From NCBI GenBank assembly GCA_021324365.1, contig JAJPJE010000058.1, forward strand, positions 1-42,629: a stretch of 42,629 bases of DNA, in the 5' to 3' direction. Positions 1-42,629 of this stretch are shown here, piece after piece (positions within the stretch are counted from its first letter, which is position 1; every line of letters begins with the position of its first letter). Under the pieces are notes generated by a model. It searched no databases. It saw nothing but the letters and a program-made list of their open reading frames with translations, and was not told the DNA's origin. The DNA comes from Terriglobia bacterium (GTDB lineage Bacteria > Acidobacteriota > Terriglobia > Terriglobales > Acidobacteriaceae). A program made the position numbers and the translations under genes.

Positions 1-3000
1 CTGAGCTTGCCGGAACCGTAGACAGCAAAGAATTGAGCAAGCTCCAACTCAACGGCCGCAATTTCACGCAACTGGTCACTCTCGTTCCAGGTGTTAACAA
101 TCAGACCGGACAGGACGAGGGTCAGGTCGGCGTCTCCGGCAACGTTCAGTACAGCATTAACGGTGGCCGCACCGAGTACAACAACTGGGAACTCGATGGT
201 GGCGACAACATGGATAACGGCAGCAATACCACGCTAAACGTTTATCCAAGTCTCGATGCCATCGCCGAGGTCCGCGTACTTACGGGTAACTACGGCGCGC
301 AGTATGGGCGTAATGCCTCCGGCACCATCGAGGTTGAAACCAAGTCAGGCACGAACGCTTTCCACGGAATGGCTTTCGAATATGTGCGCAATAACATCTT
401 CAACGCGCGCAACTACTTCGATCCGGTCGGCCAGGCCGCTCCTGCATATAAGAAGAACGACTTTGGCTACAACATCGGAGGGCCAATCAAGAAGGACAAA
501 CTGTTCTTCTTTTGGTCGCAGGAGTGGCGCTACGACCGAGTTCCTGGCCAGACCTTCAGCGTTCCAGTTCCATCGAACGAGAATCGTGCCGGCAATTTCA
601 ATGATGTCTGCAACAACCCCAATGGCGTGACGGATTGTCCGCACGATGCGAACGGTAATCCATTCCCAAATAACACCATCCCGGCGAACATGATCGATCC
701 CAACGCCGCGGCTCTGCTGAACATGATTCCCCCTGCGAATTCCGGTTCAGGAGTGAATTCTTTCTACAATGCTGCGCCCTCCCAACCCACGAACTGGCGA
801 GAAGAACTGGCTCGTGTCGACTGGAACGTCACGGATAAGCATCGTGCCATGTTCCGTTACATCCACGATTCCTGGGATCAGATCACACCGACGGTGTTGC
901 CGTGGGGCGCAACAAGCTCTAGTTTCCCGACGTTGCAAACGCACTTTACAGGCCCTGGAGACAGCATGGTAGCGAGACTGGTATCGACGTTCTCGCCGAC
1001 GCTGCTGAATGAGTTTGTTGCCAGCTACACGGCCGACAAGATCACACTTCAGAACAGCGGCCCCTGGCAACGTCCCAGCAGTTTCACCGCGGGCCAGCTA
1101 TTCCCCGGAAACACCAAGATTCTGCCAGGCGTCCAAGTCTTTACCAACAGCGAGTACGGTGGCGGGTTTACCGAGGACCCGAGCATCATCCCCGCATCCG
1201 GCCCGTTCAACTCGAACCCAACCTACACGTTGCGAGATAATGTCACCAAGAACATCGGCAGGCACAACTTGCAGTTTGGTGGGTATTTTGTGGCCGCCGA
1301 GAAGAATGAATTGGCATCGGTCCAATACAACGGGCTGCTAACCTTTAACAGCAACGCTCCTGTCTCATCCGGCAATGCGTTTGCCGACTTGTTGATGGGC
1401 AATATTGCCAGCTTTACGCAGGCAAGTGCCCAGCCGAAGTACTACAACCGGTACAAGATTTTCGAGCCGTATCTCCAGGACGACTGGCATGCAACCAACA
1501 AGCTGACGCTGAACCTCGGTCTTCGCGTTAGCATGTTTGGCACTTATCGCGAGATAAAGCACCAGGCCTACAATTTCGATCCCGCCCAATGGAATCCTGC
1601 TAACGCGCCGCAGATCGACAGCACCGGCGCAATTACAACGCAGGCAGGTGCTCTTATTCCCGGCAGCGGATCACCCACGAATGGGATCGTACAGTGCGGA
1701 GTGAATGGCGTACCCGCCGGCTGCATGAAGGGACATCTATTCAACCCGGCTCCGCGTATTGGTCTTGCTTACGATCCGTTCGGGGACGGCAAAACTTCGA
1801 TACGCGCCGCCTACGGTATCTTCTATGACCACACCAACGGCAACGAAGGCACTTCGGAAGCACTGGAAGGCTCTCCCCCGCTGGTGCTCACTCCGACAGC
1901 CTACAACATCACAGGTTACGGCAACATTGGCGGTGGGACAGGACTGCTGTTTCCGCTGGACGTAACCTCTATCCCCAGAAAAGCTATCTGGCCGTATATG
2001 CAACAGTGGCACCTCGATGTGCAGCGTGAGTTACCCAGCGACGTCGTCGGCATGATCTCCTACGTCGGCAGTAAAGGTACTCACTTAACCTGGCAGCGCA
2101 ATCTGAATCAGCTGTTGCCTGTGCCGGCTTCGCAAAATCCGTTTCTGCCCGGCCAGCCAATCTCGACTGCAGTGTGCACACCCGATGCCAACGGAAACTA
2201 CGATGTGAACAGCGCCGTGATTACGCCAAGCAGCCCAATTTTCGGCAATATGACAGCCGCATGCGGCAACGATCCGAATCCGTACCGCCCATATGGCGGA
2301 TATGGCAACATCACCAGTATCGAGCCTCAGGCTGCTTCGAGCTATAACGCGCTCCAGATTTCGGGCCGTCGCACGCAGGGCGGTCTGACTCTCAGCCTTG
2401 CCTACACCTGGAGCCATTCGCTGGATGACTCTTCGGACCGGTACGATGCGACCTTCGTCAATTCATACAACCCGCAGGCGAACTGGGCTAGCTCCAACTT
2501 CGATCAGCGACACGTGCTGACGACAAGTTGGGTATATGACCTGCCGTTCTTCAAAAACGGAAATGGTCTTGAGAAGGTTGTGGTTGGAGGGTGGCAATAC
2601 TCGGGAATTTTCACGTTCCAGACCGGCACTCCTTTTTCTGTGATCAATAGCATCTTCGGAGACACCGCTGGCGTGGCGAACGGCATCGGCGCCGGTTCCT
2701 ACGCGGATCGCGTTGGAAATCCCAACATCCTACCGGTTCCCGATTACATCCCCTGTGCGCAGAATCCGTGTGCGCCAACTGGCAACTTCATCTATAACCC
2801 TAATGCTTATGCTCAACCCACCGGCTTGACGTTCGGAAACTCAGGACGCAACAGCCTGCGCAACCCGAACTACTGGAATGCCGACATGGCACTCTATAAG
2901 AACTTCAAGCCGACGGAACGGACGAATCTTGAATTCCGCGCCGAAGCATTCAACGTGTTCAACCATACAGCCTGGACGGGTTCGTCTGGCGCGACGGGCA

Positions 3001-3110
3001 ACTCTGGTTCGAATGGCGTGAACAACCAATTCGGAGCCAGCACTTTTATGCTCCCGGGTGGTGCCCATAATCCACGCATTCTCCAACTTGCACTGAAGCT
3101 CGGTTTCTAA
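1..3110 (+). CDS. Oar-like TonB-dependent receptor, 5'-truncated by the window edge
   Basis: The reading frame is open from base 3 to the TAA at 3108-3110 (1035 codons), so the beginning lies outside the window; the TTG at 33 is not a real start. The visible part opens with the plug domain (LNGRNFTQLVTLVPGV, then INGGRTEYNNWELDGGDNMD and VRVLTGNYGAQYGRNASGTI), followed by a long beta-barrel with repeated DDWHATNKLTLNLGLR and TWSHSLDDSSDRYDA type strands. The extreme C-terminus ends in Phe (LQLALKLGF), as expected for an outer-membrane barrel. This is the Oar/carboxypeptidase-regulatory-like receptor family that is strongly expanded in Acidobacteria; the missing N-terminus should carry a signal peptide and a CarboxypepD_reg domain. 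Substrate cannot be told from sequence; oligosaccharides or peptides are usual guesses. A strong terminator follows directly, so it ends its own transcript. Confidence 0.93.
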   Translation, partial: ELAGTVDSKELSKLQLNGRNFTQLVTLVPGVNNQTGQDEGQVGVSGNVQYSINGGRTEYNNWELDGGDNMDNGSNTTLNVYPSLDAIAEVRVLTGNYGAQYGRNASGTIEVETKSGTNAFHGMAFEYVRNNIFNARNYFDPVGQAAPAYKKNDFGYNIGGPIKKDKLFFFWSQEWRYDRVPGQTFSVPVPSNENRAGNFNDVCNNPNGVTDCPHDANGNPFPNNTIPANMIDPNAAALLNMIPPANSGSGVNSFYNAAPSQPTNWREELARVDWNVTDKHRAMFRYIHDSWDQITPTVLPWGATSSSFPTLQTHFTGPGDSMVARLVSTFSPTLLNEFVASYTADKITLQNSGPWQRPSSFTAGQLFPGNTKILPGVQVFTNSEYGGGFTEDPSIIPASGPFNSNPTYTLRDNVTKNIGRHNLQFGGYFVAAEKNELASVQYNGLLTFNSNAPVSSGNAFADLLMGNIASFTQASAQPKYYNRYKIFEPYLQDDWHATNKLTLNLGLRVSMFGTYREIKHQAYNFDPAQWNPANAPQIDSTGAITTQAGALIPGSGSPTNGIVQCGVNGVPAGCMKGHLFNPAPRIGLAYDPFGDGKTSIRAAYGIFYDHTNGNEGTSEALEGSPPLVLTPTAYNITGYGNIGGGTGLLFPLDVTSIPRKAIWPYMQQWHLDVQRELPSDVVGMISYVGSKGTHLTWQRNLNQLLPVPASQNPFLPGQPISTAVCTPDANGNYDVNSAVITPSSPIFGNMTAACGNDPNPYRPYGGYGNITSIEPQAASSYNALQISGRRTQGGLTLSLAYTWSHSLDDSSDRYDATFVNSYNPQANWASSNFDQRHVLTTSWVYDLPFFKNGNGLEKVVVGGWQYSGIFTFQTGTPFSVINSIFGDTAGVANGIGAGSYADRVGNPNILPVPDYIPCAQNPCAPTGNFIYNPNAYAQPTGLTFGNSGRNSLRNPNYWNADMALYKNFKPTERTNLEFRAEAFNVFNHTAWTGSSGATGNSGSNGVNNQFGASTFMLPGGAHNPRILQLALKLGF

Positions 3111-3121
3111 AACCGAGCTTC
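3095..3121 (+). other. Perfect hairpin overlapping the receptor stop codon
   Basis: Bases 3095-3106 are the exact reverse complement of 3110-3121, giving a 12-bp stem with a 3-base loop; the TAA stop (3108-3110) lies in the loop and first pair. No T-run follows. It is probably an mRNA-stabilising 3' structure or the first half of a tandem terminator. Confidence 0.6.
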
Positions 3122-3133
3122 CCAGACTTGACG

Positions 3134-3157
3134 AGCCGGCAACCCGCCGGCTTTTTT
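3134..3157 (+). terminator. Rho-independent terminator of the TonB receptor
   Basis: Stem AGCCGGC (3134-3140), loop AACCC, stem GCCGGCT (3146-3152) and a run of six T (3152-3157). It is a textbook intrinsic terminator 24 bases after the receptor stop codon. Confidence 0.85.
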
Positions 3158-3474
3158 ATCTAACACGTCCCACTTCTGCAAACAGAAAGGCAGAAATGGG
3201 AGGTCAGTTTTCGATCCCGCTCGCATAATCCTCCCTGATTCGACGAATAAAAATTATTGATTTCCGGATCGTTCATCCTGCAGGTAAGAAAGAGAGAACC
3301 ACGCAACGTGCCAAACTGTGAACGACTGGCGGTTTTGAACCTGCCACAGCTCTGACTATGTAAGCGGAGTGGGCAATATGAGTTCAGGTCGTGCACAGCC
3401 GAGAGTGATGCCAAGGTCTTCAGAGCGATTGCGGCAGTATGCAATTAGGAATCATTTCTTTGGATCGGAGGACC
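3158..3474. other. Intergenic region before amt
   Basis: About 317 bases without a supported gene. I looked for a sigma-54 (GG-N10-GC) promoter, expected before nitrogen genes, and saw none. A weak sigma-70-like pair TTGAAC (3335-3340) / TATGTA (3357-3362, 16-base spacer) is the best candidate for the amt promoter. Short open frames here have no recognisable protein. Confidence 0.3.
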
Positions 3475-3606
3475 ATGGCGTCTCTCATCGAAAACTCGAT
3501 GCTGAAATGGAGTCTCCTTCTCGATGCCAAGGATTTGTCGAAGGCTGTTGTTGGCGTGCCTCCTTCTGATTCCCTCGCTCAACATTGCTGTTGCGCAGTC
3601 CGCTGA
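3475..3606 (+). CDS. Possible 43-codon leader frame overlapping the amt start
   Basis: An ATG at 3475 sits behind the best ribosome-binding site of the region (GGAGG at 3467-3471, 3-base spacing after GGAGG), yet it is in a different frame from amt. It reads 43 codons (starting MASLIENSMLKWSLLL, ending in a Cys cluster) and stops with TGA at 3604-3606, 80 bases inside amt. Either it is a leader peptide that couples translation to amt, or a one-base indel has separated the true amt start from its body. I do not recognise the peptide. Confidence 0.3.
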   Translation: MASLIENSMLKWSLLLDAKDLSKAVVGVPPSDSLAQHCCCAVR

Positions 3607-4966
3607 GTCCTCAGCACCGGCAATCTCCACTGCTGCCACAGTTTCGCCAGAACGAATCACGACTCTGGAGAAGCAGGTGGCCGATGCCAAAGGTTCGGCC
3701 GATAACGCATGGATGTTGGTAAGCGCTGCTTTGGTTCTGATGATGACCGGCCCCGGTCTTGCATTGTTCTATGGCGGACTGGTGCGTAAGAAGAATGTGC
3801 TCTCGACCATGATGCAAAGCTTTGCCATGATGGCTGTTATTACCGTGCTCTGGGCTATTATCGGCTATAGTCTCGCCTTCGGCTCCGGGACCGGCTTTAT
3901 CGGCGGCTTCCATCATCTTTTCCTCAGTGGTGTTGGCGCTGCTCCGAATCCTGACTACGCGCCCACAATTCCCCAGCAGACGTTCATGATTTATCAGCTC
4001 ATGTTCGCCATCATCACGCCGGCGCTGATCACAGGCGCGTTCGCCGAGCGCATGAAATTCAGTGCCATGGCTGTGTTCATGATCCTGTGGTCGATTGTGG
4101 TTTACTCGCCGATGGCGCACATGGTCTGGGGGAAGGGCGGCATCCTGAATGCTTCACTGGGCGGGCGTTTCCCCACGCTTGATTTCGCCGGTGGAACCGT
4201 CGTTCACATTACATCGGGCGTGTCTGCGCTTGTCTGTGCGCTATACCTGGGCAAGCGGATCGGGTATCCAAGCGAGCAGATGCCGCCGCACAGCGTTGTC
4301 CTGAGCTTTATCGGCGCCTGCATGCTCTGGGTGGGCTGGTTCGGGTTCAACGCAGGCAGCGCGCTGAGTTCCGGCAGTCTGGCAACCAGCGCGTTTGTGG
4401 CTACCCATTTCGCGGCAGCGGCAGCTGTGGTTGGCTGGAGCGCAGCCGAATGGATCCTACACGGAAAGCCGAGTGCGCTCGGTGCGATCTCGGGTGCGGT
4501 TGCCGGCTTGGTCGCCATTACGCCTGCTTCGGGCTTCGTCAGCCCGACGTCGGCCTTAATCATCGGACTGGTTGCCGGCGTCGCCTGTTTCTTCATGGTG
4601 TTCAGCGTGAAGAAGAAGCTCGGCTACGACGATTCCCTCGACGCCTTTGGGGTTCACGGCGCCGGAGGCACAATCGGCGCAATCCTGACCGGCGTCTTCG
4701 CGACCCGCACGATCAATCCGATCCTCCACGACTCGGAGGGTGCAGCGCTCAGCCTCGGGTTTGTGGACGGCAATTTCGGGCAAGTTTTCTATCAGATGAT
4801 CGGCGTTGCGATTGCCTTTGCCCTGGCTATTGTGGGGACGCTGGCGATCTTGAAGCTGGTTGATCTGGTGATCGGGCTGCGCGTCTCCAATGAGGACGAA
4901 TTGCAAGGCTTGGACGTCACGCAACATGGAGAAGAAGGTTATTACTGGGAGGCATCCTCGTTGTAG
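3524..4966 (+). CDS. amt: Ammonium transporter (Amt/MEP/Rh family)
   Basis: 480 residues. Residues 1-24 form a signal peptide (RRLLLACLLLIPS core, cut after AVAQ), which is common in long Amt proteins. About eleven membrane segments follow from residue 62. The twin pore histidines are present: H228 in FAGGTVVHITSG and H378 in DAFGVHGAGG. The cytoplasmic tail contains the conserved GLRVSNEDELQGLD and HGEEGY stretch that contacts PII. It moves ammonium across the inner membrane and is gated by the PII protein encoded 54 bases downstream, the classic amtB-glnK arrangement. The ATG at 3524 is preceded only by a poor ribosome-binding site, while a stronger one serves an out-of-frame ATG at 3475, so the exact start is uncertain. 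An in-frame stop at 3503-3505 limits any upstream extension. Confidence 0.95.
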   Translation: MPRICRRLLLACLLLIPSLNIAVAQSAESSAPAISTAATVSPERITTLEKQVADAKGSADNAWMLVSAALVLMMTGPGLALFYGGLVRKKNVLSTMMQSFAMMAVITVLWAIIGYSLAFGSGTGFIGGFHHLFLSGVGAAPNPDYAPTIPQQTFMIYQLMFAIITPALITGAFAERMKFSAMAVFMILWSIVVYSPMAHMVWGKGGILNASLGGRFPTLDFAGGTVVHITSGVSALVCALYLGKRIGYPSEQMPPHSVVLSFIGACMLWVGWFGFNAGSALSSGSLATSAFVATHFAAAAAVVGWSAAEWILHGKPSALGAISGAVAGLVAITPASGFVSPTSALIIGLVAGVACFFMVFSVKKKLGYDDSLDAFGVHGAGGTIGAILTGVFATRTINPILHDSEGAALSLGFVDGNFGQVFYQMIGVAIAFALAIVGTLAILKLVDLVIGLRVSNEDELQGLDVTQHGEEGYYWEASSL

Positions 4967-4981
4967 CTTGTGTTAGTTTGA

Positions 4982-5359
<378 letters not shown>

Positions 5360-5441
5360 CCAGATGTCGGAGGATGGCCTGCTCTCCGGGCGTCTTCTCG
5401 GCAAGGCAATCAGTTCGTAAGTCTCCGAGGCGATAACCAGG

Positions 5442-8045
5442 ATGTCGGCGAGTCCATCACTATTCGATCTGGTCAGAATCCATAGCTCGGAATCCGCCTC
5501 CATTCGCCAGGGCTTCGAGACTACTGGAGACGGCAAGGTCGCTATTGCTCGCCGAACAGCGCTGGTAGACTCCATCGTGGGACGCCTCTGGCAGTAGTTT
5601 GTCGCCGCTGAAATTGATCAACCCGAGGGCCTGAGTCTCCTGGCCCTTGGTGGCTATGGGCGCGGGCATCTATTCCCGCACTCGGACATCGACCTCCTCT
5701 TCTTAACTGAGGAAGAGCGCCCCGATCCCAAGCTGCAGGACCGGATCCGCAAGTTCAACCAAGAATTATGGGATCTGCGCCTTCGCGTCAGTTCTTCCAC
5801 TCGGCCGGTGAGCGATTGCGGTAAGCTCAGCGAGGACAACGTTGAATTTACGATTTCGCTTTTGGACTGCCGATGGCTGGCGGGCGATCGCAAACTCTTT
5901 TCCCGCGTTCACGACCAGATCATCCCCTCCCTGGTGAAGCGCGACTGGCAAACCCTGGTTCAGTTGCTCTCTGAAGTTACCCGTAGCCGTCACGCCAAAC
6001 AGAGCAACACTATTTTTCATCTCGAACCGAATTTGAAAGAAACGCCCGGCGGCCTGCGGGATTTGAATGTCGCCGTCTGGCTATCGCTGATTGCTGCATT
6101 TCAAAAGAACGGCTGGCCGGCCAAAGAAAGCGTTCTTCCAGTTGCGAATCGCGGAGCCATCGATGCTGCGTTTGATTTCATGGCGGCGGTTCGTTGCTTC
6201 CTGCACTACCGCCACGGCCGCGACGACAATACGCTCTCCTGGGACGCACAGGATGACGCGGCCGCACGCGCTATCGGAATTCCCGATCACGCCAAGATTC
6301 CGGCCGCCGACTGGATGCGGGCCTACTTCCGGCATGCACGTGCTATCGATCGCCTGACCACACAATTGCTCGACGAGGTTCCGGCTTCGCGTGCGTCGCT
6401 GTATCAACATTTTCAGCGCTGGCGCTCGCGCGTGTCCAACGGCGATCTGTCGGTGGTAGACGGCCGCATTCTTCTACATACGAATGTAAACATCGACGCG
6501 GCGCTGGTGATGCGTACATTCGAGTTTCTCGCCAAGAACGGATTCCGCCTGAACAGCGAGACCGAACAACGTCTGTCTGATGCCATTGCCACTTTTGTTT
6601 CTAAAGACCTGCGTACGCACACGCTATGGACTCACCTGCGGCATATCCTCGGAGCACCCTTTGCGGCAGATGCGCTGCGTGCGATGCATTCGCTCGGATT
6701 CCTGGTAAAGCTCTTTCCGGAGTACCACCTCATCGACTCGCTGGTGATTCGCGATTTCTACCACCGCTACACCGTCGATGAGCACACGTTCCTCACCATT
6801 GAATCATTGCATCGACTCCTGCTGCCTCCGCAGAAAGAACAGCCCAGCGAATGGGAAACATACTTCGGTGATCTTCTGAAAGAACTCGAACAACCGGAGT
6901 TGCTCTATCTGGCTCTCCTCTTTCACGATGTCGGCAAGGGCCTACCAGGTGAATCCCACGTCGCGAATGGCCTGCCGGTAATGGAACGCAGTTTGCGCGG
7001 TATCGGCGTTCACCAAGAAGAACTGGATACCATCCGTTTCCTGATCACCGAGCATCTCGCGATGTCAGCTACCCTGCGACGCGACATCTTCGATCACGAA
7101 ACGGTTCGCGGCTTCGCCGACAAGATCGGCACACCCGAACGTCTGAAGATGCTCTGCTTAATGACCTACGCCGACATTCGCTCGGTGAACCCCGAAGCGC
7201 TCACGCCCTGGAAGGCCGAGTCGCTGTGGCGTCTCTACATGGCGGCGTCGAATTATATGAATCGCAGTGTCGACGACGATCGGTTCCATGCCGAGTTCGA
7301 GGCAGAAACACTATCTCGCATTGGTGAACTCGTTCCGAAAAAATCCACCGAGCTGCGCAAATACCTTGAAGGGCTGCCGCACCGGTATTTACGGACACAC
7401 TCGCCGATGCAGATCGCCAAGCACTTCGAGATGTCGACAGCGCTGGCAAAAAAGCCGGTACAGATTTCCCTGAAGCATACGCGCGGCCTCTACGAGTTGA
7501 CGCTACTCACCGGTGATCGCCCGCTGGTGTTCGCAACCATCGCCGGCGTCCTCTCCGCCTGGGGTATGAACATCGTGAAGGCGAATGCGTTTGCCAACCA
7601 GGCCGGCACTATCGTCGATACGTTCTATTTCAAAGATCGTTTCCGGACGCTGGAGCTGAATCCGCCGGAACTGGAACGTTTCGAGCACAGCATTGTTCAG
7701 GTGCTCTCGGGAGAAGTTTCCCTTCATAAGCTCATGGAAGGCCGCGAGAGAGTCGCAACCAACGGTCCTACGAAACTACAAACTGCTACACGCCTCGATT
7801 TCAACAACCATTCTTCCTCACACAGTACCTTGCTCGAACTCGTAGCCCAGGACCGACCCGGGCTTCTCTACAAAATTGCTTCCACGCTCGGCCGTTATGG
7901 CTGCAACATTGAAGTCGCCCTCATCGACACTGAGGGCCATGTCGCCATCGACGTCTTCTACCTGACCTGGGAATGTATGAAATTGAGCGGCGAACATCAG
8001 TTTCAGATCCGCCGCGCCCTGCTCGAAGAACTCGAATTGGAATAA
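5442..8045 (+). CDS. glnD: PII uridylyltransferase GlnD, interrupted by an in-frame amber codon
   Basis: Read through, the frame from ATG 5442 to TAA 8043-8045 gives 867 codons, the usual GlnD length. An N-terminal helix (ATGDGK-like TTGDGKVAIARRTALVDS) leads into the nucleotidyltransferase site GGYGRG (residues 70-75) and SDID (D82, D84). Next come the GlnD linker (LKETPGGLRDLN), an HD hydrolase domain (H495-D496 in LFHDVGKG) and two C-terminal ACT domains (about 682-740 and 793-860) that sense glutamine. Codon 52, in LWQ-stop-FVAAE, is TAG (5595-5597). The first ordinary in-frame start after it is GTG 5808, which would give a 745-residue protein without the transferase site but with the HD and ACT domains. 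A single CAG to TAG change, a sequencing error or readthrough are the options. It follows glnB by 82 bases, so amt-glnB-glnD is probably one operon. Confidence 0.88.
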
Positions 8046-8072
8046 CCGTTCAAGAGAAGTATTTTCAGGCAA

Positions 8073-8099
8073 GGCCGTCCAGCTCTATGCGGGACGGCC
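8073..8099. terminator. Hairpin between convergent glnD and EXORDIUM-like gene
   Basis: GGCCGTCC (8073-8080) pairs exactly with GGACGGCC (8092-8099) across an 11-base loop. No T-run on either side, so it may act as a weak bidirectional terminator. Confidence 0.4.
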
Positions 8100-8127
8100 C
8101 AGTCTATTCGGATAGGAATCGCACGGA

Positions 8128-9081
8128 TCAGAAATTGTAGAACGCGCCGCCCTTCGTCTGATCGCAACCGCCGCCTCGCGAGTTCTCCCAGTTCATCTGG
8201 ATGAGCCAATGGTGACCAGCTAGCGTCTGGTTGTATCCGCCACTGCCGACGGACCCGGTAGTTGGACCAAACATCCAAGCGCACTTGTCGGCGTTCTCTG
8301 CTCCGCTCGAGTCGTACCAGGCATTCAGATCGGGATCGCTGATCGCTTCTTCAGTTTCGTGCGCCATGATTGATGCCATGCCGTCGGCTCCGCTATCGCC
8401 GTTCGGACTCGACGTCTCTGCTTCGCACGCCGAAGGACAGCGATCGGGATTGCCGACGAAAGAGTATTTGATATCTGAACCGGCGATTCTTCCGTGAGTG
8501 TGCCAGCCACAATATTGCGTGCAGAAGCCGGAGGTTTCATTCACATCGGAGGAGGTCAGCACGAAGTAGATTCCGTTCGCATCTTTAGGAAGCTTGTTGC
8601 TGTTAATCGCATTGGCAACAACGGCCTCGACTGCAGAGTCGCTCAGCCTGGTTCCATGGGAGTAATTGTCGTAAGCAGTCGCGGCAAGCTCCACGCTACC
8701 GCTCACATTCCCGCTGTTGCTGCCATAGGTGGAGTTTATCCTTTCGTATCCGGAATTGTTCAATCCGCCGCTGCTATAGAGATCATTGAGTAGCGTGATG
8801 GTCTCCGAACTGTTCGATCCGCCAGCCCCCCAGTTCCCATACCAGATGAAATACGCGTTGACCTTGTTCAGCATAACCGGGCCGCCGTGATAGTTAATCC
8901 GATTGCCGGTGATCACACTCCGCGCTTTCTGAGCATCGGGAATGTTGGGATTATTTTCGCCCCATCCTTTTCCGGTCGGGGTAAGGTGATGAGAATCTTT
9001 TACGGATTGTGCGACGGAAAATGTGCTGGCTAGCGCCAGACACAACAGGAGCGTGCCCCTGCGCAGGACATTGTCTCTCAC
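8128..9081 (-). CDS. Secreted EXORDIUM-like (phosphate-induced protein 1 family) protein
   Basis: 317 residues from GTG 9081, chosen because GGAGG lies seven bases upstream; a TTG at 9093 would put the start before that site. Residues 1 to about 25 are a signal peptide (LLLCLALASTFSVAQS). The body matches the PHI-1/EXORDIUM family known from plant cell walls: NYHGGPVMLNKVNAYFIWYG, then a Cys-rich part (CTQYCGWH, CPSACEAE) and the conserved IMAHETEEAISDP followed by LNAWYDSSGAENADKC. The HExxE-like block with the later Asp and His residues looks like a metal-binding or protease-like site, but activity is not established for this family. Expected in the periplasm or outside the cell. The next gene on the same strand (9206-9712) is also secreted; the 124-base gap makes an operon uncertain. 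Confidence 0.82.
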   Translation of the reverse strand: MRDNVLRRGTLLLCLALASTFSVAQSVKDSHHLTPTGKGWGENNPNIPDAQKARSVITGNRINYHGGPVMLNKVNAYFIWYGNWGAGGSNSSETITLLNDLYSSGGLNNSGYERINSTYGSNSGNVSGSVELAATAYDNYSHGTRLSDSAVEAVVANAINSNKLPKDANGIYFVLTSSDVNETSGFCTQYCGWHTHGRIAGSDIKYSFVGNPDRCPSACEAETSSPNGDSGADGMASIMAHETEEAISDPDLNAWYDSSGAENADKCAWMFGPTTGSVGSGGYNQTLAGHHWLIQMNWENSRGGGCDQTKGGAFYNF

Positions 9082-9205
9082 TTGATCCTCCAAAAAAATT
9101 CAAGGGAAGGAGCCCGACGAACGAAGCGACCACCACCCCAAGAGAATTGCTGGCGAGAGTAGCCGTGAGCTAAGGCATTGTCAATTGTGAATACGGTCGA
9201 TTGTC

Positions 9206-9712
9206 CTATTGTTTTCCGGTAGGGGTAGATACCTTAACACTCGGTTGCTGGAGCGGAGAAATGTATCGTACGGCGAGTTTGGGCTGGCCACCTTCTTCCG
9301 TCCAGAGATCTACCACGAAGTAGGAACCGTTCGTTGGTGACTCGCCGAAGCTTCCTCTTTGCGTAAGAATGAAGCTAGCAACATTGATTTTGCCGAAATT
9401 CTGAACGGCCATTTGCCGTATTCTGAAGCTCGAAGGACGGTACTTTGTAATCCAATCGTCGACTGGCACAGGATCGCCCGACGGTGCAGGTGTCCACTGA
9501 TTGAAGTCATCAGTCAGCAGCTCTTTCATTTTCATTTGATCATTCTTTTCGGCGGCATTAGCCAATTGCGTCTCAAGGTTGGAGTAAAGAGAGACAAGTC
9601 GCGTCTGCGTAACGATGCGACCGACAGTCGCACCTTTGCCGTTAGGCTGCTGCGCTGAGCCGGTGAGGGCGAGGCAAATTAATGATCCGATCGCGAAACC
9701 GACGACTCTCAT
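9206..9712 (-). CDS. Secreted NTF2-like (DUF4440/SnoaL-type) protein
   Basis: 168 residues from ATG 9712; AAGGTG lies a few bases upstream, so I prefer this to the ATG at 9745. Residues 1 to about 20 form a signal peptide (VVGFAIGSLICLALTGSAQ). The rest has the cone-shaped NTF2 pattern: a helix ending in AAEKNDQMKMKELLTDDFNQWTP (the usual 'ALxxxDxxxLxxLLADDF' motif), followed by DDWITKYRP, then alternating strands (SYFVVDLWTEEGGQPKLAVRYISP). Such proteins bind small ligands or act as isomerase-like folds; no catalytic residues can be named. It lies directly upstream of the EXORDIUM-like gene on the same strand. Confidence is good for the fold, low for any role. Confidence 0.65.
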   Translation of the reverse strand: MRVVGFAIGSLICLALTGSAQQPNGKGATVGRIVTQTRLVSLYSNLETQLANAAEKNDQMKMKELLTDDFNQWTPAPSGDPVPVDDWITKYRPSSFRIRQMAVQNFGKINVASFILTQRGSFGESPTNGSYFVVDLWTEEGGQPKLAVRYISPLQQPSVKVSTPTGKQ

Positions 9713-10105
9713 TCCGACACCTTGGGATGCCAGATGCACTTGCACAGTTTAGTCATTCTCAAATGGTGACACGAGACCGAAACACGGTTTTCTGCGGGTG
9801 AGGTTATCTCCTCAGCTTCCTCAGCAGCTTCCATGTCTCTAGCAAGGCGAAATAGCCTGGGAGGATCTCGCGCGTGCGTTATCGGTAGCGAAATGCGCTT
9901 CACTTAAGTTGGCGCGAACATCGATGGTGCAGGTGCGAAGCAACAGTTTGAAAACGACAGCTTCTCAGACAGAATATTCAAAATCTGAAACTCATGACCG
10001 ACAGTCACAACGCCGAACTTGATCGCAAAATTCGCGAGCGCGTAAGAGATAGGAAGAACAAGGGGTGCAACTTTTGCGGCTGCTAACCCCCTACCCGTTC
10101 CTCTC
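9713..10105. other. Intergenic region between the NTF2-like and radical SAM genes
   Basis: Nearly 400 bases with no convincing gene. A tiny plus-strand frame at 9994-10086 encodes 30 residues ending GCNFCGC and lacks a good ribosome-binding site. No RNA gene or repeat is apparent to me. Confidence 0.3.
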
Positions 10106-10134
10106 TTGACTCCCCATTTTCCTCGCTCTACTAT
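10106..10134 (+). promoter_or_regulatory. Sigma-70-like promoter for the radical SAM gene
   Basis: TTGACT (10106-10111) and TACTAT (10129-10134) are separated by exactly 17 bases. Transcription would start near 10141, leaving a leader of about 60 bases before the ATG at 10203. Confidence 0.5.
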
Positions 10135-10202
10135 GGCGAATAGAAAGCGAAGATGAGTAGCTCTACGCGCTCTGGGGTTCAGCACTTCGCGCAGGTAATC
10201 CG

Positions 10203-11285
10203 ATGGCCTCCTTGCCCCTACTTCAACCCGAAGACGATTGCGCCCTCGTCCCCGCACTAGGTCCGCAACTGGTCGGAATCGCGCGTCTCGCTGCTGCGGG
10301 CGAGTCGATCCGAGAGGGGCACAACGTCGAATACTTCACCATTGAGACGCGTTCAATCCTGAACCGCTGCAACGTGCCGCGCATGCCCTTTGCGTGGACG
10401 ATCAATCCCTTCCGTGGCTGCGAATTCGCCTGCAAGTATTGCTATGCGCGCTATACCCACGAGTTCATGGAGCTTCGCGATCCCCTGCTGTTCGAGCGCC
10501 GAATTTACGTGAAACAACACGTGCGGTCGCAGTTGCGCCGCGACCTGAAGCGAGTAAAGCCGGGCGAGGAGATCGCCATCGGTACGGCGACCGATCCCTA
10601 CCAGCCTGCCGAGCGCCGTTACGAGGTCACTCGCTCGGTGCTGGAGGAAATGGCTAATTACCGTGGACTGGAGATCGGCATTGTCACGAAGTCGAACCTC
10701 GTGCTGCGCGACACCATGTTGCTACGGCGAATCGCTGAAGACAACCAGATCAGCGTAACACTGACAATTACCACCTTGAACGCGAGCCTTTCACGTCTGA
10801 CGGAGCCGCGTGCACCGCGTCCTGACTTGCGCCTCGATGCCATTACAGCACTGCATCGTGCCGGAATTCGTACGGGCGTGAGCATGGCTCCGATATTGCC
10901 CGGCATCACCGATCAGCCTGCTGACATCGAGGCTCTCGTCCGCGCAGCACGGCAAGCCGGAGCGAGCTACATCTTTGGCAATCCAGTTTTTCTGAAGCCC
11001 TGTTCGGCAGCGGTGTTCCTGCCGTTTCTGGAAAAGGAGTTTCCGCACTTGCTCGAGAACTATCGCCGGCGTTTCGCCGACCGTGCCTTCCTGCCCAACG
11101 CGTATAGGAAACAAATCGGCCAGCTCATGACCCGTTTGCGGCTAAAATACGGCTTCACTCGCATGGCAGATCGGCAAAGAACCTATGATCGCTATGCACT
11201 CGAGGCCGAAGGCCGTGATCCGAGGATGAAGATTGAAAAACAGTCTGATCAGGATCCCCAACCAGAGCAACTCGGACTATTTTGA
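10203..11285 (+). CDS. Radical SAM protein of the SplB / Rv2578c group
   Basis: 360 residues. The iron-sulfur motif is C73-x3-C77-x2-C80 in GCEFACKYCYAR, which ligates the 4Fe-4S cluster that splits S-adenosylmethionine. The surrounding NPFRGCEFACKYCYAR, GTATDPYQPAERRYEVTR and IVTKSNLVLRD segments are typical of COG1533 (spore photoproduct lyase relatives, including Rv2578c). True SplB repairs thymine dimers in spores, but this subgroup is widespread in non-sporulating bacteria and its substrate is unknown, so no reaction is assigned. It has its own promoter and no functional partner beside it. The start is ATG 10203 with a weak AGGTAATCC upstream. Confidence 0.85.
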   Translation: MASLPLLQPEDDCALVPALGPQLVGIARLAAAGESIREGHNVEYFTIETRSILNRCNVPRMPFAWTINPFRGCEFACKYCYARYTHEFMELRDPLLFERRIYVKQHVRSQLRRDLKRVKPGEEIAIGTATDPYQPAERRYEVTRSVLEEMANYRGLEIGIVTKSNLVLRDTMLLRRIAEDNQISVTLTITTLNASLSRLTEPRAPRPDLRLDAITALHRAGIRTGVSMAPILPGITDQPADIEALVRAARQAGASYIFGNPVFLKPCSAAVFLPFLEKEFPHLLENYRRRFADRAFLPNAYRKQIGQLMTRLRLKYGFTRMADRQRTYDRYALEAEGRDPRMKIEKQSDQDPQPEQLGLF

Positions 11286-11292
11286 ATAATGC

Positions 11293-11649
11293 CTAGCGGC
11301 GCAGAACGAGCCAGCCGAGAATAAATCCGGCCAGCGCGGCAGCTGCCATGCGGCGGCGGGTTCCTCGGCGGATCGGCAGAAACCTCGTTTCACCCGCGGA
11401 AATTTCGACAATACCCAGCGGCAGGCACAGCACGCCTCCGCCTCCTCCGCCACCTTCACCTTGACGTTTGCGTTCGCTCCCCTCGCCGGTCGCTCCGCCA
11501 CCCGACCCTGCACCGAATCCGAACTGAACGCGCGCAACCGGAATAATCGTCCTCCCGTGCGCCTCCACCGGGTCGCCGAAGATTGTTTTCACGTGCGCCG
11601 TGGAAGACAGGGTGACGGGAATCGACTCCAAGTACTTCTGGATCTCCAT
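11293..11649 (-). CDS. GerW/YtfJ-family protein with C-terminal membrane anchor
   Basis: 118 residues from ATG 11649, preceded by GGAGG. The N-terminal half carries the family signature: helix MEIQKYLESIPVTL, then VKTIFGDPVEAHGRTIIPVA and VQFGFGAGSGGG. A low-complexity glycine tract (residues 65-72) precedes VLCLPLGIVEISAGETRFLPI. Residues 101-116 (MAAAALAGFILGWLVL) look like a membrane helix with arginines on both sides. In Bacillus and Clostridium the family (PF09579) is linked to spore germination, but homologues occur in many non-spore-formers and the function there is not known. It follows the EcsC-family gene on the same strand, only 57 bases away, so the two are probably cotranscribed. 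Confidence 0.8.
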   Translation of the reverse strand: MEIQKYLESIPVTLSSTAHVKTIFGDPVEAHGRTIIPVARVQFGFGAGSGGGATGEGSERKRQGEGGGGGGGVLCLPLGIVEISAGETRFLPIRRGTRRRMAAAALAGFILGWLVLRR

Positions 11650-11706
11650 TGGACCTCCGACCAACCGCTAGTCAATGAGATGATGCGTTTGACGGGGGCG
11701 GATCGA

Positions 11707-12405
11707 CTAAATCCCCGATCCTAGTTCGTGCGGTACGCCAACGAAGGGAATCTCTCCGCCGGCCATCTTGTTCCGGACGGCGATATGTTTCTCTCGGAAA
11801 TGCTTTATCGCGCGTTCGCCCCAAGCGCGAACGAAGAAGTAGTTCAGGCCAGCGCCGATGACTGAACTGAGAACAGGAACCACTCGCCCGGCCCATTTTT
11901 CGACGGCTTCTTTACTGGCCTGCGCAGCCATCGCCTGAATTACCCGTGGGACGAATCTGCCGACAAACTGCTTCTCCATCAATTCCCTGCTGATGTCGAC
12001 ACCCGCGGCACTCGCCGCCGCCACCCAAAGATCGGCGATCTCTTCATCTGTGTTGTATTCGAAACCGTAGAGGAGACTCAGCTTTTGAATTGTTCGCAGC
12101 GTAATCACGGCGAGAAAGCTGAGGTCGGGAACCACGGTAAACATACCGCCGATTCCCATTCCTGCGCCTTCCGCCATGGCCATTTTCATACCGGCACGTA
12201 CGGTTTCCGCGGCAATGTCATCGATCTGACTCAACGAAAGTGAATAGATTCCCCGAAAGGTGGTAATCGGCAGGCTATGTGCCACCTGGAGGTGCAACAA
12301 GTAATGATGCGGATCGACTTTCACCGACTCATAGGCCTGTGTAAAGCCTTTCTTCAGCGCGTTTTCCACTCGCAATCGCAACCATGACTTGTTCAGCACA
12401 GCCAT
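11707..12405 (-). CDS. EcsC-family protein
   Basis: 232 residues, start ATG 12405 with AGAGG just upstream. The protein shows the EcsC pattern: an N-terminal amphipathic helix, a Gly/Ala-rich hydrophobic stretch (GMKMAMAEGAGMGIGGMFTVVPDLSFLAVIT), DEEIADLWVAAASAAG, and a second hydrophobic helix pair near residues 174-200 (GRVVPVLSSVIGAGLNYFFV). EcsC is named after the third gene of the Bacillus ecs ABC-transporter locus, but no transporter genes lie nearby and the role is unknown. It is divergent from RNase J and upstream of the GerW-like gene. A TAGACT box ends six bases before the ATG. Confidence 0.82.
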   Translation of the reverse strand: MAVLNKSWLRLRVENALKKGFTQAYESVKVDPHHYLLHLQVAHSLPITTFRGIYSLSLSQIDDIAAETVRAGMKMAMAEGAGMGIGGMFTVVPDLSFLAVITLRTIQKLSLLYGFEYNTDEEIADLWVAAASAAGVDISRELMEKQFVGRFVPRVIQAMAAQASKEAVEKWAGRVVPVLSSVIGAGLNYFFVRAWGERAIKHFREKHIAVRNKMAGGEIPFVGVPHELGSGI

Positions 12406-12470
12406 GCCTCTAGTCTAACCCGTTCTGTTTTGGAAGTTCCGGGGAACCGGCAAGATGCACGTGCTTGTGC

Positions 12471-12476
12471 TAGGAT
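12471..12476 (+). promoter_or_regulatory. Extended -10 box of the RNase J gene
   Basis: TAGGAT preceded by TGC gives an extended -10 element; only ten bases separate it from the ATG at 12487. No clear -35 box. This would produce a nearly leaderless mRNA. Confidence 0.4.
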
Positions 12477-12486
12477 CAAAAGTTTG

Positions 12487-14154
12487 ATGCCTGCCGGAAA
12501 ACTCCATGTCGTTCCGCTGGGCGGCCTGGGCGAGTTCGGCATGAACTGCATGGCCGTCCGCTGGGGCGATGACATCCTTGTCATCGATGCCGGGCTCATG
12601 TTTCCGGAAGCCGAACTGCTCGGCGTAGACATCGTCGTTCCTGACATCAGTTATCTTCTTGAAAACCGGCAGCACGTCCGCGCCATTGTGCTGACGCATG
12701 GCCACGAGGATCACATAGGCGGCCTTCCCTCTGTTCTGGCAGAACTCAATGTTCCCGTTTATGGGACCGAGTTCACGTTAGCCTACGTCGAAGGAAAACT
12801 GGAAGAGCACGGCCTCCTGGATGACGCCAAGCTCATCGAGATTCGACCGGGCGACCGCATCAAGATTGGACCGTTCACAGTTCATCCGATTCAGGTTACG
12901 CACTCGCTGGTCGACTGCGTAGCACTCGCAATTCACACGCCACTCGGCGTCATCATTCATACCGGCGACTTTAAAGTCGATCCCACTCCGACGGACAATC
13001 GACTCTTCGATCTTCACAGCTTCGCTGAATATGGCAAAGATGGCGTGCTGGCCCTATTCCAGGACTCAACCAACGTCGAGCGGCCCGGCTACACGCCCAG
13101 CGAGCGCGCCGTCCGCCGCAAGTTCGACGAAGTTTTCGCCCGCACAAGTCGGCGTCTTTTTATTGCGTGTTTCTCGTCGTCGATCCATCGCATCAAGTTG
13201 GCATTTGAAATGGCGATGGAACACGGGCGGAAGCTGGCGTTGGTCGGGCGCTCGATGAATGAATCCGCCGAGATTGCGCAGGACCTCGGGTACATCGAAG
13301 TGCCGGACGGAATGTTGATCCACCCTGGCGATATAAAAAAATACCCACCGGAACGCGTCTGCGTGATGATTTCGGGTACGCAGGGCGAGCCGATGTCGGC
13401 GCTGTCGCGCGCTGCGGTCGATAACCATAAGCATGCCAAGATCGAGCCGGGCGATACTGTCGTTTTGTCATCACGCATCATTCCGGGAAATGAGAAGGCA
13501 ATCTATCGAATGGTCGATCACCTTTTCCGCCGCGAAGCGCACGTGATTTATGACGATGGCACCAGTCCTCCCATACACGTGAGCGGACATGCCAGCCAGG
13601 AAGAGCTTAAGCTGGTCATCAACCTGGTCAAACCGCGCTACTTCATTCCCATCCATGGTGAATACCGGCAACTGAAGCGTCATGCCGAACTGGCACAGGG
13701 TATGCACGGCGCCGTCGGTCAGGTGATGATGATCGAAAGTGGCGACGTACTTGAGTTTGACGAGCTCGGGGCGCGCAAGGCCGGCCGGGTACCTGTCGGT
13801 CGGCGGTGTATCGATTCCAATTCGCAGGGCGACGTTGTGGAAGACTTGATTATTCGCGACCGGCGCCACATCAGTGAAGACGGCATCGTGCTTCCAATTA
13901 TTGCCATTAATAAGTTAACCGGGCGCGTAGAGACGCCTCCGGAAATCGTTACTCGGGGATTCGCTGCGATCGGCGAGAATGGGTTCCTGAATGAAGCCCG
14001 CGACGTGGTTGTAAACACGCTGGAAGTCTCCAGTGACGAAGAGAAAGCGGATTACGGGCTGATCAAAGAGAAAATTCGGCAGGATTTGAAGCGTTACATC
14101 TCGAAGAACACGTCGCGTCGCCCGCTGATTATGCCGGTAATCCTGGAGATCTGA
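12487..14154 (+). CDS. rnj: Ribonuclease J
   Basis: 555 residues from ATG 12487, matching the family length of about 555. It belongs to the metallo-beta-lactamase/beta-CASP nucleases: HGHEDH at residues 71-76 binds the two zinc ions, with VTHSLVD, HTGDFKVD and the late SGHASQEELK contributing further motifs. The last 100 residues form the C-terminal domain (IIAINKLTGRVE to ISKNTSRRPLIMPVILEI). RNase J acts as 5'-3' exonuclease and endonuclease in mRNA turnover and rRNA maturation in bacteria that use it in place of or beside RNase E. A TTG 57 bases upstream would add 19 residues with no similarity to the conserved PAGKLHVVPLGGLGE start, so I rejected it. It is divergent from the EcsC gene. 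Confidence 0.95.
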   Translation: MPAGKLHVVPLGGLGEFGMNCMAVRWGDDILVIDAGLMFPEAELLGVDIVVPDISYLLENRQHVRAIVLTHGHEDHIGGLPSVLAELNVPVYGTEFTLAYVEGKLEEHGLLDDAKLIEIRPGDRIKIGPFTVHPIQVTHSLVDCVALAIHTPLGVIIHTGDFKVDPTPTDNRLFDLHSFAEYGKDGVLALFQDSTNVERPGYTPSERAVRRKFDEVFARTSRRLFIACFSSSIHRIKLAFEMAMEHGRKLALVGRSMNESAEIAQDLGYIEVPDGMLIHPGDIKKYPPERVCVMISGTQGEPMSALSRAAVDNHKHAKIEPGDTVVLSSRIIPGNEKAIYRMVDHLFRREAHVIYDDGTSPPIHVSGHASQEELKLVINLVKPRYFIPIHGEYRQLKRHAELAQGMHGAVGQVMMIESGDVLEFDELGARKAGRVPVGRRCIDSNSQGDVVEDLIIRDRRHISEDGIVLPIIAINKLTGRVETPPEIVTRGFAAIGENGFLNEARDVVVNTLEVSSDEEKADYGLIKEKIRQDLKRYISKNTSRRPLIMPVILEI

Positions 14155-14286
14155 ACCGCGTTTTCACGTTGCATATTTACGACAAAAGTGGGCGCTGGTG
14201 AGTCTCGGCCTGGCATGCAATCGATCGCGGTACTCAGATCGCTCTTTCGTGAAACATGAAGCGCGAAAGATAAAACGGAGTTACCT

Positions 14287-15279
14287 ATCGTCACTCTCTC
14301 CGATATCCAGGCTGCTAGATCCCGCATTCGCGGCGTCGCTGCACGCACGCCACTGCTGAAATTTCCTCAACCGCTCGATGGGCGCACACTCTACGTGAAA
14401 CCGGAAAGTTTTCAGCCGATCGGCAGCTTCAAGCTCAGAGGCGCCTATAACAAGGTCGCATCTCTCACTCCAGAGCAGCTGAGGCGCGGTGTCATCACCT
14501 ATTCCAGCGGCAATCACGCGCAAGGAGTGGCCTACGCCGCCAGAGAACTCGGTGCCAAGTCCGTCATTGTCATGCCGAGCAACGCTCCCCAAATCAAAAT
14601 CGAAGCTACGCGCGCATTGGGAGCGGAAATCGTCTTTGTCGGCCCAGGCAGCAGCGAACGCAAGGCTAAGGCAGAAGAACTCGCGGATACCAATGGATAC
14701 CAGGTAATTCCTCCCTACAACGATGAACAGATCATCGCCGGACAAGGCACTATTGCCCTGGAGATCCTGGAAGACCTGCCGGATGTGGAGACCGTACTTT
14801 GTCCCGTTGGCGGTGGAGGGCTTCTCGGCGGCGTCTCGGCTGGGTTGAAGCTCACCACTCCGAAGATAAAGGTAATTGGTGTGGAGCCCGAACTGGCGAA
14901 TGATGCCCACCAGAGTCTACGCGCCGGACGCATTATCTCTTTGCCCGCCGAGCAGGTGAGCCGCACTTTAGCGGACGGACTGCGCACGCAATCCGTCGGT
15001 GAAATTAATTTTGAGCACATTTCTAAGTATGTCGACGAGATCATTACCGTATCTGAAGAAGAGATTCGCGCTGCGGTTCGCAAATACGTCCTGGACGCAA
15101 AACTCGTCGTCGAACCCAGCGGCGCCGTCACGCTTGCCGGCTTCCTCTTCCATGAGGACTGCCTGCCACCATCCACAAAGATGGTCGCCGTAATCAGCGG
15201 AGGCAATATCGCGCCGGAAATGCTCTCAGAAATCGTCCGGAGCGGCGCCGTCGCAACTAGCTCGACTTGCGAGCGTTGA
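14287..15279 (+). CDS. ilvA: Threonine/serine dehydratase with non-canonical start
   Basis: Read from ATC 14287 the protein is 330 residues, the length of catabolic-type threonine dehydratases. It starts IVTLSDIQAARSRIRG, continues ARTPLLKF and has the PLP-binding lysine in PIGSFKLRGAYN (K49), the SSGNHAQGVA loop and the phosphate-binding glycine loop CPVGGGGLLGG. It deaminates threonine to 2-oxobutyrate (isoleucine precursor) and serine to pyruvate. It lacks the C-terminal ACT regulatory domain of biosynthetic IlvA, so TdcB-like is an equally good name. There is no ATG, GTG or TTG in the right place: GGAG (14277-14280) lies six bases before ATC, where ATG would be expected. The first standard start is GTG 14395, which would remove 36 conserved residues. 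Rare ATC initiation or a base error are possible. Confidence 0.88.
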   Translation: MVTLSDIQAARSRIRGVAARTPLLKFPQPLDGRTLYVKPESFQPIGSFKLRGAYNKVASLTPEQLRRGVITYSSGNHAQGVAYAARELGAKSVIVMPSNAPQIKIEATRALGAEIVFVGPGSSERKAKAEELADTNGYQVIPPYNDEQIIAGQGTIALEILEDLPDVETVLCPVGGGGLLGGVSAGLKLTTPKIKVIGVEPELANDAHQSLRAGRIISLPAEQVSRTLADGLRTQSVGEINFEHISKYVDEIITVSEEEIRAAVRKYVLDAKLVVEPSGAVTLAGFLFHEDCLPPSTKMVAVISGGNIAPEMLSEIVRSGAVATSSTCER

Positions 15280-15334
15280 AGATCTGTTCGAAACTGCTGG
15301 AAGAAGCGTTCTTGAAATCCTGGAGGAAGTACTC

Positions 15335-16267
15335 TTGAAAGCCCATCGTCTGCCTCTGTGGTCCATCATCGTGCTGCTGAGCCTGGCAACTTCGCTCCAC
15401 GCCGCCGATCATGGAATCATGATCCGAGTTGCACATATCTATCTCAATCCTGATGATACATCGCAAAGACTCGCCGACATTACTCGGGGTCACGAAGTGG
15501 CAATTCTCGAGAAGAGTCGCAACTGGTTGCATGTCCTTGCCTCACTTAGCGAAGAACGCGACGTAACTGGATGGATTCTCGACAAAGGCGTCGTTACCGC
15601 ATCCACTCCGAACGGGGATCAAGTCTTGTTCGGTGCGGCATCCGACAGCGAACGGGAGGCTGGCAGCCGCGGGGGCCGTAAGGGTGCTGCGGAGGATGCT
15701 ATGCGTCTCTACGCGCGCACGCAGGAGTACTTCCCGAACTCTCCACTAGCTGGCGAAGCGCTCTATCGCGCCGCTGACATTCGCTGGCAACTCGACGTGG
15801 AGGACTATCGCACACGCCCGTCGGCGAAGGAGCGTGACCCTACCCTGGTGCCGCAGATCCCGGAAGACGATATGCGCACGGTCATGAAGAAATTTCCGCA
15901 TAGCAAATGGTCTGACCTGGCCGCATTTCATCTGCTGCAAAACAAAATGTGCGGCGACTGGCAGGGGCTACCGGAATGCCCGGAAAAAGAGACCGGAGTC
16001 TATGAAAAATATGTAAAAGAGCACCCGGATTCTCCCGCCGCGAGCGAAGCCCTTTACGATGCGGCCTACCGCCAGGCAGCACTGGTGCAGCTATACAAGT
16101 TGAACAATGCCGAGCAGAAGAAGATCGATGCTGCTCTAGCGAATGCTAAAGACCTGGCACAGCGTGCAATCGAGAAGAATCCACAGAGCGACTGGGCCTA
16201 TCGCGCACAGACTCTGCTATATATGGTGAATCAGCAAATGCCCGTGTACGGAAACGTGGTGCAGTAG
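15335..16267 (+). CDS. Secreted SH3-like and tetratricopeptide-like protein
   Basis: 310 residues starting at TTG 15335, chosen for the GGAGG eight bases upstream. Residues 1-23 form a signal peptide (LPLWSIIVLLSLATSLHA). Residues 27-85 (VAHIYLNPDDTSQRL to TGWILDKGVV) resemble a bacterial SH3 domain. From about residue 115 there are repeated helical pairs (LYARTQEYFPNSPLAGEALY, VYEKYVKEHPDSPAASEALY, LAQRAIEKNPQSDWAYRAQT) like the outer-membrane lipoprotein TPR repeats of the YbgF/BamD type, though no lipobox is present. A scaffold role in the periplasm is a reasonable inference. It lies 55 bases after the dehydratase and 58 before uppP. Confidence 0.75.
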   Translation: MKAHRLPLWSIIVLLSLATSLHAADHGIMIRVAHIYLNPDDTSQRLADITRGHEVAILEKSRNWLHVLASLSEERDVTGWILDKGVVTASTPNGDQVLFGAASDSEREAGSRGGRKGAAEDAMRLYARTQEYFPNSPLAGEALYRAADIRWQLDVEDYRTRPSAKERDPTLVPQIPEDDMRTVMKKFPHSKWSDLAAFHLLQNKMCGDWQGLPECPEKETGVYEKYVKEHPDSPAASEALYDAAYRQAALVQLYKLNNAEQKKIDAALANAKDLAQRAIEKNPQSDWAYRAQTLLYMVNQQMPVYGNVVQ

Positions 16268-16325
16268 CTGAGTTTCAGGTGCCCACTTGGCGCGTCGTTT
16301 GGCTAGGACTAGGGGCGGAGGTTTC

Positions 16326-17204
16326 TTGAGCAATTATTTTCTTGCGACAATCCTGGGTATAGTTGAAGGTCTCACGGAGTTTCTTCCTGTCAGCTCGACC
16401 GCGCATTTACGTATCTCCGAAGCTTTGCTGGGCATGGACCTAGGCGACGGTTACTGGAAGATGTTTTCAATCGTCATCCAATTGGGCGCTATTTTGTGCC
16501 TGCCTATTTACTTTCGGAAGCGCATCGTCGATTTCGTCTCTACGTTCCCGCACGGTCCACGGGGAGACAAATCAGTTTGGGATCATCCTCTCACGCTGAC
16601 CTTTATTGCTTTCATTTGTACCGCAATTCCGGCACTGCTCCTGACAAAGGTGATTGGCAAGCACCTGGAGAGTCTCTACATCATGGGGGCGTCGTTACTG
16701 ATTGGCGGCGTCATCATGTGGTTGGTCGATGCATTGTACGAACGAAAAATTATTCCCGTACACACGCCTGACGTACAAGATATGAGCGTCCTTCAGGCGG
16801 TCTGGATCGGAATCTGCCAGATCGCTTCTGCCGTTTTCCCAGGAACATCTCGGTCCATGTCAACCATAGCGGCAGGACAGACTGCCCAGATGTCGAGATC
16901 CGCGGCTCTGGAGTTTTCCTTCTTTGTATCGATTCCGACCATGGCTGCCGCTACGGGCTACGATCTTCTGAAGTCACTGCGTCCGGCAAAAGGTGTTGGT
17001 CATGCCATTGGGATCGGTCCGGCGAACGCACAACAATGGATCACACTAGCCATAGGCTTTGTCGTGTCCTTCATCGTCGCTTACGGTGTTGTAGCCTGGT
17101 TTATGCGATGGGTACGGACACGCGGATTTGTACCCTTCGCGGTCTACCGTATCCTGATCGGTGCCGCAGTGCTCTTCTGGGCCGCTCGCAGCGCGGGAGT
17201 ATAG
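16326..17204 (+). CDS. uppP: Undecaprenyl-diphosphatase UppP (BacA)
   Basis: 292 residues from TTG 16326, preceded by GGCGGAGG. The two signature motifs are present: GIVEGLTEFLPVSSTAH near the N-terminus (usual form EGLTEFLPVSSTGH; here Gly is Ala) and PGTSRSMSTIAAG in the middle. About eight membrane helices. It removes a phosphate from undecaprenyl diphosphate on the outer face of the inner membrane, recycling the lipid carrier for peptidoglycan and other wall polymers; overproduction causes bacitracin resistance. The Gly-to-Ala change in the first motif is mild. An upstream TTG at 16287 was rejected because it lies before the ribosome-binding site. Confidence 0.93.
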   Translation: MSNYFLATILGIVEGLTEFLPVSSTAHLRISEALLGMDLGDGYWKMFSIVIQLGAILCLPIYFRKRIVDFVSTFPHGPRGDKSVWDHPLTLTFIAFICTAIPALLLTKVIGKHLESLYIMGASLLIGGVIMWLVDALYERKIIPVHTPDVQDMSVLQAVWIGICQIASAVFPGTSRSMSTIAAGQTAQMSRSAALEFSFFVSIPTMAAATGYDLLKSLRPAKGVGHAIGIGPANAQQWITLAIGFVVSFIVAYGVVAWFMRWVRTRGFVPFAVYRILIGAAVLFWAARSAGV

Positions 17205-17302
17205 TCGCGAATCTCTGGCACGGGCGACCTTGGTCCGTGAGCTATGCCGATCGTTTTCCGCTGTCCTGAATTTCTTCACGAACGGCCTCAACTGCTGCCT
17301 CC

Positions 17303-17500
17303 CTACCGCCGTCCAATCCGCTCGCCCATGTCGCCAGCCTTTTGCTCGGCTTTGTCAGTGATGCGCAAAGCGGCCTCTTTTGGACTGAGTCCCTTTTCCT
17401 CCCTCTGCTGCCACAACCTGCGACAGGTATCTTCGCCTCGGGCCGGCGCATACAGCAGACCCACAACAACTCCGATGGACAATCCAAGAACGAATTTCAT
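17303..17500 (-). CDS. YtxH-like small membrane protein, C-terminus probably lost by a frameshift
   Basis: 65 residues from ATG 17500, which has AGGGGG just upstream. The N-terminal MKFVLGLSIGVVVGLLYAPA is the classic YtxH helix with the GLLYAP motif, followed by a charged helix. In this frame the gene ends at TAG 17303-17305 right after GERIGRR. In the next frame the sequence continues in the same style (REAAVEAVREEIQDSGKRSA) to a stop at 17242, the usual amphipathic tail of acidobacterial YtxH-like proteins. Dropping one G in the GGCGGTAGGG run at the junction would restore a protein of about 85 residues. YtxH-like proteins are envelope or general-stress proteins with no known activity. Confidence 0.6.
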   Translation of the reverse strand: MKFVLGLSIGVVVGLLYAPARGEDTCRRLWQQREEKGLSPKEAALRITDKAEQKAGDMGERIGRR

Positions 17501-17611
17501 AAACCCCCTACACCTTGGACGCAGGAAGGGTGAGGGGCGTGACGGGCCGCCCGGAATTCCGCTGAGGCTGGCTCCTTCCGGATTATCGAGCTGTCCTTGT
17601 ATGCTGCACCT

Positions 17612-18193
17612 ATGAAGAGGATTTGCGTTTTCTGCGGTTCGAGCACCGGAGTTCGATCTTCCTATGCGCGAGCCGCCGTGAAGCTCGGAAGAATTCTGGC
17701 CGGGCGCAAGATCGGGCTCGTTTATGGTGGAGGTAATGTGGGACTCATGGGCCTGGTCGCCGACTCGGTGCTGGAGCACGGGGGAGAGGTCATCGGCGTG
17801 ATTCCTCGCTTTCTGGTCCATAAAGAAGTTGCGCACCAGCACCTGAAGGACTTGCGCATCGTGGAGTCGATGCATCAGCGCAAGGCGCTCATGGCCGACC
17901 TGTCGGACGGCTTTATTGCTTTGCCCGGCGGCTTTGGAACTCTGGAGGAGTTCTGCGAGGTCGTGACTTGGACACAGTTGCAGCTCCATCCAAAAGCTTG
18001 CGGTTTGCTGAATGTCGAAGGGTTCTACGATCCATTACTGCGATTTCTGGATCACGCAGTCAAAGAACAGTTTCTCAAGCCGTCTAACCGAAAGCTGGTG
18101 CGCTGTTCGGATGCTCCCGAAGAACTTGTGGATCAGATTTTGAACATTCCGGTGGCCTCGGAGGACAAATGGATCAGCAGGGATCCACGCTGA
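17612..18193 (+). CDS. LOG-family (cytokinin riboside 5'-monophosphate phosphoribohydrolase-like) protein
   Basis: 193 residues from ATG 17612. The LOG/TIGR00730 signature is complete: VFCGSSTG at the start, LVYGGGNVGLMGLVAD, and the catalytic PGGFGTLEEFCEVVTW. The family splits nucleoside 5'-monophosphates into base and ribose phosphate; in plants it activates cytokinins, and in bacteria it probably acts on AMP or related nucleotides, so a cytokinin role is not implied. A TTG at 17597 would add five residues; the segment between contains a -10-like TATGCT, so a short-leader transcript from ATG 17612 is more likely. It is cytosolic and faces the winged-helix gene end to end. Confidence 0.88.
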   Translation: MKRICVFCGSSTGVRSSYARAAVKLGRILAGRKIGLVYGGGNVGLMGLVADSVLEHGGEVIGVIPRFLVHKEVAHQHLKDLRIVESMHQRKALMADLSDGFIALPGGFGTLEEFCEVVTWTQLQLHPKACGLLNVEGFYDPLLRFLDHAVKEQFLKPSNRKLVRCSDAPEELVDQILNIPVASEDKWISRDPR

Positions 18194-18244
18194 CCGTGCT
18201 GGCAGCCGAACGATGGGCCCGGGGTCTTGCCGTCGTACGGGGAG

Positions 18245-18700
18245 TCACTGTTCGCGAGTTGGCTTCGTCTGCGCCGGTAAAGCGCCGTCAGTGATCCAGC
18301 GATAGCGCCATTCGGGTAATCCGTACTTCCCTTCGCCCAGTCGGGCCAAACGAGGCTTGTCTTTGCGCAACTCCAGCCAGATGGCCCGTTCCAGCGCTTC
18401 TCGCGTGGTGGCTGGCAGTTCCTTGCGGATTTCGTCGCGCAACTCTGCCGGGCTCATCGGACGATTGGCAGCTCGCAACAACGAGACGATCTTCTCCATG
18501 TAGTGTCTGCGTTCCGGCACTTGGGGCCGCACCGTTTCTGACTTTACTTTCGCTTTGGGCTCCGGAATCTGTGCAATTACGTGCGAGGTTGCATTCAGTA
18601 GCTCAAGTGCAGCTTGAAGGTGATGACGGATTTCCTCGCGGCGCTTGGTTTCTTCCTGAAGAAGGTTGTGGAGGGTTTCCAGCGTTAGCATGTCAACCAT
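18245..18700 (-). CDS. Coiled-coil plus winged-helix (HARE-HTH-like) protein
   Basis: 151 residues. The first 45 residues (ETLHNLLQEETKRREEIRHH and on) form a coiled coil; a proline- and lysine-rich linker follows. Residues 65-135 (HYMEKIVSLLRAANRPMSPA then ELRDEIRKELPATTREALER and LELRKDKPRLARLGEGKYGL) have the helix-turn-helix-wing pattern of HARE-HTH domains, in which the final basic KPRLARLGEGKYGL makes the wing. Such domains bind DNA, for example in restriction or chromatin factors and in the RNA polymerase delta subunit. The function here is not known; a small transcription regulator is the best guess. Start ATG 18700; the ATG at 18691 is an alternative. Confidence 0.6.
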   Translation of the reverse strand: MVDMLTLETLHNLLQEETKRREEIRHHLQAALELLNATSHVIAQIPEPKAKVKSETVRPQVPERRHYMEKIVSLLRAANRPMSPAELRDEIRKELPATTREALERAIWLELRKDKPRLARLGEGKYGLPEWRYRWITDGALPAQTKPTREQ

Positions 18701-18870
18701 TGTCCGTTAGGACAGCGTGTTGCAGAAAGCTCGCTTTGCTTCAGCCTCGCGTATGGCATTCCAAAGCGGTACCAAGTACCAGATACGGAAAGATTTACGA
18801 GTCAGCAGGCCAGTCCGCACCCGACCTGTCACCCCTGTACTTCTTTTTCCCCGACGCCGGGCCGTTTTCT

Positions 18871-18879
18871 TGGCATAAT
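18871..18879 (+). promoter_or_regulatory. Extended -10 promoter element upstream of ftsK
   Basis: TGG followed by CATAAT fits an extended -10 element. It lies about 100 bases before the ftsK start; no good -35 is seen. Confidence 0.35.
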
Positions 18880-18978
18880 GTCGTCTGCTCTGGTGTACTT
18901 CGTGCGGCTTCGTTGGGATTGCGTGCCAGGAGTTCGCGCTCGATCAGCAACTCTTAAGCTCAGATAGGGCTCGCCATC

Positions 18979-21387
18979 GTGAAGCACGAACGCGCCTCGA
19001 TGAAGTTTTTCTCGAAGGTTTTTACGCCGACCAGGAACCGCCGGTTCAATGAGCTGATTGGTTTCCTGCTGTTCGTCTCCGCGCTCCTCCTGTTCCTCGC
19101 GCTGATAACGTATTCCCCACTGGATTCCTCGTTCAACACTGCCGGTCTACGCTTGCCCTCACGGCCGTCGCAGAACTGGATCGGTCCGGTTGGCGCTTAC
19201 GGCAGCGACCTGATCTTTCAGCTATTTGGAATCGCAGCCTTTCTTCTTCCGGTGTGCCTAGCATTTCTGGCACAGCGCTGGTTCCGGTCGCGATCTGTCT
19301 CATCCCCGCGCGCGAAGACATTTGGCTGCGCATCGCTGATCCTATTTTCCTCGGCGTTGCTGGCGTTATTGCCATGGCATTTTCGCTGGGTACACGCCAT
19401 TCCGGTGGAGGGCCTGCTCGGCCGCATTGCAGGCGATGTCCTGGTTCATTATTTGAATCTGGCCGGCGCCTACATAATTTCGATCACCGCCATCGCCGTC
19501 GCCCTGTACCTGTGTACCGCGTTCTCGTTTGCCTCGATTCAGGTGTGGTTCCCGGCGCGTTTTTCCTTCCTGTATGCAGCTTGGGACCGTTTGGAAGACT
19601 GGCGGCGTGCTCGCGAAAAGGCCAAAGCCGCTAAGGAATTGGTTAAGCGTCGGGCTGCGAAGCCTCTGGTCGCCACCAAAATGGTAGAACGGCGGTTACA
19701 GGATCAACCGCCAATTCCTCCCATCGCAATGGCAACACAACAACCTCCCAAAAAGACAGGCATCGAGCGCATGCTGGAAGACGATCGCTCGCCCTTGCCG
19801 ACGTCGGTTGCTGGCCCGGCGCCGAACCGTACTCCTGCGGAAATCGTGCCTGAGGTTACCAATCGCGCCGACGAAGGTCAGACGTCGAAGACCACCATGC
19901 CGAAGATGCATGCTGGCTACAAGCTGCCTTCCAGCGCGCTGCTGAATCGCCCGGATGAGCAGTTCGCGGTCGATGAAGATGAACTAAAGAGCCTGGCTCG
20001 TGTGCTGACCGAAAAGTGCGCCGAGTTCGATGTGCACGGTCAGATCACGCAGATCAATCCCGGCCCAGTGGTTACGACCTTCGAAATGAAGCCCGAAGCC
20101 GGAATCAAGTACAGCCGCATCACAGGACTGTGCGATGATCTCTGCCTGGCGCTGCGCGCTGAAAGTATTCTGATCGAGCGCATGGCGGGAAAATCGACCG
20201 TCGGCATACAGGTACCGAATCGCGAGCGTGAGACTATCTGGCTGCGCGAGATGGTGGAGTCGCCGGAGTTCAACAATAGCAAATCAAAGCTGACTCTGGC
20301 ACTTGGTAAAGACATCAATGGCCGCATCAATGTTGCCGATCTCGCGACTATGCCTCACCTCTTGATTGCGGGTTCAACCGGATCGGGTAAAAGCGTCGCC
20401 ATCAATGCCATGATCGCCTCGATTTTATACAAGGCCACACCCGATCAAGTGCGCTTGATCATGGTCGATCCGAAGCGTGTGGAATTGGGCGTCTACGACG
20501 GCGTTCCACACCTCTATACGCCGATCATTACCGAGCCGAAGCTGGCCGCCAATGCTTTGCGGAACGCGGTACGCGAGATGGAGCGACGCTTGAAGCTGCT
20601 GGCCAGCCGCGGCGTGCGAAACATTTCGCAGTACAACCATCTTTTCGAAGAAGACACCACGCCGAGCCTGTTCGGCAACGAGCAACAGGAAGGCCCGATA
20701 CCCTACATCGTCATCATCATCGATGAATTAGCGGACTTGATGATGCTTGATCAATCCAACGTCGAGGAGTCGATCACGCGCCTGGCTCAGATGGCGCGCG
20801 CCGTCGGGATCCACATGGTTCTGGCGACGCAGCGTCCTTCGGTCGACGTAATCACTGGGCTCATCAAAGCAAACTTCCCCGCTCGTATCTCGTTCCGCGT
20901 AGCGACGAAAGTCGATTCGCGCACCATTCTTGACGCCAACGGGGCCGAGGCTCTACTGGGCCGCGGCGATATGCTGTATCTGCCTTCGGGATCTTCACGC
21001 CTCCACCGTTTGCATGCGCCCTTCACAACTGAGAAAGAGATAGCGGCAGTGGTCGAGTTCTGGAAGTCTCAAGGAGCCGCACAGTATCAGCAGGCTTTCC
21101 TCGAAGCTCCGAAAGATGAGAACGGAATAACCGAGGCTGGTGGCGAATTCGACGGCGAGGACGACAACGACGAACTTTTCCAGGACGCGGTCAAGCTGGT
21201 CTTGGAGTTTGGCAAAGCCTCCACTTCTCTGCTGCAACGACGCCTGCGCATCGGTTACGGACGCGCCGCCCACCTCATCGATCTGATGGAGCGTGACGGC
21301 ATCGTCGGTCCCGCCGATGGACCAAAACCCCGCGAAATCCTGAAGAGACCCGATTGGCTAAGTGAAGTGGAAGAGTCGATGCGGTAG
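18979..21387 (+). CDS. ftsK: DNA translocase FtsK/SpoIIIE
   Basis: 802 residues from GTG 18979; an ATG at 19000 is an alternative, but neither has a strong ribosome-binding site. Residues 20-195 contain four or five membrane helices that anchor the protein at the septum. A short basic/proline linker follows, then the alpha-beta motor: Walker A GSTGSGKS (465-472) and Walker B YIVIIIDELADLMM (D582-E583). The C-terminal gamma domain (ELFQDAVKLVLEFGKASTSL to RAAHLIDLMERDGIVGP) is a winged helix that reads polar KOPS sequences and activates XerCD. It pumps chromosome ends through the closing septum. The linker is much shorter than in E. coli FtsK, as is common outside proteobacteria. Confidence 0.96.
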   Translation: MKHERASMKFFSKVFTPTRNRRFNELIGFLLFVSALLLFLALITYSPLDSSFNTAGLRLPSRPSQNWIGPVGAYGSDLIFQLFGIAAFLLPVCLAFLAQRWFRSRSVSSPRAKTFGCASLILFSSALLALLPWHFRWVHAIPVEGLLGRIAGDVLVHYLNLAGAYIISITAIAVALYLCTAFSFASIQVWFPARFSFLYAAWDRLEDWRRAREKAKAAKELVKRRAAKPLVATKMVERRLQDQPPIPPIAMATQQPPKKTGIERMLEDDRSPLPTSVAGPAPNRTPAEIVPEVTNRADEGQTSKTTMPKMHAGYKLPSSALLNRPDEQFAVDEDELKSLARVLTEKCAEFDVHGQITQINPGPVVTTFEMKPEAGIKYSRITGLCDDLCLALRAESILIERMAGKSTVGIQVPNRERETIWLREMVESPEFNNSKSKLTLALGKDINGRINVADLATMPHLLIAGSTGSGKSVAINAMIASILYKATPDQVRLIMVDPKRVELGVYDGVPHLYTPIITEPKLAANALRNAVREMERRLKLLASRGVRNISQYNHLFEEDTTPSLFGNEQQEGPIPYIVIIIDELADLMMLDQSNVEESITRLAQMARAVGIHMVLATQRPSVDVITGLIKANFPARISFRVATKVDSRTILDANGAEALLGRGDMLYLPSGSSRLHRLHAPFTTEKEIAAVVEFWKSQGAAQYQQAFLEAPKDENGITEAGGEFDGEDDNDELFQDAVKLVLEFGKASTSLLQRRLRIGYGRAAHLIDLMERDGIVGPADGPKPREILKRPDWLSEVEESMR

Positions 21388-21472
21388 GTCAGCAATTGTA
21401 TCTGGCAATTGGCGCGTGGGCGCTGTACTGAGCTTTTTGACGCAGCGGCAGGGATAGGTTCATCGCGCCCTG

Positions 21473-21478
21473 TAAAAT
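21473..21478 (+). promoter_or_regulatory. -10-like box before the YdeI-like pseudogene
   Basis: TAAAAT ends eight bases before the GTG at 21487, with TG directly ahead of it. No -35 at normal spacing. Confidence 0.3.
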
Positions 21479-21486
21479 CAATATCC

Positions 21487-22079
21487 GTGGCGTTCACGAA
21501 ACCTAGGTTCTTCTCGACCCCTGCGAAGTTCCGAGCATGGCTGAAAAAGCACCACACCGAATTCGACGAACTCTACGTCGGCTTTTACAAGCGCAACTCT
21601 AGCAAAGCGAGTATCACCTGGCCGGAATCCGTTGACTGTGCGCTGTGCTTTGGGTGAATTGAACGGCGTTCGCCAAAGCCTGGGTAGTGAAAGCTACATG
21701 ATCCGCTTGACGCCGCGAAAACAAGGCAGCACCTGGAGTGCAGTCAACATTAGCCGTGTAGAAGTTCTCACCAAAGAGGCTTGATGCACGAAGCGGGATT
21801 GGCTGCTTACGCCAAACGCTCGGATTCTAAATCTGCCGTCTACGCGTACGAGCAACGGCGCAAAGCACAGCTCGACAGCAAGTCAGAAAAGCAGTTCCGC
21901 GCAAATAAGAAAGCCTGGGACTTCTTTCAATCACAGCCGCCGTGGTACCGCAGAACGGCGACATACTGGGTAATCAGCGCAAAAAGAGAATATACCAGGG
22001 AGAGACGACTTGCATTGAAGACTCCGCTCATCACCGGAAGATCAAGCATCTGGACCGCGGCCGCTTCGGGAAGAAGTAA
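21487..22079 (+). pseudogene. Decayed YdeI/OmpD-associated (DUF1801-like) gene
   Basis: The original protein can be pieced together from three frames. It starts at GTG 21487 (MAFTKPRFFSTPAKFRAWL) and runs to VDCALCFG, where TGA 21655-21657 replaces an expected Trp codon (family: FGWIDG). A frameshift near 21660 then leads into DGVRQSLGSESYMIRLTPRK, another near 21778 into MHEAGLAAYAKR, and a third near 22016 into IEDSAHHRKIKHLDRGRFGK, ending at TAA 22077-22079. With these repaired it would be about 197 residues, the normal YdeI/Bacteriocin-protection family length. The family's function is poorly known. At least four lesions show a true pseudogene or a locally bad consensus. Confidence 0.8.
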
Positions 22080-22090
22080 TTCGAGCATTC

Positions 22091-24022
22091 TCACGAACTT
22101 CGTCCGCTTACTTCGACATAAACGGAATAGCGTTCGTGGACGATTCGGGAGAGCGGCACAAACGTGACCGGCTGCCCTTGTGCAACAGTCCGAAAGTTTA
22201 AGCTTCCAGCCGCAGGTTCAAGCCAGCTGTACGGGTCCTCAGTGTTGCCGACAAAACGCAGCATGGCAGCCGGCTCCATCTTTTCCTGAGCCGTGAATTG
22301 CCGGTACCACATATCCTTTGGCTCTTCGTCTGATCGTGCAGCTAACACCAGGGGACCATACATCGCAGCTTGAAGATTTTCATTATCCGGCATAGGTGCC
22401 GCATGAAGATGCATCGGCAGATTCAACTCAATGCGGTCACCATTCTTCCACGGGCCACGCAGCACCAAGTAACTACCCGGATCGGCAAATGCGGGCACGA
22501 CTCGCCCGTCTGCTTTGACGCTGCCCCGCTTCGCCCAATACGGAATCCGCAGATGAATATCCACGTCAACAGGTCTGTCAGTAGAAACAATGAGGGCCGT
22601 CCCCTGCTCATCCGGAAATGAGGTCTTTTGGATGATGCGCAGACCTTTTTCCGGCCAGCTTACTTCCGATGCGATATACAGGTTCACGAATATTGCATCA
22701 TCATTGTGGAAATAGATCGTGTCTGTCAGCTTCGCGAATTCCTCTGCCCCTGTACCGTTGCAACACCAGAATGAATCAAATGGCTTTGCATAGATTTTGG
22801 AATAGCCACTGCCGAGCGGAAGATAGTACACAGTAGTCCCGGTTTCGGGGTCAATCGTGCCCATGCGGTGGTTGAACAGCACGCGTTCGTAGTAATCCAT
22901 GTACTCTGCGCGTGGAGACCATCCAAACAGGTGTCGCGTGAGCTTCATCATGTTGTACGCGCAACAGTCTTCCGTTGTCTGCGAACTCAATTGTGTCGAC
23001 AGCACGCCCGGATCCGTTCTCCACAGCTCGAAATTACTAGTACCTCCGGTGCAGTACGAGCGCTCGCTGGTGACTTCATCCCAGAAATAGTCAGCGATAT
23101 TCCAGTAAAGCTTGTTTCCTGTGAGTTCGTAATGACGGGCGGCAGCGATCACCTGGGGAATGTGAGTGTTGACGTGCAACCCTTTCAGTTCATCGCGGTG
23201 TGAGGCCAGCGGATCGAAAAACCACTTCTTATCGAATCGTTGTGACAACTGCAGGTACTCGCGCTTTCCGGTCACTCCATAAAGGTTGCACAGTACCTCT
23301 CCCATGCCACCGTACTCGACCCCAAGCACGCGCTGCATTTGTGGCTCGCTTAAAGGATCTGTCCAGTGGCGTACCCATCCCGCCATTTTCTCGAGCGTAT
23401 CGAGTGCCTGCTGATTCCCAGCCAGTGTGTACATATCGAAATGGCCGGCCATGATCTTATGTAAGGTGTAGAAGGGCGCCCAAACATTCACTCCATCGCG
23501 GAGACGATCGAAGAACTCTTGCGGAAACGCGCTCAGATATCCGTTTTTGTATTGCGCCTGGCACTTAGCAAGTTCTGTGACCATCAGGTCGCCATTGCGC
23601 TTTAACTCTTCGTCACCGGAACTGGCGAACGCCAGTGCGCATGCCGATAAGTAATGGCCACCGGCAAAGTGACCTCGCAATTCGCAGTCGGGCTTCTCCC
23701 AGTCACCAAGCGGTTCCGCTGACGAAGGCAGCCCAGCGGTCAGTCGAAACGTATGCAGCAGTCGGTCGGGAGGCAATGTCCTGAGATACCGTCGATTCGC
23801 TTCCGCGGCGGCACTGAATGGACCGGGAGCCAGGCGCACGTCCTTCATCGGGAATGGAACCGCCTGCAACGGAACGACTTCGCGTCCGGTATGACTCGAT
23901 AATCGATTCCCTGCGGCACCCGCTGTTGTGTCTTGCAATGCAAAAATGGTGCGAGGAACTGCGGCGGCAGCTCCAACAGCGGCTGCTGTAGCAACGAACT
24001 TGCGGCGACTCATCTTGTGCAT
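22091..24022 (-). CDS. Tat-exported GH127 beta-L-arabinofuranosidase-like enzyme (DUF1680)
   Basis: 643 residues from ATG 24022 (AGAGG four bases upstream; an ATG nine bases further is possible). The N-terminus MSRRKFVATAAAVGAAAAV is a twin-arginine signal. The body is an alpha/alpha barrel of the GH127 (DUF1680) family: GHYLSACALAF, FYTLHKIMAGHFDMY, TGGTSNFELW. The zinc-cysteine site is there: E351-D352-C353 in TTEDCCAYNMMKLTRHLF and the nucleophile pair C420-C421 in FWCCNGTGAEEF, as in the arabinofuranosidase HypBA1. The last 200 residues are beta-sandwich domains (VDIHLRIPYWAKRGS). It probably releases L-arabinose or a related sugar from plant arabinans or glycoproteins in the periplasm. 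It is divergent from the UPF0182 gene, with 129 bases between their start codons. Confidence 0.92.
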   Translation of the reverse strand: MHKMSRRKFVATAAAVGAAAAVPRTIFALQDTTAGAAGNRLSSHTGREVVPLQAVPFPMKDVRLAPGPFSAAAEANRRYLRTLPPDRLLHTFRLTAGLPSSAEPLGDWEKPDCELRGHFAGGHYLSACALAFASSGDEELKRNGDLMVTELAKCQAQYKNGYLSAFPQEFFDRLRDGVNVWAPFYTLHKIMAGHFDMYTLAGNQQALDTLEKMAGWVRHWTDPLSEPQMQRVLGVEYGGMGEVLCNLYGVTGKREYLQLSQRFDKKWFFDPLASHRDELKGLHVNTHIPQVIAAARHYELTGNKLYWNIADYFWDEVTSERSYCTGGTSNFELWRTDPGVLSTQLSSQTTEDCCAYNMMKLTRHLFGWSPRAEYMDYYERVLFNHRMGTIDPETGTTVYYLPLGSGYSKIYAKPFDSFWCCNGTGAEEFAKLTDTIYFHNDDAIFVNLYIASEVSWPEKGLRIIQKTSFPDEQGTALIVSTDRPVDVDIHLRIPYWAKRGSVKADGRVVPAFADPGSYLVLRGPWKNGDRIELNLPMHLHAAPMPDNENLQAAMYGPLVLAARSDEEPKDMWYRQFTAQEKMEPAAMLRFVGNTEDPYSWLEPAAGSLNFRTVAQGQPVTFVPLSRIVHERYSVYVEVSGRSS

Positions 24023-24151
24023 GCAACCTCTCAATTGTGCAGGAGGAAATTCGTCTTTTTCGCCTGTCTCAGTATCCAGATAACGTCGATAAACTGCAAG
24101 GCCAGAACCTTACTATGGTCCGAAGCGTATGCTAATTACGCGGAGGCAAGA

Positions 24152-26983
24152 ATGTCGGAACCGATGGGCTGGAGGCAAGTGCGGCGGCCGGTGCATTCAC
24201 CCACACGACCACCCGTAGATCCCCGCCGTTATCGCTGGCTACTCGCCGTACTCGCTGCATTTCTCATTGTCCTGATCGGCGGCCGAACCTGGCTTTCGTA
24301 TTACGTCGATGCACTCTGGTTCCGATCGCTGGGCTACGCGGACGTGTTCTGGAAATCGCTGAGCCTCCAGTCCGCCGTCTTCTGCATATTTCTAGCCGCA
24401 ACGTTCTTTATTCTGTATGGCACTTTTCTGATCCTGAGGCGAACGTACCCGAATGCCTTCCCCAGCCACACATTCTGGGTGGGAAATTATTCCCTGAAGA
24501 TTCCTTTGGACCGCATCGCACGGCTGGTTGCTATCGCTGTCTCGCTCATCATCAGCTTTGGGACTGCGGCGGTGATGATGTCCGAATGGCCGTCGTTTGC
24601 GCTCTACTGGTACGCTCCGCGTAATCCGGGAGCCTTCGCCGATCCGATCTTCGGCAAACCACTTACGTTTTACTTGTTCAGCATGCCCGTTCTGCAACTC
24701 ATCGCTGGATGGTTGATGCTTCTTGCGATAATTACCTGTGCAGCAGCCGTGTTTTTTGCCTTCGCGGCTCGGGCCGGCAATGCACTGGAAGGTGTACCCC
24801 AAGACCTTCGCTCCACGTGGGGCGGATTTTCGGTGACATTCGCCTTCCTGCTGCTGGTGGTCGCTCTACGCGTATACGTCAGCCGCTTTGAAACCCTGTT
24901 CGACGACCACACGATCTTCGGCGGCGTCACCTACACGGACGCTCATGTGATGCTCCCGGGAATTCTTGTTATCTGCGTGGCGCTCATCATCGGGGCCGGG
25001 ATTGCGATCGCGAATGCGGTCATGCACCGTCGCGGAAGCTGGCTGCTTCTGGCGCTTTTGCCGACAGCGGTCTGCTACTTCGCAGTCCAGGGAATCGCAT
25101 GGTATGTCGGGACTTTTGTGGTCAAGCCGAACGAACTGGTTCGAGAGAAGCCGTACATCACGAATAATATCGGCCTGACGCGACAAGCCTTTGACCTTGA
25201 TCAAGTATCGCAACGCGAGTTTCCGGCAGAGAACAGCGTCCAGGCTCTGGACGCAGCAAATAACCAGGCGACGCTGCAGAATATACGCCTGTGGGACTGG
25301 CGTGCGCTGCAGGACACTCTGCGTCAGATCCAGGAGATCCGTACTTATTACGACTTCCCCGACATCGATATCGACCGCTATGTCATCGACGGCCAACTCC
25401 GTGAAGTCATGCTGGCGACTCGCGAGTTGAACGTCGACAAGCTTCCCGAGAGCAGCCGCAACTGGATCAACGACAGGCTGATCTACACCCACGGATACGG
25501 CGTGACCATGAACCCGGTCAACGGCTTTACGCCTGAGGGCCTCCCGAAGATGTACCTGAGCGATATGCCGGTCCAGAGTACGGTTCCCGGTCTCGCCGTC
25601 ACACGGCCTGAGGTCTATTTCGGCGAACTGACGAACGGGGATGTGTATGTCAACACGAAGCAGAAGGAATTCAACTATCCCCAGGGACAGAGCAACAGCT
25701 TCACCTCGTATCAGGGAAATGGCGGAATCGTGCTCGGCGGCCTTTTTCGCCGCGTTCTGGTTGCAATGAGCCGGGGAGATTTGGCGAAGCTGCCGTTCAG
25801 TGACGATATCACTCCGGAAAGCCGCCTGCTGATGCGACGCAATGTACTGCAACGCGTCTCAGCGCTGGCGCCGTTCCTTACTTTTGAGCCGGACCCGTAT
25901 ATCGTAGTCGGCGAAGATGGACGGCTGTCGTGGATCATTGATGCGTTCACCACATCCGATAGCTTCCCCTATTCCAGCCACTATCAGCTGTATGGCAATT
26001 CGGTGAATTACATTCGCAATAGCGTAAAGGTCGTGGTGGACGCTTATGACGGCACGACGACGTTTTACGTTTTCGATTCCAGGGATCCGATTATCGGCGC
26101 CTACCGCAGGCTCTTCCCCACGCTCTTCAAGGATGCCGGTACCATGCCGGCGGGGCTGCGAAGACATGTCCGCTATCCCGAACTGTTGCTTTCCTTGCAG
26201 GCACGGGTCTATGGGCTCTACCACATGACGGATCCTGAGGTTTTTTACAACCGCGAGGATCTCTGGAATGTGGCAAGCGAAGTCGCCATGAGCGACAGCG
26301 GCGGACAAGCCACCAGGACCATGCAACCGAACTTCATCCTGATGAAGTTGCCGGGCGAAGACCAGGTGGAGTTCGTGGAAATCCTGCCATTCACACCAGC
26401 GAATCGGAACAACCTGATCGGCTGGATTGCGGCGCGCAGCGACGGAGATCATTACGGTACCGCCCTTGTTTACAACTTCCCCAAAACCAAACTGGTCGAC
26501 GGGCCACTGCAAATCGAGGCCCGGATCGATCAAAACGCGCAGCTCTCGGGGCAACTGACCTTGTGGAATCAACAAGGCTCGCACGTGCGGCGTGGAGCCA
26601 TGCTCGTGATTCCCTCTGGACGCGCCCTGTTGTATGCGGAACCGATCTACCTGCAGGCCGAGCGAAGCCCCATGCCGGAACTACGTCTGGTGGTTCTTGG
26701 CCTGCAAGATCGACTCGCTTACGGACCGACGTTTGAATCGGCTATGGAAATGCTTTTTGGTGGAGCATCCGCAACTGAACTGCTTGGACCCGTTGCGCCC
26801 TCGCAAGCAGCGAATGGCGCCGGAGCAAGCCAATCTGCCGATATGAAGGCACTGATCGCCCAAGCCGCAAAAGATCTGTCCGATTACCAGCGGCTCACCT
26901 CAGAAGGCAAGCTGGGCGAGGCCGGACAGAAACTGGATGACCTGAAGCGCACGCTGGACCAATTGAATTCGCGCTCGAAGTAA
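24152..26983 (+). CDS. UPF0182 family integral membrane protein
   Basis: 943 residues from ATG 24152, which has GGAGG upstream; the frame stays open further left but contains nothing conserved. Seven or so membrane helices lie in the first 320 residues (first: WLLAVLAAFLIVLIGGRTWL), with the family motif YYVDALWFRSLGYADVFWK after helix one. The large rest, from about residue 335, is extracytoplasmic and well conserved: DIDIDRYVIDGQLREVMLAT, THGYGVTMNPVNGFTPEGLP, VYFGELTNGDVYVN, DGRLSWIIDAFTTSDSFPYS. A short coiled coil (DYQRLTSEGKLGEAGQKLDD) closes the protein. The family (COG1615) is widespread in actinobacteria, cyanobacteria and acidobacteria and has no known function. Confidence 0.93.
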   Translation: MSEPMGWRQVRRPVHSPTRPPVDPRRYRWLLAVLAAFLIVLIGGRTWLSYYVDALWFRSLGYADVFWKSLSLQSAVFCIFLAATFFILYGTFLILRRTYPNAFPSHTFWVGNYSLKIPLDRIARLVAIAVSLIISFGTAAVMMSEWPSFALYWYAPRNPGAFADPIFGKPLTFYLFSMPVLQLIAGWLMLLAIITCAAAVFFAFAARAGNALEGVPQDLRSTWGGFSVTFAFLLLVVALRVYVSRFETLFDDHTIFGGVTYTDAHVMLPGILVICVALIIGAGIAIANAVMHRRGSWLLLALLPTAVCYFAVQGIAWYVGTFVVKPNELVREKPYITNNIGLTRQAFDLDQVSQREFPAENSVQALDAANNQATLQNIRLWDWRALQDTLRQIQEIRTYYDFPDIDIDRYVIDGQLREVMLATRELNVDKLPESSRNWINDRLIYTHGYGVTMNPVNGFTPEGLPKMYLSDMPVQSTVPGLAVTRPEVYFGELTNGDVYVNTKQKEFNYPQGQSNSFTSYQGNGGIVLGGLFRRVLVAMSRGDLAKLPFSDDITPESRLLMRRNVLQRVSALAPFLTFEPDPYIVVGEDGRLSWIIDAFTTSDSFPYSSHYQLYGNSVNYIRNSVKVVVDAYDGTTTFYVFDSRDPIIGAYRRLFPTLFKDAGTMPAGLRRHVRYPELLLSLQARVYGLYHMTDPEVFYNREDLWNVASEVAMSDSGGQATRTMQPNFILMKLPGEDQVEFVEILPFTPANRNNLIGWIAARSDGDHYGTALVYNFPKTKLVDGPLQIEARIDQNAQLSGQLTLWNQQGSHVRRGAMLVIPSGRALLYAEPIYLQAERSPMPELRLVVLGLQDRLAYGPTFESAMEMLFGGASATELLGPVAPSQAANGAGASQSADMKALIAQAAKDLSDYQRLTSEGKLGEAGQKLDDLKRTLDQLNSRSK

Positions 26984-27000
26984 GCTGGCAACGCAGAGAA

Positions 27001-27351
27001 TCAGCGAACAACAATCTTTCCCACCATGCTTGGGTGAATGCTGCAGAAGTAGGAATACGTGCCCGGCTTGGTGAACTTGTACGAATACTTGTCATCCGTA
27101 TCCAGTGCCCTTGACTTAAACACTCCCTGAGTACTGGCAATCACGTGCGGGACATCATCCTTGTTGACCCATGTCACGGTGCTGTTCACCGGAACGGAAA
27201 CAGTCTCAGGACTGAAGCTGAAATTATCGATGTTGACCAGCAGCATTGCTGCCGACGAGGGCGCATTTTCCCTTTTGGCTCCATGCAGAAGAGATAACGC
27301 GCAAATGACGGTCGCAATTGCTACACCACCGAAGAGCAGTTTCTTCCTCAT
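27001..27351 (-). CDS. Small cupredoxin (plastocyanin/amicyanin-like)
   Basis: 116 residues from ATG 27351. A GGGAGG motif abuts another ATG at 27363 with no spacing, so the inner ATG is preferred though its spacing (12 bases) is long. Residues 5-24 are a membrane anchor or signal peptide. The single blue-copper domain has all four ligands: H69 (DDVPHVIAS), C103, H106 and M109 in YFCSIHPSMVGKIVV. It should carry electrons in the periplasm. It lies 17 bases behind the Tat metallophosphoesterase gene on the same strand, which implies cotranscription, a pairing seen repeatedly in soil bacteria, where the partners are sometimes annotated together. Confidence 0.9.
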   Translation of the reverse strand: MRKKLLFGGVAIATVICALSLLHGAKRENAPSSAAMLLVNIDNFSFSPETVSVPVNSTVTWVNKDDVPHVIASTQGVFKSRALDTDDKYSYKFTKPGTYSYFCSIHPSMVGKIVVR

Positions 27352-27368
27352 ATTCCGGGTCATCCTCC

Positions 27369-28373
27369 CTACGACATAGACCTTGATGTGGATGAAGCTA
27401 GAGATGAGTCAACCAGTGCCAGAGCGTGGCGCCTTTGGACATAGTTGACGTCGGTGATTCCAAGAACGCTGCGTAACTGATCAGCCGGTACCTTCATCGG
27501 ACCTGGACTGTCAGCAGCGCCGGGAGCAGGTTGCGGGAAGGCAGTCGAGAAGGCGGTATGAAAGGTCACATTGCCTTCCACCTTTTGCATGGTCTGATGA
27601 ATGTGTCCGTTCAGCACCGTGACCGAGCCGAATCTCTTCAGATACGAGAGCGCCTGGCCGCTGTCCTCGGTTCCCCAGCCCCATTGCGGATAGATGGTCC
27701 AGAGCGGAATGTGTGCGAACACGACAATCGGCGTGCTGGCCTTGAGATGACTGACATCATCTCTCAGCCATTCGAGCTGATCACTCCCAAGCGTGCCTAA
27801 ACCACCGGCCTTCAGGTTCATTACATTCACCAAGCCTATGAAATGAACTCCGTTCTGAGCAAAGCTGTACCACCCTCGTCCCTTGGAATTTTTTCCATAA
27901 CGTTCGCGGAACATGGCGCCATCATCGTTGAGAACATCATGTTCTCCGGGCACAAAGAAGATTTCTTTGTTGGTGGATTTGAGAATCTGATCTACGTTGT
28001 CGAATTCTTCAGGCTTGGAGAGATGGCTGATATCTCCCGTGTGCAAAATGAACGCAGGCGGCTCTGAAAGAGCATTAATCTTGTCGACTGCGGCCTTCAG
28101 CGTGCTGATAACGTCCGGGTTCGCCGGTTTGTTAAACCCCATGTGGCTGTCGCTGATCTGTACGAAACTTAGCTCACCTCTTGCGTGCGCCTTCGCCGAA
28201 CCTGGTAAACCCAGGGCCTTCGATGTAAGCACTCCTCCATGAATCACGCATAGGGCGCCTGAACCCGCCCAAGCCATGCATTTCAGAAAACCGCGGCGAT
28301 CGATTCCGTCATGGTTGTGATCGTGTTCGATCAACCCGCTCGGATTTACATCCAGCAAAGTCTTTTCAGCCAT
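27369..28373 (-). CDS. Tat-exported calcineurin-like metallophosphoesterase
   Basis: 334 residues from ATG 28373, with GGAGCAGGA upstream. A twin-arginine signal (DRRGFLKCMAWAGSG) sits after an unusually long, histidine-containing N-terminal region. The metal-binding motifs follow in order: ISDSHMGF (D and H), HTGDISH (D), VPGEHDVLN (in place of the usual GNHD), FAHIPLW and NGHIHQ. Two divalent metals in the periplasm would hydrolyse a phosphoester; the substrate is unknown. The Asn-to-Glu change in the GNHD motif is unusual for this superfamily but recurrent in Tat-secreted members. It is followed by the cupredoxin gene 17 bases on. Confidence 0.9.
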   Translation of the reverse strand: MAEKTLLDVNPSGLIEHDHNHDGIDRRGFLKCMAWAGSGALCVIHGGVLTSKALGLPGSAKAHARGELSFVQISDSHMGFNKPANPDVISTLKAAVDKINALSEPPAFILHTGDISHLSKPEEFDNVDQILKSTNKEIFFVPGEHDVLNDDGAMFRERYGKNSKGRGWYSFAQNGVHFIGLVNVMNLKAGGLGTLGSDQLEWLRDDVSHLKASTPIVVFAHIPLWTIYPQWGWGTEDSGQALSYLKRFGSVTVLNGHIHQTMQKVEGNVTFHTAFSTAFPQPAPGAADSPGPMKVPADQLRSVLGITDVNYVQRRHALALVDSSLASSTSRSMS

Positions 28374-28518
28374 TCCTGCTCCGTCCAAAACATCCGGTGG
28401 GATTTGTTACACCCTGCATAACCGGAACCGGGCAGGTTTATTCCATCAGCCTTCATAAATTTGCTACTCTGGATTTGAGCGGCTATGTGGGACAGCCCTT
28501 CAGGAGTAGAAGTAATTC

Positions 28519-28953
28519 GTGCCTGTTCGTAAAGTAGCAACCCTTCTCGGCGTTGTTTTGTTCGGCTCGTTTGGTGATGTCGCGCTGGCGAGCGGGATGA
28601 AATCGATGCCTGCCGTGGATGTGCACCATCTCGGCGCGCTGTTGGTAGCGCTGACGCATCCATGGGTCATCCTCGGGATATTGCTGTTGCTCGGCTTTTT
28701 CAGTACGTATCTCAGCGCACTTTCATTTGCCGACCTCACATACGTTTTGCCGGCAACCTCAGTCGGCTATGTAATTATGGCGTTGCTGGGTCGCTTTTTT
28801 CTCCACGAGGACGTAAGCGTTTTTCGCTGGTTCGGCGTAGCGCTGATTACGGTAGGCGTGGGCTTCGTTGCCGGAGGTCCGGCTCTCACTGTTCATCATC
28901 ACCAGGAACCACAGCGAACGGAACCGGAACTGGTCGGGAGCAGCCGATCTTGA
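28519..28953 (+). CDS. Four-helix EamA/SMR-like transporter half, subunit A
   Basis: 144 residues from GTG 28519; AGGAG is located a little far upstream (about 12 bases). Four hydrophobic segments (VATLLGVVLFGSFGDVALAS, WVILGILLLLGFFSTYLSAL, YVLPATSVGYVIMALLGRFF, WFGVALITVGVGFVAGG) and the FLHEDVSVFRW motif mark it as one EamA repeat. The His- and Glu-rich tail (HHHQEPQRTEPE) is cytosolic. The next gene overlaps its stop codon and encodes a second half, so the two probably form a heterodimeric exporter of drugs or metabolites like the paired SMR proteins. Confidence 0.8.
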   Translation: MPVRKVATLLGVVLFGSFGDVALASGMKSMPAVDVHHLGALLVALTHPWVILGILLLLGFFSTYLSALSFADLTYVLPATSVGYVIMALLGRFFLHEDVSVFRWFGVALITVGVGFVAGGPALTVHHHQEPQRTEPELVGSSRS

Positions 28954-29330
28954 AGTCGCTCTATACATGGACTGCAATCTTCGCGGTGGTTGCATTCTCT
29001 ACCGCAGGAGACGTCCTCATCTCGAATGCCATGAAGCGAGTCGGCGACGTCGGCCCTCTATTTAAGAATCACGGCCTCGCGAGGCTGTTGAAATCCATCG
29101 CTGGAAATGCTCGTCTGTGGCTGGGAATTGCATGCATGGCAGGCAGCTTCTTTAGCTTGTTGCTGGCACTCTCCTGGGCCGACGTGAGCCTCGTTGGACC
29201 CGCCTCGGCCTCGCTCACGTTTCTGAGCAATGCTTTCTTTGCAAAATTATTTCTGCACGAGCGCGTTGATCGCCGTCGCTGGATCGCCGCTCTGCTGGTT
29301 GCGTCCGGAGTCGCGCTGGTCGCTATCTAA
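28950..29330 (+). CDS. Four-helix EamA/SMR-like transporter half, subunit B
   Basis: 126 residues from TTG 28950, whose last two bases share the TGA of the preceding gene (TTGA overlap), a sign of translational coupling. It again has four helices (TWTAIFAVVAFSTAGDVLIS, WLGIACMAGSFFSLLLALSW, LVGPASASLTFLSNAFFAKL, WIAALLVASGVALVAI) and the LHERVDRRRWIA signature equivalent to LHEDVSVFRW in subunit A. The two halves are homologous but not identical, as expected for an antiparallel pair. Substrate is unknown. Confidence 0.8.
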   Translation: MKSLYTWTAIFAVVAFSTAGDVLISNAMKRVGDVGPLFKNHGLARLLKSIAGNARLWLGIACMAGSFFSLLLALSWADVSLVGPASASLTFLSNAFFAKLFLHERVDRRRWIAALLVASGVALVAI

Positions 29331-29336
29331 ACGCAT

Positions 29337-30231
29337 TCAGCGCAGCACCTGATCGCACAACTGGCCTACTGCGCGATTTGCTTCCAGGATCGAACAGCGA
29401 TGATCCATGATGCCAGCGAGATCGGTATTAGCGAATGCGATGCGTCCGAATGGGACAGCACGTAACACATCGCCTGGCGCAGGCTTTCCATTTTTGCCGA
29501 AAAAAACCCCCGGCTGCGGATTCAGATATGCGTGTCCCCACCGGTTCAAGACGATTCCGGCTATGTCGCGCTTTGCATCGAATCCGCCGGGTGCAAACAT
29601 GTTGGTAAATTGCTCTCGAATCTGCCGCTCGTATTCCGAGTACGATGTCCCCAGCAGTTCAAAACGTCCACGCATACCCTGCTGCTGGGTCGGCATGCCG
29701 GGATACGAATAGATGTGTTTGATCGTCAGTACCGTCGGCGTTCCGGGATTAATTGTGGCCGGTTGCGAACCGTAGGTGGCCATTCGACGGACACTCGTGT
29801 AATTACCCAATCCTCCGAACCAGCGGCACCCAACGATTCCCATCTTGTACAGAAACCGCCAGTTCCGTACCGCGACATTCGCCATCAGGCAGGGCGAGCG
29901 ATAGAACTGCCTATATGCATCTCGCTGCTCACAATGTGTTTCGTCGTCCAGCAACCGCCTGCCATGATGGCGGACCGCGCATTCACACGATACAGCTTTC
30001 CGTCGCAAGTGTAGGTTACAGTCACGAAGTCAGACTTGTTCCCGTTCGAATTGGCATAGTCGCCGACCCACCGTAGCCGGCCCAATCATCATCCTGGGGC
30101 TGACCGAAAACCTCGCTCGGAGCGGCCGAACCGAGCAATGCTGCCCCCGACGCAATCAACGTGGAATTTAGAAAATCCCGACGCGTGATCCCTTCATTCA
30201 TTCCCAGCACTTCGTCGCTCGGCTTTTTCAT
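29337..30231 (-). pseudogene. Remnant of a Tat-signal FAD/NAD(P)-dependent oxidoreductase (spermidine dehydrogenase-like)
   Basis: Pieces of one protein are spread over different frames. It begins at ATG 30231, overlapping the TGA of the preceding dehydrogenase gene by ATGA. A twin-arginine signal (ITRRDFLNSTLIASGAALLG) is followed by DDDWAGYGG; a one-base loss near 30066 shifts the frame to VGDYANSNGN. The next stretch (KSDFVTVTYTCDGKLYRVNA) belongs to the middle of the enzyme, so the Rossmann FAD-binding part (GxGxxG) has been deleted at about 30040. Another shift near 29930 leads into YRQFYRSPCLMANVAVRNWR and the C-terminal half down to 29337. With the cofactor site gone it cannot work. 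Family assignment is by resemblance; I am fairly but not fully sure. Confidence 0.65.
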
Positions 30232-31277
30232 GCCTGGCTCACTCGGTCCCTGATCCATTCCGCGCATTCACGAGTGCCCATTGCTCCGCCCACATCGACT
30301 GTAGTCTTTTTCTGCTGTACGGCGCCGAGAACGGCCGCTTCGATCTTCTCCGCCTCAGCGGTAAGTCCCAGATGTCTCAGCATCATCGCCCCGCTCAAAA
30401 TTGCTCCCATAGGATTCGCCATATTCTTTCCCGCGATCGCCGGCGCCGATCCATGTACGGGCTCAAACATTGACGTCCTTCCCGGATGGATGTTCCCGCT
30501 CGCCGCCATTCCCAACCCGCCCTGCAGCGCTGCCGCGAGATCCGTAACTATGTCGCCAAACATGTTGTTGGTCACGATCACATCCAGGGACTCCGGATCA
30601 CGCACCATCTGCAGGCACAGCGCGTCGACATACATATGTTGCGTCTGAATGTCGGCGTATTCCTTTGCAATTTCCTTAAACACTCGCTGCCATAGTCCTC
30701 CGGCATAGGTCATGACATTTGATTTGTCGGACATCAACACCTTCTTGCGGCCGTTCCTCTTCGCGTACTCAAAGGAAAACCGGATCACCCGCTCGACCCC
30801 TTTGCGGGTGTTGATGTCTTCCTGTGTGGCAACTTCGTCGGGCGTGCCTTGCTTGAACAGTCCGCCCATATCCATGTAGACGCCTTCGGTGTTTTCACGA
30901 ATCACCACGAAATCCACGTCATCAGGCTTCACGTTTTTCAGCGGGCACAACCCCTCATCCAGCAACTTCACCGGACGCACGTTGGCGTACAAGTCCAGCT
31001 TGAAGCGCATACCCAGCAGGATTTCTTTCGCGTGAATATTGGAAGAAACTCGCGGATCGCCAAGCGCTCCGAGGAAGATGGCGTCGAAATTCTGCGCCAG
31101 CATTTGGAATCCATCTGCTGGAATCGTGGTGCCATCCTTCAGGAAGCGGTCGGCACCCCAGTCGAAGTGGGTGAACTCCACCAGAGCAGCAGTCGCCTCA
31201 ATTACGCTAACCGCCTGCGGAATTACTTCTTTTCCGATTCCATCACCGGGAACGACCGCTATCTTCTTCTTGGGCAC
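30228..31277 (-). CDS. Isocitrate/isopropylmalate/tartrate dehydrogenase family enzyme (3-isopropylmalate dehydrogenase-like)
   Basis: 349 residues from GTG 31277, giving the conserved start PKKKIAVVPGDGIGKEV; a TTG at 31316 would add 13 unconserved residues. It shows GDGIG near the start, GALGDPRVSSNIHAKEILL (substrate loop), IRENTEGVY, the catalytic DALCLQMVRDPESLDVIVTN, NMFGDIVTDLAA (metal Asp) and the cofactor segment EPVHGSAPAIAGKNMANPMG (HGSAPDIAGK-type, NAD). The substrate loop lies closer to tartrate or small-type isopropylmalate dehydrogenases than to classical LeuB, so the substrate could be 3-isopropylmalate, D-malate or tartrate. It is coupled by ATGA overlap to a decayed FAD oxidoreductase gene and divergent from ygfZ. 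Confidence 0.85.
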   Translation of the reverse strand: MPKKKIAVVPGDGIGKEVIPQAVSVIEATAALVEFTHFDWGADRFLKDGTTIPADGFQMLAQNFDAIFLGALGDPRVSSNIHAKEILLGMRFKLDLYANVRPVKLLDEGLCPLKNVKPDDVDFVVIRENTEGVYMDMGGLFKQGTPDEVATQEDINTRKGVERVIRFSFEYAKRNGRKKVLMSDKSNVMTYAGGLWQRVFKEIAKEYADIQTQHMYVDALCLQMVRDPESLDVIVTNNMFGDIVTDLAAALQGGLGMAASGNIHPGRTSMFEPVHGSAPAIAGKNMANPMGAILSGAMMLRHLGLTAEAEKIEAAVLGAVQQKKTTVDVGGAMGTRECAEWIRDRVSQA

Positions 31278-31335
31278 GGCGAACAAGATACCAGACCTGC
31301 ACCGGTCCTCGTCCAACGGCGCATCCTGCGCACGC

Positions 31336-31341
31336 TATAAT
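31336..31341 (+). promoter_or_regulatory. Consensus -10 box (TATAAT) of ygfZ
   Basis: A perfect TATAAT ends 13 bases before the ATG at 31355, so the transcript would start 5 to 7 bases ahead of the start codon. The -35 region is poor (CCAACG at 17-base spacing). Confidence 0.5.
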
Positions 31342-31354
31342 CATCTGTTGTCTT

Positions 31355-32428
31355 ATGACCCGAACTCCTCTATATGAGCAGCTCGCCGCGGCTGGCGCCC
31401 AGTTTGGCGAATATTGCGGCACCGAAACGGCTCGGTCTTTTGGCGATCCGCAGGGGGAATACCGCGCTCTGGTGTCGGCATGCGGCGTCTACGACCTCGG
31501 CTGGCACGCCAAGATTGTGCTCACGGGTGGTGACCGGATTCGCTGGACCAACGGCATGGTCACCAACAATGTTCGTGACCTGGTGCCAGACCATGGCAAC
31601 TACAACTTCATCCTGAATCCGCAGGGCCGAATCCAGGGCGATCTCTACATCTACAATTTTGGCGACCACCTGCTCGTTGATACCGAACTCTGGCAAGCCC
31701 CGCGGCTCAAGGAAATTTTCGATAAGTACATCATCATGGATGATGTCGAAGTCACCGACATCACCGATAAGCTCGCTGCTGTCGCGGTACAGGGTCCCCA
31801 CGCTTTAGAGGTCCTTCGCACGATCGGGATTAACATCGCCAAACAAGTCGAGCCATTAGAAGTCGAGCGATCCCTCTGGAACGATATCGGTATTTCGGTG
31901 ACTAGAATGGCCAGTGAAATCAGTCAGACGTATGAAATCTGGTTAGCCCCCGGGAATGCGCCGAAGCTCTGGAACGCTCTGGTCGCGGCCGATGCGAGAC
32001 CGATCGGAACCGACGCTCTCGAGATGTTTCGCATTGCTGCTGGTGTTCCACGCTATGGACAGGACATTCGCGAACGCGACCTGCCGCAGGAAACCGGACA
32101 GAACCAGGCGCTGCATTTCGCGAAAGGCTGCTACGTTGGCCAGGAAATCATTGAACGCATTCACTCGCGCGGCAACGTACACCGCCAGTTCACGGGTTTT
32201 GTGATCATGGGAGTTCCGCCTGCTCCGGGCGCTAAGATCGAAGTTGAAGGAAAGGAAGTTGGCGAGATTACCAGCGCGCTGCGGATTCCCGCCGAGGGGG
32301 GTGAAGAAACCGTGGCTCTCGGCTACATCCGGAAGGAGTCTGGCGAGCCAGGTAAGTCCGTAAAGGTCAATGGCGAACCGGCCGTTGTTGTACGGCCTCC
32401 TTTTAAAGAGGCCCTAATGCACGCATAA
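31355..32428 (+). CDS. ygfZ: Folate-binding YgfZ/CAF17 family protein
   Basis: 357 residues. It has the GcvT-like fold of the aminomethyltransferase superfamily and the YgfZ signature KGCYVGQEI with Cys259, then ERIHSRGNVHRQFTGF. The N-terminal part (FGDPQGEYRALVSACGVYDL) and the middle (LAAVAVQGPHALEVLR) also fit. YgfZ proteins bind tetrahydrofolate and help make or repair iron-sulfur clusters, for example in MiaB-type enzymes; they do not cleave glycine. It heads a plus-strand cluster with a DUF1844 gene (39 bases on), an MBL-fold hydrolase and ribF. A near-leaderless start is suggested by the TATAAT just upstream. Confidence 0.9.
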   Translation: MTRTPLYEQLAAAGAQFGEYCGTETARSFGDPQGEYRALVSACGVYDLGWHAKIVLTGGDRIRWTNGMVTNNVRDLVPDHGNYNFILNPQGRIQGDLYIYNFGDHLLVDTELWQAPRLKEIFDKYIIMDDVEVTDITDKLAAVAVQGPHALEVLRTIGINIAKQVEPLEVERSLWNDIGISVTRMASEISQTYEIWLAPGNAPKLWNALVAADARPIGTDALEMFRIAAGVPRYGQDIRERDLPQETGQNQALHFAKGCYVGQEIIERIHSRGNVHRQFTGFVIMGVPPAPGAKIEVEGKEVGEITSALRIPAEGGEETVALGYIRKESGEPGKSVKVNGEPAVVVRPPFKEALMHA

Positions 32429-32467
32429 CATCATTTCAGTAAACCAGAACGCAGCATCCCATTTCGT

Positions 32468-33091
32468 ATGCCAGATAACAGAAATGAACCCGAATTCACT
32501 GTTACTGATCGCCGCCGCTTCAATGCGGAAGACGACGACGTCCACATCATCAACCCGTCGAAAGAGGTAGAGTCGGCGTCCGAAGCGAAGTCGTCGGAGC
32601 CCGCGGCGCAGAGCATCCCTCCGGCACTGGAAAAAGCGGCTGCTGAGGAATCACCCGCTCCGCCTTCGGCGGAAGAGCAGAAGGCCAGTGACAACGCTTT
32701 CAGGGAATCGTCCAAAGCTCTCGACGAGCAGATCAAGTCGCAATTGGGCCACAGCGCTAAAGACTTCGAAATGACCTTCGAACGCTTTGTCGCCTCGCTT
32801 TATATGACGGCCCTGATGCAACTCGGGCTTGTTCACGAGCAAGGCGGTCAGCCACGTGTCGATCTGATCGGCGCGCGCCAGACCATCGACACTCTTACTC
32901 TTCTCCGCGACAAGACCAAGGGCAACCTCACCGCGGCGGAAGAAAATCTGATGCAGCACTCGCTTTACGAACTGCAGCTTGCCTACGTGGACGTGACGAA
33001 CGCACTCACTCGCGCCGTGCAACCGGCGTCTGCTGCGCCCGGTGTGAACCCGTTTACGAATCCTCCCGGAGGCAATCCCTTCAAGAAATGA
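32468..33091 (+). CDS. DUF1844 domain protein
   Basis: 207 residues. The first 95 residues are acidic, Ala/Ser/Glu-rich and likely disordered. Residues 97-180 form the DUF1844 domain (MTFERFVASLYMTALMQLGL, DLIGARQTIDTLTLLRDKTK, LMQHSLYELQLAYVDVTNAL), all helical. A short proline/Gly/Asn tail (NPFTNPPGGNPFKK) ends the protein. The domain is conserved next to housekeeping genes in acidobacteria and deltaproteobacteria; no function is known. Its stop overlaps the start of the following hydrolase gene by four bases (ATGA), so the two are translationally coupled. Confidence 0.85.
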   Translation: MPDNRNEPEFTVTDRRRFNAEDDDVHIINPSKEVESASEAKSSEPAAQSIPPALEKAAAEESPAPPSAEEQKASDNAFRESSKALDEQIKSQLGHSAKDFEMTFERFVASLYMTALMQLGLVHEQGGQPRVDLIGARQTIDTLTLLRDKTKGNLTAAEENLMQHSLYELQLAYVDVTNALTRAVQPASAAPGVNPFTNPPGGNPFKK

Positions 33092-33858
33092 AGGCGACGC
33101 TGACAGTTCTTGGGAGCGGCACCTCCATGGGTGTGCCCACAATCGGTTGCGACTGTGCAGTGTGCAGTTCTGAAGATCCTTTCGATCAGCGCACCAGGCC
33201 TTCCATCATGCTCGAATACGACGGGCGTGTCGTTCTCATCGACACCACGCCCGATTTTCGAGCCCAGGCAATCCGCGAAAAGATTCGGCGGCTCGATGCT
33301 GTCCTGTATACGCACGCCCATGCCGATCACATTCTCGGGCTCGATGATCTGCGCCCGCTAACATTTCATCGCGATGGCAAGATTCCCCTCTACGCCGAAG
33401 CAGTAACCCTTGAACGCGTACGAGACATGTTCAGCTACATCTTCGCAGGCAAGTACAAGTATGGCGGATTAGCTCAAGTAGAACTTCATGTTATCGAAGG
33501 AACTGTTGGCCTTTGGGGGGCTTGCTTTCTGCCGATCAAAGTAATGCACGGAGAAGCGGAGATCCTTGGATTCCGATTCGGCTCAGCCGCTTATCTGACC
33601 GACTTCAGCGAAGTGCCCGAATCTTCTCTCGCTCAACTGCATGGCCTCGATATCCTGTTTCTCGACGCCTTGCGCCACAAACCGCACCCCACGCATTCAA
33701 CCGTCGCCAACTCGCTGCAGATTGTGGACAAACTCAAGCCGAAGCGGACGTTTTTCACTCACATCGCTCACGACCTGCCACATGCCGCAACCAATGCGAC
33801 TCTGCCGCCGGGGGTTTGTCTGGCGTACGACGGTTTAAAGTTAGAGTTTGAGATCTGA
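33088..33858 (+). CDS. MBL-fold metal-dependent hydrolase (PhnP-like)
   Basis: 256 residues. Metallo-beta-lactamase fold with H76-x-H78-x-D80-H81 in YTHAHADHILG, a VMHGEAEILG strand carrying a later His, YLTDFSEVPES (Asp bridge) and FFTHIAHDLPH at the end. An N-terminal GSGTSMGVPTIGCDCAVCSS with paired cysteines recalls the structural zinc site of PhnP. PhnP hydrolyses 1,2-cyclic ribosyl phosphate in phosphonate use, but here there are no other phn genes, so a general phosphodiesterase role is safer. It overlaps DUF1844 by ATGA and is followed seven bases later by ribF. Confidence 0.88.
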   Translation: MKATLTVLGSGTSMGVPTIGCDCAVCSSEDPFDQRTRPSIMLEYDGRVVLIDTTPDFRAQAIREKIRRLDAVLYTHAHADHILGLDDLRPLTFHRDGKIPLYAEAVTLERVRDMFSYIFAGKYKYGGLAQVELHVIEGTVGLWGACFLPIKVMHGEAEILGFRFGSAAYLTDFSEVPESSLAQLHGLDILFLDALRHKPHPTHSTVANSLQIVDKLKPKRTFFTHIAHDLPHAATNATLPPGVCLAYDGLKLEFEI

Positions 33859-33865
33859 CTGCAAG

Positions 33866-34816
33866 ATGAAGATCTTCCACCATCTTAAAGAAGTGCATGA
33901 TGGCTTCGGTCCTTCCATCGTAAGTGTCGGAAACTTCGACGGCGTGCATCTGGCACACCAAGCAGTTCTGAAAAAGGTTGTGGAACGCGCACGGCAAACT
34001 GGGTGCAAAGCCGTGGTTGTCACCTTCGACCCGCACCCGATGCGAATTCTACGGCCCGACAGCGATCTCAAGCTGATCACGCCCGGCGAAACTCGCACGC
34101 GTCTTCTGGCCGAAACCGGTCTGGATGCGGTTGTCCTGCTGCCCTTCACCCGAGATTTGTCGGTGATGAGCGCGCATCATTTCGTCGAGCAAATCCTGGC
34201 CGCCAAGCTCGGCGCCAGAGAGATTCACGAAGGCTTTAACTTTCATTTCGGGCACAAAGCAAAAGGCGACGTGCACCTGCTCCATGAACTGGCACCGCGG
34301 TTTGGGTTCGAAGTAAAGGTCTATCCAGAGATGAGGATTCGCGGTACCACCGTCTCCAGCAGTGAAGTTCGCAGACTTATCCAGGCCGGCGACGTCAGCC
34401 GCGTACGTCACCTGTTGGGGCGCGTTTTCTCCATCCGATCTTCACCCGGACGTGGCCGAGGTTATGGCCACAAGTACACCGTGCCGACCATCAACCTGAG
34501 CCGCTATGATGAACTGGTGCCGCAGAATGGTGTGTATATCACGCGTTCGAGAATTGGCGACGAATGCTTTGACTCGGTGACCAATGTGGGTGTTCGCCCC
34601 ACCTTCGGACCCGATTCATTCGCGATCGAGAGTCATTTGTTGAACTTCCATCCGATCGAATTAACGGCCGATACTCCCGTCGAGCTTTCGTTCCTAGAAC
34701 GCATTCGTCCCGAGATGAAATTTCCGACCGTTGAAGCGCTACGCGAACAGATATCCCGCGACGTGCATAAATCCCGTCGCCTCTTCCATCTATTGAAGCT
34801 GCACTGCGGCGACTAA
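33866..34816 (+). CDS. ribF: Bifunctional riboflavin kinase / FAD synthetase
   Basis: 316 residues from ATG 33866. The N-terminal FAD synthetase (nucleotidyltransferase) shows VSVGNFDGVHLAHQAVLKKV, VVTFDPHP and RIRGTTVSSSEVRRLI. The C-terminal riboflavin kinase begins near residue 185 with GRGYGHKYTVPTINLSRYDE (family PTAN; here PTIN) and continues with NGVYIT, TNVGVRPTFG and VELSFLERIRPEMKF. It converts riboflavin to FMN and FAD. It is the last gene of the ygfZ-DUF1844-MBL-ribF cluster. An upstream TTG (33848) would overlap the hydrolase gene and has no support. Confidence 0.94.
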   Translation: MKIFHHLKEVHDGFGPSIVSVGNFDGVHLAHQAVLKKVVERARQTGCKAVVVTFDPHPMRILRPDSDLKLITPGETRTRLLAETGLDAVVLLPFTRDLSVMSAHHFVEQILAAKLGAREIHEGFNFHFGHKAKGDVHLLHELAPRFGFEVKVYPEMRIRGTTVSSSEVRRLIQAGDVSRVRHLLGRVFSIRSSPGRGRGYGHKYTVPTINLSRYDELVPQNGVYITRSRIGDECFDSVTNVGVRPTFGPDSFAIESHLLNFHPIELTADTPVELSFLERIRPEMKFPTVEALREQISRDVHKSRRLFHLLKLHCGD

Positions 34817-34864
34817 TCTGCAGTTATTCCACACGAGCGCAGCAAGCAACGGTCCTGCAGTTTT

Positions 34865-35533
34865 CTACGGGCCGCTCGTCACGTTCAATGGGTGCGATGT
34901 TTGTATGCGGGCGCGGCGAATTACATTTTTGGTCGCAACTTCGCCCACAGCGTCGGCGTGAACGACATAATCTCCGCGTGGAAGCGTTGTTCCGAACGGG
35001 ATCTGCTGTTTCGCGCCCGATGGAAAACTGAAGTGCTGGTATCCGAGGGCGAAGGCCTTGTCGTGCTCATCGACGGCCACAATGATAACGGTCAGATCAA
35101 ACGTTTCGTCGCTTGAATTCGACACCTCAACACCGCCATTAATTGCGCGGCCTTCGACGCGCGGGAAGTCCTTCCAAATGACATTCAGAGTGCGCGTGCC
35201 TACCGTGATCGTGTATGCGCGGCGTGCGTGGGCGTTACTGCCGTCCGTTACACCGATGGTGAAACTAAACGTACCGGCCTCGGTCGGAACGCCCGTGATC
35301 ACTCCCGTGTCGCGGTCGAGCTGTAAACCACGGGGGAGCTGGCCATTATCAAGCACCCAGTATATTGGAAACGGCCCATTGGCGCTTACCAGTTTGGTTT
35401 CGTAGCGCTCGCCAACGAACCCGTAAGGCAACCCAGCGGTAACAATTGCAAGCGCCTTGGTGGCGGGTTGCTGCGCCAGGCAGGACGCGACAAAGGCCGT
35501 GATCACCCCGAGGAATGCTAGTCGTCGTAACAC
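34865..35533 (-). CDS. Secreted protein with putative-Ig (He_PIG) domain
   Basis: 222 residues from GTG 35533. A TATAAT box ends six bases before it, so the longer frame reaching 35596 would start before its own promoter. Residues 1 to about 20 are a signal peptide (LAFLGVITAFVASCLAQ). The first domain fits putative-Ig repeats: AGLPYGFVGERYETKL, PIYWVLDNGQLPRGLQLDRD, TGVITGVPTEAGTFSFTIGV. The second half (VIWKDFPRVEGRAINGGVEV to LPRGDYVVHADAVGEV) looks like another beta-sandwich. Probably a surface or periplasmic binding module; no enzyme motif. Confidence 0.7.
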   Translation of the reverse strand: MLRRLAFLGVITAFVASCLAQQPATKALAIVTAGLPYGFVGERYETKLVSANGPFPIYWVLDNGQLPRGLQLDRDTGVITGVPTEAGTFSFTIGVTDGSNAHARRAYTITVGTRTLNVIWKDFPRVEGRAINGGVEVSNSSDETFDLTVIIVAVDEHDKAFALGYQHFSFPSGAKQQIPFGTTLPRGDYVVHADAVGEVATKNVIRRARIQTSHPLNVTSGP

Positions 35534-35539
35534 GTGCAC

Positions 35540-35545
35540 ATTATA
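35540..35545 (-). promoter_or_regulatory. Consensus -10 box of the putative-Ig gene
   Basis: TATAAT on the minus strand, six bases before GTG 35533. A -35 at standard spacing is not evident. Confidence 0.45.
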
Positions 35546-35581
35546 GAAGGCGCACAGAACAGCAACTTGCGGCCTAGCTGC

Positions 35582-35587
35582 TAAAAT
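35582..35587 (+). promoter_or_regulatory. Extended -10 box of the MFS gene
   Basis: TGC followed by TAAAAT, ending 11 bases before ATG 35599. It is back to back with the minus-strand TATAAT at 35540-35545, so the region holds divergent promoters. Confidence 0.45.
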
Positions 35588-35598
35588 CGCCGCCACAC

Positions 35599-36840
35599 AT
35601 GCAGGCTGCCTCTGCCCCGCTTTTTAGAAATAGCACAGCCGTCCAACGCCGAACGCTTCTGGCTGCGGCTCTTGGCTGGATGCTCGACGGCTTCGACGTG
35701 ATGCTCTACGCACTGGTGATCGCGTACATCATGCGCGATCTCGGCATCAGCAAAGGTGAAGCAGGACTACTCAACACGCTCACGCTGGTGGCATCAGGAA
35801 TCGGAGGCGTGCTCTTCGGATTCATTGCCGACCGGATCGGCCGAGCTCGCGCTTTGATCTTCAGCATTCTTACCTACTCGGTGTTCTCGTTCGCGTCGGG
35901 TCTGTCAAGTTCCCTGCTGATGCTTGCCACATTCCGATTTCTCCTCGGACTTGGAATGGGCGGGGAATGGAATACCGGAGCAACCCTAGTAGCGGAAACG
36001 TGGCCGGACGCGTTGCGCGCCCGTGCATTATCAGTGGTGCAAAGTTCCTGGGCAATCGGATATGCGGCTGCTGCGCTGGTCAGCGGAGTTGTCCTAAGGA
36101 GGTTCGACTGGCGCGCGGTGTTTTTCGTCGGGATCCTGCCTGCATTTGTCACGCTCTGGATCCGCAAAGATGTTCCGGAGCCCGAGCTCTGGCGTGCGCA
36201 ACTCTCTGCCACGGCGGCCGACGCCGCCGGATATTTCACGGAGCTGTTTGCGGCAGGTTATGTGCGCTCTACCCTGGCGCTGCTTTTGATGAACTTCTGT
36301 GGACTGTTCGCCTGGTGGGGACTGTTCACGTGGATTCCCCCTTATCTGTCCTTACCCGTGTCGCAGGGAGGACGTGGCTTCGGTGTGATGGATACGACTG
36401 GACTGCTTATGTTCCTGAATCTGGCAGGAATGTTTCCGGGATACCTGAGCTTCGGGTGGTTCGCGGATCGGTTAGGGCGTAAGCGGGCGTTTCTGCTGTA
36501 CCTGCTCTGTGCGGCGACAGTTGTACCGCTCTACGCACGAGCACGAAGTACAGGCACTCTCTTGGTGTTGGGTGCTGTCGTAGCTTTTTTCGGAACAGGT
36601 TTTTTCTCGGGCTCGGGGATTATCGGCAGTGAGATCTTCCCTACGCGCGTTCGGGCTCGCGCCCTCGGATTCACTTACAACGGAGCCCGGACATTGAGCG
36701 CAATTTCACCCTATGTGATCGGTCGCGTCGGTCAGCGGTACGGCTTGGATTCGGCGTTTTACTTGTGCGCAACGGGCTTTCTACTGTCGGGGTTGCTGTC
36801 GTTCTTGTTGCCGGAAACGAAGGGAAAGTCTCTTCAATGA
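35599..36840 (+). CDS. MFS transporter (AAHS/sugar-acid porter type)
   Basis: 413 residues with about twelve membrane helices. The N-terminus LGWMLDGFDVMLYALVIAYI with a buried Asp, the loop GFIADRIGRARALIF (the GxxxDRxGRR motif between helices 2 and 3), and FLLGLGMGGEWNTGATLVAE with ETWP are typical of the metabolite:H+ symporter and aromatic-acid porter families. The second-half copy of the loop is WFADRLGRKRAFLLY. It probably takes up an organic acid by proton symport; the substrate is not predictable. No catabolic genes adjoin it. The DMT gene downstream is convergent, with 8 bases between the stop codons. Confidence 0.9.
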   Translation: MQAASAPLFRNSTAVQRRTLLAAALGWMLDGFDVMLYALVIAYIMRDLGISKGEAGLLNTLTLVASGIGGVLFGFIADRIGRARALIFSILTYSVFSFASGLSSSLLMLATFRFLLGLGMGGEWNTGATLVAETWPDALRARALSVVQSSWAIGYAAAALVSGVVLRRFDWRAVFFVGILPAFVTLWIRKDVPEPELWRAQLSATAADAAGYFTELFAAGYVRSTLALLLMNFCGLFAWWGLFTWIPPYLSLPVSQGGRGFGVMDTTGLLMFLNLAGMFPGYLSFGWFADRLGRKRAFLLYLLCAATVVPLYARARSTGTLLVLGAVVAFFGTGFFSGSGIIGSEIFPTRVRARALGFTYNGARTLSAISPYVIGRVGQRYGLDSAFYLCATGFLLSGLLSFLLPETKGKSLQ

Positions 36841-36848
36841 TGAGAGCT

Positions 36849-37805
36849 TCACTCGATGGGTTCGACAAGCAAGGGCTTTTCCTCCGCCTCGGGCACCTGA
36901 ACCAGCACCGTCGCTGCCAGCACCATGACGATGCCCAGCACTTGCATGGCACCAACAATCTCATCGAGTGCAACGGCTGCCACAACGATTGAAAAAACCG
37001 GCTCGAGGCAGCTGGTAACGATCGCTCGTGTTGGATCGAGATGCTGCAGTCCGGCGAAGTAGAGTGAGAATGGAATCAGGATAGATGTTGTGGCAAAGAT
37101 CAAAAGAAAGAGCCACTGGAGGGACGAGTAATGTGCGGCAACGATCTTCCATGGCGGATTCACGAAAATCCAAAACAGAGCTGCGCCAAGAAACGTATTC
37201 ACGATAATCGTCCAGCGATCGTGTCGCTTGACCAGCCCCGCGCCGCCAAGATTGTAGAAAGCAAATGTCAGGGCAGCAATCTCGGCGGCAACAACGCCAG
37301 CCGCGTTCAGGTGGAATCTGCCGGTGCTGAATAAGCCGACGACCGTTGCGATGCCGAGAATAGCCAGTCCAATGGAGCAAACTCGCTTCATGGTTGGCTT
37401 CTGCAGGCCACGAGCAACCATGTACAACAACACCCAAATTGGTGCCGTATATTGAAGGGTAATGGCTATGGCGACGTTCGTTTTCTGGATTGCGAGATAG
37501 TAAAAGTAGTTTGACATCGCTACGCCGAGAACGCCGATGATCAGAGTCCAGGCGAACTCGCGCCGGGGAAGTACAAGCGCATTACGGCCACGCAAGAGCA
37601 GCAACACAGGCGCAAGAATCAGGAACGAAATCGTAGTCCGGCTTTGCGCCAGGATGAGCGGATCGATAGGCGGAAGCGCCCGCCCCTCCTCAGCCAGTAA
37701 GCGGCCCGTGAACAGGGCTCTTCCGAGTGAGGCAGATATCGCCCAGCACATCGTCGCCGACGCGATGAATAGATACCCCCGAAGGGGATGTTTTCTATTT
37801 GCCAA
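36849..37805 (-). CDS. DMT-superfamily (EamA, ten-helix) transporter
   Basis: 318 residues if begun at TTG 37805, overlapping the glutaredoxin-like gene by 11 bases; a TTG at 37832 would extend it by nine. Ten membrane helices in two EamA repeats: first GYLFIASATMCWAISASLG, second AGVVAAEIAALTFAFYNLGG. The repeat ends carry SNYFYYLAIQKTNVAIAITL, and FSLYFAGLQHLDPTRAIVTS with LEPVFSIVVAAVALDE. These are exporters or importers of amino acids and related metabolites; substrate unknown. The start overlaps the upstream gene, implying coupling. Confidence 0.85.
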   Translation of the reverse strand: MANRKHPLRGYLFIASATMCWAISASLGRALFTGRLLAEEGRALPPIDPLILAQSRTTISFLILAPVLLLLRGRNALVLPRREFAWTLIIGVLGVAMSNYFYYLAIQKTNVAIAITLQYTAPIWVLLYMVARGLQKPTMKRVCSIGLAILGIATVVGLFSTGRFHLNAAGVVAAEIAALTFAFYNLGGAGLVKRHDRWTIIVNTFLGAALFWIFVNPPWKIVAAHYSSLQWLFLLIFATTSILIPFSLYFAGLQHLDPTRAIVTSCLEPVFSIVVAAVALDEIVGAMQVLGIVMVLAATVLVQVPEAEEKPLLVEPIE

Positions 37806-38034
37806 GGATCTGATCGAGTTCTTCTGGGTCAAACCCGATCATAACGTTGTCGCCGATCACAATGGTAGGGGTTGAGCGGCTCTGATATGTTTCCACCAGT
37901 TCGCGAACCGCTTCCGGATCGGAAGTCACGTCACGCTCCTCAATTCGCAGGCCCTTATCTGCGAAGTAGACCTTGGCGCTTCTGCAAGGCGGACAATCGG
38001 GCTGCGTAAAAACAATGATCTTCTTTTCAGGCAT
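37795..38034 (-). CDS. Glutaredoxin-like thiol protein
   Basis: 79 residues from ATG 38034. Thioredoxin fold with the active site Cys-Pro-Pro-Cys in VFTQPDCPPCRSAKVYF, the cis-proline region SRSTPTIVIG, and the C-terminal GFDPEELDQILGK typical of glutaredoxin/NrdH-type proteins. Its CPPC sequence differs from the usual CPYC of glutaredoxins. It would reduce protein disulfides in the cytosol. A TACTAA box preceded by TGC lies 11 bases before the ATG, pointing to a near-leaderless transcript. The DMT gene overlaps its end. Confidence 0.88.
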   Translation of the reverse strand: MPEKKIIVFTQPDCPPCRSAKVYFADKGLRIEERDVTSDPEAVRELVETYQSRSTPTIVIGDNVMIGFDPEELDQILGK

Positions 38035-38045
38035 GCGCGATTGGA

Positions 38046-38051
38046 TTAGTA
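38046..38051 (-). promoter_or_regulatory. Extended -10-like box of the glutaredoxin gene
   Basis: TGC then TACTAA on the minus strand, eleven bases before ATG 38034. Confidence 0.35.
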
Positions 38052-38119
38052 GCAATCTCTCTGGTTGCAAGTAATTCCGGTTCGAAGCAACCGTCTAGTT
38101 AGCGGGGAGCCCCCATGAG

Positions 38120-38151
38120 AAAAAAAGAGGCGGCGCTAAACTGGCGCCGCC
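38120..38151 (-). terminator. Rho-independent terminator of the YrzE-like membrane protein gene
   Basis: On the minus strand an eight-bp GC-rich stem (GGCGGCGC with GCGCCGCC, 38151-38129) is followed by a T-run (38126-38120). It lies directly after the stop codon at 38177, a strong intrinsic terminator. Confidence 0.85.
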
Positions 38152-38176
38152 GTAGAGTTGCCGAGGAGGGGTGACA

Positions 38177-38722
38177 TTAAGCAGCTGGGCGAATCTCGTT
38201 CATCTCCCGAACGTTGGCAGGAGTCGCTTTGTGCGCCACTCCGGACGAAGCGCCGAACATGGCCGCGAGCCATCCGAGAAATAGTGATATGAACCCTGCC
38301 CAGCCAATCCCGGAGGCCACCGTCAGAATGTAGCTGCTGTGTACGCCTCCGTTTACTCCGGTGCCGCCGCTCAGGGCACTGCCGCCAATCGAAACCAGGA
38401 CGAGCGCCCCAACGACGCTCAGACCAAACATAACGAGGCCGTGGATCAGGCCGTCGTGCCGGCTATCTACCCCAGCCAGCCTGCCTGTCTCACGCCCTGC
38501 TACGTACATTGCAATGATGGTGAGGACGATGCTCCAAATTCCAATTCCCCAGCCTTGGCCTGCTATGGGAGCAGCCGCATTTGCGCTGGCGTTAGTGGCA
38601 AAAATTGCCAGGCCAAGTGCACCGAAAACTGACCAAATCGCCATAAAGCAAAAGACGCCGGCCCAGATCGCTCCCCAATCTGTCCGTCGTACTAGCACGT
38701 TTCCCCTGTATCCGACATCCAT
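38177..38722 (-). CDS. Multi-helix membrane protein (YrzE-like)
   Basis: 181 residues; AGGAGG is nine bases before the ATG, one of the strongest ribosome-binding sites in the window. After a short cytosolic stretch with RRTDWGAIWAGVF, four hydrophobic segments follow: VFCFMAIWSVFGALGLAIFA, GIWSIVLTIIAMYVAG, LIHGLVMFGLSVVGALVLVS, and IGWAGFISLFLGWLAAMFG. The RRTDWGAIxAGVxxxLxxxxxxxLLGxAIG layout resembles the YrzE/TIGR04086-type family found next to stress genes. No function is known. A perfect terminator follows, so it is a single-gene unit. Confidence 0.65.
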   Translation of the reverse strand: MDVGYRGNVLVRRTDWGAIWAGVFCFMAIWSVFGALGLAIFATNASANAAAPIAGQGWGIGIWSIVLTIIAMYVAGRETGRLAGVDSRHDGLIHGLVMFGLSVVGALVLVSIGGSALSGGTGVNGGVHSSYILTVASGIGWAGFISLFLGWLAAMFGASSGVAHKATPANVREMNEIRPAA

Positions 38723-38854
38723 CTCCGTCTACCTCCTAATTGGTTGGATGGAAAGGGGCACAAAATCGATGCACACATCGTGACGCGATGCTTATACAGC
38801 GAGCCAATCAAGTGTGCCGTAATCTAAAAATACTAGTTGGACTACGGTGGCACC

Positions 38855-39856
38855 TCAGCGCGAAGCCACGCCATCCGCGGCTGTTTGCGGGGCCTGTGCC
38901 TGGGACTCCTGTGCGGCCCAGTAGCCCTGGCGTGCGTAGATGTTTGCCGCAGAGTTGAAGCGAAGCCGCACCCGCAACGTATGCTGTCCCGGTTGCAGGT
39001 TCTGCGGCTGGTAGCTCAACAAATACAGGTTGAATACGTGATTGCTGATTTCGGTCATCTTGTCTTCGAATGACCTCTCTGACTTGAAGGGAAGGAACTC
39101 ACCACCAGAAACTTCCGCCAGCGTCTTGGGAACGTTTTCCTTCGCCTCCTGAACCAAAATCTTGAACAAGTTGAGAAAATTGGGCGTGTTGCTGGTCGGA
39201 GTTGCCCAGAGCGAATCGACAACAGGCGAGAACGTAGAACTATAAACAAGTGTATTGCTGGCCTCGAGTTGGCGAATTACATCTTCCACGCTCGAACTGC
39301 TGCCATGGTCCCGCGTTTCAGAAATCAGCAGCAGCACTTTGCGATGATTCTTCGGTCGCGCCGCCAGCAACTTCGCCGAGAAACGCATAGCATCGAGAAT
39401 TGCCGGACCATCGCCATTTGCCTTGATGCCTTTAAGAATCTTGTCGACTTTGCTGGTGTCTGGCGTGAAATCCTGTACCAGCTTAGATTCGCTGTCGAAT
39501 GTCACTACTGCGACTTCGCCTTTGCCATCTCCGATGACGGGATCAATCAGTGTCCCGAGCCTTTGAATCTTCTCCAGCGCGGCGCTTGCATCCTGCGATT
39601 TCTCTATAGCGAGCACCAGCGAAATAGGCTGACTCTCGAGGGTTTCGTCGATGGTCACCTTCTGCTCAATACCGTTATCCTCGAGGTAAAAATCTTCCGC
39701 GTGGAGTCCATACACCGGCTTGCCGCCGCTATCTGTGACTAACGTTGGGACCAGGACAACGGTTGAGCTACTGCGAATCGTGATGTCCTGGCCAAGCACA
39801 ACTCCGCAAAGCAGAATGACAGAACTCAAAAGCAGAAGGACGGTAGATCTGATCAA
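38855..39856 (-). CDS. Acidobacterial VWFA-related domain protein
   Basis: 333 residues from TTG 39856; GGAG lies eight bases upstream and the protein then begins with a signal peptide (MIRSTVLLLLSSVILLCGVVLG). The ATG at 39931 would overlap the response-regulator stop but would put 25 residues before the signal. Residues 30-80 are a short beta domain (TVVLVPTLVTDSGGKPVYGL, EDFYLEDNGIEQKV), and residues 85-270 a von Willebrand A domain whose MIDAS is poorly kept (LAIEKSQDASAALEKIQ in place of DxSxS). This is the VWFA-related family (TIGR03436) that is strongly expanded in acidobacteria; function unknown. It lies behind a two-component system, suggesting that it is its target or its sensor partner. 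Confidence 0.85.
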   Translation of the reverse strand: MIRSTVLLLLSSVILLCGVVLGQDITIRSSSTVVLVPTLVTDSGGKPVYGLHAEDFYLEDNGIEQKVTIDETLESQPISLVLAIEKSQDASAALEKIQRLGTLIDPVIGDGKGEVAVVTFDSESKLVQDFTPDTSKVDKILKGIKANGDGPAILDAMRFSAKLLAARPKNHRKVLLLISETRDHGSSSSVEDVIRQLEASNTLVYSSTFSPVVDSLWATPTSNTPNFLNLFKILVQEAKENVPKTLAEVSGGEFLPFKSERSFEDKMTEISNHVFNLYLLSYQPQNLQPGQHTLRVRLRFNSAANIYARQGYWAAQESQAQAPQTAADGVASR

Positions 39857-39923
39857 ACCTGTGGCTCCATCGGAGGGCTGATACGAATCTATGATAGACG
39901 ACCAGTGGATAGTATGCCGTCGG

Positions 39924-40649
39924 CTAGTCATGCGGTTCAGCAACAAACTCGTATCCAACGCCCCGAACCGTAAGCAGGTGTTTCGGTTTGGAGGGCTCGG
40001 CTTCGATATACCTGCGCAAACGCACGATGAAGTTATCGATCGCTCGTGTGTCTGTGTCTTCTTTCAGGCCCCAAACATTTTCAAGTATGGAACTTCGTGA
40101 AATCGGTTTTCCCTGATTCCGGACCATATATCGCAGCAGATCACATTCCATAACTGTCAGTTGATAGACCTCGTTACCAGCTCGCAGCTCCAACCGGCCG
40201 AAGTCCACTTCTTTCCCATCGAACCTGAAAACGTCACCCGCCACCGAAATGTTCGTGCCTGCCGGAGCCGCTTGAGTCCAGCTCTTCCTTCTAAGTAGGC
40301 TGCCGATCCGGGCAATCAGGATGTCGAGATTGAACGGCTTAGGCAGATAGTCATCGGCGCCCGATTCAAAACCCTTCAGGATGTCCTCCGGGCGGCTTCG
40401 CGCCGTTAACATCAACAGAGGTATGTACTGCTTTGCAGCTCGAAGTTCACTGGCAACTGTAAATCCATCTTTTCCCGGCAGCATAACGTCGAGCACAAGG
40501 GCGTCAAAGGGTATTTTGTCGCGCAGCAGCTTGGTCAGGGCCGCTTCGCCGTTATCAGTCACTTCAACCAGGTGACCTTCCGCCTCGAGGTTGAATTGCA
40601 GACCACGAGCAAGATGTTCTTCGTCTTCTACGATCAAGATATGACTCAT
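39924..40649 (-). CDS. OmpR-family response regulator
   Basis: 241 residues. N-terminal receiver with the acidic pair E9-D10, phosphoacceptor D54 (LVLDVMLPGKDG), T82 (MLTARS) and K104 (YLPKPFNL). The C-terminal winged helix (LTVMECDLLRYMVRNQGKPI, RAIDNFIVRLRRYIEAEPSK, LLTVRGVGYEFV) binds DNA. Its ATG overlaps the stop of the histidine-kinase gene (ATGA), so the two are translationally coupled. Its own stop lies 68 bases before the VWFA gene, the probable third member of the operon. Confidence 0.94.
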   Translation of the reverse strand: MSHILIVEDEEHLARGLQFNLEAEGHLVEVTDNGEAALTKLLRDKIPFDALVLDVMLPGKDGFTVASELRAAKQYIPLLMLTARSRPEDILKGFESGADDYLPKPFNLDILIARIGSLLRRKSWTQAAPAGTNISVAGDVFRFDGKEVDFGRLELRAGNEVYQLTVMECDLLRYMVRNQGKPISRSSILENVWGLKEDTDTRAIDNFIVRLRRYIEAEPSKPKHLLTVRGVGYEFVAEPHD

Positions 40650-41551
40650 GCTCGATACACCCGTGGCAGGCGCAACGTAAACGTGCTGCCCTTCCCTTCT
40701 CCTTCACTCTCGGCGAGCACGTCGCCTCCGTGGCGCCGAGCGATTGAGCGCACTATAAAGAGGCCAAGGCCCGTACCCTTCACTTGTCCCGTTCGCAATG
40801 TGTAAACACGATAAAAGCGCTTAAATATGCGCTTGAGTTCAGGTTTCGGAATTCCGATTCCCTTGTCTCGCACATGCAGCAGAACGGTATCAATGTTCGG
40901 GCTCTCCAGGTCCACAAGAATATCCCTGGTCCTGCCTGAATACTTCACCGCATTATCGAGCAGGTTGGCAACTGCAGTACGCAGTTCTTCAGGATTCCCG
41001 AGGAGAGTGATCCCCGGCTCTGGCCCCGCACCAAAGCGCAACTCATCAGCCGCAACCTTGTGGCGCAACCGCGCGAGTTCCAGGGAATCGCGCACGAGGG
41101 TTGAGAAATCCACTTCCTGCCAGTTCTTGCGATTCGAACCGTGGCGCGCTTCCCCAGCCTTCAGTACCTGTTCTACGGTGCCGAGCAGACGGTCCGTGTC
41201 TTCCAGCATAATGCGATAGAAGTCATAGCGCTGCTGATCTTCAATGGCCCGCTTTTGCAGAGTTTCGAGATAGAGGCGAATCGAGGCGATTGGTGTCTTC
41301 AATTCATGCGTAACAGCGTTAAGAAAACTATCTTGTTGCTCGTTACGGCGGATTTCGCGCACCAGGAAGATCGTATTTAACACCAGGCCCGCAATGATGA
41401 AACCGAAGAAGAAGATCCCTAAGACCAGCGGAACGACTTCTTTCCAGTTGATGATGATCCATGTGATGTTGAGCGCGATTGCCAATCCGACGCCAATGGC
41501 GCCTAGGGTAACGAATACTCCAATGGTCTTCGCGCGGCTCGCGATGCGCAT
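40646..41551 (-). CDS. Sensor histidine kinase without a periplasmic sensor domain
   Basis: 301 residues. Two membrane helices (FVTLGAIGVGLAIALNITWI and VVPLVLGIFFFGFIIAGLVL) separated by only a few residues leave no extracytoplasmic domain. The H-box is AVTHELKTPIASIRLYLETL with H82. The ATPase domain has the N box (LLDNAVKYSG), G1 (VRDKGIGIPKPEL), F box (FKRFYRV) and G2 (GTGLGLFIVRSI). It phosphorylates the OmpR-type regulator whose gene overlaps by four bases. The input could be the membrane, an intramembrane signal or a partner protein such as the VWFA protein encoded downstream. Confidence 0.93.
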   Translation of the reverse strand: MRIASRAKTIGVFVTLGAIGVGLAIALNITWIIINWKEVVPLVLGIFFFGFIIAGLVLNTIFLVREIRRNEQQDSFLNAVTHELKTPIASIRLYLETLQKRAIEDQQRYDFYRIMLEDTDRLLGTVEQVLKAGEARHGSNRKNWQEVDFSTLVRDSLELARLRHKVAADELRFGAGPEPGITLLGNPEELRTAVANLLDNAVKYSGRTRDILVDLESPNIDTVLLHVRDKGIGIPKPELKRIFKRFYRVYTLRTGQVKGTGLGLFIVRSIARRHGGDVLAESEGEGKGSTFTLRLPRVYRA

Positions 41552-41608
41552 ACGATGGAATGATTGTATTAGAGCGGAAGGTTTTCAGGCTCTAGTCGTG
41601 ACACTACG

Positions 41609-41644
41609 CCCAGTCCTCGGTCTGACAGAAACCGAGGACCTGGG
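41609..41644 (-). terminator. Hairpin between FKBP and histidine-kinase genes
   Basis: CCCAG-TCCTCGGT (41609-41621) pairs with ACCGAGGA-C-CTGGG (41631-41644), 13 base pairs with one bulged base and a nine-base loop. There is no T-run on the minus strand, so it may be a weak terminator after the FKBP gene or an mRNA-protecting structure. Confidence 0.45.
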
Positions 41645-41665
41645 TGGAAATCAGTCGACCAGTTA

Positions 41666-42478
41666 TTAGTTGGTAGTCGAGGCTTTAGCCGGCTGGATAG
41701 AGAGCAATTCCACGTCGAAAATCAGAGTGGCATTGGGGCCAATCTCGCCGCCCGGAGCGCGTTCGCCGTACGCAAGGTCAGCCGGAACGAAAAGCTCCCA
41801 CTTCGATCCGACTGGCATCAGTTGCAAGGCTTCGGTCCATCCCTTGATCACACCTTTTACAGGAAACGTCGCGGGGCCGCCGTGTTTTTCCGAGCTGTCG
41901 AACTCCGTGCCATTAATCAATGTGCCACGATAATTACAGACGACCGTGTCGTTAGCGGTCGGCTTCGGTCCGGTCCCTTGTTTCAAGATTTTGTACTGCA
42001 ACCCGCTGGGCAATGCGACTACACCGTCTTTGGTCTTATTAGCGGCCAGGAATGCCTCACCTTCCTGCTTGTTCTTCACGGCTGCTTGTTCCATCTTTGC
42101 CTTCTGCTGCGCCATGATCTGACCCTGGAGTGCAGAGAGCGTCGCCTGCGCCTCCTGGTCAGTCAGCAGCATCTTGTTGCCGGCGAGCGTGTCCTTCAGG
42201 CCCTGCATCAAGATGTCGAGATCCAGATCCAGCGAATCGCGCTTTAAGCTCCGGCCGAAACTCATGCCAATGGCGTAACTTTGCTTCTGCTTATCCGTGG
42301 TCAAAGTGGTGACTTTTCCCGTCGGCTTGGTGCCGGCGTGTGCGGCAGAACTGCCAGTCGATGATTTATGTGTCGCAGTTGAGGAATGCGTACCACTTGT
42401 CGGAGTTGTTTGCGCACCGGCGACAACCAGTGCCAAGCCGGTCAGTGGGATTAACAAGAAGGTGGAGGATTTTCGCAT
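41666..42478 (-). CDS. FKBP-type peptidyl-prolyl isomerase (FkpA-like)
   Basis: 270 residues from ATG 42478; a GTG at 42496 is less likely. Residues 1-22 form a signal peptide (TFLLIPLTGLALVVAGAQ), followed by a Thr/Ser-rich linker. The helical N-terminal dimerisation domain (SYAIGMSFGRSLKRDSLDLD through QGQIMAQQKAKMEQAAVKNK) is that of FkpA/Mip proteins. The C-terminal FKBP domain contains DTVVCNYRGTLINGTEFDSS, VIKGWTEALQLMPVGSKWEL and PADLAYGERAPGGEIGPNAT with LIFDVELL, the complete active-site pattern. It folds proteins at proline bonds in the periplasm. Confidence 0.93.
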   Translation of the reverse strand: MRKSSTFLLIPLTGLALVVAGAQTTPTSGTHSSTATHKSSTGSSAAHAGTKPTGKVTTLTTDKQKQSYAIGMSFGRSLKRDSLDLDLDILMQGLKDTLAGNKMLLTDQEAQATLSALQGQIMAQQKAKMEQAAVKNKQEGEAFLAANKTKDGVVALPSGLQYKILKQGTGPKPTANDTVVCNYRGTLINGTEFDSSEKHGGPATFPVKGVIKGWTEALQLMPVGSKWELFVPADLAYGERAPGGEIGPNATLIFDVELLSIQPAKASTTN

Positions 42479-42532
42479 TCCAGTATTGTCCCACACTCGC
42501 CAGATCCGAATGGACTTTATGCTCTAGCAGGC

Positions 42533-42577
42533 TGCTGAAAAACGGCTGATTGAACCGTATTCTGTCGTTTTTCGCAG
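42533..42577. repeat. Imperfect inverted repeat at the right window edge
   Basis: GAAAAACG (42537-42544) and CGTTTTTC (42566-42573) are exact reverse complements with a 21-base spacer; with one bulge the match extends to CTGC/GCAG. The AGCAGGCTGCTGAAAAAC start resembles the terminal sequence of some insertion sequences, but the rest is outside the window. Confidence 0.35.
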
Positions 42578-42629
42578 TTTGGAATGGGTCGATGGGAAAG
42601 TTGCCATCCTGTCTGGCGTGTTGAAGCGA

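Follow-up and report, generated by a model that had tools for sequence, protein, structure and literature searches.

A single in-frame amber codon interrupts an otherwise undecayed glnD in an amt-PII-glnD cluster of an Acidobacteriota draft genome

GlnK is reported to bind AmtB in nitrogen excess, preventing the entry of ammonium, and uridylylation by GlnD to impede this binding (PMC11001197). In S. meliloti, a GlnD lacking its N-terminal uridylyltransferase (UTase) domain is described as giving no PII modification under nitrogen limitation, and the strain carrying it has been interpreted as locked in a high-nitrogen state (PMC3596328). The gene considered here shares with described GlnD proteins (TIGR01693) their architecture, the GG...SDID site, the HD motif, an ACT match and an amt/PII neighbourhood; it differs from them in carrying an in-frame TAG at codon 52. 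This TAG is very probably an isolated, non-programmed nonsense codon, arising either from a consensus error in the draft or from a mutation that arose very recently in the population sampled, and we infer that these two origins are about equally likely. The locus would then be an ordinary amt-PII-glnD cluster whose glnD carries one isolated nonsense codon that is not part of any programme of expression.

The window, by which we mean the whole 42,629-nucleotide stretch of DNA analysed, is contig C68 of a draft genome that totals 4.44 Mb, is split into 125 contigs and is 95.4% complete. Three genes lie consecutively on its plus strand and form the cluster: amt, encoding an ammonium transporter (3524-4966; Pfam PF00909, 408 bits; TIGR00836, 454 bits against a cut-off of 343), a gene for a PII protein of the glnK/glnB type (5021-5359; Pfam PF00543, 104 bits), and glnD (5442-8045). 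From ATG 5442 the glnD frame runs through 51 codons (5442-5594) to ...SIVGRLWQ, meets TAG at 5595-5597 with T as the next base, resumes as FVAAEIDQPEGLSLLALGGYGRG...SDID... and stays open to TAA 8043-8045. The remainder beyond the TAG (5598-8045) holds the GGYGRG...SDID nucleotidyltransferase site, the HD motif and the ACT region, as recognised with TIGR01693, PF08335 and PF01842. Translation of the window gives this TAG as the single interruption between 5442 and 8045, which bears out the preliminary description in placing a TAG between the start of glnD and its transferase site; its statement that PII retains Tyr51 is likewise correct, residue 51 being Y.

The best relatives of this GlnD in named genomes come from Acidobacteriota, mostly from metagenome assemblies and many of them labelled Acidobacteriaceae. 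We compared 136 relative loci in which GlnD was matched, representing 132 different proteins; 128 of the loci align at codon 52. Codons 1-51, which on their own gave no Pfam match, align with the N-termini of relatives with equal spacing, and the stop therefore sits within glnD rather than ahead of it. A true glnD start downstream of the TAG was rejected because the upstream N-terminus is common to the relatives, and a frameshift in place of an in-frame stop was rejected because the reading frame is identical on either side of the TAG.

At codon 52 itself the relatives have a residue in 124 loci and a gap in 4, and a stop in none of the 128. Thirteen kinds of residue occur there, R (46) and E (28) being the commonest; to judge from this spread, substitutions at GlnD position 52 are tolerated. 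Three apparent homologous stops among the matches listed were set aside: those in two genomes (G021 and G099, one stop each) are the gene's own end, and in the partial locus of another (G038) the frame is open for 335 codons and the stop falls at the end of the match, as the end of a gene does. The preliminary description took the lost codon to have been CAG, an assumption for which we found little basis: CAG accounts for 4 of the 124 relative codons, and the closest relative among the matches listed, which is 61% identical, has another codon, encoding E. With thirteen kinds of residue at the site, CAG this rare and E in the nearest relative, the ancestral codon 52 cannot be inferred. Genome searches that included 398 genomes of the family found none from the same species or genus.

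Outside the TAG, the gene is without decay. Scored against TIGR01693 (UTase_glnD), the part after the TAG alone reaches 515.2 bits, slightly short of the curated 519.4-bit cut-off, and covers positions 37-849 of 850. The G-G...D-x-D signature of nucleotidyltransferases is present: G70, G71, S81, D82 and D84 do not vary across 14 aligned rows, two of them from one contig. The HD motif is intact at residues 495-499, with H495 and D496 found in all 129 rows compared; the Pfam HD model gave no match in GlnD at E 0.001. In the ACT region one stretch of PF01842 scores above its cut-off and PF13291 slightly below its own, and TIGR01693 covers the region. A sequence search of the PDB with GlnD returned only four sequences, all poly(A) polymerases, matched between residues 314 and 448 with some 30 bits.

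Conservation by column gives the same impression of a gene kept whole. Taking as near-invariant every column with conservation of 97% or more across 129 relative loci, we obtained 138 columns; the GlnD of the window agrees with 137 of them, the sole exception being M for L. All 17 such columns that lie 5' of GTG 5808 are kept (2 fall in codons 1-51 and the other 15 in codons 53-122), as are 120 of the 121 that lie 3' of it. At a looser threshold of 90%, 210 of 226 columns are kept, divided as 3/3 in codons 1-51, 18/19 in codons 53-122 and 189/204 in the remainder. The earlier assertion that the rest of glnD is intact therefore stands as regards the HD motif, the near-invariant columns and one ACT stretch, the second ACT domain being putative. 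Judged by this conservation, the entire glnD is a gene that was constrained until very recently or is so still; the lack of decay outside the TAG means that the stop is either young or not real.

A sample of the genome, consisting of the window and 20 further stretches (436 kb in all), was scanned by codon usage for comparable lesions. Twelve stops were flanked on either side by a coding-like frame. Read by eye from both flanks, ten of them appear to fall between neighbouring genes, one gene ending shortly before the next, one is a selenocysteine-like TGA and one is the glnD TAG, which alone among the twelve is not followed by a start codon within 45 codons. The scan covers stop codons only, and as no more than 44% of the positions sampled inside long ORFs pass it, it may have overlooked a few further nonsense codons. 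As far as scanned, the TAG is an isolated lesion, young or spurious. Isolated nonsense codons are ordinary in draft genomes. Literature searches, one for GlnD and one for premature stop codons in assemblies from metagenomes, found nothing, and among the papers listed by a search on nitrogen regulation in Acidobacteria no title or abstract opening mentioned an interrupted glnD or PII in Acidobacteria. Taken alone, the nonsense codon is of little consequence, and it counsels caution: the nitrogen physiology of a species is not to be inferred from one base.

That the TAG is a single-base consensus error in the draft assembly, the living cell having an intact glnD, has close to an even chance of being correct. 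The draft is in 125 contigs, and the tRNA matches that were fetched and typed include neither tRNA-Ile(GAT) nor tRNA-Ala(TGC). These two tRNAs usually lie within rRNA operons, which metagenome assemblies would often lack, and we infer that the assembly is probably metagenome-derived. An error is further favoured by the TAG being the sole unexplained stop of its kind in 436 kb, by the otherwise undecayed state of glnD, and by the retention beside it of amt and of a PII with Tyr51. Nonetheless, the longest homopolymer in 5560-5640 is only 3 bases, so that the site is not obviously error-prone, and the scan detected no second nonsense codon in the window.

A real and recent nonsense mutation is a reading that we hold at somewhat less than even. 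Translation would then end after 51 residues, removing the catalytic site, and uridylylation of PII would be lost, with any leftover activity hinging on rare readthrough or on weak downstream restarts. Going by what is known of GlnD, nitrogen control would in that case sit in the unmodified-PII state, as the preliminary description envisaged, and the unmodified PII would tend to favour a block of Amt whatever the nitrogen state. We looked for GlnE, classically among the outputs of PII, with PF03710, which gave no match in the whole genome at E 0.001 (3 of 14 control genomes match); effects via adenylylation of glutamine synthetase are therefore not expected. This usual arm of PII control seems to be absent, which may lower the cost of losing GlnD. 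Consistent with a tolerable loss, S. meliloti with a UTase-less GlnD is reported to be viable despite growth defects (PMC3596328).

The distribution of GlnD across the family bears on a real mutation from both sides. We surveyed 398 genomes, drawn evenly from a larger group and including that of the window, with the GlnD and PII of the window as queries. GlnD was matched in 336 of the 398 genomes (227 of 256 of good quality) and PII in 341 (again 227 of the 256 of good quality); 328 genomes had both, 49 neither, 13 PII only and 8 GlnD only, making 21 with one of the pair. The two are mostly matched or unmatched as a pair (Fisher p ~5e-42, uncorrected for kinship or for incomplete genomes). This suggests, from these sequence matches, a tendency towards joint loss of GlnD and PII in the family, which its named relatives place in Acidobacteriota, and bears on the dispensability of PII signalling. 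By genus, 21 of 79 had no match to GlnD and 19 none to PII. Because 62 of the 398 genomes have no GlnD match, the family seems to tolerate the loss of GlnD, which makes a real mutation quite possible. However, genomes without GlnD are usually also without PII (49 of the 62 have no match to either), whereas here PII and its Tyr51 are intact; as the two proteins usually occur together, it is unlikely that GlnD has been dead for long while the PII next to it is intact. With near-invariant columns preserved almost without exception on both sides of GTG 5808, a real mutation would have to be very young.

The PII of the window is the sole PII match in its genome (with this query, at E 0.001). Among the 136 relative loci, 92 have PII within the fetched stretch, and in 78 of these it lies directly upstream of glnD on the same strand. 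Tyr51 is present in 89 of the 92; two do not cover the residue and one (L049) has a gap. Thirteen genomes have PII and no GlnD match: 11 of them keep Tyr51, 10 of these 11 being less than 90% complete, and the two with a distant PII have E or Q. One genome that is 100% complete (G281, locus L219) has a PII with Tyr51 and no GlnD match, meaning that GlnD is absent from the assembly or that its PII works unmodified. Tyr51 is therefore no proof of a working GlnD.

Very unlikely, in our assessment, is a real stop followed by a downstream restart, the product being a stable HD-ACT fragment that is active in deuridylylation or independently of PII. The first listed start 3' of the TAG, GTG 5808, does open 745 codons, and the candidate fragment (5808-8045, plus strand, 745 residues) would lack the GG...SDID site. 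PII-independent roles have been reported for the GlnD of S. meliloti, and its delta-glnD-sm2 mutant, in which the UTase domain is deleted, would be a model of a real stop here if restart occurs; that strain is a constructed mutant in which a truncated GlnD is reported (PMC3596328), whereas the present fragment is putative. Inspection by eye of the 20 bases before GTG 5808 revealed no Shine-Dalgarno-like sequence, and the clearest purine-rich run, GAGGG at 5625-5629, lies instead ahead of two CTG codons (5631 and 5640). Moreover, once the UTase was gone no PII-UMP would be left for the fragment to remove, and codons 53-122, which it would not use, are not decayed. The earlier proposal that such a fragment is made thus has little to commend it.

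Functional readthrough of the TAG, supplying a low or regulated amount of full-length GlnD, is highly improbable. The thirteen kinds of residue at the site in relatives imply that the protein would probably accept most amino acids inserted there, GlnD beyond the TAG appears constrained, and the genome probably recodes TGA as selenocysteine. The machinery that amber decoding calls for was nonetheless not found. Within the 436 kb sampled, 239 long ORFs end in TAG 81 times, in TGA 87 times and in TAA 71 times, so that TAG is not avoided as a stop. RF1 (prfA), the release factor for UAG, is present as an unbroken gene that scores 542.9 bits (cut-off 423.25). A search with RF00005, in which 150 of 159 first-look candidates were scored, gave 46 tRNA matches; none of the 45 that ARAGORN typed has the anticodon CUA, and the 46th, which is degenerate, was read as UUU. 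This search was not exhaustive, since RF00005 missed a tRNA-Sec that its own family detected, and the completeness of the genome also bounds it. For PylS there was nothing above the cut-off, the sole match scoring 24.1 bits against 178.15; in 13 of 14 control genomes the model also matches, in one of them above the cut-off.

The context of the stop adds little in favour of readthrough. T follows TAG in 21 of 80 TAG-ending ORFs in the genome, so the stop context of glnD is not unusual. A U after the stop is reported to lower readthrough in E. coli and yeast, the bacterial effect being mainly at UAA (PMC5289835), and the T after the glnD TAG may accordingly disfavour it. Two of the checks put forward in the preliminary description, a comparison with related glnD genes and a search for an amber-suppressor tRNA, lend readthrough no support: the site is not conserved, no aligned relative shares the stop, no CUA anticodon was seen among the 46 tRNA matches, and no release-factor defect was found. 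The same description ranked base error or recent mutation as no likelier than functional readthrough; error or mutation survives as the best reading, and readthrough does not keep pace with it. Scarcely credible is the further notion of a real TAG acting as a leaky brake, at which a near-cognate tRNA or a suppressor would allow a little GlnD to be made and so tie PII uridylylation to the state of translation as well as to glutamine.

A degenerate tRNA-like sequence (L187, G000:C9:48567-48637, minus strand) has an anticodon loop that we read as UUU; ARAGORN made no call on it and Rfam scored it at the gathering score of 29 bits. Bacterial selenoproteins, in which TGA is read as selenocysteine, resemble glnD in that a sense frame runs on beyond the stop, and differ from it in that the stop of glnD is TAG, for which no amber-decoding machinery was found. 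The genome has one candidate of this class: on contig C84 (L195, G000:C84, minus strand, 7047-7595) the frame of an AhpC/TSA peroxiredoxin runs through a TGA at 7365-7367, reading FTGG-TGA-TKEM. The PF00578 match spans this TGA, a tRNA-Sec typed tca by ARAGORN lies at C89:57236-57330, and the peroxiredoxin TGA probably encodes selenocysteine.
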